Positions 1 through 64,000 of a stretch of 64,000 nucleotides of DNA are shown piece by piece; positions within the stretch are counted from its first letter, which is position 1, and each line of letters begins with the position of its first letter. Below the pieces are notes generated by a model. It was not told the origin of the DNA and ran no database searches. It worked only from the letters and a program-made list of their open reading frames with translations. This stretch comes from Asterias amurensis (lineage: Eukaryota; Echinodermata; Asteroidea; Forcipulatida; Asteriidae). A program made the position numbers and the translations under genes. The DNA lies in NCBI RefSeq assembly GCF_032118995.1, contig NC_092665.1:4624001-4688000 (forward strand). The letters run 5' to 3'.

Positions 1-68
1 CAAATGTACAAAGCTGGCTTGAAATTATACAATCGCAAAAGGGGGCATTGGGCTCTATGGCCCTGCAG

Positions 69-232
69 CCGATTTCACGAAACGCTAGGATTAATCCTAA
101 CTCGAGTTAGGGCCAGTAACCCGTCCTAACTTAGGATGGGTTCAATGCGTCCTACGTATTTGGATACGGAACTGAACCCGTCCTAAGTCCTAAGATTGAT
201 CCTAAGTTAAGGAAGAGTTTGGTGAAATCGAC
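69..232. repeat. Short palindromic MITE, family C1
   Basis: The copy begins CCGATTTCACGAAACGCTAG and ends with the roughly inverted GAGTTTGGTGAAATCG. It is rich in alternating CCTAA/TTAGG blocks. A second copy lies at 20886-21050 with the same ends and length, which marks it as a dispersed unit. No coding potential is seen. A longer-diverged relative (family C2, ends TTTCACAAAGAGTTA) occurs at 14682-14838 and 63562-63687. Confidence 0.75.
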
Positions 233-351
233 GGCCGGTCTTGGCCATCCAATGAGCCCTCTGCAAAATGAAAATGGCACTGCCTTACCAAAAAAAGAAA
301 CAAATAAAAAACATTCAAATATTATAAACAGTACAGGTAAATAAACAGCAC

Positions 352-1289
352 AAATGTGACCCGCTCTGTGAAAATGAGTCAGATGTAGGCAATGGGAATC
401 TTTAGACTATCTGCTAATCACCAAGAGAGGGCGCTCTCCACCAGGTAATGTCAACAACTTAGGAATAGGAGAAGCATGAGTGATGACGGCAAATACCTTG
501 TGTTTTGCGTGTTTTTGACTTTGTATTTAGATTTAGCCAAACTCTATTTTGTTTCTCATAACACAATGCCAGCATAAACCAAACTGTTCTGGAACAGGAC
601 GTACTGGACACGAGTTCCCCTATGAAAGCAAGCGGTGTGCATGAGGTTTTGGGAGTGTTTCTTCTAGGGTAATAAGCACAAATTCCAAAATGCTGACCTA
701 CCAAAAAATGAGAAGAAATTTGAAGTTTAGTTGTATGACAATGTATCTGATTTAATTTTCAAGAGGCTGAGAGACTTCTAAATATTTTTTTAGTATTTTT
801 GAATGTTTAGCATTTACCATTGTTTGCTATAGGAGTTGTGCACCCTTGCCTGGTAGGTCTGCTGCCCTCTAGTGGCAGAGCTTTCAAAAAGTCTCCCATT
901 GCAGGAATCGAGTTATATGCATGGCTGGAAAGAACACATCAGCAGCAGTAATATGGTGTGTGTCTAAGCTTAGACGTGTATCACATTGCCGAGTTACTCC
1001 GGTTTTAAATTAACCACTACACCATTTTTTTTTTTAAAACGAATTCCAAGTTCCAAGTAAAATGATATTTTAAACTACCATTGTGTGCTAAAGAATACAA
1101 ATTAGCCATAAGTATGATCACAAAATTGTTGTATTCATAGCTTTATTGCCTCAAAGTAAGTGTTCTAAAGGTTAACCATGCATTTTTTTTTTTTTTTTTT
1201 TCTTAACATTTTCCACATAAAACTGTCCATAATTTAATATTGCATTCGGTGACATGCGACTCATTTTCACAGAGTGGGTCACAAATTGT
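352..1289. mobile_element. Non-autonomous element with about 27-bp terminal inverted repeats
   Basis: The left end TGTGACCCGCTCTGTGAAAA is matched in inverse at the right end, TTTTCACAGAGTGGGTCACA, about 0.93 kb away. The interior is AT-rich with T-runs at 1024-1034 and 1183-1201 and has no convincing reading frame. The ends resemble short-TIR DNA transposons, but I cannot assign a superfamily because no clear target duplication is visible. Confidence 0.55.
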
Positions 1290-1428
1290 TCAAGCATCTT
1301 TTGGTCAAATTTAAACGGTTTTTAGTCCAACATGTCCAAGGGCAAGTCGGTTTAAGGGAACCTCTGTGAGGAAAAAACGTTTGTACAGCAACATTGTTAA
1401 GGGGCACCAAGGCAATGTCATGAAGAAC

Positions 1429-1593
1429 ATAGACCTTATCGCAAATACCAACTGACCAATGCGCAAGCGCAGACTGTTGACTGAGGTGCATTGTGGGATA
1501 GATATGGATCAAATTTGGATATCACCTAGACCACAATGCACCTAATTCCAAGCTTTACGCGCGCGCCCCAGTATTTGCGAAAAGGTCTATTAG
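1429..1593. repeat. Palindromic MITE, family H
   Basis: The ends are AGACCTTATCGCAAATAC and the inverse GTATTTGCGAAAAGGTCT, and the centre is also self-complementary. A second copy at 2331-2483 has the same ends, so this is a mobile unit of about 155-165 bp. Confidence 0.7.
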
Positions 1594-1978
1594 ACTATCT
1601 TGTCTTTGGACTAAACCGTCAGATGCCTGTGGGTCAGGAATGAAACATGCCTTTAGTTGTTCATTCCAGTTCTTTCCTGCACTTCACGCAAAATTTAATC
1701 ACACCTCAAATGGCTTTTTTTTTTTAAATGAAGTAACGCCAAAGCTCTTTTTTGTTAACTGGGATGATGAGTTTTGATTGAAACATGATTTACTTACTTG
1801 ATGATATCTTAGGTTATGACCAAGGCTCGGTCGTTGTAAATATTCACTCTCAACCTCTTGACTTCGTTGCTCAGTCTTACTCCTTGTGATCGTCCCACCG
1901 TCTCCTCTACCGATACATACCAAGTGATAGGTCAAGAAGTTGGAGAGCACCAGGAGCAAGGTGACAACTGGGAGGCGA

Positions 1979-2530
1979 GAAAACAGTCGTGGGTTCACTA
2001 ACCTCATATCAACAGAGATTGATACCTGGTTGTGAGAGGAACACTTGCTCACTGCAATGGTAGACAAATAATAATGATAATAATAGTAAAACAATAATAT
2101 TGAACAGCCAGGGTTGAAAACAGTCGTGGATTCACTAACCTCATATCAACAGAGATTGATACCTGGTTGTGAGAGGAACACTTGCTCACTGCAATGGTAG
2201 ACAAATAATAATGATAATAATAGTAAAACAATAATATTGAACAGCCAGGGTTGAAAACAGTCGTGGATTCACTAACCTCATATCAACAGAGATTGATACC
2301 TGGTTGTGAGAGGCACACTTGCTCACTGCAACAGACCTAATCGCAAATACTTGGTACGCGCACAATAGACGTGGAATGAGGTACATGCTGGTCTAGCTAG
2401 CTATCAAATTTGATCACTAGCTAGACCAGCATGCACCTCATTCGACAGTTTGCGCTTGCGCAATGGTATTTGGAAAAGGTCTATGGTAAACAAATAGTAA
2501 AATACTAATAATATTGAACAGCCAGGGTTG
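1979..2530. repeat. Tandem repeat, 137-bp unit, about 3 copies, third copy split by MITE H
   Basis: The block starting AAACAGTCGTGG recurs at 1981, 2118 and 2255, a constant 137-bp period with very few differences, so the duplication is recent. Each unit contains an AT-rich stretch (AATAATGATAATAATAG). The third unit is interrupted at 2331-2483 by a family H palindrome and resumes at about 2484. The reading frames that cross the array are by-products of the repeat and not genes. Confidence 0.8.
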
Positions 2531-3085
2531 CCTGGAGGTCAGGAAGAGGAGGGTATCGACGAAACGAATGGTGTAGAGTTGACGGAGGAGGAGGCACAGA
2601 TTAAGGACAGGCTTCTAGAGGTGATGGAAGCAGCGAGAGCATCCCAGCATTGCGTCGGGTCCTAAGGAAAAGGCTGGCAGAAATGTCAGTCGTGGTAAGT
2701 AAAGTCCTTGGGTCGGTAGAGCAATCTATCGGAAACTAACCGCCTTATTTTTGCAGGGGCAGTGGTAAGAGGGGAAAAGTTAGGTACATGTATGAAGGCA
2801 TCACAATCAAACAAGAAAACAGTAGGTGCCTATGCCATTGTTGAAACGTCGGTTGGAGGATCGAATAAAAGACTCGGAAAAGATTTCAGTAGAACAGAAC
2901 AAAGTAATAAGTGCTTAATAAAAGGTTCAGACAAGAGGAACGCAATCATGACAAAGTACAACGTCAAAGTAAAGGGGATATGTGTGGTAATAGAGGATAT
3001 AAAGCAAAGGGTTATGGCTAAGGCTGCAAAAGTGAAAAAAGTATGACAGGGTTAGGCAATTTCATTTGTCTTCGCAACAATCGCC
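2531..3085 (+). pseudogene. Degenerate non-LTR retrotransposon (LINE) coding remnant
   Basis: In three forward frames there are pieces resembling the N-terminal part of LINE polyproteins of marine invertebrates. They include an acidic LTEEEAQIKDRLLEVMEAAR segment, a basic ALRRVLRKRLAEMS segment, and later VVIEDIKQRVMAKAAKVKK followed in another frame by YDRVRQF. The last motif is the conserved helix that normally precedes the reverse transcriptase of this LINE type. The pieces lie in the expected order but in different frames with stops, and no reverse transcriptase domain follows, so this is a broken 5' fragment. Similarity is from memory of the family; clade not assigned. Confidence 0.45.
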
Positions 3086-3508
3086 GAAATTTAGATAGCG
3101 CTTTCTAAGTTGACCGATCTTCGTAAGGAGGTGGAGAATAACTTGTGAACATTCCAAATTTATTACCAACACTTACAAAGACACGGCGAATGTTGCCAAG
3201 TTAGAGCGGTTGTCAAATATTACCAGCATATTCACCACAGTGTACATGGTGTAACGGCAGCATTATTGAGTGCTCTCACACAGGGTACCACAGCGCTTAC
3301 AAGAAACAGAACAATAATCAAACAAAGGCACCTATCATGGGAAAAAACAGTTTGTCTTTAACAATTTTAAAACCATTAACCAGGAAAGTTTTGCGATGTT
3401 TCTTTAGAAACTTCAAGTGACACAGCTGAAAGAATTTGATAAGGGAGACGGTTACAAAGGCTTGGGGCATGCGTGAAATGCACAGTCCCCAGCAACAGAA
3501 TGCACCGT

Positions 3509-3894
3509 TAAAGCCATATATACACTTTCGGAACAGAAAAAATCAATAAAAAAATCACAGATTTACAAATAACTTACCCAGGGTTTACAGTAAGGTAATG
3601 GTTAAAGACTTCTCTTGAAATATTATTCCATGAAATGATTTACTTTTTGAGAAAACACTAAAACAATTATCAATTCTCGATAATATCGAGAATTACGGAT
3701 TTATTTTAAACACATGTCATGACACGGCGAAACGTGCGCAAATAAGGAAGGGTTTTCCTGTTATTTTCTCCCGACTCCGATGACCAATGGAGCCTAAATT
3801 TTCACAGGTTTGTTATTTTATATAACATTGTTGTGATACACGAAGTGTGGGCCTTTGGACAATACTGTTTACCGAAAGTGTCCAATGGCTTTAA
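3509..3894. repeat. Palindromic TTAA-bounded MITE, family D
   Basis: The copy starts TTAAAGCCATATATACACTT and ends AAGTGTCCAATGGCTTTAA, with a central hairpin ATTCTCGATAATATCGAGAAT. Further copies lie at 18893-19228 and 23370-23749. Its right TTAA is shared with the left TTAA of the family B copy that follows. Confidence 0.75.
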
Positions 3895-4284
3895 AGGAAC
3901 ACGTTGCCTTGGATCGGACGAGTTGGTCTGTAAAAAGCGTTTGAAACCGTTTGTTATGAAATGTATATGGTTAGAAAGATGTTTTAAAAGTAGAATATAA
4001 TGATCCACACAAGTATCTCTCAAAATTGCACGGTTTTCTTTTTACGTCGCGAATTATCACGGTCGGCCATTTATTGGAGTCAAAATTTTGACTCCCATAA
4101 TAAATGGCCGACTGTGTTATTGGACGAGGTAAAAAGAAAACCACGCAATTTCGAGGCAGATTTGTGTAGATCATTGTATTCTACTTTTACATCATCTTTC
4201 TAACCATATGCATTTTATAATAAACAGTCACAAAACGCTTTTCAAAGACCAACTCGACCGATCCAAGGCAACGAGTTCCTTTAA
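3891..4284. repeat. Palindromic TTAA-bounded MITE, family B
   Basis: This is a near-perfect foldback with ends TTAAAGGAACACGTTGCC and the inverse GGCAACGAGTTCCTTTAA. The centre is TTTATTGGAGTCAAAATTTTGACTCC. Other copies are 30725-31119 (complete), 31639-31830 (half) and 17541-17676 (fragment nested in family G). Confidence 0.8.
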
Positions 4285-5050
4285 CTCAGATCATCACACT
4301 GGTTGCAAGATGAACATTAGCCCGTTGAAAAAGAAAGAAATATTTCAGAGTGTCACATCCGGATTCCGTTTGCAAAAGTTGCAGGTACATAGATCAATGA
4401 AAAATCCACAAATAAAAGGTAATCCAGATGAAAATAACATGCCTGCCTTTGCTGTGTGCTTTCTGCCTCTCTCCCTCTTTTCTTTCCACTTGACCGAGTC
4501 TTTTACACCAGTATACTTGTTTTTGTGTTGCGCTGTCATTTAGCTTTCAAGAAATACTCTACTAGGGTCGAAACTTCAGGCCACTACTTTATCTCTTGCA
4601 CTATAGCGGTGATCACAGTCATGCATAGTCCAATGTTTGTTGAATTGCCTTTGATGAAAGTGAATCATCAGGGGATAAATGTTGAGTTGCGAGTGTGGCT
4701 GGAAATGGAGTTTATGCAAACATTTGGGATAACTTTAACACCAGCTCAGGATGTCTGTAGCTACTTATATTGAGGAAGCAATCATCATTGGGTAGGATGG
4801 CATTTCCGAGGACCTTGACCCTACAGTATGACATCTATGGTTTTGTAATACAATGGTTTTTAATTTTCCCCTAGTTCATTATGTAGTTGTCTTCCCAGTG
4901 TGGCTTCACCTTTGCAGATCAGTACACAAATTTGCAATGGTCTCCCCGGCCTGGTATACATCAAGGAGGCAAGGAAGGCGAATGCCTCCATGCCCCGTGG
5001 TGCTCTTGAAATTAATGTTCAAACAGTAGAAATTTACAATTGCCTCATAA
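4285..5050. other. Unassigned stretch
   Basis: I see no spliced gene, RNA gene or named repeat here. Several 60-110 codon frames exist on the plus strand, but none shows a domain, splice signals or codon bias. Confidence 0.4.
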
Positions 5051-5052
5051 AT

Positions 5053-5400
5053 AATAATAATAATTACAACATTTATAGAGCGCTACATACGGAAGTTTCT
5101 AAGCGCTATAACCAGATTGACAGAACAGATGGGTTTTAAGTTGAGATTTGAAAGTGTCTAATGAAGGAGCTGCTTGAATGTGGATGGGTAGCTTGTTCCA
5201 AAGTGTTGGAGCTATGACTGAAAAGGCCCGATCGCCATAGCGTGTCATGGTGCGGGGTCCCGGGGAAAGCTGGAAATGAGCTATTGAAGAAGAGCGAAGG
5301 CGTCGGGTAGCTGATGAAAGTGAAGAAGAACGAAGGGCTATGAGGTCTTGGAGATATACCGGAGCCAAATTATAAAAAGATTTATACACAAGAAGAAGAA
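5053..5400 (-). pseudogene. LINE 3' end with open-frame C-terminus (L2/CR1-type tail)
   Basis: On the minus strand an open frame reads the classic end of a LINE ORF2: YNLAPVYLQDLIALRSS, then YGDRAFSVIAPTLWNKLP and TFKSQLKTHLF. It is followed by a short 3' tail with AGCGCTCTATAAATGTTG and an (ATT)n microsatellite. These motifs lie downstream of the reverse transcriptase in L2/CR1-type elements. Only the last 95 or so codons are present, so this is a 5'-truncated copy, as expected from target-primed integration. Confidence 0.75.
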
Positions 5401-5477
5401 TTTTTAAGTGGATGCGTTGGTGAATTGGAAGCTAATGAAGAACAGATGATGGGTGTTATGTGTGTTCTGATTTTTTC

Positions 5478-5548
5478 GTAATGGTGCCCTTTACCGAGGA
5501 GAAAATGCCTTGGTACCCTTGCCCTTACAAAAACGAAGCATACACTGT
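5478..5548. repeat. Fragment of MITE family E
   Basis: TGGTGCCCTTTACCGAGGAG through AAAACGAAGCATACA matches half of family E (complete copies at 7645-7820 and 26571-26746). It is truncated where the SINE begins. Confidence 0.6.
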
Positions 5549-5555
5549 ACATGTG

Positions 5556-5960
5556 GATGTGTCGTGGCCGAGCGGTTAAGAGCACAACATTCAAACTCTG
5601 GTGTTTCTGATCAGCAGAGTGTGGGTTCGAATCCCAAGCCTTGACACTTGTGTCCTTCAGCAAGACACTTAATTTTTTCGTCCTTCGGATGGGGCGTAAA
5701 GCCGTTGGTCCCAGTGCACTTATCGGAAAGAGAAGGGGTTCGCCCTGGTGTTCCTGGCTGTGGCTGCTGTATGCGCAGTAGCACCTTGTACATTGTAAAC
5801 CCTTATACGGTGCTAACTAATTGGGTCTCAAAATTCATCACTGCAATAACCTACATTATCTTTCTGAAAGTTTATTATACAGTATACTCAGCGCCTTGAG
5901 TACCTTGTTTGGTAGATACATGCGCTATATATAAGACTTTGATTATTATTATTATTACAG
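5556..5960 (+). repeat. tRNA-headed SINE, full length
   Basis: The head resembles a class II (Leu/Ser-type) tRNA. It has an A-box-like TGGCCGAGCGGTTAAGAG and a B-box GGGTTCGAATCCC, so RNA polymerase III transcription is expected for the active family. The body contains CTTCAGCAAGACACTTAA, and the 3' end reads GCGCTATATATAAG with an (ATT)n tail, resembling the LINE tail nearby. A minus-strand copy lies in SEC62 intron 4 (21960-22400). This is a dispersed repeat and not a functional tRNA gene. Confidence 0.8.
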
Positions 5961-6142
5961 GGCTGGTCTCATGCAAAGAGAAAGTGTTACCTTTTTCATC
6001 AACGTCAACCGTGAACACTTCAAAAGCAGTTCAAACTGTAAAGTTGGTTTAATAATTCAAGTGAAATTAACATTATGATCTCACTTGTAGGCCTACACAT
6101 ACAATCACTGGCAAAAATTAATGCTGGTATCTGCAACTTAAC

Positions 6143-6392
6143 GTGGGTGCATTCGTTTAGCTTCCCCGGGTCGACCCTGATCTGCCCCCGGTACATTCAA
6201 ATAAATAGCTTTGACTGCATTCCAGGGGCTCACCCCGATCAGCCCCAAGTGTCCTGCTTGTGGAATGGGTCACTTGGGGCTGGCCCCAGTCACCACGAGA
6301 GGGCGAATGATCGTTCATTTAGCTCTTGTCAGGGGCTCACTCGAATGAGTACCGCAGGGTCGACACGGGGAAGCTAATCGAACACACCCACT
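6143..6392. repeat. Palindromic MITE, family I
   Basis: The ends GTGGGTGCATTCGTTTAGCT and the inverse AGCTAATCGAACACACCCAC enclose GC-rich blocks (GGGTCGACC, CACTTGGGG). The second copy at 56578-56832 has the same ends and internal order. Confidence 0.75.
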
Positions 6393-7262
6393 GCTTTCTT
6401 AAGATGATATTGATAATAAAGTTGTACGTACTGTATGTATGTGTCAGCATGGCCATTTAATAGCCACAGTAGCCTATTTGTCGGCCTAGTAATTATTATT
6501 ACTGGTTTATTGTAAAAAACATGTTTGTCGCAGTCCACAGACTGAATTAAAATACAGATTTACATTTTTTATATCACAAATTTAAAAAGCACAGGGGAAT
6601 ATTTACCACAAGAAACATTACAAATTTAAAAGCGAAAGACAAAATAGACCTTATGCGAACTAAAATTAGACATGTTTTTGATTATACTTATAGCCCACAG
6701 GGTTACATTTCCTAGTCACCTCAGACATGTGAGATTTAACAAGGCACTCTGACATGTCTCCTTCCTGTTTGCTTAGTACTGACCAGAACAAAAATAAATG
6801 CACAAAGACTAAAGAAGGAAGCGGTATTGCACAATGCATTGTGAGACTATTTTGAAAGTATAAAAACTGACACAGCTCAAATAACTGAACTATGTGGTTG
6901 TAATGTAATACCAGTCATGCAAGTACTATAACTGTCTTGTTTTCCTTTTTTTCTTCACACTATACTTTGGCAATTTGGGGCTTTATAAATACAGCTATTA
7001 TTGTTGTTATTATTATCATTATTGCTAATTATTATTATTATTATAACATAAAGTCATACACGTTGTTAGGCCTGGAATTTCAACTTTGAATATGTTGAAA
7101 GGGCAAGGCCATTACATGTACATTTCACAAAGAGCACTGTCAGTCTATGGAAAACTTTTGAAGGGCACCAAGGCCAAGACCAGCATTGCCCAGGGGCAAC
7201 GGCCTGCGTGTAATTCCATGCCTGCATTGTACACTGCAACATGAATGGAGAGCTATTTGTAC

Positions 7263-7834
7263 TTAAAGGCAGTGGACACTATTGGTAATTACTCAAAATA
7301 ATTATTGGCATAAAACATTACTTCTTGGTGATGAGTAATGGGGAGAGGTTGATGGTATAAAACATTGTGAGAAACGGCTCCCTCTGAAGTGCCATAGTTT
7401 AGAGAACGACATAATTTTCCACAAATTTGATTTCGAGACCTCAGGTTTAGAACTTGAGGTCTCGAAATCAACCATCTAAACGCACACAACTTCGAGTGAC
7501 AAGGGTGTTTTTTTCTTTCATTATTATCTCGCAAGTTCGATGACCGATTGAGCTCAAATTTGCACAGGTTTGTTTATTTCTGCATATCTTGAGATACACC
7601 AACTGTGAAGGCTAGTCTTTGACAATTACCAATAGTGTCCACTGCAGGCCTGTATGCTTCGTTTTTGAAAGGGCAAGGGCACCAAGGCATCTTCTCTTTG
7701 GCAAAGGGCACCCTATGAGGAAATTGAAAATTTCTACTGGAGCATTTCAAGGGCACCAAGGCAATGGCAAGGGGCACCGGAGGCAATCGCCTCCGTTGCC
7801 TCCGTGAAGTATCAGGCCTGCCACTGTCTTTAAT
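7263..7834. repeat. Palindromic MITE family A, carrying a nested family E copy
   Basis: The copy begins TTAAAGGCAGTGGACACTAT and ends AATAGTGTCCACTG...TCTTTAA. It holds the family hallmarks: CTCCCTCTGAAGTG, a central GAGGTCTCGAAATC hairpin, and GACAATTACCAATAGTGTCC. Near its right end it is interrupted by family E (7645-7820), which is flanked by the 6-bp duplication CCACTG. Family A is the most frequent repeat in the window, with about ten copies or pieces. Confidence 0.85.
7645..7820 (-). repeat. MITE family E with CAGGCCTG ends
   Basis: The unit is 176 bp with CAGGCCTG at both ends and a central GGAGGCAATCGCCTCC palindrome. The flanking 6-bp direct repeat CCACTG (7639-7644 and 7821-7826) shows insertion into a family A copy. 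Complete relatives lie at 26571-26746 and, split by a hAT element, at 9030-9872. Decayed copies lie at 20645-20812, 24430-24500 and 24855-24915. Confidence 0.8.
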
Positions 7835-8010
7835 CCTCGAGTCCAGGTAGGTCCCTAACCAACCTCCTCAGTATTCCAGGAATACCCACTACATGTACTA
7901 CCACAATGAGCTTCTTACAATCAGGCGCTAGAATCATTTAATCATTCCCTGTAGTCTACAACTGAGGTCACGGTCTAATAACACCTCTAAAGTTTTACTA
8001 GCATTTAATT

Positions 8011-8915
8011 AAAGGCAGTGGACACTATTGGTAATTACTAAAAATAATTATTATTATATAACTGACATATATACAGATCCTTGTCATTTGATTGGTGGAA
8101 CTTACTTCACGTGACATTCACTATTACTCCCATCCGCACCGGCGATCAAAAAGACCTATTCGCCCATGGGGAATAGCATTTCCCATTCAACAGTTAGGAT
8201 CATCCTTGTTCCCAATGTTTTTGAGCAGTACAGCGTCGCAGCGCCGCTGCTAAAACAATAGAGCACCTGTGCAAAAGGTTGTGATCCGATTTAGTGCAAT
8301 GTTGCCGCTACGCGGCGCTTTATGATATTTGGTTGTCAGTTATTAATTGTGTGATTTTAAAAATACATCAAATGACAAGGATCTATTATGTCAGTTATAT
8401 AAAACAAATATTGAGTGGCTCAGAGTGGAATGGGAGGAATATTATCGCTCGGTAAAATTTGGACTTATCCATTTCACTCGGCTTCGCCTCGTGAAATGGA
8501 TAAGTCCAAATTTTACTGAGTGATTATATTCCTCCCATTCTACTCTGAGCCACTCAATATTTGTTTACCATAAAACTTTATCTGGTAAAGAGATATGGGG
8601 AGAGGTTGATAGTATAAAACATTGTGAGAAACCGCTCTCTCTAAAGTGACGTACATGTAGTTTTCGGGAAAGAAGTGATTTTCCACGAATTTGATTCCGA
8701 GACCTCAGAATAAGTTTTTGAGGTCTCAAAATCAAGCATTTAAAAGCACACAACTTTGTGTGACAAGGGTGTTTTTTCTGTCACTATTATCTCGCAACTT
8801 CGACGACCACTTGTGCTCAAATGCTCACTAGTTTATCATGTTATGCATATGTTGAGATACTCAAAGTGAGAAGACTGGTCTTTGACAATTAGCAATAGCG
8901 TCCAGTGTCTTTAAA
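8011..8915. repeat. MITE family A interrupted by two foldback elements
   Basis: Family A sequence at 8011-8051 resumes at about 8568 and ends near 8915. Between them sit two hairpin elements. One, at 8056-8401, has inverted ends TATATAACTGACATA / TATGTCAGTTATATA with CAGATCCTTGTCATTTG arms. The other, at 8402-8566, has ends AAACAAATATTGAGTGG and an apex CTCGGCTTCGCCTCG. Confidence 0.75.
8402..8566. repeat. 165-bp near-perfect hairpin with CTCGGCTTCGCCTCG apex
   Basis: The arms pair along almost the whole length, from AAACAAATATTGAGTGGCTC to GAGCCACTCAATATTTGTTT. The tip is CTCGGCTTCGCCTCG, which is itself palindromic. It lies directly beside another foldback, inside a family A copy. Confidence 0.75.
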
Positions 8916-9029
8916 TTAAATTGTTCCGGTTAGTTATCTAATGAAGGAAGGAAACAACATCCTTTCCAGGCCTGATGATCAGCTTTATAGTTCCTGTATA
9001 AAATAGCCTACATTGTGTATTTTAAGGGC

Positions 9030-9872
9030 TGGCCTGGTACTTCACACAGAAGCAATGAAGGCGATTGCCTCCATGCCCCCTGGTTATTGCCTTGGTGCCC
9101 TTGAAATATTCCATTATTAGAAATGTACAATTTCCTCTTAGGGTGCTATTTATCAAGAAGAAAATGCCTTGGTGTCCTTTAGGCCTGGGCGAATTATTCG
9201 AATATCCGGTTAATGGCGAATAGGTTTTCCTATCCGTAACCACGAATGCCTTTTTTTTCTTAACCGGATATCCGCATAGGGCGCGAATAGATATTTATAA
9301 AAACGGACAGTTCTGTAATTACAACCAAGTAACCGGATATTCTTTAATATCCAAATATCCGCGGACGTCGGGCGACAACTGACATGAATGTTTTGTCTGA
9401 ATCCTAATGAAACTTCTATTAAGACAGCATAAAACAGCATAAATTAAGTATTTTGCTATGCTCACCTCCGTGAAGAGTTAAAACAATGACATTTCTGACG
9501 TAATTTGTTCAAAGATTACAAAAGTTTTCCTTCACGTAGAGCCATCCACGATCAAAAGAAAAAGCAAATCGCCATCTTTAAATTAGATCCGGTCATTTTT
9601 ATGAATGAACCGAGTGACACTGTCTAAAACTAATATCAATCCGCCCAGAAGATCTCATTCACAAATGAACAGCGCCCTCTATCGACAAAAAAAAATAATT
9701 TTTAAATATTTTTTTTTTTAAATTTTTTTATAGCGCCCTCTAGCGGCAAAAAAACTATTCGAATATCCGGTTAATTTCAGATAGTTGGCCAGCGGTATCC
9801 GAATAACAAAATTTCACTATTCGCCCAGCACTAGTGTCCTTGCCCTTTCAAAAACGAAGCATACAGGCCTGT
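9030..9872 (+). repeat. MITE family E split by a hAT-type element
   Basis: Family E runs from GGCCTGGTACTTCAC to GAAGCATACAGGCCTG but is broken after GGTGTCCTT by the 654-bp insertion at 9180-9833. Confidence 0.8.
9180..9833. mobile_element. hAT-type non-autonomous element with 8-bp target duplication
   Basis: The direct repeat GTGTCCTT (9172-9179 and 9834-9841) flanks the element. The ends are TAGGCCTGGGCGAAT and the inverse ATTCGCCCAGCACTA. An 8-bp duplication with a T-A-G terminal triplet is typical of the hAT superfamily. The interior repeats the end motif (CTATTCGAATATCCGGTTAA) and has no transposase frame. Removing it restores an intact family E sequence, so the boundaries are well supported. 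Confidence 0.85.
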
Positions 9873-11532
9873 AAGGCCAAGGTCGAGGGCACCTCTGCAT
9901 GTATGGCATACATGAGTATGAGTTCATAGGACATGTAGGAGGGACGTGTAACATTCTACTTTGCACATGTAATTAATAGAAGTAAAACTTTTCATCATCA
10001 TGGGCCATCAAGGCAATGATCAGAGGCATATCCTCGATGCCCTCTGGGCAGGCAGTATCGGATTCATATCAGGCCAGTGTAATGAAGTTTGAAACAGTGT
10101 TTCCCGCAATGGTACGGGAGGGTTGTTCTAAAAAAAAAAACCTCGACCCCCACGACCCCCTCGACCATCGACTTTTGTGCGATCTTTTTTTCTGTACACC
10201 GAAATTGCCACAGTTCACAACCTCAGCCAATAACGCACACAATTTTGTATGCTGACGTCGACTACCATGCCTCGCACATCACAACAACACAGCGTACGAG
10301 ACATACCATACACACGTAGTATGCACGAAGCAAACTTCGCGTGATTGGCTGCTGAGATCGGGCCTGTGGCAATTGTGATGTACAAATAAAAAAACGTGGT
10401 AGGCCTATTTCCACGTGTATCTCTTGGCCGATCCGAGATTATAATCCCAACTGGAAACCTGCGTGTATTGCCCGAATACAATTACGGCCAACTCATTTTG
10501 CGACATGCGAAATCGTGGAATGACATGAATGAAACCACAATTCCGGAGACAAAATTAAGCCGGTAATTTATAACAAAAACTTAGCTACAATATCATCATT
10601 CAAATAAAAAAAAAAAATCTTCTGGTTTTGAAACTTCAGTTCAGGAAAAAAAAGAGTTTTCTTTGAAATGAAAGCATATCTCGGGGCAGAGTCACGCACT
10701 CGGTCAGAGTCTGACTGCCGAGTGCAGCTAGTTCATCACTCCATCATCACTATCACCTATTCCTTCCTCCATGCTATCACTCAGTGTGAGATGGTGTGAG
10801 TGAGTTTGTCAGGGTTGTACACATTTCCTCATTGGCGACATTCGTCCCGTTTGTGGCAATAAGAATTTCGGGATTTGTTAGTGTCGCATTTTTAAGTTCA
10901 GTTTAGTTTAAGACTATTCCATCATGCTACTGTATAAATATGCAATAAAGTTAACCATACCTTCATTTGACTGTACGAAATAAGACGCTTCTTCATGTTT
11001 TAACATCACATTCTTGAGAATGCCTTACTTCACAGTCACAGCTGCACAATTGGACATCTTTCACAAAACGTGTAGTTCGTGTTAACTGTTCAAAATGTAT
11101 TTCAAGCTGAGAGAGGTCTCAAAATGACTCAAAACTTAAATATAACGTTCACAGAAATAAAAAAAGCATTGCCATTCCGGAGAACATTTTACCACATATT
11201 GCTGGTACTTAAAAAACTAGTACTTAAAACTTGTTCCCATATACACGGCAAAAACAAAAGAAATCTGAAAAAAATAGTTATTGAAATAGAGGGCGCTGTT
11301 TGACCTCGAACAGAAATTCCTCAAAGTGGGGGGAGGGGGGGATTGAGCGAGTAGTCTCCGCCCCCAAACCACACACCACACAGTGACAAAAATGGTGCCA
11401 ATTGTCACTTTCCTTCTTTTTCTCTTTAAATACCTTGTTCAGATACACCCCCGCCCACCCCCAGGGGGGGCCAGTCTCACATTGTTGTGACTGCATGGTG
11501 ATGCCCAACTCCATTAGAAATTTGTCAGGCAC
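9873..11532. other. Unassigned stretch with G- and A-runs
   Basis: I see no gene with splice signals or recognisable domain. There are A-runs (about 10132-10141, 10605-10617), a C/G-rich patch at 11326-11343 and 11443-11468, and a small hairpin at 10691-10729 (CACGCACTCGG / CCGAGTGC). Frames of 60-90 codons in both strands look random. Confidence 0.35.
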
Positions 11533-12588
11533 TATTATACAAATATTGACTGCTTCGAGTGCTATGGTTAAAACTATGACTCCCGAGGTGATCCCCGGAG
11601 CGTTCTATTTTCCCGAGGCGAAGCCGAGGGAAAATAGAACACTCCGGGGATCACCGAGGGAGTCATATTTTTAACCATTGCACGAGTAAAAGCAGTCAAT
11701 ATTTGTTTTATAACACCCCAAACATTTCTAAATACTGTACTGTTATTATTAAGTTACAGACCTGAATGCTACAATCCACGGACGACGCGAATACAGATTG
11801 CAAACACTTTTACTTACTGTGTTGCATGTAGTGTCGCGCAATCCGAAATGGTTACAGACTATTAATTTATCATCCCAGTATACGCAACGGACGTCTGGGT
11901 ACTGCACGCCATGTGCTAGTCTGTTGGACTAGCGCATGGCAAACCGACGCTCTATCACACGGCCGTCGTCTGGCAAAACTAAGACATGTCATGTGACGCG
12001 CTCTAAACCAATGAGCAGGCAGAATACTTGCAAGGGGTGTTATAATATACAAATATTGACTGCTTCGAGTGCTATGGTTAAAACTATGACTCCCGAGGTG
12101 ATCCCCGGAGCGTTCTATTTTCCCGAGGCGAAGCCGAGGGAAAATAGAACGCTCCGGGGATCACTGAGGGAGTCATAGTTTTTAACCATTGCACGAGTAA
12201 AAGCAGTCAATATTTGTTTTATAACACCTCAAACATTTCTAAATACTGTACTATTATTATTAAGTTACAGACCTGAATGCTACAATCCACGGACGACGCG
12301 AATACAGATTGCAAACACTTTTACTTACTGTGTTGCATGTAGTGTCGTGCAATCCGAAATGGTTACAGACTATTAATTTATCATCCTCGTACACGCAACG
12401 GACGTCTGGGTACTGCACGCCGTGTGCTAGTCTGTCGGACTAGCGCACGGCGCCGTGTGCTAGTCTTCGGACTAGCGCATGGCAAACCGACGCACTATCA
12501 CACGGCCGTCGTCTAGCAAAACTAAGACATGTCATGTGACGCGCTCTAAACCAATGAGCAGGCAGAATACTTGCAAGGGGTGTTATAA
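11533..12588. repeat. Two tandem copies of a foldback element with CCCGAGGCGAAGCCGAGGG apex
   Basis: The block beginning TACAAATATTGACTGCTTCG occurs at about 11537 and about 12048, and each copy ends CAAGGGGTGTTATAA. Each contains a long hairpin (ATGACTCCCGAGGTGATCCC pairing with its inverse) whose tip is CCCGAGGCGAAGCCGAGGG. The copies differ by few substitutions plus a small internal duplication near 12420-12480 (CTAGTCT..GGACTAGCGCA), so the tandem duplication is recent. A third, diverged relative lies at 55898-56290. Confidence 0.8.
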
Positions 12589-12740
12589 AGCCCAATGTTC
12601 ATAGATATCTATACCTCCATGGTATATCCATGTTAATTTTGATAAAGGACAGTCCACTTAATAATAATCCTCACATCACATAAATCTTTCTTTCTGCAAG
12701 ATACAGTTGCAAAATGAATTACTTTAATTTTCATAGATGA

Positions 12741-13464
12741 AGTTACACTATTGGTAATTGTCGCAGACCAGTATTCTCACTTGGTGTATCTCAACATAAA
12801 TGCACAATATAACAAACCTGTGAAAATTTGAACTCAATTGGTCATTGAAGTTACGAGAGAGAAACGCCCTTGTCGCACAAGTCGTGTGCTTTCAGATGCT
12901 TGAATTTGAGTCCTCAGCTGAGGTCTCAAAATCAAATTCAAATATTTTAGAGGAAAGTTAATTCTTTCTTAAAGGATTTGGGTACCTTTTCAAAATGTCT
13001 ATAGATTTACATTAAACTTATAGGGTTTGAAGATAATGATAGTGGAAACCTTCCCTTCAAATTACTAACTAAGGTGCTGTAGTTTTTGAGAAATGAGTAA
13101 AACAATGTCATGAAAATACGTTTGTAAATGATTAAAATAATTTTCGTCTCATGAGACGAAAATTATTTACATGACATTGTTTTACTCATTTCCAAAAAAC
13201 TACAGCACCTCAGCTCGTAATATTTTCAGGGAAGCTTTCTACTATCATTATCTTCAAACTGTGTAAGTTTAGTGTAAATCTGTGGACATTGTGTTTTTTT
13301 GTCCTACAAAAGTTACATAGACCCTTTAAAAACTACGTTACTTCAGAGGGAGCCATTTCTCACAATTGTTTAAAACTATCAACAGCTCTCCATTGCTTGT
13401 TACCAAGTAAGTTTTAAAGCTTACATTTATTTTGAGTAATTACCAAAATTGTCCAGTGCCTTTA
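12741..13464 (-). repeat. MITE family A with nested family G
   Basis: Family A flanks (ACACTATTGGTAATTGTCG on the left, AATTGTCCAGTGCCTTTAA on the right) are interrupted at 12969-13329 by family G. Family G is bounded by TTAA on both sides. The empty site would read TCTTTCTTAAAAACTACG, which matches other family A copies. Confidence 0.8.
12969..13329. repeat. Palindromic TTAA-bounded MITE, family G
   Basis: The ends are TTAAAGGATTTGGGTACC and ACATAGACCCTTTAA. The interior pairs AATGAGTAAAACAATGTCAT with its inverse. A TTAA duplication is demonstrated by the intact family A flanks. Other copies lie at 17293-17736 and 25005-25345. Confidence 0.8.
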
Positions 13465-14160
13465 ATAGTTTAGATTAACTGCTCACATAGTCCAATAATA
13501 CTTAAAACCATTTATTCAAGAGCAAACATTAAAAATCAGAAAACGCACAACTTCAAGTATATAGCTGTAATACTCATAGTTATAACAAAATTTTCAATAA
13601 AGCTTGCTTCTATTTTATTTGCTTCACTGCCAAAATATTATTCCAAATGACTGAATAAGAATTAGAATAATACTGAAAAAATGCTATAATAATACTAAAT
13701 TAAATAAGTAAATAAAATAAGCCATGAAAGAGAAATAGATCAAGAACAAAAGAATGAAGAAACAGAAAGAGGAAATAGGTGAAACAATCTGAAAGGATGA
13801 CACTGAACTCAGAACAAATAGAAGAGAATATTGGTAAATTTTAGTTTCATTCTCACATTAAAGTTTTATCTACAATAATCAAAAGAGACTAAAAACAAAT
13901 AAAGTAATTGCATTATTACTTTAATGGATGAATGAAGATGACTCCACAAATTACATCGACAAAATACTAATAATGAATTATGCATTCATTTTTATGAAAA
14001 TGCAGTATTAATTGACCAATCACCTATTTTGGTGGAAAGAAAAACAAGTTCCAAATATCACACTTGTAACTTCTTCAGTCCGTTGAAAAGTAACTAAAAA
14101 AATCTGTTTTTCTTCATTAAGTTTGATAGACGTAGCTTATTAATAAAAAATAGTCAGTGT
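13465..14160. other. AT-rich stretch without recognisable features
   Basis: The sequence is A/T-rich, purine-skewed and low in complexity around 13700-13850. I found no frames, repeats or RNA genes. Confidence 0.4.
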
Positions 14161-14216
14161 TTATACAGCACTTTTCACGTCAAAAGGGGGTCCCAAATCG
14201 CTTCACATTGTTACCT

Positions 14217-14379
14217 TAAAGGCACTGGACACATTTGGCAGATGTCAAAGACAGTACTTCAGAGGGAGCCGTTTCTCACAATGTTTTATACTATCAACCT
14301 CTCCTCATTACTCGTTACCATGTAAGGTTTAGGCTAATAGTTATTTTGAGTAATAACCAATAGTGTCCACTACCTTTAC
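14217..14379. repeat. Internally deleted MITE family A
   Basis: Both ends are present (TTAAAGGCACTGGACAC and CAATAGTGTCCACTACCTTT) but the middle is deleted to about 163 bp. It follows a LINE/SINE-like tail (CAAATCGCTTCACATTGTTACC, 14150-14216). Confidence 0.7.
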
Positions 14380-14499
14380 ACATGATTAATCTGAAACTGA
14401 GATGCCAATTTATGCTTAATATAAATATATACTTTTTACAGGAGTCTTTACAATCTCAACTGTCTAAGCTACCTCAATTGTTTGTTCCAACAGGACGCC

Positions 14500-14846
14500 A
14501 TTTATCAGCTGAGGTTTCGAATCAATTCAAGTATTTTAGTGAAAAATTACATGTACTTCTTTCTCAAAAACCATGTTACTTCATTTCTCACAATGTTGTT
14601 AACCATCAACAGCCCTCCATTGCTCGTCACCAAGTAATTTTTATGCTAATAATTATTTTGAGTAATTACCAATAGTGTCCAGGGGTGGATTTCACAAAGA
14701 GTTAAGACTAGTCTTATCTCGACTTAGGACAAGTTACTCGTCCTAACTTAGGACTCCCCAAACGTTTTTGATATCTCCTAGGACCAGTCCTAAGGTAGGA
14801 ATAGTCCTACACGTAACTCTTTGTGAAATCGGCCCCAGTGTCTTAA
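14500..14846. repeat. MITE family A half copy with nested family C2 palindrome
   Basis: The right half of family A ends AATTACCAATAGTGTCCAG. It is interrupted by a 157-bp C2 unit (14682-14838, ends GGTGGATTTCACAAAGAG / CTCTTTGTGAAATCGGCC). The family A end TGTCTTAA resumes afterwards. Confidence 0.7.
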
Positions 14847-15214
14847 AAGGCACTGTACACGTTTGGTAATTGTAAAAAAAAACAGTGTTCTCACTTGGTG
14901 TATCCCATCATAAGCATAAAATAACAAACGTGTGTAAATTTTGGCTCAATGGGTCATCGAAGTTGCGAGAAAATGATGAAAGAAAAAACACCCTTGTTGG
15001 ACGAACTTGTGTGCTTTCAGATAGGAATAAAAGACTTCTAGCTAGAAGTCTTTCAATATTTTAGTGAGAAATTGTAAATCTTTCTCAAAAACTACGTTAC
15101 TTCAGAGGGAGTAGCAATGTTTTATACCATCAACAGCTCTCCATTGCTTGTTACCAAGTCAGTTTTTAAGTTAATATTTGTCTTGAGTACTAACCAAACA
15201 TGTACCTTCCCTTT
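14841..15214. repeat. MITE family A, complete
   Basis: The ends are TTAAAAGGCACTGTACACG and ACATGTACCTTCCCTTTAAA. Internal family A landmarks (GTTGCGAGAAAATGATGAAAG, GTTACTTCAGAGGGAG) are in the usual order, in reverse orientation to the 7263 copy. Confidence 0.75.
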
Positions 15215-15502
15215 AAACAACGTTCCTCCACAAAATATATATATTATTTGCCATTTTGATGTACTTGGAGAGTCAACAAGTTATTTCTGCTAACTTATTG
15301 CTAAAGGCTTGTTCCACCTGGTTTGCTTTTATTAAAATCTGCTTACTCGAGTTAGAATGGTCAGAATTTTTTGGGGGGTGGGTTGCCTTAGACATGAATG
15401 AGCATCGTAAACACTGGTGCAGTGTTAACACACATAGACAACATTAGCAATTAGCCATTTGCGAGTAAGATTTGAATCGTATCTGGTACAATGACTTGCT
15501 TA

Positions 15503-15963
15503 AGCCGTGTTTGCACTGGATTAATATTTTGGGCAACTTAACCATGACGCTGGGTAACATTCCGACGGGTTAACTTTCCCACCGTCCGCACTTGGATTTA
15601 TTTGACTCGGGTAAACTTACCGAGACCGTGGGTTAACTAACTGAGCTGGCCCCCTGCGTAACATTGAATAGTTTGATAATCACAAAAATCTTATTCTTCC
15701 ATGACAAAACATGTCAGCTTCTTCGGATCACGGACGGATGGGAGATTTAACCGAGTCATCCCGTCCGCATTGGACTTTCTGGCTCGGTTAAACTGACCTG
15801 GTCAATCTTCCTGGGCACCTTTGGCTCGGTTAAACTACCCATTCCGGTCGGGTAAGTTTCCTGGGAGGAAAACTTCCTGGGCTGTTCGCATTGGACTTAA
15901 AATGGGTAAGTTACCTATTGGCTCGGGTAGTTTACCCAAATTAAGTCCAATGGGAACAGGGCT
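15503..15963. mobile_element. PIF/Harbinger-type MITE, 3-bp TTA duplication
   Basis: The ends are AGCCGTGTTTGCACTGGA and the inverse TCCAATGGGAACAGGGCT. They are flanked by TTA on both sides (15500-15502 and 15964-15966). The interior is full of GGGTAA/TTACCC and CTCGGTTAAAC blocks. A 3-bp TWA target with AGCC(C) ends is characteristic of PIF/Harbinger relatives; no transposase is encoded. Confidence 0.75.
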
Positions 15964-16339
15964 TTAGTCACAAGTTACCGCTTACATTTGAATTCCTCAG
16001 ACTAAAGAGGGACAGTTGGTATATATTACATGATTCGGGGCAAGCTTTTGTATAGCAACCTCCAGATGAGCAAACCCTGGTACCAGTGTGCCATACACAT
16101 CCATTCAGAATTGTGTATGCGTTTTCACCTTCACCGTTTCTTACGTAACTACGCAAAAGCTTACCCCTAATCATGTGACATAGCAATTGCTCTGTAGTCT
16201 TAGGAATTCAAACTTAAGTGGTGACATAACCATCATGCGCGTCATTATACCAGACAAAGTTAAAATCTAACATGCCAATTGCTTATGTCAAACACTAGTA
16301 ACCCACACTTTTTGTAACTGAACATCAACATAAAATACA

Positions 16340-16400
16340 AAACCTGTGAGAATTTAAGCGCAATTGGTCATGAAAATCACAAGAAAATAGTGAAAACCCC
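16340..16400. repeat. Fragment of MITE family A in the SEC62 3' flank
   Basis: CAAAACCTGTGAGAATTTAAGCGCAATTGGTCATGAAAATCACAAGAAAATAGTG matches an internal piece of family A only. It lies about 250 bp beyond the SEC62 stop codon. Confidence 0.5.
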
Positions 16401-16639
16401 AGTATATGTTTTCACCAATTACAAACAAAAATCTGAATGCAGCTCGCGAGATCTAAACTATCGTTTCATTCATTTCTAAAGACTTCAGCATTTCGAGCAA
16501 AACTATTTCAAGGGATGTTTTCAACCATGACCATCTTTATACCATGTATTATGAAGTGTATATCTGTGAGCATTTATATTTTAAATCTCACCAATACTGT
16601 GCACATCCTTAAAAACCAAATTTCCAGTACGAGTACGAG

Positions 16640-19600
16640 TTATTGTCTAGAAATACTTGGTTGTGATTCCTCCGATGCAGCGGACACCTCATCTTGCTCA
16701 ATAAATTCAAATTCATCTTGATGATCAGGATTAGAACTGGAGCGACTTCCATTGTCGTCTTCTTCTTCATCTTCCTCTTCTTCTTCCTCATTCTGTTTAT
16801 CTGGATCCTCCTCTTGTACGTCATCACTTGTTACTCCTTTTTCTTCCTCTGTTTCTTTTGTCTCTTCTTCAGTCGTCAAAGTTGTGGTATTGGAAGATTT
16901 TGTGTCTGGTTTGTTGACGTCGAGTTGATAGGCAGGTTGAAATGATTCAAGTATTCCAACATCGGCAAGAAGATTTGGAAATATCCAGAGATGAAATCTC
17001 CCGATAGTACAACCCCACAGAAGGACGAACATGACAAGGCGTACTGCAAGAAGAGATCACAAGTCTTATCTTAAGTTATCTCAAGTGTAGTGTCCTCATC
17101 ACCATTTTTCACGGAGAGATGGGCAAGTCAAAATGTAGAGAAGCTTTTTTATTTTATTAATGGATGCTCAAACTCAAACTGAAAACTATAAACCTTTATT
17201 GTACAGCTTCAGAGCACTGGTGCAGTTTAACCACTTCAAGTCAGATGATTATGCCTGACACAGTGATTTACAATTTATATGGTATGAGTGATAAAGGAAT
17301 TGGGTAATTTTTGTCCAGAGATTAACATTAAACTTACACCGTTTGAAGATAATGGTAGTAGAAAGCTTACCTTAAAATATTAATTGCCGAGGTTGTGTAG
17401 TTTTTGAGAAATTAGTAAAACAAAGTTGAAAATGCTATTTATCTAAACAGTTGTCGTGACTTGTTTTACATTTTTTCAAAAACTACAGCACCTCCGCAAG
17501 TTTTCTACCATCATTATCTTTATTATAAAACTGTGTGCGTTTGAAAGGAACAGGTTGCTCTGGACTCTTAAAACGGACTCTTAAAACATCTTTCTAACCA
17601 TATGAATTACACAAGAAAACAGTTTCAAACTCTCTTTATAGACCAGCTCGTCCGATCAAAGTCAACGTGTTCCTCTAATGTAAATCTGTGGACATTGCGT
17701 TTTGTGTTCTACCAAAAGTACCAAGACCCTCTAAATAGTTAAGTCCCTGTCTTCTTACATGATGAACTTACCAATCGCTAGAGCCAGTACACTTCCCACT
17801 ACACCAGCCCCACCAAGACTTAAATAGTAAGTCCCTGTCTTCCTACATGATGAACTTACAAATCGCTAGACTAGGCCACTTCCTACCACACCAGCGCCAC
17901 CAAGACTTAAATAGTAAGTCCCTGTCTTCCTACATGATGAACTTACAAATCGCTAGAGCCAGTACACTTCCCACTACACCAACCCCACCAAGACTTAAAT
18001 AGTAAGTCCCTGTCTTCCTACATGATGAACCTACCAATCACTAGAGCCAGTACACTTCCCACTACACCAGCCCCACCAAGACTTAAATAGTAAATCCCCG
18101 TCTTCTTACATGATGAACTTATCAATCGCTAGAGCCAGTACACTTCCCACTACACCAGCCCCACCAAGACTTAAATAGTAAGTCCCTGTCTTCCTACATG
18201 ATGAACTTACAAATCGCTAGAGCTAGGCCACTTCCTACCACACCAGCGCCACCAAGACTTAAATAGTAAGTCCCTGTCTTCCTACATGATAAACTTACCA
18301 ATCGCTAGAGCTAAAACACTTCCCACTACACCAGCCCCACCAAGACTTAAATTTAAATAGTAAGTACCTGTCTTCCTACATGATGAACTTACAAATCGCT
18401 AGAGCTAGGCCACTTTCTACCACACCAGCGCCACCAAGACTTAAATAGTAAGTCCCTGTCTTCCTACATGATGAACTTACCAATCGCTAGAGCAAGAACA
18501 CTTCCCACTACACCAGCCCCACCAAGACTTAAATAGTAAGTGCCAGCTCTCATCCATGGTGGCCACAGAGGAAACAAACAAACTCCTATCGCTCCAACAA
18601 CTAAAAAAAACAACAACATAATAACGAAGCTATAATGGAGTCATACTAAGGGAATCAATGTGTGGTGAAGAGGTTTTCAACTAGTGGTTTAATCCCAACG
18701 AGGCCTGGTTCTTCATAATTTTACCGAGACTAAGTCGAGGTAAATTATCAAGAACCAGGCCTCGGCTGGTTTAAACCACTAGTTGAAAAACATAAATTTT
18801 AACAGATTTGTTACTTTATGCATATGTTGAGATACACCAACTGTTCAGACTACTCTTTGACAATTACCAATAGCTGAATAGTGTCCAGTGTCTTTAAAGC
18901 CATTATACACTTTCGGTACAGAAAAAAAAAAAAAGTTTTACAGGGTTTACAGAAGGTAATGGTGAAAGACTTATCTTGAAATATTTTTCCATGAAATGGT
19001 TTACTTTTTGAGAAACCATTAAAACATTATCAATTCTCGATAGCGAGAATTACGGATTTATTTTAAACACATGTCATGACGCTGCGAAACGTGGGGAAAC
19101 AATGGTTGGTTTTCCCGTTATTTTCTCCCGACTCCGATGACCCTAAATTTTCACAGGTTTGTTATTTTATATATAAGTTGTGATACACGAAGTGTGGGCC
19201 TTGGACAATACTGTTTACCGATAGTTTACTCTCAAACCACATAACTACACATTATGAGGGCAATTCGAAGTTAAACTCACCTAGCAACAAACCATATACA
19301 TAGTACATGGGTTTGATTGGGTCATAAATCCACACGTATGCCTGTGGGTGAAAAAAAAAGGAAATGAATATACAATATTGAATAATGAGAAGTTAAAAAG
19401 ATACTGCAGAAGACTATGTTCCATTTCATTAAAGGCACTGGACACTATTGGTAATTACTAAAAAAACTTGTTAATAATAATAATAATAATAATAATAAGA
19501 CTTTTAATGCGCACATATCCACCCTGCTGGGTGTTCAAGGCGCAGAATTGTTGTCATAAAAACATTTATGTTAGCATTTATGTTAACAAAAAAACTTACT

Positions 19601-22600
19601 TGGTAATGAGCAATGATAGTATAAAACCTTATGAAAAATGGCTCCCTCTGAAGTAACGTAGTTTTTGAGAAAGAAATAATTTCTCACTGAAATAATATTT
19701 CAAATGAATTCGAAACCTCAGCTGAGGTCTGGAATTCGATGCATCTGAAAGCACACAACTTGTGCGACAAGGGTGTTTTTTCTTTCATTATTCTCTCACA
19801 ACTTCGACGACCTATTGAGTCTAAATTTATACATGTTGAGATACACTAAGTGAGAATACTGGCCTTAAGAATTACCAATAGTGTCCAATGCCTTTAAGGA
19901 ATGAGAACTTGATACAATAATAAGAGCTTGTCAGAGTTGCGCATGAAGCTGAGACCTGTAAGATCTAAAACTAAAACAGGACACACGACAAAATTAAGTG
20001 CTTATACACCAATCCAGGCACGCAAGTGTTGGGCACCGCGCTCCTACTGCGGAGTACCTGCGCCTAATTTTTTGCACAAAGACACGAGAAAATCATGTTC
20101 CTTTTCACTCTCCATAGAAATTAAATGTTTTCCTCAACGACTTACAAGATTTCCTTGATAGGAGATCATGATATACCAATGTAGATCACTGACCACAAAT
20201 ATTTGCAACTAAAAAGAAACCGAATCATCTTAAAAACGATGCTTGTCTTAGGTGAGTTAGGGGTCAAAGACGCGGAAACTGCATAATAGTTGCTAAAATG
20301 CGTTACATCGGCAAGGTATTTTGTCAGAATTCCAGTATTTTACTTTCTGCTTAATTTTAAAAATTTATCAAGAACGTAGTACATCGTTATATCATGCAGC
20401 CATATCAGGGAAATTGCATAGATTGTCGAGGAAGACATTCAATTCCCGTAAAAAGTGGAAAAGAAAACGATTTTCTTGTGTCTTTGTGCACAAAATTAGG
20501 CACAAGTACACCGCAGCAGTGGCGCGCCACGCCCAGCACTTGCACAACCCGATTTGTGTATACTGTGGGTAAACACAAATAATAACATTATTTATCCCCG
20601 ATTCAAATTTAACATCTGTTAAAATCACTTTGATACCTGCTTTGATTGGTTTTTGAAAGGGCCAGGGCACCAAGGCATTATCTCCTCTGTAAAGGGCACC
20701 CTAAATGTATGACGAAATTGTACAGTTCTACTAGAGCATTTCAATGGAGCACCAAGGCTATGACCAGGGGGCATGGACACAATCGCCTCCATTGAGAAGT
20801 ATACGGTCTGTGCTCTAGAATGAAAATGTCATGGATTCAAATCCCAGAGCGATATGCCTGTGGGGTATGGGGGCTAACTAGCCAGCAGCCGATTTCACGA
20901 AACGCTAGGATTAATCCTAACTCGAGGAAGGACGAGCAACTCGCCCTAACTAAGGAAGGGTTCGATGCGTCCTACGTATTTGGATACGGATCTGAACCTG
21001 TCCTAAGTCCTAAGATTGATCCTAAGTTAGGAAGAGTTTGGTGAAATCGAAGGCTGAACATCTGACGTCACACTTCGAGGCTTGTGAATAACGCCAGAGA
21101 CCTGCCTCGAGACAGGCGTGTATATTCACCTTTGACCTAATACCCTCATTTCAGATAAGGATACGCAGTCAAATTCCATTGTGGACGTGACAGCAGCGAC
21201 TGTTTTGGCACCTATGTCACTGCACGTTTATCAATATCATTGTATCCAATGGAATCACTGGATCTAGCGGCAGGGACCTGTCTTAAAGACCTGCTTCTTG
21301 AACAAAAATGTCAAGTCGTGAACTTTGCTGAATTCCACTTAAAATGTTTTTGATGAATAAGGAAATCGAGTCTATGATTATAAATAGGTTTCAATTGTGT
21401 AAAAAAACAATCATTTTGTATGCCCTTGTCCAGAGCTTTTCTGCAAGATTTGCGAAAAGCCCCGTTACGTAATCACTCTCAAAACGTCATAAGTAGATAA
21501 AGCTGCTTTGTTGCAGCGTGGATGTATAACAAAGCAAACTCCCACAAATGACGTCAGCGGCATTGTTCTTTGACGCCCGCTCTCAATGGCAGATGTGTTT
21601 TTAGTTTTTCAAAAAACCTTTAGGTAGGGGCCTGATTTTTTACTTGATAATTACGAAAAGTTCAGAAGTGTACACATATCAAAATTACATTAAAATGGTG
21701 AACAAGTGCATTATAAACAAGTAAAAATACCATTTCTGTTGAAAACATTCCGCTCAGGTAGCTGTTTAAAGACAGCAGCCCTGTCTAGGGGCTAACTTAT
21801 CACTTTGGCAATAACCGATGAGTAGAAGACCACTTACATCACTTCCATCTTTGAAGTACTGATCGTCTGTGGGCTCAAGTTTTATCTTCCTCTTGCCTTC
21901 CTTGCTCTTCTTAGCTTTTGGTGTTCCCTCTTCCTGTAATAAAAACATGAAACACTTGAAGATTAAGATTAATAATAACATAAGTCTTATCATGCTTATA
22001 AAGCTCATGTACGTGTATCTACCAAACAAGGTACTCAAGGCGCTGAGTACAAACTTTCAGAAAGATTGGTTACTGAAGTTATGAGTTATGAGAGCCAATT
22101 ATGTAGCACTTATAAGGGTTTACAAGGTGCTATGCCGCATACAGAAGCCACAGCCAGGAACCCCAGGGGGAACCCGGGGCCGAACCCCTTCTCTTTTCGT
22201 TAAGTGCACTGGGTTCTTTTATACGCATACACAACACGGGACGAACGGCTTCACGTCCCATCGGTAGGACGAAGCAATGGTTAAGTGTCTTGCTTCAGGA
22301 CACAAGTGTCACGGCTGGGGATTCGAACCCACACTCTGCTGAACAGAAACACCAGAGTTTGAATTCGGCGCTCGCAACCACTCGGCCATGACACTTCCAC
22401 GGGTTGACACGGGTAGAAATTACCAAAACTTGGCCAAGTTTTACTTGGCTGGTGAAATGTCACCGGTTTTGAATATCATCAAGTGGCATATGTGGTGTTT
22501 TTTTTCCAGAAGGCCTCAAGTACATAGTGTTTATCACATACCAGTGTAGGGTAACACCAAAATAATGACATGCTCTCACATCACAGTTAGTAAATGAATA

Positions 22601-25600
22601 TGTCCATATAAAGTTCAAGATAATGAGGCCCATTTTCCTAGAGCTGCTTTAGGCACGAAAAGGAACTAAGCAGAGCTATATTACTTGCAAGAATAAGGCT
22701 ACCAGCCAAAATACCATGTCACATATGTACCATATGTGACTGGTATCCTGAATTTTTTTCGCTTAGCAGAAGGGTCTTTCTGTGTCAAATCACCGAAAGA
22801 AATTGCAAATTGGCTCAAATTAGGTAAATGGGGTAATCGTGGCCCAACAAGCTCAAATTTCAAATTTAAGCTCCATCTGATAAATGGCTTTCATGCTACA
22901 GCATGCTCTTTCTCCTCCATTTCGGTCAAAATGCGCCTGACTGCGGATAGTCAAACGACCATCAATTGAAAACCACTGGGTCAAACTGGTTGAAAATTAA
23001 TGTCTTTGGAGAGGTGCCTTTGTGTGATTTGACACGGAATGACCCAGAAACATTTAAAGGCACTGGACACCTTTAGTAATTGTCGAAGACCATTCTCCTC
23101 ACTTGGTGTATCTCAACATATGCATAAAATAACAAGCGTTTGAAAATTTGAGCTCAATTGGTCATTGAAGTTGCGAGATTATAATACAAGAAAAACACCC
23201 TCGTCACACAAAGTTGTGTGCTTTCAGATGCTTGATTTTGGGACCTCAAAATCTAAGTTCTCACAATGTTTTTATACTAAACACAGCTCTCAACTGCTTG
23301 TTACCTAGTAAGTTTTTATGCTAACATTAACAATTATTTTGAGTAGTTATCAATAGTGTACACTACCTTTAGAGTCATTGGACCTTTTCGGAACAGAAAA
23401 CAAAATAACAGTTTAAAGATTTACAAATAACTTACAGGGTTAACAGAAGGTCATGGTGAAAGACTTCTCTTGAAATATTAGTCCATGAAATGCTTGAGTT
23501 TTTGAAAAAAACATTAAAACAATTATCAATTCTCGATATCGAGAATTACGGATTTATTTTAAACACATGTCATGACACAGCGAAACGTGTGGAAACAAAG
23601 GTGGGTTTTTCCCGTTATTTTCTCCCGACTCTGATGACCGATTGAGCCTAAATTTTCACAGGTTTGTTATATTGTATGTATAAGTTGTGGTACACAAAGT
23701 GTGGGCCTTTGGACAATCCTGTTTACTGAAAGTGTCCAAAGGCTTTAAAGATATTTAAGGCCTTCATTATTTCAACTTACCCTATCATTAACCTCTTTAT
23801 CCACTTTTTCTTTAGTTTCTTTCTCTTGCTTCTTGTCTTTCTTGCTTTTGGTTTCTTCCTTCTTTACATCTTGTACCTTGTCCTCCTTCTTACACTCCTT
23901 ATCTTTTTTCTCGTCTTTCTTGCTTTTTTTCACCACTTTTAGGGCACGATGGAACATCCCCTTCTGCAAAAGTCTGAAACAAAAATTGGGGCATAAAACA
24001 AAACTTGTCAAAGCAAGATGAAACTTGAAGCCAGTGGATGTCAAAAGGTCTCATTCGACGCCATTTTGATGTAACATCACTGAAATTTAGCAATGAACTA
24101 AATATTCCAATAGACCATTTTGAATATGGCGTCGTCATTCAAACATCTGCCCTACACCACGGCGTCTGTGAGTGTGTGCGTGGAGGTGTGTGGCATGTGC
24201 TGTAGAAATTTATCCGGGAACTCTGTGTGTTGTGCGCTTCAAAAATGTACGCTTTAGACGTGCATGTGGTTTGCCCAACAAGATGGCGACTTTCATAGCA
24301 ACAAAAGGGTTATTCAATGGTCTGTACACAAATGTACAGAAACATACAAATCTGCAATACATAGTATCAATTATTTAGATGTTTTTTGATGTTAACAAAT
24401 CTTGCACTAGAAAGGTATCAAATACAACATTTTATTCTAGGTTGCAGGTGGGCACAGAGTCCATGACCTCTGCCGTCCCTGATCTTGGCCTTGGTGCCCT
24501 TTAAAATATTCTCATAGACTTTTAAGTGGAATGGATGTGCCCCTTCCAAAAGTTGTATCCAGAATGCTAGACAGTTTTTTAGAAAGCCGCGTGGAGAACC
24601 CTAGGTTGTGTGAAACTTCACCCCAAATTACTTATTTCTTTGCTCAAAAGCATTTCTTATGGCATTATAAACATGGTCTTTGTCTAGCATTTATCATAAC
24701 AAAAGCCTATCAGTCATGTCAGTGGAGGCAGTTAATTTGAAGTAGGCGTGGCTTACAGTGGCTCACACTTAATTGATGTCTTGTGTCCATGGATGTTTTG
24801 AGCTGTTTCTGTAGTTCGTTAATTTGTGCCACTGACCACTGTGGGAAAAACCCTGACAAGGGAAATTGAAGTTTCTACTCCGACATTTTAAAGGGCATCA
24901 TGGACCTACCTCTGTACATAATAATAATAGCTACTTTTTATACGGCGCTTTTCAAGCCCGAAGGCGTCCCAAAGCGCTTCACATTATTACCCCTGGTCAA
25001 ACTGGGGTACTTTTTCAAAATGTCCATAGATTTACATTAAACTTACAGGGTTTGAAGATAATGATAGTGGATAGCTTCCCTTTAAATATTACTTACTGAT
25101 GTGCTGTAGTTTTTGAGAAATGAGTAAAACAATGTAATGAAAATTTGTTTGTAAAAGCTTAAAATAATTTTCATGACATTGTTTTACTCATTTCCCAAAA
25201 ACTACAGCGCCTCAGCACGTAATATTTTCAAGGAAGTTTTCTACTGTCATCATGATCATTATCTTCAAACTGTGTAAGTTTAGTGCAAATCTGTGGACAT
25301 TGTGTTTTTTGTCCTACAAAAAAGTACATACATCCTTTAAATCATTCCTTAAACCATCTCAACTCCCTGGGGAGTATACAGTATAGCGCTACTTGGCTAA
25401 ATCAATCACAAGAACCATCTCTGTCCCCACAGGTACCCATTTACCCCTGAGTGGAGAAGCAAATGGTTAAATGTCTTGCTCAAGGACACAAGTGTCACGA
25501 CCGGGATTCGCAAACAATCACCTACCGGTCAAGGTACTGTACCACTGAATTCCTGTCTGTAAATAAGATGTCTGTACTGCTCTTGCCAGATGCCCACTTA

Positions 25601-28600
25601 GAGTCTAAAAGCATATCAACGGCTTTAGACCCTGCAATAAAACAACAAAAACAGCCCAATTTATAAGTGATTGATGGATTGAGTTATTGATAAGGGAATC
25701 AATGTGTGGTGAAGAGGTTTTCAACTAGTGGTTTAAACCCAACGAGGCATGGTTCTTGATAATTTTACCGAGACGAAGTCGAGGCAAAATATAAAGAACC
25801 AGGCCTCGGCGGGTTTAAACCACTAGTTGAAAACCGATTCAACACACTTTGATTCTCATTCATAAATACCTTTTCGGTCAAAAAACATCAACACTTTTTG
25901 GTCAAAAGGTATTATAAATGCAAAAATTATAATTGTTCAATGATTTCTTTCAACACAACAACCCTCCAGCAATGAAATGGTAAGGCCCTCGGATAAACGA
26001 CTCCTTATAAGGAGATGCTGTGCATGTCGCGCGTATCGCGTGATGTTGCACAACTGTTTGAGCCGTTGCTCTCGACCAATAGGAATGAAGACAGTGTCTT
26101 TTAAGCACAGGAGCAAGCGCGTGTGTCGCGCCCATGTTTCAACACTTTTTACTGCAGTGTTATATCATCCGTTCAAACAACCCCTTGTGATGCCCTCTCG
26201 ACCAATCAGAATGGATAAACTGTCTTAGGTATTTATGAATGTTTATTATAACATCTATTCGGGGAAAACATTCACAAGTACATGTACACAAAACATTTAA
26301 AAAGAAAAACAAAATCAAGTTAAACAACAGTGGGATGCCCAGGAGAGCATTACAGTTAATAATATTTAACTGCCACATTTCTTTTCCCAGGTATCCCCAG
26401 ACAATCAGGCAAAGACTTGTATTTGACAAAGCGAGGCCATTTTGCAAATTTATGGGACTCGCCTTGGTAAAACAACTTTTGAAATGACACTAAAACAAGA
26501 CTAGGGCAATCTGTGGCCTCCCCGTAACTTTGGGCTATAAACTGATTTACATTGGAACCCTGCATATGTACAGGCCTGATACTTCACAGAGGCAATGGAG
26601 GCGATTGCCTCCGTTGCCCCTTGCCATTGCCTTGGTGCCCTAGAAATGCTCCAGTAGAAATTTACAATTTCCTCATAGGGTGCCCTTTGCCAAAGAGAAA
26701 TGCCTTGGTGCCCTTGCCTTTTCAAAAATGAAGCATACAGGCCTGTATGTACATATTGACTCACTCTGCGGTTGTGCAGTTAATAACGATCCTACATGTA
26801 TCATAACCTAAATTACATGAAGTAGTGTATAGTTAGTCCCAGCCAATTTTCTATACCTTCCGCCCAGGTAGTAGTTAAAAAGTAGGACAGTTCTTTTAAG
26901 AACTGAGAAGTCTCTCGAACAATCCGGCAAATCTACTCCGCGGTAGTAGAATATAGAAAGACAGTTCTCTAAAGAACAAACTCTACCTGGCAAGTAGATA
27001 CACACATGGTGTTACCAGAAACATTGTTACCTCACCATGCAATGCCTCAAGTCATTGATTGTACTTCAAATATTATTGACAAACGAATGGTTTGTTTACC
27101 TGTAAAATAGTCCACCTTGTGGCCCATGAAGTTGCTGTTTTTGGTGGCAAGGTTGAAGCGAAGATGTTTCCCAACTGCAGTCTCCTCATCAGTTGGTTTG
27201 TCAGCTTGCCCTTCCTATATAGAAATACGTGTAGATACAATTTTATGCCATCAAATTCACATTCAAAAGACTGGGGGAATTAGTTCCATAAATACTGCCA
27301 ATCATCAGGCGTCAGGGCCCAATTTCATTTCAAAAATATGCTTAGCATGAAATTTCTTTCTTGACAAAAAACAGGATTACCAACCAAATTTCTGTTGTTT
27401 CATATTGCTTGTTACTGGTATTCAGCTGTTGTTTGCTTATCCTGAAAATCACGTGGAAATTTGGTTGGTAATCCTGTTTTTATCAAGGAAGAAATTCCAT
27501 GCTTAGCAAATTTTTGTGCTTAGCAGCTCTATGACATTGGGCCCTGGACTTGCTGTGATTCTTGGCTCAACTCAGCAACCACAGCTCCTGGGGCAAAAAG
27601 CCTTTTTGAGATATGGCGGACAGCGGACACAATACGTTATAAGTTTTGGTAAATTTGTGTGTACGTGTATCAGTACTGACGTGTATACACTTAAACCAAA
27701 CAGTACACACCTATCACTTCCACCATATGTACCTCAAAAAAGGTTATGGTCTTCCACCTAATAATATGCTCGAATCAAACCAGGAACACCGGGGCGATCC
27801 CCTACTCCATCAAAAAATGCACTGGGTTCTGTTATGTGCGTTACACAACACACAGGACCAACGTGTAGACATCTGGAAGATGCATGATGTTTTAGTGCCA
27901 AGTCACAGACAGCAAGGATTGTTGAAGTAAACTAATCTGTCCCTTGGTCTTGTTGGATACACCTCCCTGATGAGATGGAGCATGCTGATTATCACCTGAA
28001 ACTTGTTAAAGTCACCTGGCAATATAATTTTTTTTTTCAAACATTAGAGTATACGTTTCTGAACAATATATATATTTTTTTTAATGATATAAATATGTTT
28101 ACAAAAATAAATAAAGTTGTGTGGGGGTGACTCCGCCTACCCTTTTTGTGACATCAATCGAGGCAGAGTTTGCCTCGATCGAACATCGAACACCGTACGT
28201 GCAAGTACATTCAAGTCCTAGTCGTGAGTTTGTACATTTCGAAAAAGTTGTTTTCTGGCATTTTTCCGGCAATGTCGATCTGGTGTATTGCTGCTGGATG
28301 CAGCAAAACAACTAAAGATGGGGTCAGTTTGCAAGTCTTTTCCAGCGCTGTGCACATGGTGCAGCAAACACTACGAGCCGTCGTGCTTCGAGAATCCGAA
28401 ATACACTACACATTTTGACATGAAGAAAAAGGTTCTTTTCTGAAACATGACGCCATCCCAATAATTTTTCAAGCTAGTGGGGAAGTCAAAGAAGGTACCT
28501 GAAAGATGTAACAAACCTAAAAAAAAAAAACAGGTATTGTTTTAACCTTGAGGGCATGTTTTTAGCTTGCGCCAAGCTTCACTATCTTGTGTTGGCACTG

Positions 28601-29639
28601 CATGAATTAATCGCGCCTCGATTGACGTCACGTACAGCCCCCTCTCGGGTCGGGCTTATTTTCAAATTTGCAAATAACATGGAAACAAATGTTTTTAAAC
28701 CTTAGTTAATTGTTTATTCATACTTCACTCATCAAAACACATTTTAGTGACAAAAGCTTTATTTTGACAAAAAACTGCACAGGTTTGTAACACCCCTCTC
28801 ACAGAATGGTTTAGTCCGACTCGGCCGCATTATGATTATGAATGCATGTGGGGAAAGTTTTGATAGTGCCGTACAAAAGAAACTTCAGTTATCATGGTTA
28901 TTGGTGGCTAACGGTCGTAAAACTTTGACCTATCAATGCTTATTTGAAAAACGTGTAGCGTTAAGGAGGCCCAAAATATTGGACCCCTCTTAAAATAAAA
29001 GGCTCACGGGGAGCCTTTTATATATTAAACATTTCTAGAAAAAGGGGGGGGGGGTAGGGGAAAAGTTTCCGTATGGCGCCACCACTTTTTCATTCGATAT
29101 GAAAAGTATCTAAAAATGGAAAAGTTTTCGTATGGCGCCACCACTTTTTCATTCGATATGAAATAATATAGTATCTAATTTACCTCAATGAGATATCCCT
29201 TTTTGTAAAAATGCGTGAAAAAGTGGTGGCGCCATATGGAAAGTTATCCCTAAAAATTACCACAATGACTAATGAGATTTCCCTTTATGTAAAAATAAGT
29301 GAAAAAGTGGTGGCGCCATACGGAAAGTTATCCTCACTGACCAGTGCAATTGCATAATAATCGAATGCCACGTTTGACGTCGGTAATGTTTTGTTGATGA
29401 TCGAACAGCTGCTAGGCGGAACCGCTGTGCGTGATGTGGTCACTGTTCTCACAGGCTACTGTACTGTTTTTATTGACACTAAAAACAGTTTATATAACTT
29501 CAATTCTTTCCAAAACAAGACATACGGAACAGTATATGAATACGCATTTTAATGGAACAGTCATAATGAACAATTTACTTCAATTTTAGACATTGCTTAC
29601 ATCTCTCTTCTTTCGTCGTCTATTCTGACGTTCCGCCAT
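16640..29639 (-). CDS. SEC62: SEC62, ER preprotein translocation factor; eight coding exons
   Basis: Sec62 is a two-pass ER membrane protein. It works with Sec61 and Sec63 in post-translational import of short secretory proteins, and in vertebrates it also acts as an ER-phagy receptor. Exons on the minus strand: 29601-29639, 27100-27214, 25526-25631, 23781-23973, 21838-21933, 19281-19341, 18481-18600, 16640-17043. All have GT-AG borders and phases that agree, giving 377 residues (human has 399). The start is MAERQNRRRKKRD, like human MAERRRHKKR. An N-terminal domain includes KHLRFNLATKNSNFMGHKVD and SKAVDMLLDSKWA. A Lys-rich segment covers residues 87-150 (exon 4). KIKLEPTDDQYF and YVWIYDP follow. 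Membrane spans are about 196-216 and 230-252, then FPNLLADVGILESFQPAY. The acidic tail ends with FEFI (355-358), which parallels the human LC3-binding FEMI motif. Exon joins were made by eye; UTRs are not resolved. Confidence 0.93.
17293..17736. repeat. MITE family G with nested family B fragment, in SEC62 intron 7
   Basis: Family G landmarks (ACATTAAACTTACACCGTTTGAAGATAATGG, the hairpin around TTAGTAAAACAAAG, and GTTCTACCAAAAGTACC) flank a shortened family B piece at 17541-17676 (GAAAGGAACAGGTTGC ... CAACGTGTTCCTC). Confidence 0.7.
17741..18537 (-). repeat. Nine tandem 88-bp copies of SEC62 exon 7 end plus 5' splice site
   Basis: The block starting AAGTCCCTGTCTTC recurs at 17741, 17829, 17916, 18004, 18092, 18180, 18268, 18362 and 18450. 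Spacing is 88 bp, except one 87-bp step and one 94-bp step with a 6-bp ATTTAA insertion. On the minus strand each unit is the last 61 bases of exon 7 (TYYLSLGGAGVVGSVLALAI) followed by GTAAGTTCATCATGTAG and 10 more intron bases. The copy at 18450-18537 belongs to the true exon; the other eight lie in intron 7. Most keep a GTAAGT donor, and the copy starting at 18092 has lost it (ATAAGT). Two sequence types partly alternate, which suggests unequal exchange or conversion. Confidence 0.93.
18649..18791. repeat. Hairpin element with CCGAGACTAAGTCGAGG apex
   Basis: The arms TTTTCAACTAGTGGTTTAA and its inverse pair around GCCTGGTTCTTCATAATTTT. A second copy lies at 25687-25835 in SEC62 intron 2, with the same arms and the tip CCGAGACGAAGTCGAGG. 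Confidence 0.75.
18791..18898. repeat. Terminal fragment of MITE family A
   Basis: The right end only: GTTACTTTATGCATATGTTG through CCAATAGCTGAATAGTGTCC and AGTGTCTTTAAAG. It has a small internal insertion and directly abuts the family D copy. Confidence 0.65.
18893..19228. repeat. MITE family D in SEC62 intron 6
   Basis: It begins TTTAAAGCCATTATACACTT and runs to ACAATACTGTTTACCGATAG. It retains the family's ATTCTCGATAGCGAGAAT hairpin. Confidence 0.7.
19431..19897. repeat. MITE family A with (TAA)n insertion, in SEC62 intron 5
   Basis: The ends are TTAAAGGCACTGGACACTAT and CAATAGTGTCCAATGCCTTTAA. Inside the left part an (AAT)n microsatellite followed by AGACTTTTAATGCGCACATA (19473-19550) looks like an inserted SINE/LINE tail. 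Confidence 0.75.
20023..20542. repeat. 520-bp foldback element in SEC62 intron 5
   Basis: The left arm CAAGTGTTGGGCACCGCGCT...TGCACAAAGACACGAGAAAATC pairs with the right arm ending GCCCAGCACTTG. The arms are about 110 bp and the interior is AT-rich. No transposase frame is seen. Confidence 0.65.
20645..20812 (-). repeat. Diverged MITE family E
   Basis: It keeps GAAAGGGCCAGGGCACCAAG, AAAGGGCACCCTA, GCACCAAGGCTATG and a degraded GGAGGCGATTG core, but the CAGGCCTG ends are lost. Confidence 0.6.
20886..21050. repeat. MITE family C1, second copy
   Basis: The sequence is nearly the same as at 69-232, with the same ends and internal GATCTGAACCTGTCC block. Confidence 0.75.
21960..22400 (-). repeat. 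tRNA-headed SINE in SEC62 intron 4
   Basis: Read on the minus strand, the head is TGTCATGGCCGAGTGGTTGC with B-box GGGTTCGAATCCC. The body has AAGCAAGACACTTAACCATT, and the 3' end carries a TTATTATTAATC tail close to exon 5. It is the same family as 5556-5960. A further body fragment lies at about 27770-27880 in intron 1. Confidence 0.8.
23053..23372. repeat. MITE family A in SEC62 intron 4
   Basis: The ends are TTTAAAGGCACTGGACACCT and CAATAGTGTACACTACCTTT. It is somewhat shortened in the middle and directly abuts family D. Confidence 0.75.
23370..23749. repeat. MITE family D in SEC62 intron 4
   Basis: It runs from AGAGTCATTGGACCTTTTCG to AAAGTGTCCAAAGGCTTTAAAG and ends 32 bases before exon 4. 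The central ATTCTCGATATCGAGAAT is a perfect palindrome here. Confidence 0.75.
24919..25511 (-). repeat. SINE lacking its head, with nested MITE G, in SEC62 intron 3
   Basis: On the minus strand it starts GCGAATCCCGGTCGTGACAC, a degraded B-box region. It continues through GACACTTGTGTCCTTGAGCA and ends in a tail with AAGCGCCGTATAAAAAGTAG and (TAT)n. Family G (25005-25345) is inserted within it. The SINE edge lies about 14 bases from the exon 3 splice donor. Confidence 0.65.
25687..25835. repeat. Hairpin element, second copy, in SEC62 intron 2
   Basis: Same arms as 18649-18791 (GGTTTTCAACTAGTGGTTTA and inverse), with tip CCGAGACGAAGTCGAGG. Confidence 0.75.
26571..26746 (+). repeat. MITE family E, complete, in SEC62 intron 2
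   Basis: It is bounded by CAGGCCTG at both ends, with GGAGGCGATTGCCTCC near the left end and CCAAAGAGAAATGCCTTGG near the right end. Confidence 0.8.
26805..27012. repeat. Short repeat with internal hairpins in SEC62 intron 2
   Basis: Two small palindromes, CAGTTCTTTTAAGAACTG and CAGTTCTCTAAAGAAC, sit between GTAG-rich flanks (CCAGGTAGTAGTT, ACTCTACCTGGCAAGTAG). The flanks are weakly inverted, which suggests a MITE. Confidence 0.5.
27320..27543. repeat. Palindromic repeat GGGCCCAATTTCAT family
   Basis: The arms GGGCCCAATTTCATTTCAAA and its inverse, ending CTATGACATTGGGCCC, enclose AGGATTACCAACCAAATTTC on both arms. Degraded relatives are visible at about 22625-22700, 45468-45600 and 53490-53660. 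Confidence 0.65.
28006..28777 (+). mobile_element. THAP-domain transposon fossil in SEC62 intron 1
   Basis: From 28273 the plus strand reads MSIWCIAAGCSKTTKDGVSL, the start of a C2CH THAP zinc finger, with C-x4-C spacing and KDGVSLQVF. Further on, another frame gives CSKHYEPSCFEN and then KKKVLLKHDAIP, the usual C-terminal end of that domain. The frames do not agree and no transposase follows, so the protein is broken. The surrounding sequence (TTAAAGTCACCTGG at left, GATTGACGTCACGTACAGCC at right) is found in inverse in the foldback at 42829-43390. THAP fingers are typical of P-type transposases. Confidence 0.65.
28985..29340. repeat. Composite foldback with GGCGCCACCACTTTTTCA arms
   Basis: Two forward arms (TATGGCGCCACCACTTTTTC at about 29073 and 29132) are followed by two inverse arms (GAAAAAGTGGTGGCGCCATA at about 29217 and 29301). 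The order is forward-forward-inverse-inverse, as if one element had inserted into the mirror position of another. Confidence 0.75.
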
Positions 29640-29767
29640 GTTGGGAAAAATAACTAGTCAAGAGAGGGCGTAGTACAACACCGCAAAGAAAAACTGGGTG
29701 GTGTGGGCGGGGTGGGAATAGGTGGGGGGGGGGTGTCCCAATTACAATGGTAATAATGTGGGTCGTT

Positions 29768-30010
29768 CTAGGCACTGGACGCGACACCTTTGGTAATATT
29801 TTGAAAGACCAGTGTTTTCACTTTGTGTATCCCACATTGTGCATCAAATAAAAAATCAGCGGGAAAAATCTTGCAGAGTTGCAGAGAATAATGAGAAGAG
29901 AAAAAACATATTTTGATGACAAGTTTCCACTATTTTCTCGTGACAGATGGCCGATCAATCTCAATCTTCGACAGGTTTGTCAGTTTATGTATAAGGTGGA
30001 TTACTAAAGT
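29768..30010. repeat. Diverged MITE family A upstream of SEC62
   Basis: AGGCACTGGACGCGACACCT, AAAGACCAGTGTTTTCACTT and TGATGACAAGTTTCCACTATTTTC are recognisable family A pieces. Only about one arm is present. Confidence 0.5.
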
Positions 30011-30724
30011 GCTTACACTAACTGCCAGCAGCTGTTTTGTTAGCAGAACCAATTCTGTAATGTTAATTCCTTTAAACAAAATGTAATTAACATTTGTTTG
30101 CACCTTTGGTACTTAAACTGTTAGTGATACTTTATTTTGGAGTTCCTGGTTTCAAGAGACATTTTCTTGCAAATTTTGATAAAGATATTAGTTCTACACC
30201 CAGGGCGTGTGCACACATACACTAAATAGAGGCGAAAACGGCAACTTTAAATTTACGCAAATTATGAATATCATTTTCCGAGACATTTTGCAAATTTGAG
30301 GTGAAAATTATATCACTTTTACCCCCATCAGGACGTATTATGTAGCCTATATTACATTATTTAATAGGGTAAACAAACAGAGGCGAAAATGACAATTTTT
30401 TATTATTGTTTTTGAAATTATACACATGCCATGCTTACTTTTTTTCTATTTTTTGATAAGTTGTTTTTGAAAAATTCTGTTACAATTTTGTCTAGGTTAT
30501 GCTACTCTCACACTGTGGCGAATATATAATTATTACGAATATGAATACATTTTTATTTGAAATTCGCGATGAATCGCCCACTGCAAAAGTTGCGCTTGTC
30601 AGACAGTGAAATCTCGCTCGTCCCTCGACCTCTCATAACAATAATACGCACGCTTTACCACTAGTACCAATGGCTCACCAATGCTTACAATGGCAGATAA
30701 CCGTCTTCACTACTTCACTGCAAA
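30010..30724. other. Unassigned intergenic stretch
   Basis: AT-rich, with no gene, repeat family or RNA gene that I can recognise. Confidence 0.4.
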
Positions 30725-31119
30725 TTAAAGGAACACGTTGCCTTGGATCGGTTGAGTTGGTCTATGGAAAGCGTTTGAAACCGTTTGTTATGAAATGCAT
30801 ATGGTTAGAAAGATGTTTCAAAAGTAGAATATAATGATCCACACAAGTATCACTCGAAATTGCATGGTTTTCATTTTACGTCGCAAACTAACACGGTCGG
30901 CCATTTATGGGAGTCAAATTTTTGACTCCCATAAATTTATGGCCGACCGTGTTATTGGACGAGGTAAAACGAAAACCACGGTATTTCGAGGCATATTTGT
31001 GTAGATCATTATATTCTACTTTTAAAACATCTTTCTAACCATATCGATTTTATAACAAACGGTTACAGGACGCTTTTCAAAGACCAACTCGACCGATCCA
31101 AGGCAACGTGTTCCTTTAA
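30725..31119. repeat. MITE family B, complete
   Basis: TTAAAGGAACACGTTGCC at the left and the perfect inverse GGCAACGTGTTCCTTTAA at the right. The tip is GAGTCAAATTTTTGACTC. Confidence 0.85.
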
Positions 31120-31638
31120 TGAAGCGCTTCGAATTGCCCCTCTCACAAGAGTGGCGTATGTTTTTGCGAAGAACTTGAGAAATTCGAATTTCGCGTTGAA
31201 TTCGTCTTATAATATACGGCCTCCGCATGCAGAAATTGGTAGGCCCCCGAGTGCGGATGACTTGTGCACAGTAGTCGTACGGTGTGCGTTGAGCTATCGA
31301 CAGTGTATACGGTTGGGTCGGGCGTTATATACACAGACTATACGCATACGGGTGGGTTTTATTCGGAGTGGGGTACTTCTGTTCTCAGGAGATTCGGTCC
31401 TCCATAATGGGAAATTAACGTGGGTTAAGGAGGAAGATTCAAAAGAGGGCACTATCAGAAGAAGTTTGTACACAGTTCAGCATGTGGGGGGACCGGAAAT
31501 GGTGAAGTAAGAAATGGTTTCTTACTGTTTGTTACATGTCACAAATGGTTTGTTACTGTTTCTTACTGAAGTAAGAAATGGTTTCTTACGATTTCTACTG
31601 AAGTCAGAAATGAGCAAGATTTTTCTCTGAAACTTCTT

Positions 31639-31830
31639 TTAAAGGAACACGTTGCCTTGGATCGGTCGAGTTGGTCTTTGAAAAGCGTTTTGTGACCGTT
31701 TATTATAAAATGCATTATGGTTAGAAAGATGATGTAAAAGTAGAATACAATGATCCACACAAATAAGCCTCGAAATTGCGTGGTTTTCTTTTTACCTCGT
31801 CCAATAACACGGTCGGCCATTTATGTTGAG
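31639..31830. repeat. MITE family B, left half only
   Basis: Starts TTAAAGGAACACGTTGCC and stops at CACGGTCGGCCATTTATG, the palindrome centre. The second arm is missing, about 90 bp before the giant palindrome. Confidence 0.75.
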
Positions 31831-31920
31831 ATTACAAAACAATGTTTTGCCCGAGGTAACAACCCGCATACAACCGACCACGAGATCAATGTAAACGTAC
31901 ATAATCGTTTGCCACTGGGA

Positions 31921-34379
31921 ATATGGCGTGTCAAACGTTGCGTTATTCGATAATGTACAATATATGTGCGATGTTTCTCATATATATGCGATAATTGTCA
32001 CATATGTGCGATATTCATTTGATGTATGCAATAAATGTAGTATATATGCAATAAATGTAATATATATGCAATAAATGTAATATATATGCAATAAATTGTA
32101 ATATATGTGCGATAAATTGTTATATATGTGCGATAAATTGTAATATATGTGCGATAAATTGTAATATATGTGCGATAAATTGTAATATATGTGCGATAAA
32201 TTGTAATATATGTGCAATAATTTGCAATATATGTGCGATAATTTGCAATATATATGCGATAATTTTTAATATATGTTTGATAATTTTGTAGTATATTATA
32301 TGCGATCATTTGTATGCGATGTTTTGTGACGGTATACATATGCGATAATTTAATATACATGTGCGATGTTCGTTCTTATATATGTGCGAAAACGGAATTG
32401 TGGGATATAGTATGGCTTCCTGTCCACTTGATCCCCGTATCCGTAATGTTTTAGATCGGGCCAGACTATACTCTGGACGGTATAGTATGGTTCCTATGGT
32501 TCAATGAGATTGGCGTAGGGTTTATAGTGATGGTCAGGGTACGAGACTCGAGCAGCGTATTTCCGAAATAGCCAGCCAGCCGCGTATTTGGATAATAGAA
32601 CACATACAGTACAGGGAGGTGACAAAATGTTGCATTTTGCTCAAATCTGAAGGTGAAGATCTGTTTTACTCGAACGAATTCTGCAATATTAGCATAATTT
32701 AGAATTTTTAATTGATAATAATGTCAATTTCATAGCTTCACATGATTAAAAAATAATTTATAAAAAGTGAAAAACATTAACAAAACGTCAAAAAATGACC
32801 CGCAAACAAAAAGGCAAAAATTTTTATTTTGTATTTTTTGCATTTTTTAATATGTCAAAAAACTCACTGTGAAATACAAAATCATAACTTGAAAAGAATT
32901 TATACTCTTCGTTAAAACAAAACATTTAATTTGTAATCCAGAACTTTCAAGACTAATATAGTGGGCGTATCAAATTTTGGAGCTGGGTAAATTTGGTTCA
33001 CTATCTAGTGGTTCACTATCTAGTGGTATCTAGCTCAAAATTTGATACGTTTAGTCTATCTTCCTTCAAGATTCTGAAACAAGAAAGCAACTTTTTGTCT
33101 TAACGAAGGGTTCAAATTCTTTTCAAATTGTGTTTAAGTCCACCGTCTATGTAATTGGGCGGAATGTACATTGACAATGGCGTCAGAATAACTGTGGTTA
33201 ATTAACCACTAGATAGTGAACCAAATTTATCCAGCTCCAAAATTTGATACGCCCACTATATTAGTCTTGAAAGTTCTGGATTACAAATTAAATGTTTTGT
33301 TTTAACGAAGGGTATAAATTCTTTTCAAGTTATGGTTTTGTATTTTTCACAGTGATTTTTTGACATATTAAAAAATGCAAAATATACAAAATAAAAATTT
33401 TTGCCTTTTTGTTTGCGGGTCATTTTTTGACGTTTTGTTAATGTTTTTCACTTTTTATAAATTATTTTTTTAATCATGTGAAGCTATGAAATTGACATAT
33501 TATCAATTAACATATCTAAGTTATGCTAATATTGCAGAATTCGTTCGAGTAAAACAGATCTTCACCTTCAGATTTGAGCAAAATGCAACATTTTGCCACC
33601 TCCCTGTACTGTATGTGTTCTATTATCCGAATACGCGGCTGGCTGGCTATTTCGGAAATACGCTGCTCGAGTCTCGTACCCTGACCATCACTATAAACCC
33701 TACGCCAATCTCATTGAACCATAGGAACCATACTATACCGTCCAGAGTATAGTCTGGCCCGATCTAAAACATTACGGATACGGGGATCAAGTGGACAGGA
33801 AGCCATACTATATCCCACAATTCCGTTTTCGCACATATATAAGAACGAACATCGCACATGTATATTAAATTATCGCACATGTATACCGTCACAAAACATC
33901 GCATACAAATGATCGTATATAATATACTACAAAATTATCAAACATATATTAAAAATTATCGCATATATATTGCAAATTATCGCACATATATTGCAAATTA
34001 TTGCACATATATTACAATTTATCGCACATATATTACAATTTATCGCACATATATTACAATTTATCGCACATATATTACAATTTATCGCACATATATTACA
34101 ATTTATCGCACATATATTACAATTTATCGCACATATATTACAATTTATCGCACATATATTACAATTTATTGCATATATATTACATTAATTGCATATATAT
34201 TACATTAATTGCATATATATTACATTAATTGCATATATATTACATTTATTGCATATATATTACATTTATTGCATACATCAAATGAATATCGCACATATGT
34301 GACAATTATCGCATATATATGAGAAACATCGCACATATATTGTACATTATCGAATAATGCAACGTTTGACACGCCATAT
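31921..34379. mobile_element. Giant foldback element, arms of about 1.1 kb with internal satellite
   Basis: The left arm (31921-33012) and right arm (33204-34379) are near-perfect reverse complements. Both outer ends are ATATGGCGTGTCAAACGTTG, and the flanks are GGGA on both sides (31917-31920 and 34380-34383), a possible 4-bp target duplication. Each arm contains tandem 21-bp units like TATATGTGCGATAAATTGTAA, an AT-rich block with TGACCCGCAAACAAAAAGGC, and an inner edge CACTATCTAGTGGTT. The 191-bp spacer repeats a diverged piece of the inner arm. No transposase frame is present; frames across the satellite are by-products of its period. Confidence 0.85.
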
Positions 34380-34764
34380 GGGAACGATGTTGTATTATGC
34401 TGACGTGACCAAGGTCACGAATTGCTGATGTGCACAACATGATAGGGATTTTCCATTACATGTACTGTTGAGCGCAAAAACGGTAAAGGCGCTCATTTTC
34501 ATCACATTGCTCGGTGTGTTAATTTTGATAGCACAGTCTACGTAATTGCTCGCGTAATGTGCAAATTGCAGCCTGGGGTTGCGCATTGCTGTCGGAATAG
34601 GTCACGAAGGGCTAACAAAAAAATGGTTCAAAGTGGATGCTTGTATGAAATAGGGTTCGGCTGGATCTTAACTAAACTATTTCTGAAGTGATATTGCTAA
34701 AAACCTGTAATTGAAAGTTGTTTAGTCAGGAATCATCCGTGATAAACTGAAGACTGGAATGTCA

Positions 34765-35127
34765 ATAACAACTCACTTGGCAGGTGTTACTTATATGTAT
34801 ATACTTATGCACAACATAATAAACCTGTGAACACTTGGTCGTCGAAGTTGCGAGATAAAAATAGAAAACAAAACATTTGTCACACTGAGTTGTGTGCTTT
34901 CAGATGCTTGATTTTGGTACCTTAAAATCTAATTATGAGGTCTAGATATCAAATTCGAATGTTTGTGGAAATGTACTTAGTTTCTCGAAAACTACGTCAC
35001 TTCAGAGGGAGCCGTTTCTCACAATGTTTTATACTATCAACAGCTCTCCATTGCTTGTTACCAAGTACATTTGTATGCTTACGATTATTTTAAGTAATTA
35101 CCAATAATACGGTGCTCAATGCCTTAA
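34765..35127. repeat. MITE family A just upstream of the TRIM gene
   Basis: Recognisable pieces are CAACATAATAAACCTGTGAACACTTGGTCG, TCACTTCAGAGGGAGCCG and AATTACCAATAATACGGTGC...CAATGCCTTAA. It ends about 170 bp before the start codon, so it may form part of the promoter region. Confidence 0.65.
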
Positions 35128-35297
35128 CCCGTGCTTTGAGTGGTCTGTGGCAATACACTGCGCAAATTAAATTTTAAAGCGCAAACTTGAACTTGTAAGA
35201 AATCAACATTGCGCGCCAATTTTATAAGCGCGTTTTTAACAAATTCGAACACTGTAATACTATCTTACAATATTCGTGCAATTGCAAGTTGTACAAC

Positions 35298-36560
35298 ATG
35301 TCGTCCGTAGAATTTGCTCTTTCTTCCCACGTTGCCAGTCAACTGGAATGTGTAATTTGTATGGGAAAGTTGGTTGTGCCTAAACTTCTCATATGTGGGC
35401 ATACATTTTGTCTGGGATGTCTGGACGCAATCCTGGACGACAACGAACCTAGAATCGTCTGTCCCTTGTGTCGTGATGTGACCATTGTTCCATCAGAAGG
35501 AGTAGATGGGCTGACTACGAATTTTGCTCTGCAGAGCCTTCTGGAGTCACTCAACCTGAATGCCGATGAAGTGGATGAACCAGAAGACGAGGAGAATGAG
35601 AGCACTCCGAAATCGGGCGAAGTAGAGGATGGTGAGTTGACAATGTGTGAGTTGCACAAGGAAAAAATGAAGTTTTACTGCTCCACTTGTGAGCTTCTGA
35701 TATGCCGTGACTGCACTGTGGTCGACCACCCAAGACCAGACCACAAGTGTACCAATCTTGATGAGGCATACACTTGGAGGCAGCAGATCAATCAGAAGGA
35801 GTTACAGCTCGCCAAGGGGCTGATCAAGCTCACCAAGAAGTCGAGAGGGGTCCTTCTTGCCACAGTGGAGAATCTAAATCAACGCTGCGACCAGGTGATT
35901 AACGAGATAGAGGTGTGTCGCCAGGAGGGAATGAGGATGCTCAACAACAAAGATGCCCTTATCAAGGAGTATCGGTGCAGTCTTGTAGAGCACACTCAAG
36001 ACCTACTTGACCTGACCCAACATGCTAAAGGTACCACCAAGATCGACGTTCTGGATCAATCCAAAAGTCTCGTGGAAACATTGTCATCTTATAGAGACAA
36101 AGGACATGTGATGCTCGACACCCCGAGCAAGGTGCAGTACCCTATGTTTGTCGGGGCTGAGGAGGAAGTTCAAGGCTGGCCAAGACCGAGTGGTCCCAGA
36201 AAAGGTAACGCTAAGCCAAAAAATAAGAAAAAATGTAGTCAAGAAAAAACAAGTGAAGCAGAAACTGACAGTACAAAAGGCCCAAATCTCGCTTCGGGAG
36301 GTGGTATGAAAGGCGGGAACGTACCCCAAGCCATGTACCCCTCTCTACCGCTGATGTATATGCAACAAACATCGGTGCCTGGTGGAGTATCTGGTGAGCC
36401 ACATAGAGGGGGAGGAGGAGGAGGAGGAGGAAGAGGAGGAAGAGGAGGAAAGAGTCACAGAGGAGGTCAAGGTCACAGAGGTGGGAATCAAGGTCAGGGA
36501 GGTCAAGGAAAAAAGAGAGGAGGAGGTAGAGGTGGTCGTGGGGGTCAAGCAACGTGTTAG
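35298..36560 (+). CDS. TRIM-type RING/B-box/coiled-coil protein with RGG-rich tail, single exon
   Basis: A 420-residue protein, probably an E3 ubiquitin ligase. I chose the ATG at 35298 (MSSVEFALSS); an upstream in-frame TTG at 35289 is not a likely animal start. A C3HC4 RING covers residues 18-59 (C18, C21, C33, H35, C38, C41, C55, C58). An acidic linker follows (about 90-113), then a B-box at 117-149 (C117, H120, C128, C131, C136, C139, H144, H149) and a predicted coiled coil over about 155-260. A Lys-rich stretch near 310-330 leads to a Gly/Arg tail (about 370-418) full of RGG, GHRGG and GGRGG. No NHL, SPRY or other C-terminal TRIM domain is seen. RGG tails usually bind RNA, so an RNA-linked ligase is plausible (inference). 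The intronless frame could reflect retroposition or, as for many echinoderm TRIM genes, simple structure. Confidence 0.9.
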   Translation: MSSVEFALSSHVASQLECVICMGKLVVPKLLICGHTFCLGCLDAILDDNEPRIVCPLCRDVTIVPSEGVDGLTTNFALQSLLESLNLNADEVDEPEDEENESTPKSGEVEDGELTMCELHKEKMKFYCSTCELLICRDCTVVDHPRPDHKCTNLDEAYTWRQQINQKELQLAKGLIKLTKKSRGVLLATVENLNQRCDQVINEIEVCRQEGMRMLNNKDALIKEYRCSLVEHTQDLLDLTQHAKGTTKIDVLDQSKSLVETLSSYRDKGHVMLDTPSKVQYPMFVGAEEEVQGWPRPSGPRKGNAKPKNKKKCSQEKTSEAETDSTKGPNLASGGGMKGGNVPQAMYPSLPLMYMQQTSVPGGVSGEPHRGGGGGGGGRGGRGGKSHRGGQGHRGGNQGQGGQGKKRGGGRGGRGGQATC

Positions 36561-37973
36561 CTAGCGAGCCGTGCACGCCGTGTTGGCACGGTCAGTTGGG
36601 CTGAAAACACGGGCAAAAATTTGATGCACGGCTTGGGTGAAGCCGTGCTGTTAAATGATTTTAGTGAAAATTACTGAACTTCTTTTATTATTTTGTTGTT
36701 GTTGAACAGTTTAAAAACAGCAGTGAGTAAGATTAGATTTGGCTTTACCAGATTTCCTACTTTTTGAATCAAAATTTCAACGACGCAACCATAAAACAAT
36801 CACTCGAAGTTGCCTCGAAAACCCTGACCACATTGCGACTATACAAAACACAACGCACAAAACACACATTACACAACGCACGTGCAAATTACACGTCATC
36901 GACCGTCATCAGCAGGCAGCATGAACTCAATGCACGCGTGGTATGATAGAGGCGAATTCACACGCGTTTTCGTTTCAATTATTTTAGGTACCAATCTCAT
37001 CTCCACGATCCTACAAACCATCGCGCTCTGGATTTTTCTACTATGACGTCAGAATCAGTAACTGTGTGACACGCGGTGCAGTGCACCTTTTACCGCATAC
37101 ATTCTGCAGTTGCTTTGTAGATTGGTTCCGCAGTTTTTCCCAACTCGACGGCGGCAAACATGACGATCTTTTTTCCTTCTAGAAATTCAAGGGCACATCG
37201 TTTGTTCGTTGTAGAGTTTGTTTGAAACATCGAGACTTTTTTGGATTTCAATGTTTACATCTCATGGGTGTTAATGCAGTTGACAAAACAATGTTTATTT
37301 TCCGCTCAAAAGGATCAAAAACTGGTTCATATTTCTTTTCAAATCTCAAGTCAGTTTTGCTGTAGACCTCCTAAATTTATTTTTCAATGCATGGTACGTT
37401 TTTTTTGCCCAGTGGAACTACTTAAATGGCACTGTCTTTCGTAACTGTTTGTTCTTTATTCTCCACAGACTGGAAGACTTAAACGTTATGAAACCTTAAC
37501 ACATACTAAGGAAAATATTAATTACCATGATCAGTCAGTTTAAATTAAGCAAACAATTATGGTACATGTAAATCACTCTTGGCATATTGATGGTTGCAAA
37601 TACTTGTGTGAATCGTTATTTTACATTAACTAATTAATTTGTTTAAAATAAATACAAAAACTATTATCAGCTTCTTGACCTTAGGCCTATAGTTCTGAAA
37701 TCGAATGGACAAGAATGGAAACAAAACTAACATTAGTAAATGATAACTCTTAATTTCTTCTTCAATACCTCTTCATTTTTTTTAGTCTTTAAGCAAAACT
37801 TTGTATCAAGAGTAACACATGGCAAAAAATATGTTGTTGACAGCAAACTTGTACTGCATTATTTGATCTCTTTTGAATCATTTCATGCTAAATGGGTCCA
37901 AACACAGCTCCATGGTCCAAGTAACTGCTTTGAACTGGCCTAATATTGACCCAGAAACATTTCATAAGCCCTT
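36561..37973. other. 3' flank of TRIM gene, no further features
   Basis: Just after the stop codon a GC-rich segment repeats CCGTGC/GCACGG. Further on the sequence is AT-rich with no recognisable gene. A possible poly(A) signal AATAAA is near 37648, but it is too far to assign with confidence. Confidence 0.35.
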
Positions 37974-39004
37974 TTCACACTACAGGTATTTCCCGGGAAA
38001 TTCCCGGGAAATGTTAGTCGATCTGTTCACACTACAAAAAAATTCCCGGGAAATAACATTTTCCCGGGAAATAATTAACCCAGTTAAGGGGTAGGGTTAA
38101 AGGCGTTAACCCCGGGGAAAAACGTTTTTCCCGGGAAAAGTAGCTAGTGAGAACGAAAGCGGGTCTAACTTACCCCACCTTTTGCTTCCACTGTGTTGAG
38201 ACGTCATTAATCTCGAAAGGTCACAGACGTCAAAAATAGCGCGCCAAATAATTCGCGTGGTAACAATAGCCCTTTTTTGTTTTCTCCTTCTGAAAGTGTT
38301 TACGTTTAGGTACGAAAATAAAAGTGAATAACATCTGTAATTTACAAATAAATATATGAATTAAAAAAATTGACCACGTGAATGGAATAGGAATAGAATA
38401 ACTAGAGATTGAGAGTTTGTGAACAAACTCAAGGTGTTCGGTTTCCGGGAGTAAAAGCCTGGATTAAATAACAAATATTACACCTTGCTTTGTTCTCAAG
38501 ATTTGTAATAAATGATTCAAATTACAAAAACTGTCAAAACTACATGATTACGTCATCTAGTAAAAGTGTATGTTTGGTGACGTCATCGGTAATATTTGTT
38601 TTAAACCAGACCTTTGCCAGACTTGTATGGTGTGATGGTAAAGCATCAAAGGATGTTTATTTCGACCTAAAAGACAATAAACCACGCCCTTTCAAATCAT
38701 TTCACAGTCACTTCCCGTTTAAACAGGTCAATAGGTCAACGAAAGTTCACCAACATATCCATTTCTGTCAAGTACGTAAAGCCCTTTCATATGATGTACA
38801 GATTGTCAAAATAGCTTATGTAGTTTAGGAAATATGAACTTAGGAAATATTGACTGACGACTGAAGAAAAGACTGTAAGGGGCATGTATGTTTAACCGCC
38901 TTGAACGAAGACTATTCTTCATGAAGCTTTTTCGCGCTCTATTGATAATGTTTTAAAAAAGAAGTAAAAAAAAAAAACGTGGATCAAAAATAATGATTTT
39001 TTGA

Positions 39005-40700
39005 AATAATAATTTGAATTTTTATTACTCAAGAATGGATGACGTCATCATGACCTAACTAACACATTATTCCACTCCTAATGCATATCTAACTATGTGC
39101 GAAGTTTCAAGTTCATACGAGTTTGGGAAGTGTGCTTTTGTTCGAGGACAAGGGACGAAGAGAAGAAGAAGATGAAAATCTGGATTGTTTTATTGATTTG
39201 TTTGTACTAAAGTTTTGTTTAATCCGGCAGTTTATTTTAGCAAGACCACTCCTAATTGCTTGGGCCTTATGCTTTAACCATTCTGTTTTCTTTGAATGTT
39301 TTGTATTGTAACATCCATTTCTGTGCATGGAGGTAGAAATAGATTAGTTTACGTAACGTCCTTTCCTACTAGAGAAAGTTTGAAAGGGCTTATGTTATTT
39401 CAGAGATTTTTTTTCTTCAAAATATTTAACTCAAAATAACTTGGATAGTTGTTTTATCAAATAATCAAAACCATTGATGATTATGCTAAGTTCAAGAAGT
39501 AATAGATATCGTAATACTGACGTGAATTCCGTGGGCCCAAAACGCCCTTCACCCGGGGGGAGTGGTCGATCGATGTAACGTCTCTATTCTTCTCGGTGTT
39601 TAACCAAAACATGACCAATGTTCGTCATTTTGTACTGTTGTTTTCTCACATAATTAAAAGTCCCATGAATCACTGAAGTAGGTGGCCATCTCAGCGAAAC
39701 TCCGTCTTTAATTCCACATTGACCACTAAGCCATCAGAAGGGTAACATTTGAACAATTTGACGCTGAAGATTGAAACGAAATCGTTTTCGCAGCGTTCTG
39801 CATAGCTATAGCTCTATGCATATCACGCTATGGCACAGAGTACAACAAACTTGGCAGCATGCCACCAAATACATTATGCCTAATACACTACACGTGTACG
39901 CCACAAGTGTTACGCACAACCAATGGGGAAATTTCGTAGTTCTTTATACAAGAAATTGTGAACTTTCAAACTCGATTTTGAACCAGAAGACGAGCTCAAA
40001 ATGGGATCACGTCTTCGAGGCATTTACGGAGTTTTTAACCCATCATGTAGATCAAAAGTTATGATTTTTTGAAATAATAAACTTTGAAAATTCATAACTC
40101 AAGAATTGATGACATAACTCATCGTGACATAACTCAAACGGTTTCTTCTCCTATACATATCTAACTATGTGTGAAGTTTCAACTTTATATGTGCTTGGGA
40201 AGTGTGATTTTTTTAGCGGACAATCGCCGCTAATAAGCAGAATGGGAGATCACTGGAGCGTGCTCTGCTGCACCGCTAATACACTACACGTTGTGTGTAT
40301 GCCTACGTGCAATGTTTATGCACATACCAATGGGGATTTACGTTGTTCTTTAGACGTGAATTTTGAAATTTTCAACCTCTCTTTTGAGCCGGAAGACAAC
40401 ATCAAAATGGGGTCATGTCTGTGGGGCGTTTACGGAGTTTTCAATGACGATTCCGATGATGTTTCGATTGTAAAAATCCCTCATGTAGATCAAAAGTTAT
40501 GATTTTTTTAATTTAATAAACTTTGAATATTCATAACTCAAGAATTGATGACGTCATCATGACGTATCTCACACGGTTTCTTCTCCTAATAAATATCTAA
40601 CTGTGTGTGAAGTTTCAAGTTCATACGATGTTTGGAAAGATGTTTTTGTAGGGGGACAAGGGACGTACAGAAGAAGAAGAAGAAGAAGAAGAAGAAGAAG

Positions 40701-40732
<32 letters not shown>

Positions 40733-40740
40733 TCAATAAA
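39005..40740. repeat. Three related direct repeats ending in an (AAG)n microsatellite
   Basis: A module containing CATAACTCAAGAATTGATGA, ATATCTAACTATGTG and GTGAAGTTTCAAGTTCATAC occurs at about 39020, 40080 and 40520. The last two are about 440 bp apart. The third is followed by GGGACAAGGGACGTACAG and a pure (AAG)n run at 40673-40729; the first has the same GGACAAGGGACGAAG with a shorter GAA run. It is probably a dispersed repeat nested in the Harbinger-like element. The long Ser/Leu-run frames on the minus strand are microsatellite artefacts. Confidence 0.65.
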
Positions 40741-40985
40741 AAAAAAAAAAACGAACAAAAATAAGAGGTGTTCCGGGCTGTTGGCCCGAACACCTAAATA
40801 GTTGGCGTGAACAAGCTTCCTTCTCGTACACACGTCATGTGTGTATGGTATTTCGTATTTTTACATGTACTTGGCCGTTGGTGGACTTGTGTTGTCCAGA
40901 GTCAGATTTGAGTTCATCGATCGACATTGCTGTCTACAACCTGACAGTAAATATTTTAGCTCAATTTGTTGCTCAATTTCTTACG

Positions 40986-41186
40986 ATGGGTAGAAGTGAC
41001 CGATGGAGTGATGATGACATTTTGAAACTAGTTGCATTTTTGGCCGACGATGCAGTCCAAAAACAGCTAGATGGGCATAGGCCTACAAGACACGGGAAAG
41101 TTTTCTCAAAATTGGCTGACTGCCTGCGTGGTGCTGGGTATGAACGGACCCCTGCCCATTGCAAAAAAACTGAAAACCTTGGGTAA
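40986..41186 (+). CDS. Myb/SANT-like DNA-binding protein of the Harbinger-type element (exon 1)
   Basis: The frame from ATG 40986 reads MGRSDRWSDDDILKLVAFLA, then VFSKLADCLRGAGYERTPAH and a C-K-K end. It has the regular Trp and helix pattern of the trihelix/SANT protein that PIF/Harbinger elements encode beside their transposase, where it helps nuclear import and end binding. The family normally continues ...KIKxLxxxYK. Here an A7 run at 41162-41168 shifts the frame, so the match LKTLG lies in the next frame. A second segment after a TTTTTAG acceptor (41280) reads FKSRYEAMKKMLANIG. So either the copy is broken or the intron is used differently. The transposase partner is not found. Confidence 0.6.
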   Translation: MGRSDRWSDDDILKLVAFLADDAVQKQLDGHRPTRHGKVFSKLADCLRGAGYERTPAHCKKTENLG

Positions 41187-42602
41187 AAAAGACTTTAGGT
41201 CGGTAGGATACTAGTTTTGTTTTTCAAGGCCTAAATATTTTCTATTGCATAAGTGTTCTCTTGCAAACATTTCTTTTTAGAAGAAACATACATTTAAAAG
41301 TCGTTATGAAGCCATGAAAAAAATGCTGGCCAATATAGGGTTAAAGCCTATTCAGTGTTCTTTTTTTGCACGATGGGAAAACAGCACTGTTGATGTTGGA
41401 AGGGAAGATTGCTTCGTCTGCTTTCTACTGCTATTGTCAGATTGTGCAAAATCGACCATGCGGTGTTTTTTTCTATAAAACCTTTAATTATCTTGGCCCT
41501 AACATCATGGACGTTATTATGCAATCCTTCGAAAATGCCATTCAGAAAATGTCTAGGCCTTACCCCAGGGTTGATTCCCTTAACCCTGCCCCTGAGCAGG
41601 GTGAATTTTTTCCTGGGAAAACATCATTTTCCGGGAAATTCCCGGGAGTATTTTTGTAGTGTGAACAGATCAACCAAAAGTTCCCGGGAATTTCCCGGGA
41701 AATAACTATAGTGTGAACAGGCAAAAATTGAGATGAACGCCAACACAAAACCTCTGGGTAAAACACGGCCACAAAAGTCCATTCAATTACAGTTCTCAAA
41801 AGAAAGAAAAAAATTGTCGCAGAGTAGAAAGCTCCCTTTCGCTTTTTCTAATAGCAACTTGCTCCCACCACCAGTGGCCGCTCTTCATGGTAGACCAGAT
41901 TGACCTTTGACCAATACTTCAGCAAGTGCCATGAAACCCGTCAATCGCACGACAAATTCCATCCGATTGTTATACCGCATGTCTTTAAAACACTGTCACA
42001 GCAATCGTCTTCTCCTGACAAGACGTCAGCGACGTCTTCCCCGAACTGCAAGGCTTCTTCTCCGCCGTAATCACACAATATATTATAATATATATAACAA
42101 CACGCAAATACACAATTTATGTGCAGCCATTTTGGGTCGCATGTGGCAAGGTTTTTGCAGCCGGCCGCGTGGCATTATAGGAACGGACTTCCGTCCACAA
42201 ACATTGTAACTTCCGCATGGGCTGACCTGTTTACCACATTTCCTGGGGTTTGATCGTAAGTGTGAAACGACCGTGCATATTCCTGGGAAATAGTACTCCC
42301 GGGAGTTACCAAATTGGGATAGTGAGAACGGTTGCTGGGGTGGCGGTGGGGTTAAAAACTCCCGGGATTTTCCCGGGAGTTTATTTCCCGGGAAATGGCT
42401 CTGTAGTGTGAAAAGGGCTATAGAGTTAAATAGCAGACGTCGATCACCTTTACAATATCTGTGCTTTAAAGGCTCTCATTTTCAAGTTCAAAACAATACA
42501 CAAATTAAATCAAAATAGTTTACTTATCACAGGAATAGGTACCAGAAATGCATCAAACCACCAGAGAGCACATACAGTAGCCAGAGCTTCCAGGGCCCTT
42601 AA

Positions 42603-42625
42603 GAGGGGGGGGGGGGGGGGGGGGT
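42603..42625. repeat. Poly-G run
   Basis: About 20 uninterrupted G on the plus strand after AAGAG. Length is prone to sequencing error. Confidence 0.9.
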
Positions 42626-42828
42626 GAGACAGACTTGGCGGTGCGCGCTCGTATTGTGGGCTACGCACACGTTTCTATTTTTCTAGTGATTTTAGGTTGC
42701 ACTCCCACTTTTTCAGTTTGCACTCCCACTTTCCAAATTCCTGGCTAAGACACTGCACCAAAAGAATAAAATATTTTGAAAGTGAAAATGCCAAATGTAC
42801 ATAATGCATCGCAGATAGTTTATTGATT

Positions 42829-43390
42829 AAAGTCACCTGGAAGTGGTATTTTTCAAAATAAAGCTTTTGTCACTAATATGTGTTTTGATGAGTGGAATGT
42901 GAATAAACAAACAGTTAACTAAGGTTTAAAAAAATCAGTTCTTATGTTATTTACAAATTTAAGAGTAGACCTCGACCCGAGAGGGTGCTGTTCGTGACGT
43001 CAATCGAGGCAGACTTTGCCTGTAATGCGTAGAGTAAACACAATTGCAAAGTACATGTACGGACCAAGTCGTGAGTTTGTACGTTTCAATGCCGACCAGG
43101 TGTATTGCTGCTTAATGCAGAAAAACACTTTTTTAAATGTACCAACTCGCGACTTGGACGTACATGTATTTTGCACGTGTGTTTACTATACGCATTGCAG
43201 GCAAAGTCTGCCTCGATTGAGGTCACAAAAGGGGTAGGCGGAGTCAGCCCCCCGAACAACTTTATATATTTTTTAAACATATAAATTGTGAGAAACAATT
43301 ACTAAAAAAAATTGTTTTATTGTTCGTAAGCATATACTCTTGTGTTTGAAAGGAAAAAAAAAACAAAAAAATTCCAGGTGAGTTAAAAAA
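42829..43390. repeat. Foldback relative of the THAP element
   Basis: The left part is the inverse of the right side of 28006-28777 (AAAGCTTTTGTCACTAATATGTGTTTTGATGAG, CTCGACCCGAGAGGG, GACGTCAATCGAGGCAGAC). The right part (GTCTGCCTCGATTGAGGTCA, CCCCTTTTGTGACCTC in inverse) resembles its left side. The arms GGCAGACTTTGCCTGTAATGCG / CGCATTGCAGGCAAAGTCTGCC pair. It ends TTCCAGGTGAGTTAAA against TTAAAGTCACCTGGAA. It has no THAP coding sequence, so it is a non-autonomous derivative. Confidence 0.7.
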
Positions 43391-43970
43391 AAAATTTCAT
43401 GTCGAGAATTAACGTTTAGAAATTAGTTTTGTTGCGCATTTAATTTAAATTGCCAATTCCAATTAGTTTCGGAATTAAGGTGCTCAAAAGTGGCGTGGAA
43501 CCCCCCTTCAAGTGCGAGTGATTCGCGCCGTTGAATATTTTTATGTTTTGATAAAAGTTTTAATTTACAGCATGTACATTGTGTTTGCGAAGAATGCACA
43601 TGTCATGAACGTATCTTTTAAATATCTTCTTAGAAATAATTAACATTATTCATTATTGGGCGTTTCATGCCAAGCTGTCAATCACCCTAGACTCAAGCTT
43701 CAGATTGTCTGGGGTATTTATAAATTGATATTTGTTTCTTTGGTTAATATTATTAAACAAGCAAAGTTGTCTTTGATTTTAAAAACATTTTTGGCACATA
43801 TTTGCTGAAATTGTTTGATGCAGCTTCATTTTTTTCAGTATAAATAAGAATTTTAAGTTTGATATATAGTATAACTCTTTCCTTGCTATCTCTGTCCAAC
43901 ATGTAAAATAAGTTTAAGTTTGAAAAATAGTATAATAGATATTAAATTTGCATCGGTGATAAAGAATATT
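43391..43970. other. AT-rich stretch without recognisable features
   Basis: I see no gene or named repeat. Poly-A tracts and TTTAAATT-type sequence predominate. Confidence 0.4.
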
Positions 43971-43987
43971 AATTTTGTGTTTTTACC

Positions 43988-44192
43988 CATATACACTGAT
44001 GTGGGTTACCCGAGTTCTGTGAAAAAATCACAGGCATATGATAAAAGCAGTGTCATGGCAACTAGTTGGTATGACACTGCTTTAGAATTGCAATGGTCGT
44101 TGGTTCGAATCCCACCTGAGTAATATTTTTTTCACAGAACTCGGGTAAATACTGGGTATGCAGTGCTAAAACACACATCGGGGTATATGGGT
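43988..44192 (+). repeat. Palindromic repeat with tRNA-like centre
   Basis: The arms ACCCGAGTTCTGTGAAAAAA and the inverse TTTTTTTCACAGAACTCGGG enclose TGGCAACTAGTTGG (A-box-like) and GTTGGTTCGAATCCCACC (B-box). The outer segments ACCCATATACAC and GGGGTATATGGGT also pair. This looks like a tRNA-derived repeat, not a functional tRNA, because the acceptor and anticodon stems do not form. Confidence 0.65.
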
Positions 44193-44345
44193 TCCCCACC
44201 CCCCCCCAAAAAAAAATAAATAAATAAATACCCCCCCCCCCCCAAAAAAAAAAAAAAAGTATATATATATATATAAAAAACAATATATATGTACAAATAA
44301 TATTAATAGTAATAATAATAATAATAATATTAATAATAATAATAC
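44193..44345. repeat. Low-complexity C/A/TA/AAT tracts
   Basis: Successive runs: C8, A9 with (AAAT)n, C14, A15, (TA)n, then (AAT)n. Frames across it, including a 148-codon one on the minus strand, are not genes. Confidence 0.85.
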
Positions 44346-44474
44346 TCCCCAGGGAGCTGAGAAACATTAAAAAGGGACTGTTATTGGTCCTATGACCAGG
44401 GCACTCAGTAAGCGCATTGATACGGTTATTGTGAAATGCGCTATATAAGAATTTGTTATTATTATTATTATTAT
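44346..44474 (+). repeat. SINE 3' end
   Basis: CTCCCCAGGGAGCTGAGAAA ... GAAATGCGCTATATAAGAAT followed by (TTATTA)n. The GCGCTATATAAG tail is shared with the SINE at 5556-5960. Confidence 0.65.
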
Positions 44475-44984
44475 AAAAGAGTAAAAATAAAATAAAATAA
44501 AATAACAAGATAAACTATTATATTCGTCCCACAAGTTTGAGTTACGAGTGTTACTGTATATACCAGCCAAATCAGTAAAATATTGCGTAAGTTAATGCAT
44601 GTATTAAAGAAGCCTTCAAAAAAGTGTTATTGTATTAAAGAAGCCTTCAAAAAAAGTGTTATTAAATGAGTGTTGCAAGAAGAGTTCTTTTTAAAGCAAA
44701 ATATATCGTCGCTCTTTACGAACCAACAAAACAGCCACTTCAGATGAAATATGGGTTACGAGAAAATCGGGTTTTACGAAATGGGAGTATTGAAACGCTA
44801 AATTTTAGAGGTTTATACTCACAATTTCTTGCAAAAATTTCCAGGATGGTTGCAAAGGGTTTACTTTTAACAGAACACGTGAATCTTTTATCGGTACTTT
44901 AGTTTGAATTGAGATAATTAAAAGTAATTAACTCTTTCGGTTCGTAAAAGCATGTTTTACTGTGCACGCAATCTATTAGATTGA

Positions 44985-45235
44985 ATTGTCAATCTTTCAC
45001 AGATTGCCGTTGGGGTACAATCTGTCCGGATTGAAAATCAATCTTTATTTAGAGTGAAAATTTTCAATCTAAAACGATTGGAATTTCAAACTATTAGATT
45101 GAATATTTCAATAAATTTTCAATCGAATTTGGATTGAAAAAAATTCAAGCTTGACTGAGATTGAACTATTTCAATCTAATAGTTTGAAATGTTCAATCAT
45201 TAAAAGATTGAACATTCTCAGTCCAAATCAGTATT
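44985..45235. repeat. Cluster of CAATCTAA / TTAGATTG inverted motifs
   Basis: More than a dozen copies of ATTGAA / TTCAATCT in both orientations are packed into 250 bp. A comparable cluster lies at 49960-50110. Each cluster lies beside TTTTACGAA / TTCGTAAAA motifs (44772, 44943; 50147, 50187) in opposite order, so the pair could be subterminal regions of one 5-kb element. Confidence 0.45.
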
Positions 45236-45249
45236 GGAAGTCAACATAC

Positions 45250-46140
45250 ACAAGTTGTACAATTTAACAAAAATTCCATGTCCACAGAACAGTATTCTTA
45301 ATTCAATGCATTGTTGCTTTAATTCAATTCAATTCGATTCAGTACATTAAACTCAATAAATACATTCAATTCAAGTAACACAGTAAATTACAATTAAGTT
45401 TAGGCAGTCCCCAGCTATTAATTGCTTGAAATGGGTTAATGATCTTGATTAATTACTTAGGCCCAATTTCATAAAGCTGCTTAGACAACGAATTGCTTAA
45501 CAGTTTTCTGCGTAGCAAAATTGTACAGGGTACCAGTAAAAAATGGTACATGTGAGATGGTTTCTTTGCTGGAAACCACGATTTTGCTGTGCTAAGCTAC
45601 TTTTCACTGACTTCACTGACTTCACTTAATTCAATTTCAGTAAAAAAAAACTCCCCTCAGTTTTGAACTGTTTTAAGTCCAATACTTTTATATTACCAAC
45701 TAAATATTTCTCATGTTAAGCTCCAAAAAGATCATTTCGACAAACTCTTTTTGAGGAATAGTTTAAACAGGGAGCAGGGGATGAACAAAACAATTAAAAG
45801 CTCCCATGTTGATGCTCGCTCTGTACACAAATTGTAGTGAGCATTTTGTTGCAATAATTTACACAAATAATAGATCAAAACAAAATGTTCATCGTTTACC
45901 TTTTTGAACCAACCTATGCCTCAAACCATTTTACTTTTATTCTCAATCCCACTGGCCACAACACAATAGTAAAATAATATTATTAAAAAGTTCAAAATTC
46001 TAAAAATTTAAGATTATTTTTCCAAAAAAATCATGTTTTAATTATACACTCTCAGCAGTTCCAACAAACGTTAATGAGTCAATAATGCAGGGTTTTAACT
46101 TGTTTTATTGAGGTCTTGAGTACTTTAAGGAGGCTTATCA
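45250..46140. other. AT-rich stretch with one decayed repeat
   Basis: Only a degraded GGCCCAATTTCATAAAGCTGC piece (45468-45600) is recognised. No gene is seen. Confidence 0.4.
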
Positions 46141-46266
46141 CTACACCAAACATCATGGTAACACAGATGGAGATAACCTGGCCATATCTATGTCAATAGT
46201 TTTTTTCCTACCTGAATTAAAGACTGTCTGACAAAGTTCATATGCAGACAAACTGCAAGTACCTAC

Positions 46267-48470
46267 TGGTTTGTTAAGAATGAGGTGCCACAAGGCACTC
46301 GATCTGCTGCTACTGCTGCACGATCCATATTTGGACTGGTTCTTGTTTACTGATCTATGCAGCAAGTATACCAGGGAACCGAGTCTACACAGATAGATCC
46401 TCTGGGAAATAAAAGAAACAAAGTGTACACACTATTAAAGGTTGCACAGAATGGTGACAAAAAATTAGCAGGTTTTGTGTGAAATCAATCTTTTTTGTTA
46501 CTCAAAAAAGCGTTCTTATAAGCTGTAGGCAAATTGTACAGCTTAGTTATCACACAAGCCGGAGCGGAATACGGAAAATATAGCGCTTCTGCGTGAGTTG
46601 ATATGGGACGCAGAAACGCTATATTTTCCGTATTTCCACGAGCGCGCGTGTGATACTGATTTATCTTCAAGCAAACTTGGCGCATAACATCGAACACACA
46701 ATACGCAGGTAGTGATATTAGCCGTGCAATATAGGTTTTTATCACCACTCCATTCTGCGAATCTGATTGGAGGATTAGTGCGTACTTGAAGATAAAAGAA
46801 CTTAATGTACATTCAAAAGTGGTGCTTTTGCATCAAATGCTGATCATCGTATGCATTGCTTGAAGTTTGCTTGAAAATAAATTTGATATCACAAGCGCGC
46901 TCATGGAATACAGAAAAAATATAGCGCTTCTGCGTCCTATCCAACTCGGCCTTCAGCCTCGTTGGATAAGGGACGCAGAAGCGCTATATTTTTCCATTTT
47001 CCACGAGTGCACGAGTGATAACTTAAAATGCATCAACTATACCCAAATCTAAATTTGATTAAGCCCCATTTCATACTTCCTGCGAATTCGACACAAATGT
47101 CGACGTCACAAATGCACAACAAATAATTTGCACCAGTTGAAATGTGTTCAACTCTTGCAAAACATTTCCAGCGAAAACAGGGATGTGCCGTCAAAATTCA
47201 CTCCACATTCCCAATCGCAGGTTACGTCTTGTGTTGAAGTCGTAACTATTTGAGGCGCGACTAGTCAAATAGTAAAATTCACTAGTTGCCTGCAGGCTAA
47301 TTACGCCGCTACGTTACTTACTGTTTCTATCCTCGAAAGATGCTCTTGCACTACTTGATATTCATTCTTCCCAATTTCAATTAGTGCATCTCAAACACCA
47401 CTCCACTTAATAGTAATAAAATTGTCTTGCTCTTCTTTAACAGGAGTCCAGGTTCTAAGTTGATCTGTAGGACAAAATGTAACGCACTTGCAACTTTAAA
47501 TTAAGATGAAAAGAGAGTATAAAGATTATGTTATTTATACTTCCAGAATAGTGTAATTAAGAAACAGATGCAACCTACAACTAACACAGAAATGCATTGC
47601 ATTTTAAAATAAATATGAAGGTACAAATAAGATTAACAGAAAAGTCACTACAGAAACTTGATCAAAACCGAAACAACACTTTATATGAAACCTTATTTGG
47701 TGATTTAAATAACTGCTGGGTGTGGTAATAACATCCGGTGAGGGGCTTGGTCTTTCAACATCCTAGCCTGAGCCATTACTGATGACCACCCCCTCCCCAT
47801 TCTATCATCTTGAAAACTATGTCAACACAAATGATTATCTTACCAACTCAGCTCTGGATAGTCTTGGAAACCTGTAATCTCTGAAAAATAAATTCAAATA
47901 ATAACTTTTTAATAAGTAATAATTATGCTCAGCCTGAGTACTGTTTGAGATTCATCATGGATGGATCACATTGACTCTTTAGTCTTATATTATTATATAT
48001 AGAGGTAAGGAGATAACAAGGTGGAAGGAAGTTTTTGAACAACATGTTGAGAGTTGACAAAGTATGCCCTACATGGTAACCATGGGCGCCGCCATCTTGA
48101 ACTATTGTTTACTTTTTTTCCGCTTTCGGCATCTGATCTGTCATGTTTGTACATTTTTGTTGTTTTAAAATAAATTCATTATTATTATTTTGTGACTGAC
48201 CTTGAACGAAATAAAACCAAGCTAAATAAAACCAAGTAAGAAAAGGACAGCACATATTAAATAATGCCTACGATTTTTGAAAGGAAAACTAGGATAGGAG
48301 AAGCTCAACTTGACTAGCCCCATAAATCGGTCCAATCCACTCCGTATCCTTGATAGTGGATTGGACCGATTTAAGGGGCTAAACTTGACATGACTTGACT
48401 TACGTGTGTACACTGCATCAACAACCAGGAACACACAGCTGTCGTAACGTACGTACTCAACACTAAACAT
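46267..48470 (-). CDS. Candidate 5' exons of an unidentified membrane protein gene
   Basis: Three minus-strand segments have good splice borders and compatible phases: 48404-48470 (ATG start, donor GTAAGT), 47844-47880 (acceptor TTTTTCAG, donor GTAAGA) and 46267-46399 (acceptor CCCAGAG, donor GTAGGT). Exon ends are phase 1, 2 and 0. Joined they give about 78 residues: MFSVEYVRYDSCVFLVVDAV, then ITGFQDYPELSW, then IYLCRLGSLVYLLHRSV and a Ser-rich stretch. An in-frame stop precedes the ATG. I recognise no family, and later exons were not found. The agreement of phases is the main support; chance cannot be excluded. Confidence 0.4.
46553..46645. repeat. Hairpin ATATAGCGCTTCTGCGT family, copy 1
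   Basis: AATACGGAAAATATAGCGCT pairs with AACGCTATATTTTCCGTATT around GTGAGTTGATATGGGACG. It is flanked by GTTATCACACA / TGTGATACT, so the repeat may be somewhat longer. Confidence 0.7.
46895..47022. repeat. Hairpin ATATAGCGCTTCTGCGT family, copy 2
   Basis: The arms AAAAAATATAGCGCTTCTGC / GCAGAAGCGCTATATTTTTC meet at CTCGGCCTTCAGCCTCG. The copy is flanked by CACAAGCGCGCTCATGG and CCACGAGTGCACGAGTG. Confidence 0.7.
47220..47325. repeat. Short dispersed repeat shared with 54475-54570
   Basis: TAACTATTTGAGGCGCGACTAGTC...ATTCACTAGTTGCC recurs, diverged, at about 54490-54545 (AGTTATTTGAGGCGAATAGTC...TTCCACTAGTTGCC). Confidence 0.45.
48303..48388. repeat. Small hairpin
   Basis: TAGCCCCATAAATCGGTCCA pairs with GGACCGATTTAAGGGGCTA around TCCGTATCCTTGATAG. 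No second copy is seen in the window. Confidence 0.65.
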
Positions 48471-48774
48471 TTTATAATACTACCACAGGGAAAGTCGTGT
48501 ATTGTCGACAGCGGTGTTTATTACTGAGCTACTCTGTAGTGGTTTTTCTGCCAAAAGCGTTATTTCTACCTCCATGGTTAAACTTAGAACAAAAAGTAAC
48601 ATTCGTAGGCCTGTACATGGTGGCAATATTTACAAAATCAAAATGTATAGGTTTACCTACACAAACAGTACTCACATTCCAAAACACGGTTTTGCCTCGT
48701 CGTCGAATCATGGTCGAACTCCAAACGTGACTGTATCTTGCTCACGGCGTACATCAACGGGTCTTTTACTTCAG

Positions 48775-49620
48775 TAAATCCGCCATCGTCAAGCATTCCC
48801 ACATCGCTGACCACCGAGTGAACTGGGATGCTGCTGAAATCATCGCTCCCATCCAGGCGTGGCACCCTAGACGCATTAGAGAGGCCATCGAGATCCACAA
48901 GCATGACACGTCCCCGTACCCCAAGACATCGGCTTCCACATCAGCGACATCTGGCTCCCCCTTCTCCCGACCAATGGATCTTCTATATCCACAGTCACCC
49001 CCTAGGCCCCAACCATTAGACTGCTTTGGGTCATCTATACCCTCAGTCACCTAGGCCCCACACCCTCACTATCCCCTGTGCTTGTTCCTACCAAAGATTA
49101 TAGAGCGCCGCAAGGCGCAAGATGCGGAACTGAAGCTTTATCTATTGTTGGAACGTGAAATACGCATGGGCGCCATTTCAGCAAGTGAATGTTTTGTTTC
49201 CCATTGATAGGAATGGTCATTGTCTGCACTGAACTGCACTGATCTTTTGTTGTATCAAAAGAGTTACTTGCCGAAATGGTATCCAGTGGGATTTCACATT
49301 TCAGCCCGAGTTCCGCATCTTGCGCCTTGCGGCGCTCTATAATCTTTGGTTCCTACTGACACGGTTCAGTGAGCACACACCCCCCACACAACCCCCAAGG
49401 CTCCACAACAGGTTTCACCACGCATCATCGAGTTCACTTCCCGCCTACATTTCCCGCCTTCGTGCATCACCGCTGATCCACCACCTAGTACTTAAGCAGC
49501 ATGCAGCATCAGAGTCCAGCATTCTCCAGAAGACGATCAGAGCATACTGATCGAAACGTCGAGTTAACCCAACGGTTCTTTTCAGAACCACCCCAACTCA
49601 TTTAGAGATTGTTATTACAT
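48775..49620 (+). pseudogene. Penelope-like retroelement 3' fragment split by a hAT MITE
   Basis: From 48777 the plus strand reads KSAIVKHSHIADHRVNWDAA, then PIQAWHPRRIREAIEIHKHD, and in another frame VPQDIGFHISDIWLP. This is the C-terminal pattern of Penelope-like polyproteins (S-A-[IV]-..-H...D[HN]..[IV][ND]W, R-R-[IV]-[RK]-E-A-I-x-I, [NQ]-x-D-x-G-[FY]). The fragment has frame changes and lacks reverse transcriptase, so it is a truncated copy. It is interrupted at 49092-49348 and continues with a short 3' region to about 49620. Confidence 0.6.
49092..49348. mobile_element. hAT-type MITE with 8-bp target duplication
   Basis: The ends CAAAGATTATAGAGCGCCGC and the perfect inverse GCGGCGCTCTATAATCTTTG are flanked by GTTCCTAC on both sides (49084-49091 and 49349-49356). 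The 257-bp interior has no frame. The 8-bp duplication and CA...TG ends fit hAT. Confidence 0.85.
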
Positions 49621-49959
49621 GGTGTTACCGCAAACTCTTCTATATCTTTTCTCCACCATGCAAAGTTTCAAATCCTACTTACTTCAGTTAGTTACGCGGT
49701 AACGAAGCAGAAGCACTGCCATCTTTCTCCGTCCCCGGCCCTAGAATTCCGCGGAGATCAAGCCATTTTTACTGGTATTTGCTGCACATTAATGTGCGAA
49801 TTCACTCACACACACACACACAAACAAAAATGGCGGCAGTTAAAAAAGAAATTGTGACCGAAATTCTTCGTCACGTGATTAGTGGTTTTGTTTTTTATTG
49901 GTCCGATTTCTCAATTTATTTGTTAATGCAGCCTTTTGATTGGTTCAAGTTTTCAATCG

Positions 49960-50215
49960 CATTATAGATTGACACAAAATTGAGACGGCTTTCAATCTTT
50001 TTCACGATTGGGACTTGGATTTTGCGCAAGACGGGAATTTCAAGCGTTTTCAATTGTTTTCAGTCTAAATTCAATCTATAAGACTCAATCGCTTCAAAGA
50101 TTGGAATTTTCAATCGTTAGAATTAAGAGAGTGTACTGCGTGAAGGTTTTACGAACTGTGGTGCGCGTACTATTTTGTCACTTCGTAAAACTAGTGTAAA
50201 GAAAAATATCATTCA
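49960..50215. repeat. Second cluster of ATTGAA/TTCAAT motifs with TTTTACGAA
   Basis: Mirror partner of 44985-45235: dense TTCAATC / GATTGA motifs, then GTTTTACGAACTG and CTTCGTAAAAC. Confidence 0.4.
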
Positions 50216-50950
50216 CATGGTAATGTTTCACGAACTGACGAAGCGGTAGTTTCGCCCCAATCTTTTATGAATCAGTTGAACTTTATTTGCAGCTCTGCTT
50301 TGTTGACGTCCCCAAATATCACAACGATGATTTAAAAAACCTATTAACCTAAACAACAAAATGAAAGTAGTTTGAAATGCGTACCGAATAATATGGACTT
50401 AGTAACATTATTGGAGAAAATGTTGTTTCAAAATCAATGTTTGGTTTTCAAAACTGCCCCATACTAGATGGATCCTGTGGTGTATTTACGTGGAGAAATA
50501 CTTATTAAGTGTCAGAGTAGCCTAGCACACAATAGCTGCCATTTTGAGAAGTGGTTTATTCACATAACCTTTGACCTGTATACATACATGCATGCATACA
50601 TGGACATGTATACATACATGGACTGTGCACTTTATTCATGAGCCGTTCATAAAGTAGTGCCACAGTGATACATTACACTTCCTCCTCACTAATTATGAAG
50701 TGATGTAAATGTTCAGCAGTTTACTTTTAATTATTCATAAAGTTCTGGAAAATACACATGTAGTTTGTTGCACTCCTTATATCAGGATAGTAAGAATTCT
50801 TGTTTTGTTTTGCATGGCATTTTTTTTTTTTTTTTTTTTAACATAACACTGAACTAGAACTATCAACTCTAATTTGGGGTACATATTTTTAAAACAAACA
50901 TGAGAAATAAATCAACTGTTTCACTCCACTTTGCTTTGTTTCTGTTCTTG
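50216..50950. other. Unassigned stretch with long T run
   Basis: It contains CATACATG-type short repeats (50580-50630) and a T19 run at about 50821-50839. No gene is recognised. Confidence 0.4.
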
Positions 50951-50959
50951 AGACTAAAG

Positions 50960-52440
50960 GTTCAGTTTATCTGGAGGTTTGCGTTGACGTGATGGATAGC
51001 GATGTTCACGCACTGGGGACCTAACTGGCACTAGAGTTTTAGGGTTTTGTGTCTCTTCATCATAAGAGGGTTGCGCGCCTGTTGATGGAGTTGTCGCTAT
51101 CTATGGTGCTAGTTCTTGTGGTTGATCAATGTCAGGGGTAACACCTGTATCAGAATCCAAAATCTGGTCGATATGTCTGCGCCAAATCATATCTGGCCCT
51201 ACGCGCACTTCATACGACAGGGGACCGTTTCGAGAGTGCACAACACCAAGAATCCACTCTTCTCTGCCTCGATAATCGCGAACTGAGACTGTCTGTCCAA
51301 CCTGAAGCTCTCGTGTTGTACTAGCGGAACTATGTGCAGCTGTCTGGTCCGTTTGTTTGTCACTAACACGGCGGCGAATATCCGGTTTCAAAATATCCAA
51401 GCGAGATCTAAGCTGTCGCTTCATGAATAGCACAGCAGGCGATTGTCCTGTTGTACTGTGAGGTGCACTTCTGTAAGCAAGAAGAAAGTTAGCGAGTTTT
51501 GCTGATGTTGATCCTTTCTCCCCCGCCATAGATTTTAGAGCTTGCTTAAAAGTCTGTACAAATCGTTCAGCCAGCCCATTGGTTGCTGGATGGTACGGAG
51601 CAGATCGGATGTGTTTGATACCATTGCTCTTGAGGAAAATTTGGAATTCCTCAGACGTGAACTGGGGCCCATTATCGCTAACAAGCTGTTCGGGAACTCC
51701 ATTGCGTGAGAAAATGTCACGAAGAAAATCAATGGTCTGAGTTGTGTTCGATGATTTGGTACACACAACCTCTGGCCATTTTGAGTGTGCATCCATGACC
51801 ACTAGGTACATTTGTCCAAGGAACGGTCCGGCATAATCAATATGGATGCGTTGCCATGGGGTCGTTGGCCATTCCCATGTATGGAGTGGTGCTGAAGTTG
51901 GATTACGCTGAACTCTTTGGCATCCAGAGCATCCTTTGGCAATTTGTTCAATATCATGATCAATCCCAGGCCACCAAGCATAGCCTCGTGCGAGTGTTTT
52001 CATTTTCACAACACCGAGGTGCCCTGAATGTAACTCATCAAGGACTTTCTTGCGAAGCTTGGACGGAATTACGACGCGTAGTCCCCACATAAGGCATCCC
52101 TCATGTACAGAGAGTTCATTTCTGCGTGTATGAAATGGTGCAAGGACGGAGTCGTGAGTGTGAGGCCACCCTTTCATGGTATACTCACGAGCCTGGGCGA
52201 CTGTCAAATCATATGCTGTCTCCCGAGCTACTTGTGAAGATATCACTGGCAAAATTTCGAGTTGTGAGACATAGAGAAGATTATCTGGGTCACTGTACTC
52301 ATGAGTGACCTCTGGCAATGGCAATCTCGACAGTCCATCGGCATTACAATGCTTCGCTGTATTTTTGTATTCAATGTCATAGTCATGACTCCCAAGAAAT
52401 GTTAGTGCTTCAATGGGATGGGGGTATGCCCAACATAATT
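50960..52440 (-). mobile_element. Ty3/gypsy-type LTR retrotransposon pol fossil (RNase H end plus integrase)
   Basis: One long minus-strand frame (51101-52324) encodes an integrase. It has a zinc-binding HHCC region (HSGHLGVVKM ... CSGCQRV) followed by the DDE core (HIDYAGPF, DNGPQFTSEEF, GLAERFVQTFKQALKS) and a C-terminal segment (RDYRGREEWILG). Similarity continues upstream into an RNase H tail (IEYKNTAKHCNADGLSRLP, to about 52440) and downstream to about 50960. This order is that of Ty3/gypsy elements of the K02A2.6/Mag type. Protease, reverse transcriptase, gag and LTRs are not seen, so it is a truncated, incomplete copy, although the integrase part itself still looks whole. Age cannot be judged without LTRs. 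Confidence 0.88.
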
Positions 52441-52927
52441 CTAACCAAGTTGTAGCATAGCGCCCTCTATTGACTTGTTGTCATACAGGTTTATTATTCA
52501 AAGGTTAAAGTTCAGAGGTGAATAAAGAACAAGGATCCATCTTGATTCACGTTGCAACTCAAACATCTACGTTTTATAGCTTCCATATTTCTCTACCTTT
52601 GTTTCGAAATATTATACAAGTAGCCTTTGCCGGAAACCCATGACACCTTGATACTTTTTGAACTTTTCTCAAACACACTTCACACACTGTATGGTCCCAT
52701 TTTCTTCCTTCGTATTTTTAAATCCATGATTGGTGCATTAAACTTGGTTGTTTTATCTTGTTGAAAGCTTCTGCAGTTGTGCCACGATGTAGGCTACTGT
52801 TGCAAATTATACACCATTGATTTACACAACTTTGTTTTAGGGTAGGGATTTCTTCCTCTCGCCCGCCGCCATTGCATTTTTTTTTTGCACAGCAGCCACG
52901 GCTTGTTGTTTACGTCGGAGCACGTGC
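52440..52927. other. Unassigned stretch
   Basis: I see no gene or repeat apart from a T-run at 52876-52885. The left edge (AGCGCCCTCTATTGAC) is where the retroelement similarity stops. Confidence 0.4.
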
Positions 52928-55460
52928 GTTAGTCTTGGTCCCAAGACCATTGGTGTTGCGCGGTCACACACAACCAACGTTCCGATTATGCACGGCAAAA
53001 ACTGTCCACGCTTGTAATGAACGAACGCTAGCGGGCGCTCTGTTTCTCTGATTTAGATCTCACCATGGTCTTGAATATTTGCAACGACGGGTCTTAACTT
53101 TTTTATTGTTTTTCGGCAAATCTCCCCCGACTTTCCGGTGGAGCCAATCAGAGGCTGCGTTGCGGTTGGCTCATGAATAATTCATCAGTGTTGTGCATGT
53201 AGTGTACAATGCATGCAGTAATTCCATTGCATGACTTTTGCTTTACTCTGTGTGTGGGTATATATGTTTTTATCGGAGTATAATAATGTCCAGATCAGTA
53301 GGATTTGAAACTTTGACACAGGGTGGAAATACGATAAAGAAAGGTTTGTGGTACCAGCACAAACATTTCTGTGTATAATGTCCAGATCCAGACACCTGCA
53401 TTGCCATGATATGCAGCTTGAAATGCGATCGTGGCGTTATGCTCCCGACGTGCCAGGGCCCACACTGATGAAGCCTGTATTGGCTAAACAATTTGCTTAT
53501 AGTTAGCACAAAATAGTATTGCTTAGCAGAAACTGGTTGCCAGCCAATTTTTAATTAAATTTGAAATTTTGTAGTGCCCAAGTAAATTTTTGGATAGTAA
53601 AGAAATTGTGTACAGTATTTTCTGCCAAACAGATATTAACTGGTGGGCCCTGTAGTGTTATTCACAGTGAAAGTTTTTTAATCTTGGGGGAAGGAAATCT
53701 TGAGGGATTCAAAAGCATCTTTGTGAGAACGTATTTTGAAACGTAACCGTAGCTGCATATCTTGGAACGTAAGCGTAGCTTGACTTGGGATTGAAAGCGT
53801 ACTTTTTGATATTGTAGCGTAACCTATTAGTATCTTGGAGTGTATAAGCGTAGCTGAGTAGCTGCGTAGCTTGGAACGTAACAGTATCTTTTGGTGGAGC
53901 GTAAGCATATCTTGGAACATAATTCATAGCTGCGTATCTTGGAACGTAAGCGTAACTTGACATGGGATTGAAAGCGTACCTTTTGATATTATGGCGTAAC
54001 TTGAAGGAATGTAAGCAGATCTGTAAGCGCAGCTGAGTAGCTGTGTATGCTTGGAACTCTTGACATCGTTTGGAACGTAAGCATATCTTGGACTGAAGCG
54101 TAGCATCTTGGAACATAAACGCAGCTGCGTATCTTTGAACGTAGGCATAGCTTGACTCGGGCTTGGAAGCGTACTTTTTGATATTATAGTGTAACTTGAA
54201 GGAACGTAGACCTAAGCGTATCTTGGAACGTAAACGTAGCTGCGTATCTTGGAATGTAAGCGTAGCTTGACTCGGGCTTGAAAACATACCTTTTGATATT
54301 ATAGTGTAACTTGAAGGAACGTAGACCTAAGCGTATCTTGGAACGTAAACGTAGCCGAGTAGCTGCGTAGCTTGGAACGTAACCAAATAACATTTTTTGG
54401 GAATGTAGTCGTAACAATATCTTTTGGAATAACTCATGAGAAATTTCGAGTTTTGATTGCTTGTCCAGCGGCGACTACTGCTATTCAACTCCCAGTTATT
54501 TGAGGCGAATAGTCGGGTCATTAAATTCCACTAGTTGCCCAGTTTAATCATTACCTCAAAAATAACTCTTCATTCACAGAATTAAAAAAATAATACTTTG
54601 TTTGACAAAATTATGCTTTGAGGGAATTTTGTTTTAGCATTATTTTTATTTAAACCTTTTATAAAAAATTCTCATAATTTTTTTAAGCTACTCACACAAT
54701 AACACTGTCAATATAACAATATGCGATATTCCTAGGTTTTGACATCATCAAAATTACCTGAAAACTCATAACAAAAAGAAATTAGGGGCCATGAATTAAA
54801 ATGGAGCATATTGGAACGTTGCGATCATAAGAAACAACGGATTCGACACCCGCAAGCTGGGAGTTCATAGCGCCTGGGATTTAACACCTTCAACCCCACG
54901 AGACACGGCATGGGCGGTACGTGATATTCCACAAGGCTTATTTCACGTTCCGATTGCTCCACGCCGTGGGGCCATACAGCGTCCGATACACGGACTCTCT
55001 GAATGCTAATTTTACGTTCGATTTTTGACCATTATTTACGATTTCAAATCGTCACGTATCCATAACCTGAATAGGTACCTATACTTAAAATTTCACTGTT
55101 TTCCTTTTAATAGGCCTATAATGACTACGGAATCACTCTTTGAGCAAAGATTATTAAAAAAAAGACCGCCGATCATATTGACCTTTGACTCGATCTAGTT
55201 TGAATAGTCATCTTCAATTCGTCACGTGATATGAATATTGCATACATTAAAAGTAATTTACATAGTCTGGCCACGCCTTCAATTTGCAAATATCCAAGAC
55301 CATGGTGAGCACAGGACATGGTGAGATCCGTAAATCAGAGAAACAGCGCCCGCTAGCGTTCGTTCATTACAAGCGTGGACAGTTTTTGCCGTGCATAATC
55401 GGAACGTTGGTTGTGTGTGACCGCGCAACACCAATGGTCTTGGAACCAAGACTAGTGCCG
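52928..55460. mobile_element. Element with about 160-bp inverted ends enclosing a minisatellite
   Basis: The left arm (about 52928-53085) and right arm (about 55285-55460) are reverse complements with small indels. Shared blocks include AGTCTTGGT[TC]CCAAGACCA, GTTGTGTGTGACCGCGCAAC and GCCGTGCATAATCGGAACGT. The interior has an AATTCATCA-rich left part, the 53740-54425 minisatellite, and a GC-poor right part. No transposase frame is evident. Confidence 0.65.
53740..54425. repeat. Complex minisatellite, TCTTGGAACGTAAGCGTAG units
   Basis: Short motifs TCTTGGAACGTA, GCGTAGCTGCGTA and GCGTAGCTTGACT recur irregularly. They are grouped in higher-order units that include TTTTGATATTATAGTGTAAC (about 53810, 53990, 54175, 54290). 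The minus strand keeps a 192-codon frame (53709-54287) with a repeating SYAYVPRYAA peptide. I treat it as a by-product, although it is unusually long. Confidence 0.8.
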
Positions 55461-55897
55461 GTCAGTTTGTGAGATTCTTTGATTCAAAAACCATAACACC
55501 CATGACAGAGGGTGGCGAATAATCAAACGGTACATTCAGAATAGTGAACGCAAACACTGGTTTGTGTCAATGTTGCAGATTGTACCTGTGTATCCTGTCC
55601 GAGTGTTATGAGTTGCTGTGAGCGATGTCAATGCAACCGATGTCAGTTTCCTTCTGCGGTATATCAGAGTCACACACCCAGTCTCGATGGGGCGAATGTG
55701 CGTAAAGTGCGGCAGGGGTAGCGTGTGTCACACGGGCAGTGCTGAAGAATCCCGTTGCCTTGCCTTTAGAAAGCACACAAAGCAACGAAAACCTAATTTA
55801 TTAGCTATATTATATTCGATCGATACAATTTCAAGAACACAAGATTAAAATTATTACAAAACACTTGACAACAAATCAATGAAAGTAAATCATAATT
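55461..55897. other. Unassigned stretch
   Basis: I see no gene, RNA or repeat family here. Confidence 0.4.
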
Positions 55898-56290
55898 ATT
55901 ATACACATATTGACTGGCAATGAGGTAACTGTACGTCTACCCCCGAGGGACTTTGAGTGACCAGAAGAGGGACCTATTTCCCGAGGCTGAAGGCCAAGGG
56001 AAATAGGCACCTCTTCTGGTCACTAACATGCCCGAGGGGGGAATAGACGTACACTAGTACCGAATTGTGTCGGTCTTAAATGTGAAATAAGAACAACACG
56101 TGGAAAAGAAAGGATGTTTTGTAGTTGCTGTTCACGGTTCAAGTCAAGAGAGGGCGCTGTAACCGGGCACTATTTTCAAAGAGCTAGTTCCCGCAAAACA
56201 CATGCGCCCGATCACTAGACTAAGCTTATCCCACGAGACCGTGTTTCAGCCAACCAGAATACAGAAAAGGCAAGAGGTGTGTTATAAAAC
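55898..56290. repeat. Foldback element related to the 11533-12588 family
   Basis: It starts TTATACACATATTGACTGGC and ends CAAGAGGTGTGTTATAAAAC, like the other family. It has a hairpin (CTACCCCCGAGGG...CCCGAGGGGGGAATAG, GAGTGACCAGAAGAGG and inverse) whose tip is CCGAGGCTGAAGGCCAAGG. Confidence 0.7.
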
Positions 56291-56325
56291 ATTATATGAA
56301 TATGTTGACGTTCTTTTAAACTTAC

Positions 56326-56500
56326 CAGACTTTTGAGCAGATATCATAACAGACTCCACATTAGCATTGAGACTAGATTTACAATCTCCTTTAATAGCAG
56401 AATCGTCTAGCCCTATCACTGCTGTCTTGGTTTTAACACCACTTAAATAAGCAGTAGCCGTACCAGCCGAGTCCGGTACTTGCCTATCGGTATTGTAGGT
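56326..56500 (-). CDS. Alkaline phosphatase exon with the catalytic serine
   Basis: Alkaline phosphatases are secreted or GPI-anchored metalloenzymes that hydrolyse phosphomonoesters through a phosphoserine. This 175-base exon (acceptor TCCTCTAG, donor GTAAGT) reads TYNTDRQVPDSAGTATAYLS, followed by GVKTKTAVIGL and SVMISAQKSG. It matches the family around the active-site Ser of P-D-S-A-G-T. It begins in phase 0, exactly at the SK|TYN intron position known in vertebrate ALPL, and ends in phase 1. The preceding exon is 7.3 kb upstream at 63781. Downstream exons (T-T-R-V-x-H-A, metal-binding D-H-x-H) were not found between 51 kb and 56 kb, so either the next intron is very long or the copy is partial. 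Confidence 0.88.
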
Positions 56501-56577
56501 CTAGAGGATGAAAGAGTGCAGGAAATATTCTCAGACTAAATGCTCCGTATGTTTGACCACGTGGGGCGCACTCAATA

Positions 56578-56832
56578 TAGTGGGTGCGTTCGTTTAGATT
56601 CCCTGGGTCGACCCCGATCTGCCCCGGTACGTTCGAATAGCTTTGACGGGGCTCACCCGGGTCAGCCCCCCCCCCCCAGTGCCCTGCTTGTGGAGTGGGT
56701 CACTTGGGGTGACCTGAGGTGCATGCCATCACCACGAGAGGGCGAGTGTGTTCGTTCGATTAGCTCTTGTCAGGGGTTCACCCGAGTGAGCACCACGGGG
56801 TCGACCCAGGGAAGCTTATCGGGCACACCCAC
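56578..56832. repeat. MITE family I, second copy, beside the alkaline phosphatase exon
   Basis: The ends ATAGTGGGTGCGTTCG and the inverse CACCCACTAT are present, with a C12-14 run in the middle. It has the same internal layout as 6143-6392 and lies 77 bases upstream of the exon on the minus strand. Confidence 0.8.
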
Positions 56833-57025
56833 TATTTGTATCACTTCTTGGCACTATTTCCCCGGTCAGGTTCTTGCTTTTCAGAACCAGTGATTTCATT
56901 GGATAAACGTGCAGTGAGTTAAGCATTCTGTTTCCGTGTTTTGATTGGTCCGAGGTGATGTTTGGCATTCGTACTGGTGGTCATCTGCATATGAATCTAG
57001 GTGAAAGGTGAAGATGGACAAGGAT

Positions 57026-57186
57026 TGACCTACGCTAGAGGCCACTCTCTGGCGTTACCATTCACGAGCCTCGAAGTGTGACGTCAGATGTTCAGGCTAA
57101 AGGGATATACTAGCCTGAACATCTGACGTCACACTTCGAGGCTCGTGAATAACGCCAAAGAGTAACCTCTCGCCTCTAGGTCAATT
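57026..57186. repeat. Foldback GACGTCACACTTCGAGGC
   Basis: The arms TTGACCTACGCTAGAGGC ... GACGTCAGATGTTCAGGCT pair with AGCCTGAACATCTGACGTCA ... GCCTCTAGGTCAA around AAAGGGATATACT. One arm alone occurs at 21051-21145, next to a C1 MITE. Confidence 0.75.
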
Positions 57187-57306
57187 CCCGTCACCAATTC
57201 CCGTCTATCCCCGTCATCAATCCCCGTCTGTCCCCGTCACCAATCCCCGTCAATCCCGTCACCAATCCCCGTCTATCCCCGTCTCCAATCCCCGTCAATC
57301 CCGTCC
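57187..57306. repeat. Minisatellite CCAATCCCCGTCTATCCCCGTCA
   Basis: Six or so imperfect copies of a roughly 17-24-bp CCCCGTC unit lie just before the retroelement. Confidence 0.85.
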
Positions 57307-57355
57307 CACGATTCGTCCACTTGTTGCGCCGTTAATGTTGCTTGAGAGACGGGTT

Positions 57356-57604
57356 GTAATAGGGTTTAATGCGTAACGCAGTAAACCGATTTAACACCAG
57401 GAAATATGCATAGTTATAGTCAGGTTGCACAGTCGGGGCTATAAGCGATTGGGATTGTCAGGGCGCATTCAGACGTGGTTCCATTGTTCTTTTCAACCAA
57501 CCAAAGCAATGCATTTGGGGAAAGGGTGCTTGTCTTTCTGGGAACCGTCATTGAATATTCTGCCACCGAGGAGTTAAGATAGATTGTATAGTTTCGCAAA
57601 ATTC
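57356..57604 (+). repeat. Ngaro-type repeat A1
   Basis: 249 bp starting GTAATAGGGTTTAATGCG and ending TTTCGCAAAATTC. It is repeated as A2 at 62165-62413 with one visible difference. Confidence 0.9.
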
Positions 57605-58369
57605 GGTACCTTCTTGGCAACTCGCTGGAAGTGGGAACCGCATTGAAGAAATCCAAGTGATACCTGATGAGGAGGGCGAAGATGGGCGGCTACAGAGAGT
57701 GGTGAAGCCGATGGCTTACTAGCCGGGCCAAACGGGTGAGTCGCTACATTTTCAGACCTAATGATGGGGCAAGTACAGCCCCAACAGTAACGCTAGTAGG
57801 TAACACGAGTACCGTGAATACGGAAAGGTTTCAAACATCTAGTATGTATAAAGGGCCAATAATTGCGAACATCCCACAGATTAATAGTCAGGGTATTTCA
57901 TGGCCTTTACACGTAACTCGGGGTTTAACGGGCCAACATTCTGAAAGCATGAGTACAGGTACACAAGGACAAGAAAGGGCGGACAATCATAATTTTTCTG
58001 GCAGCTTGCCGTTTAATATGAAAGTTAGTCAGAGCTTGTGTCAGTCAGGCCAATCAGGAATAAGTAAGCCTAGTAGTTTGTTTAGTGTACAACTTGGCAA
58101 ACTCTAGTCAATATTCAGGGTATTCCATACATAACAGGGATGGGGCATGTAGTAGGTTAGGAGGAACATCATCTTCAATAGAACTGAGTGGTGCCCAACT
58201 TTCAAATGCAGGGTGCAAAATAAGTACAGTAGGGAGCAGTTGCATGTGGGGGTCCATTGATTGCACAGCGGGCTCTTGAAGCATACCGATGGCGGATAAC
58301 ATGCAGCATATGAATTAACCATCAACTCTCTTTAATCCATTGATATCGGTTTGTAGCGAATTGGGCGAG

Positions 58370-58570
58370 GGCCTACCGCTAACCTTAAAATTTTTAAGAT
58401 TATTCATAGCGAGTTTGTGGATTTTGCTGTGATCTTATAAAGAAGAGTGACCCTATAGTAGTACAAATAGCCTACCGCTAACCTTAAAATTTTTAAGATT
58501 ATTCATAGCGAGTTTGTGGATTTCGCTGTGATCTTATAAAGCAGAGTGACCCTATATTAGTACAAATAGC
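58370..58570. repeat. 100-bp tandem duplication inside the Ngaro-type element
   Basis: CCTACCGCTAACCTTAAAAT to GTAGTACAAATAG occurs twice in a row, with three or so substitutions. Confidence 0.85.
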
Positions 58571-60203
58571 GGTCAAGACACAATAATTCTTGCTGGCTGT
58601 AAACGAGGGGGTTTTATAATATGGAAAGATAATAAACACAGGCGTCCAATTACTTCTATACACTACATGGACCTCTGCATTTTTTGACTTATGTAGCAGT
58701 GTATTGGCGAGCTCATCTCCATAGAACACATAGAATGATTGAAATAGTGTCAGATCGTACGCACAGAGAGCAGCAGCTCGTCCAATAAGGGGGGATGGCG
58801 CACTTTTAGAATGAGGCAGCAATTAACACCAGTTAGATCATCGGCATAATTGACGATGAATTATGGGCATTGCACGTCACAGCACCATGTGTTAATCAAG
58901 CTCTAGAACAAAGTGTACATAAAGAATAGAAGGGCAATACCAAGTTTCATTATGAACTTTGGGAGTGATTGATCATTATTAGGCACTAAATGGCCAGCTT
59001 CCATAAATCAAGGGGTAGCCTATTGCATAATATTAAAATTAAAGACCATTGCATCTTCTTCCATTTGTACATACGTATCTGGTATTTCATATGTTTAATG
59101 AATAGGGTATAGATGGCCTTAGCTTTCGATCCAAACCGGACCTAGTTCAGAGGCATAAAACAAGTACAAACAAATACATATCCATTCATAGAAAAAGAGA
59201 GGGGAAATGGATTAAATGAAGAAAGAAGCGGGAAAGAAAGAAGCGGGAAAATAACAGCCAATCAAAGTTTCTATTTCAGAAACAATTGGTGGCTATGAAC
59301 CAATACGTGTAGAGTGGCGAGGACAAAGGAGGTTTCATATGAAAGGATGGATTACTGGACCATAAAAGTGGTAAATGCATTGTTCGTTAACAATGCAGGG
59401 AAACATGAAAGGGTAGAATTAGAGAACAAGTTGCATCATGATGCAATTAACAATGGTCAATTAATAGAGAAAAGCAAGATCAAAGGTACGATGGTATTAA
59501 TAGGTATGAGGGACCTGTGGAAAAAAGAAGGGGGTTACTTACATGAGATAGTTGTAGTAACAAATATATAGGACAACTAAAAAAAAAAAAAAAAAAAAAT
59601 TATACTTCAGTTACAGAATATAAACAACATTATAGTTCTCAAGCAGAAGTGAAGTGGGGGTAACGGGAAGTTATTTAACACCAGTGTTTATGTTTAGTCC
59701 AAAGGACTTGACTGTCTTGAGTTGGTGAATCCAGTGTGATTCTCTATGCTTGCAGTTATATTTCATATGTTCATAAATTGCACAAATGGGAGGATCCCAC
59801 GGGTAGTTTCATTGTTTCTAAGATGAAAGAGGATTGTAGACGCTTGGACCCTAGGCAAGATTCAAGATGTTCCATTACATTTCCAGTGCTGAGCAGTCTG
59901 GTGGTTAGTATTTTACCGCCAGTCTGCAAACTATTGAATTATTCGGTTGTGTCCTGAGGCGAATTAGAATAAATCTGCTTTATACTTGTTATGTAAAAAG
60001 AGTTACACGGTTCAATGGTTTGGCGGGAACATTGAATAGGACTGGGTGCGGTACCCAGAGTAAGGCTTATCTGGCTATGCTATCAATATACACATTAAAG
60101 CTTTGTTAATTTAGTCTTTTCTTAGTCGTTATTTAGTTTAAGTATCATCGGTAACAGTAGCAGTAGCATTCTTGGTTGCCCTTTTCGGTTATTCTGAGGG
60201 TGA

Positions 60204-60560
60204 GTGAGTTTACAACTCACGATGGCAAATTCCCGGGCGTTGCGTATTGGTGATATTTTCTTTAATCAGGAAGGGAATTTGCAAGTAGTTCTAAGATATT
60301 CAAAAACGGATCAAGTGGGTAAAGTTCAATCATTTCTATTGACAGGAATGCCAATACTTCTCTGTTTGTACATTGAGGGGGGACCCTATGTCAGCCAGAC
60401 AAGTTAATCACATCTTAAAGTAGGGATTAAGGCCATCAGGTAAACCCCACACCCTTTTCAGTTCATAGTTGCAGGATATGTTTGGGGTTCGGGAGGAACG
60501 AATCAAAAGTATGGGGAGATGGAAGTCTGGAGCACTTGAATCCTACATTAGGCCAGACTT
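60204..60560 (+). mobile_element. Tyrosine recombinase remnant of the Ngaro-type element
   Basis: MANSRALRIGDIFF and VVLRYSKTDQVGK match the central core of YR-retroelement recombinases. The C-terminal GRW...SYIR signature of the family is recognisable near 60510-60555. The enzyme would insert a circular DNA intermediate by site-specific crossover. The gene is broken. Confidence 0.7.
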
Positions 60561-60809
60561 AATGTTTTCAATTGTCTAAAAGGGGGTAGCTTGTAGCAAG
60601 GTCATAAATAAGCAGTGTAGACAACCGCTTCTTTAATTAGCATGTTGCTGTTTAAGATAAATAATCGTTTACAAGATTGGTGAATGTTGAGTTGGTTGTT
60701 AACAAATTGTGTACAACATTTTCAACTACATACAAGACTTTGACAAGATAAAATATTGGTCAGAACAGATTACCCAGGCTGTTTTTCTTTGAATTTGTTT
60801 TTATACAGA

Positions 60810-61270
60810 TGTTTATCGGGGACAGTATCATTCGCCACAGCAGCGGCACGGTGGTACAGTGACATGGAAAGGCGTGTCTGGGGCACGCCTGGACGACTGG
60901 GACTAGGCTCAGGAGATACGGCAAAAGGCGAGGTCCCGACGACAACAGTGTTACATCTAAGGACCAAAGATATCTTGAAGGAAAATTCGGGATAGATAAG
61001 ACATAGGGTAAAAGGGAGCCTAAAGATGTTCATTAATCCGATGCAAGAACGTGGGTACCGGGACAGTATCATTCGCCACAGCAGCGGCACGGTGGAGGTA
61101 CAGTGACATGGAAAGACGTGTCTGGGGCACGCCTGGACGGCTGGGACTAGGCTCAGGAGATTCCTGGCAAAAGGCGAGGTCCCGACGACAATAGTGTTAT
61201 ATCTAGGGACCAAAGATATCTTGAAGGAAAATTCGGGACAGAGTAGACATAGGGTAAAGAGAGCCTAAAG
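60810..61270 (+). repeat. Duplicated SGNH-hydrolase-like segment of the Ngaro-type element
   Basis: A roughly 210-bp block starting GGGACAGTATCATTCGCCAC occurs at 60818 and again at 61059. One frame gives a GDSII motif and a G-A-R-L-D-D-W segment, like the SGNH hydrolase domain known from Ngaro elements. The second copy is a near-identical direct duplication. Confidence 0.55.
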
Positions 61271-61625
61271 GTAATTAGGAACATCCTACCCAACACACGG
61301 TTAATTTGGTCAGACATTTTGTTAAGGGTGAAGTATCAAGGTAAAGTTAATGGAGGGCAGAAAAACGCTGCACTTGGGATTTAAATATGTATGCAAAGAA
61401 GATACTTCGGGAGATGCAAAACGCACCTGTTATAAAACACCCCCATCTCATTAACCCTTCCCGGAAGGTGCGTACTGCAAGACATGATTCATTTGGTTCC
61501 ATCAAAATTTATCAGACGGGTTGAGGTTCTCCACTTCACACTCGGAGAAAGTTTTGTTAAAAAAAAAAAAAAAAAAAAAAGGGGGAGGGGTGTTTGGGCA
61601 AATTTTTATATCAAAATTTGCTTTG

Positions 61626-62169
61626 GCGGTAAGTTTAGGTTGTTCCTATAAACAAGAAGCTAATAGGCATTGTAGCCTGTGAGGAAGTGGTAAATTAATT
61701 TATGTGAATTGATATGGATAAATATGGTGGTAATAAAATGATGTGATTGTATATAAAGAAGTAGATTAATTTGGTACCTTCTTGGCAACTCGCTGGAAGT
61801 GGGAACCTCATTGACCCGGAGTTTTCTCCAGTCAATGAGTGCATTTATAATTATAATAATTGTAATTAGTCTGGTACCTTCTATGGCAAATCGCCGAGAA
61901 GTGGGAACCTTTGCGGATTGGAAATTTACCGTTCGCAAAGTGAGGAATTGGGACCCTTTGCGAATTGGTCGCAAAGTGTATTATAATGGGAACTGGTATA
62001 CTTCTTTATGAGTGGATATCACTGGATGGAATTAAATAAAAAGAAATCCCGTATATTATTATGAATTGGCGTTTTACCACCGAATTCAGAGTACGGAATA
62101 AATTAACTCTTGACAGAGTTCACTACAACAACAAATCCTTGTGTCTGTGTATATTTATCAGGTGGTAAT
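61626..62169 (+). repeat. Ngaro-type repeat B1
   Basis: 544 bp starting GCGGTAAGTTTAGG and ending GGTGGTAAT. It holds small inverted pairs such as GGTACCTTCTTGGCAA / GGGAACC. It runs directly into A2. Confidence 0.9.
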
Positions 62170-62413
62170 AGGGTTTAATGCGTAACGCAGTAAACCGAAT
62201 TAACACCAGGAAATATGCATAGTTATAGTCAGGTTGCACAGTCGGGGCTATAAGCGATTGGGATTGTCAGGGCGCATTCAGACGTGGTTCCATTGTTCTT
62301 TTCAACCAACCAAAGCAATGCATTTGGGGAAAGGGTGCTTGTCTTTCTGGGAACCGTCATTGAATATTCTGCCACCGAGGAGTTAAGATAGATTGTATAG
62401 TTTCGCAAAATTC
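62165..62413 (+). repeat. Ngaro-type repeat A2
   Basis: Copy of A1 lying between B1 and B2. It shares the 5-bp GTAAT with the end of B1 and is followed by CCTCCCTCCC. Confidence 0.9.
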
Positions 62414-62509
62414 CCTCCCTCCCTCCCTGGGGTTAATGGAAGGGTCAGGGTATTACGGAATACGCGGTACAGATTGAGTTGACTGATAATCTTACAACTT
62501 ACACTTAAA

Positions 62510-63053
62510 GCGGTAAGTTTAGGTTGTTCCTATAAACAAGAAGCTAATAGGCATTGTAGCCTGTGAGGAAGTGGTGAATTAATTTATGTGAATTGATATG
62601 GATAAATATGGTGGTAATAAAATGATGTGATTGTATATAAAGAAGTAGATTAATTTGGTACCTTCTTGGCAACTCGCTGGAAGTGGGAACCTCATTGACC
62701 CGGAGTTTTCTCCAGTCAATGAGTGCATTTATAATTATAATAATTGTAATTAGTCTGGTACCTTCTTTGGCAAATCGCCGAGAAGTGGGAACCTTTGCGG
62801 ATTGGAAATTTACCGTTCGCAAAGTGAGGAATTGGGACCCTTTGCGAATTGGTCGCAAAGTGTATTATAATGGGAACTGGTATACTTCTTTATGAGTGGA
62901 TATCACTGGATGGAATTAAATAAAGGGAAATCCCTTATATTATTATGAATTGGCGTTTTACCACCGAATTCAGAGTACGGAATAAATTAACTCTTGGCAG
63001 AGTTCACTACAACAACAAATCCTTGTGTCTGTGTATATTTATCAGGTGGTAAT
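62510..63053 (+). repeat. Ngaro-type repeat B2
   Basis: Same length and sequence as B1, with about six substitutions. The last bases GGTGGTAAT mark the right end of the element. Confidence 0.9.
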
Positions 63054-63561
63054 GGCCGCTTTAAGGGTTTTATTGTCCTTGGTTTATATGATTGTAATGT
63101 GGTGGCTATGTTTTCCAGTCTCTAATAATTGTTTGGGGCTGCGTATTGGCGGTCGTACCAATAGATGTTTCAGTCATTGTCCAGTGATTATCCAACGTCC
63201 AATTCAACCGCCAAAAACTCACCCATGGCTGGCTTAAAGTCAGCGCCAAAATAATCTGCAGTAATTATGCAAAATGACACTCCCACAATATACCTGCATT
63301 GGTGCAAAATAATTCTCTTAAAAACGCCACAACCGGCAACTTTCCGCACAATAGTTAAACAATATTATTGTAATCATAAATAACATTTGTTATTACTTTA
63401 CCGTGACATGACTTGGCTTGTTTCGATGCGGCACCATTATGAGAGTGTGGGCTTCGACGAGTGCAATTTGTTTGCATGAACATTGCACGATTACTAGTGA
63501 GTTACTCCTGCATTGCAGTTTAAAAAGTAGCAGTAAGGGCGTTTCATGTATATAAACCAGT

Positions 63562-63687
63562 GGGTGGATTAGTCTAGGACTAGTCTTATCTCGACTTAGG
63601 ACGAGTTACTCGTCCTAACTTTGGACTACCCATACGTTTTCAATATCTCCTAGGACTAGTCCTAACTCTTTGTGAAATTGACCCCAG
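63562..63687. repeat. MITE family C2, second copy
   Basis: GTCTTATCTCGACTTAGGAC through CTAACTCTTTGTGAAATTG, as at 14682-14838, but with the left end eroded. Confidence 0.65.
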
Positions 63688-63780
63688 ACCTGCTTTAAGT
63701 GGGGAGGTTTTTTAAACGGTGAAGATCTCCTGCAGTAGTTGTTTCAGTGTGTAGGTTCGAGGCGTAATAATTATTGTTAC

Positions 63781-63986
63781 CTTTGACAAAGCTACACTAG
63801 GGAACTTATCCCATTCGAGGTCTGTTTCTTCCCCGTGATCTCCTTTCAGTTGCCTCTTGAGAATCCTCGCAGCCGTCACGGTTGTTATACCCATCCCATC
63901 TCCGACGAACGTTCTTAGCTTTATTCGTGCTGAGTGTTTGCTCTCTGGTAATAGCTTTCTGCAAACTGTCGTAAGCCAGGTCCAAC
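63781..63986 (-). pseudogene. Alkaline phosphatase exon with a reading-frame break
   Basis: The minus strand reads LDLAYDSLQKAITREQTLST and NKAKNV, then in another frame FVGDGMGITTVTAARILKRQ and EETDLEWDKFPSVALSK, ending at a GTAACA donor in phase 0. It joins exactly to TYNTDRQVPDSAG at 56500. The family has A-K-N-V-[IL]-x-F-[LV]-G-D-G-M-G here; 8 bases are missing between GTT and the Phe-Val codons (near 63914), so the frame is lost before the first metal-binding Asp region. Explanations are a defective copy or allele, an assembly error, or use of the TTTGCAG acceptor at 63959, which leaves an open but non-homologous frame. The upstream acceptor and earlier exons are at or beyond the window edge. 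Confidence 0.75.
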
Positions 63987-64000
63987 CTTGGAAATAAATT

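Follow-up and report, generated by a model that had tools for sequence, protein, structure and literature searches.

A tandem array of exon 7 ends and splice donors in the SEC62 gene of Asterias amurensis

In SEC62 of Asterias amurensis, the true 5′ splice site of exon 7 is followed by a row of near-identical copies. An earlier note on this DNA left it open whether the row is a repeat that has grown without harm or a device restricting full-length Sec62, and this is the question addressed here. The window, i.e. the whole stretch of DNA that was analysed, comprises 64,000 nucleotides (C18:4624001-4688000), and the genome searched has 491,506,623 bases on 23 contigs. SEC62 is encoded on the minus strand of the window from 29639 to 16640 in eight exons with an uninterrupted frame, giving a product of 377 amino acids. 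The joined product matches Pfam Sec62 (PF03839) with an E value of 1.2e-61 and 208.3 bits (curated cut-off 27.8) over profile positions 1-190 of 191, and it aligns with the solved Sec62 chains 7kal_G and 7aft_G, with a conserved ALAIVRL region. Hydropathy revealed two hydrophobic stretches, residues ~192-220 and ~224-265. The junction of exons 7 and 8 encodes ALAI/VRL, matching ALAIVRL in 7kal_G, and since this junction is common to both, the authentic donor is that at 18480. The gene and its array are composed as follows (window positions):

29601..29639, minus strand: SEC62 exon 1, coding part from the ATG (start codon by frame only)
27100..27214, minus strand: SEC62 exon 2
25526..25631, minus strand: SEC62 exon 3
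23781..23973, minus strand: SEC62 exon 4
21838..21933, minus strand: SEC62 exon 5
19281..19341, minus strand: SEC62 exon 6
18481..18600, minus strand: SEC62 exon 7, 120 nt, acceptor tatgttgttgttttttttag, donor gtaagttca, frame preserved
18481..18541, minus strand: first array unit, comprising the final 61 nt of exon 7
18464..18480, minus strand: true donor GTAAGT and in-frame read-through stop TAG (18466-18464)
17745..18453, minus strand: eight full extra units (unit list and alignment)
17720..17744, minus strand: degraded partial unit at the distal end, ACTTAACTATTTAGAGGGTCTTGG... (lower end approximate)
16640..17043, minus strand: SEC62 exon 8 with acidic tail, FEFI (residues 355-358) and stop codon

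Tandem Repeats Finder called the array at 17732-18541 with a period of 88, 9.1 copies and a score of 1284, a score that rules out a chance origin. The call begins within exon 7 and extends into intron 7, and the array thus crosses the exon-intron border, as had been noted. Each unit, of about 88 bp, combines the final 61 nt of exon 7 with 27 nt of intron 7. All eight extra copies of the exon 7 end described before inside intron 7 were recovered as full units, followed by the degraded stub. On the minus strand they start at 18453, 18365, 18271, 18183, 18095, 18007, 17919 and 17832, the fifth at 18094 or 18095 depending on the choice of the boundary cut, and they are 88, 94, 88, 88, 88, 88, 87 and 88 nt long, respectively. 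We denote the true exon end of the window as w0 and the extra units as w1-w8; d0-d18 are those of a second SEC62 copy described below. With the unit as query, the genome yielded 28 matches (9 + 19, true exon ends included), all of them in the two SEC62 regions. A further match at C1:7033262, outside these 28, covers 17 bases in dissimilar surroundings and was dismissed as chance. Tandem repeats are common in A. amurensis; Tandem Repeats Finder is reported to mark 13.95% of another assembly (PMC11090083).

The second SEC62 region, C18:6346925-6360571, is 1.7 Mb away and harbors an intact SEC62 with the same eight exons and 377 amino acids. Only these two regions were over the cut-off in a Sec62 profile search of the genome; a match on C2 (E 0.8) stayed below it. 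The array of the second copy has 18 extra units versus 8 in the window, and the orders of the units differ. Eight codons are different between the two genes, five synonymously and three nonsynonymously. The three amino-acid differences, at codons 111, 114 and 148 (D/E, C/G and V/I), all fall within the lysine-rich linker specified by exon 4. Collinear blocks of 96.4-99.2% identity, with large insertions and deletions, span much of window positions 1-52400, and collinearity reaches at least 4607377 on one side.

Such a pair of regions raises the suspicion of an assembly artefact, in which the array or its length would be erroneous and the second region a retained haplotype and not a second gene. 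The collinear blocks with their high identity and their insertions and deletions are consistent with this, and a k-mer heterozygosity of 0.96%, reported for another individual (PMC11090083), means that the second region could be allelic. However, both regions have the array, each with its own order of units, and the 19-unit version at the second region makes an expansion artefact at a single place, a possibility raised in the earlier note, unlikely. The published assembly is described as made from HiFi reads of ~15-kb fragments, longer than either array, with purge_dups (PMC10625585). A simple haplotype is also at odds with the surroundings: of six probes from C18:5.15-6.25 Mb, four have several copies of 99-100% identity in C18:5.1-7.2 Mb (copy numbers per probe being lower bounds, with 40 of 844 candidates scored), one is a dispersed repeat and one matched only itself. 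Probes at C18:4.0, 4.2, 4.5 and 4.55 Mb matched only themselves in all four cases, among 40 of 137 candidates scored. Altogether, an artefact appears quite improbable, and the second region may be a paralogue or a retained haplotype.

Several other features of these regions were observed. C18:5.1-7.2 Mb is a locally amplified region or assembly redundancy that adjoins SEC62. A sex-chromosomal nature of the second copy was considered and rejected, since the region reported as a candidate in A. amurensis is located on chromosome 10 (PMC11757944); that paper mentions neither "chromosome 18" nor "chr18", and the contig numbers used here need not equal its chromosome numbers. Two long 21-bp tandem arrays at 31959-32296 and 33922-34341 of the window are ~1.6 kb apart, and their consensus units look mutually reverse-complementary. 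The stretch 31911-34379 is largely absent from the second copy (2.47 kb versus 0.82 kb between the flanking blocks) and has the appearance of an insertion that carries an inverted pair of repeat arrays close to its ends. Window positions 60163-63053 contain a high-copy repeat with copies of 95-99% identity on many contigs; at least 74 matches to a 3.9-kb query were found, with 40 of 1562 candidates scored.

How good are the donors of the extra units? It had been claimed that each unit carries GTAAGTTCATC and that most donors are intact. The exact GTAAGTTCATC is present in five of the eight extra window units, whereas unit 2 has GTAAGTTTATC, unit 4 has ATAAGTTCATC, by which the donor is lost, and unit 5 has GTAGGTTCATC. 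GT is indeed retained in seven of the eight, but four of these seven have T instead of G at the -1 site, and their calculated pairing with the 5′ end of U1 falls to -4.9 kcal/mol from -8.6 kcal/mol for the true donor. Three extra donors are similar to the true one (-8.3 to -8.6 kcal/mol) and the dead donor of w4 is at -2.0 kcal/mol. The other donors of SEC62 range from -4.3 to -10.1 kcal/mol; the sites at -4.9 kcal/mol are therefore no weaker than two real SEC62 donors. In the second copy, GT is present in 17 of the 18 extra units, 14 of the 18 reach -8.3 to -8.6 kcal/mol in pairing with U1 and three have T at -1. Given this strong pairing (3/8 in the window, 14/18 in the second copy), some use of distal donors is plausible.

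Preservation of the donors can be judged from minor alleles among the units. There are 2 in the 6 nt of the donor hexamer, 22 in the 60 nt of the exon part, 5 in the 21 nt of the other intron part and 1 at the single -1 site, in counts that leave out the rows w0, d0 and d18 (the donor of d18 is dead). By this weak test the donors do not appear to be preserved any better than other parts of the unit, and each array has one dead donor (w4 and d18). We also considered a hairpin, because ACTTAC, with which the unit starts, and the donor GTAAGT are reverse complements. Donor pairing with the next unit was predicted with mean probabilities of 0.21-0.73 for the eight window donors listed. The unpaired probability of positions +1 to +6 is 0.018-0.168 for the GT-keeping window donors, compared to 0.0014-0.20 for the other six SEC62 donors and a median of 0.064 for 22 other GTAAGT on the same strand; for the true donor it is 0.063 in a model without the array versus 0.043. 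With accessibility being ordinary, the hairpin idea was rejected: predicted folding sets the array donors apart neither as more nor as less accessible.

If a distal donor were used, translation would read past the true donor through GKFIM into the TAG, and the product would have 248 of 377 amino acids. The claims that distal use reaches this stop and removes the tail with FEFI, which is beyond the 248-residue end, are correct with respect to the frame. The predicted end is, however, not after the second membrane span, as had been stated, but inside it, and the remaining span keeps a hydrophobic core as judged by hydropathy. For any distal donor the stop is 71-692 nt ahead of the junction. The usual limit for nonsense-mediated decay is a stop-to-junction distance of 50-55 nt. 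By this rule decay of the RNA is expected, and it would be a likelier outcome of distal donor use than a truncated Sec62 protein.

The closest precedent is intron 7 of human F7, where a donor-bearing array is already known. It has a variable number of highly similar 37-bp repeats that begin at the authentic exon 7 donor, and the most upstream donor alone is reported to be used, a rule found in mammals (PMC6627357). Like the F7 array, the SEC62 array begins at the authentic donor, with the exon 7 end and its donor as first unit, and repeats the donor in nearly every unit. Repeat number varies in F7; in SEC62 it differs between two regions that may be alleles or paralogues. Unlike F7, SEC62 is another gene in another phylum, and 61 nt of its 88-bp unit are coding. 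Use of the first donor is reported for F7 and would apply to SEC62 by precedent. Our literature search for a donor-bearing tandem array across an exon-intron boundary, in SEC62 or Asterias or in general, retrieved no paper.

One could imagine that the array acts as a splicing rheostat: the row of donors would divert a fraction of the transcripts to decay or to the 248-residue Sec62, and the length of the array would set the level of full-length Sec62. The seven GT-keeping donors, three of them strong, are in line with this, as are the distal stops, every one of which is past the usual decay limit. The tail that would be lost holds FEFI, which resembles the human LIR, FEMI (PMC6971691), and may itself work as a LIR. 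On the other hand, the donor positions are preserved no better than other parts of the unit, each array has a dead donor, the copies differ twofold in unit number, and in the F7 precedent only the first donor is used. We therefore regard a rheostat as unlikely. Of the two possibilities in the earlier note, the device remained without support and the sequence favours growth.

In the AGGT model, introns originate by tandem genomic duplication of a stretch in which an exonic part is joined to a splice signal (PMC3443670). The SEC62 duplication also contains both, but it spans an existing exon/intron border, giving extra donors and no new intron. For a new intron the duplicate has to supply donor and acceptor; in SEC62 the acceptor-like unit starts are poor in pyrimidines (6/15 versus 10-14) and the donor comes from the existing intron.

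The 28 units from the two regions were aligned. In the automated count, minor alleles of the exon part that are shared by at least two units are synonymous in 9 and nonsynonymous in 5 cases (9/14), whereas those private to one unit are synonymous in 1 and nonsynonymous in 8 (1/9; Fisher p 0.029). Counting by hand gave 9:3 versus 2:11 (p 0.005), or 9:4 versus 2:11 (p 0.015) when the -1 donor site was included. About 31% synonymous changes are expected by chance for the unit sequence at a transition/transversion weight of 2, and indels were left out of all counts. These tests are post hoc, with small numbers and no outgroup, and the frequent silent changes go together in a small number of unit types, so that they are not independent events. 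Codon 16 is CTG, CTA, TTA or CTT, all encoding Leu, in 27 of the 28 units, and codons 8, 11 and 12 switch silently among units. The most frequent amino-acid replacement, present in nine units, turns Val at codon 15 into Gly. Among the indels, an insert of 6 nt in w2, d1 and d6 preserves the frame, whereas w7 carries a deletion and d4 an insertion that shift it.

The mostly synonymous nature of shared changes could also be expected if the units were cassette exons of 63 nt (GG + 61 nt, after CAG) in phase 1 that add or swap a 21-residue half of the second membrane span. Most units have CAG/GG ahead and a donor behind, and GG + 61 nt would preserve the frame between phase-1 introns. The stretch ahead of the CAG, however, has 6 pyrimidines in 15 positions compared to 10-14 in the seven real SEC62 acceptors, and adjacent units are separated by only 25 nt, too short for an intron. 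Moreover, w7 and d4 are frameshifted and private changes are mostly nonsynonymous. The cassette idea was rejected on acceptor quality and frameshifts, and we hold it to be highly improbable.

The pattern looks instead as though founder units had once been part of the working exon, a notion that is new here: in our reading, the old unit types would have arisen under coding constraint while occupying the exon slot, and intronic units would have been free to change afterwards. Comparison of the working exon ends between the two copies shows two adjacent codons that differ, both synonymously (GTT CTT in the window versus GTA CTG), and each type recurs in other units. All three units with the 6-nt insert (w2, d1, d6) are preceded by a unit that ends in GGT; in the second copy it is the working exon unit d0, as though the start of the exon had been joined to a unit of the array by a deletion. 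The differing silent types of the exon and the GGT-ending neighbours of the insert units point to exchange between slot and array. It is tempting to speculate that SEC62 exon 7 ends in an exchangeable slot, whose content is repeatedly replaced by array units through unequal exchange or conversion, with selection passing those units that encode the membrane span and a donor. We propose this only tentatively, as a possibility that we would not yet call probable. If true, the array would be a self-made reservoir for a coding exon and, at the same time, a source from which damaging alleles could arise permanently.

The explanation that we favour, and consider probable, is a minisatellite with the first donor mostly used. 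It would have started by tandem duplication of 88 bp across the border of exon 7 and intron 7 and grown by unequal exchange or gene conversion. Repeat growth is favoured by the 8 versus 18 extra units in near-identical copies, by donors that are not better kept, by ordinary accessibility and by the F7 precedent. The working exon end would be the first unit, so that the exon is inside the array and shares its turnover, with selection acting on whichever unit occupies the exon slot. Splicing would most likely take place at the first donor, the other units being removed with intron 7, and mRNA that leaks to a distal donor should meet the early stop and be degraded. The array is probably near-neutral for splicing.

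In SEC62 of A. amurensis a coding exon end seems to evolve within a minisatellite, so that coding sequence can be replaced by unequal exchange. Annotation and variant calling at the array are likely unreliable for this reason. In addition, the locus offers, in an echinoderm, a natural experiment on how one of as many as 19 near-identical donors is chosen, and the mammalian first-donor rule is testable there.
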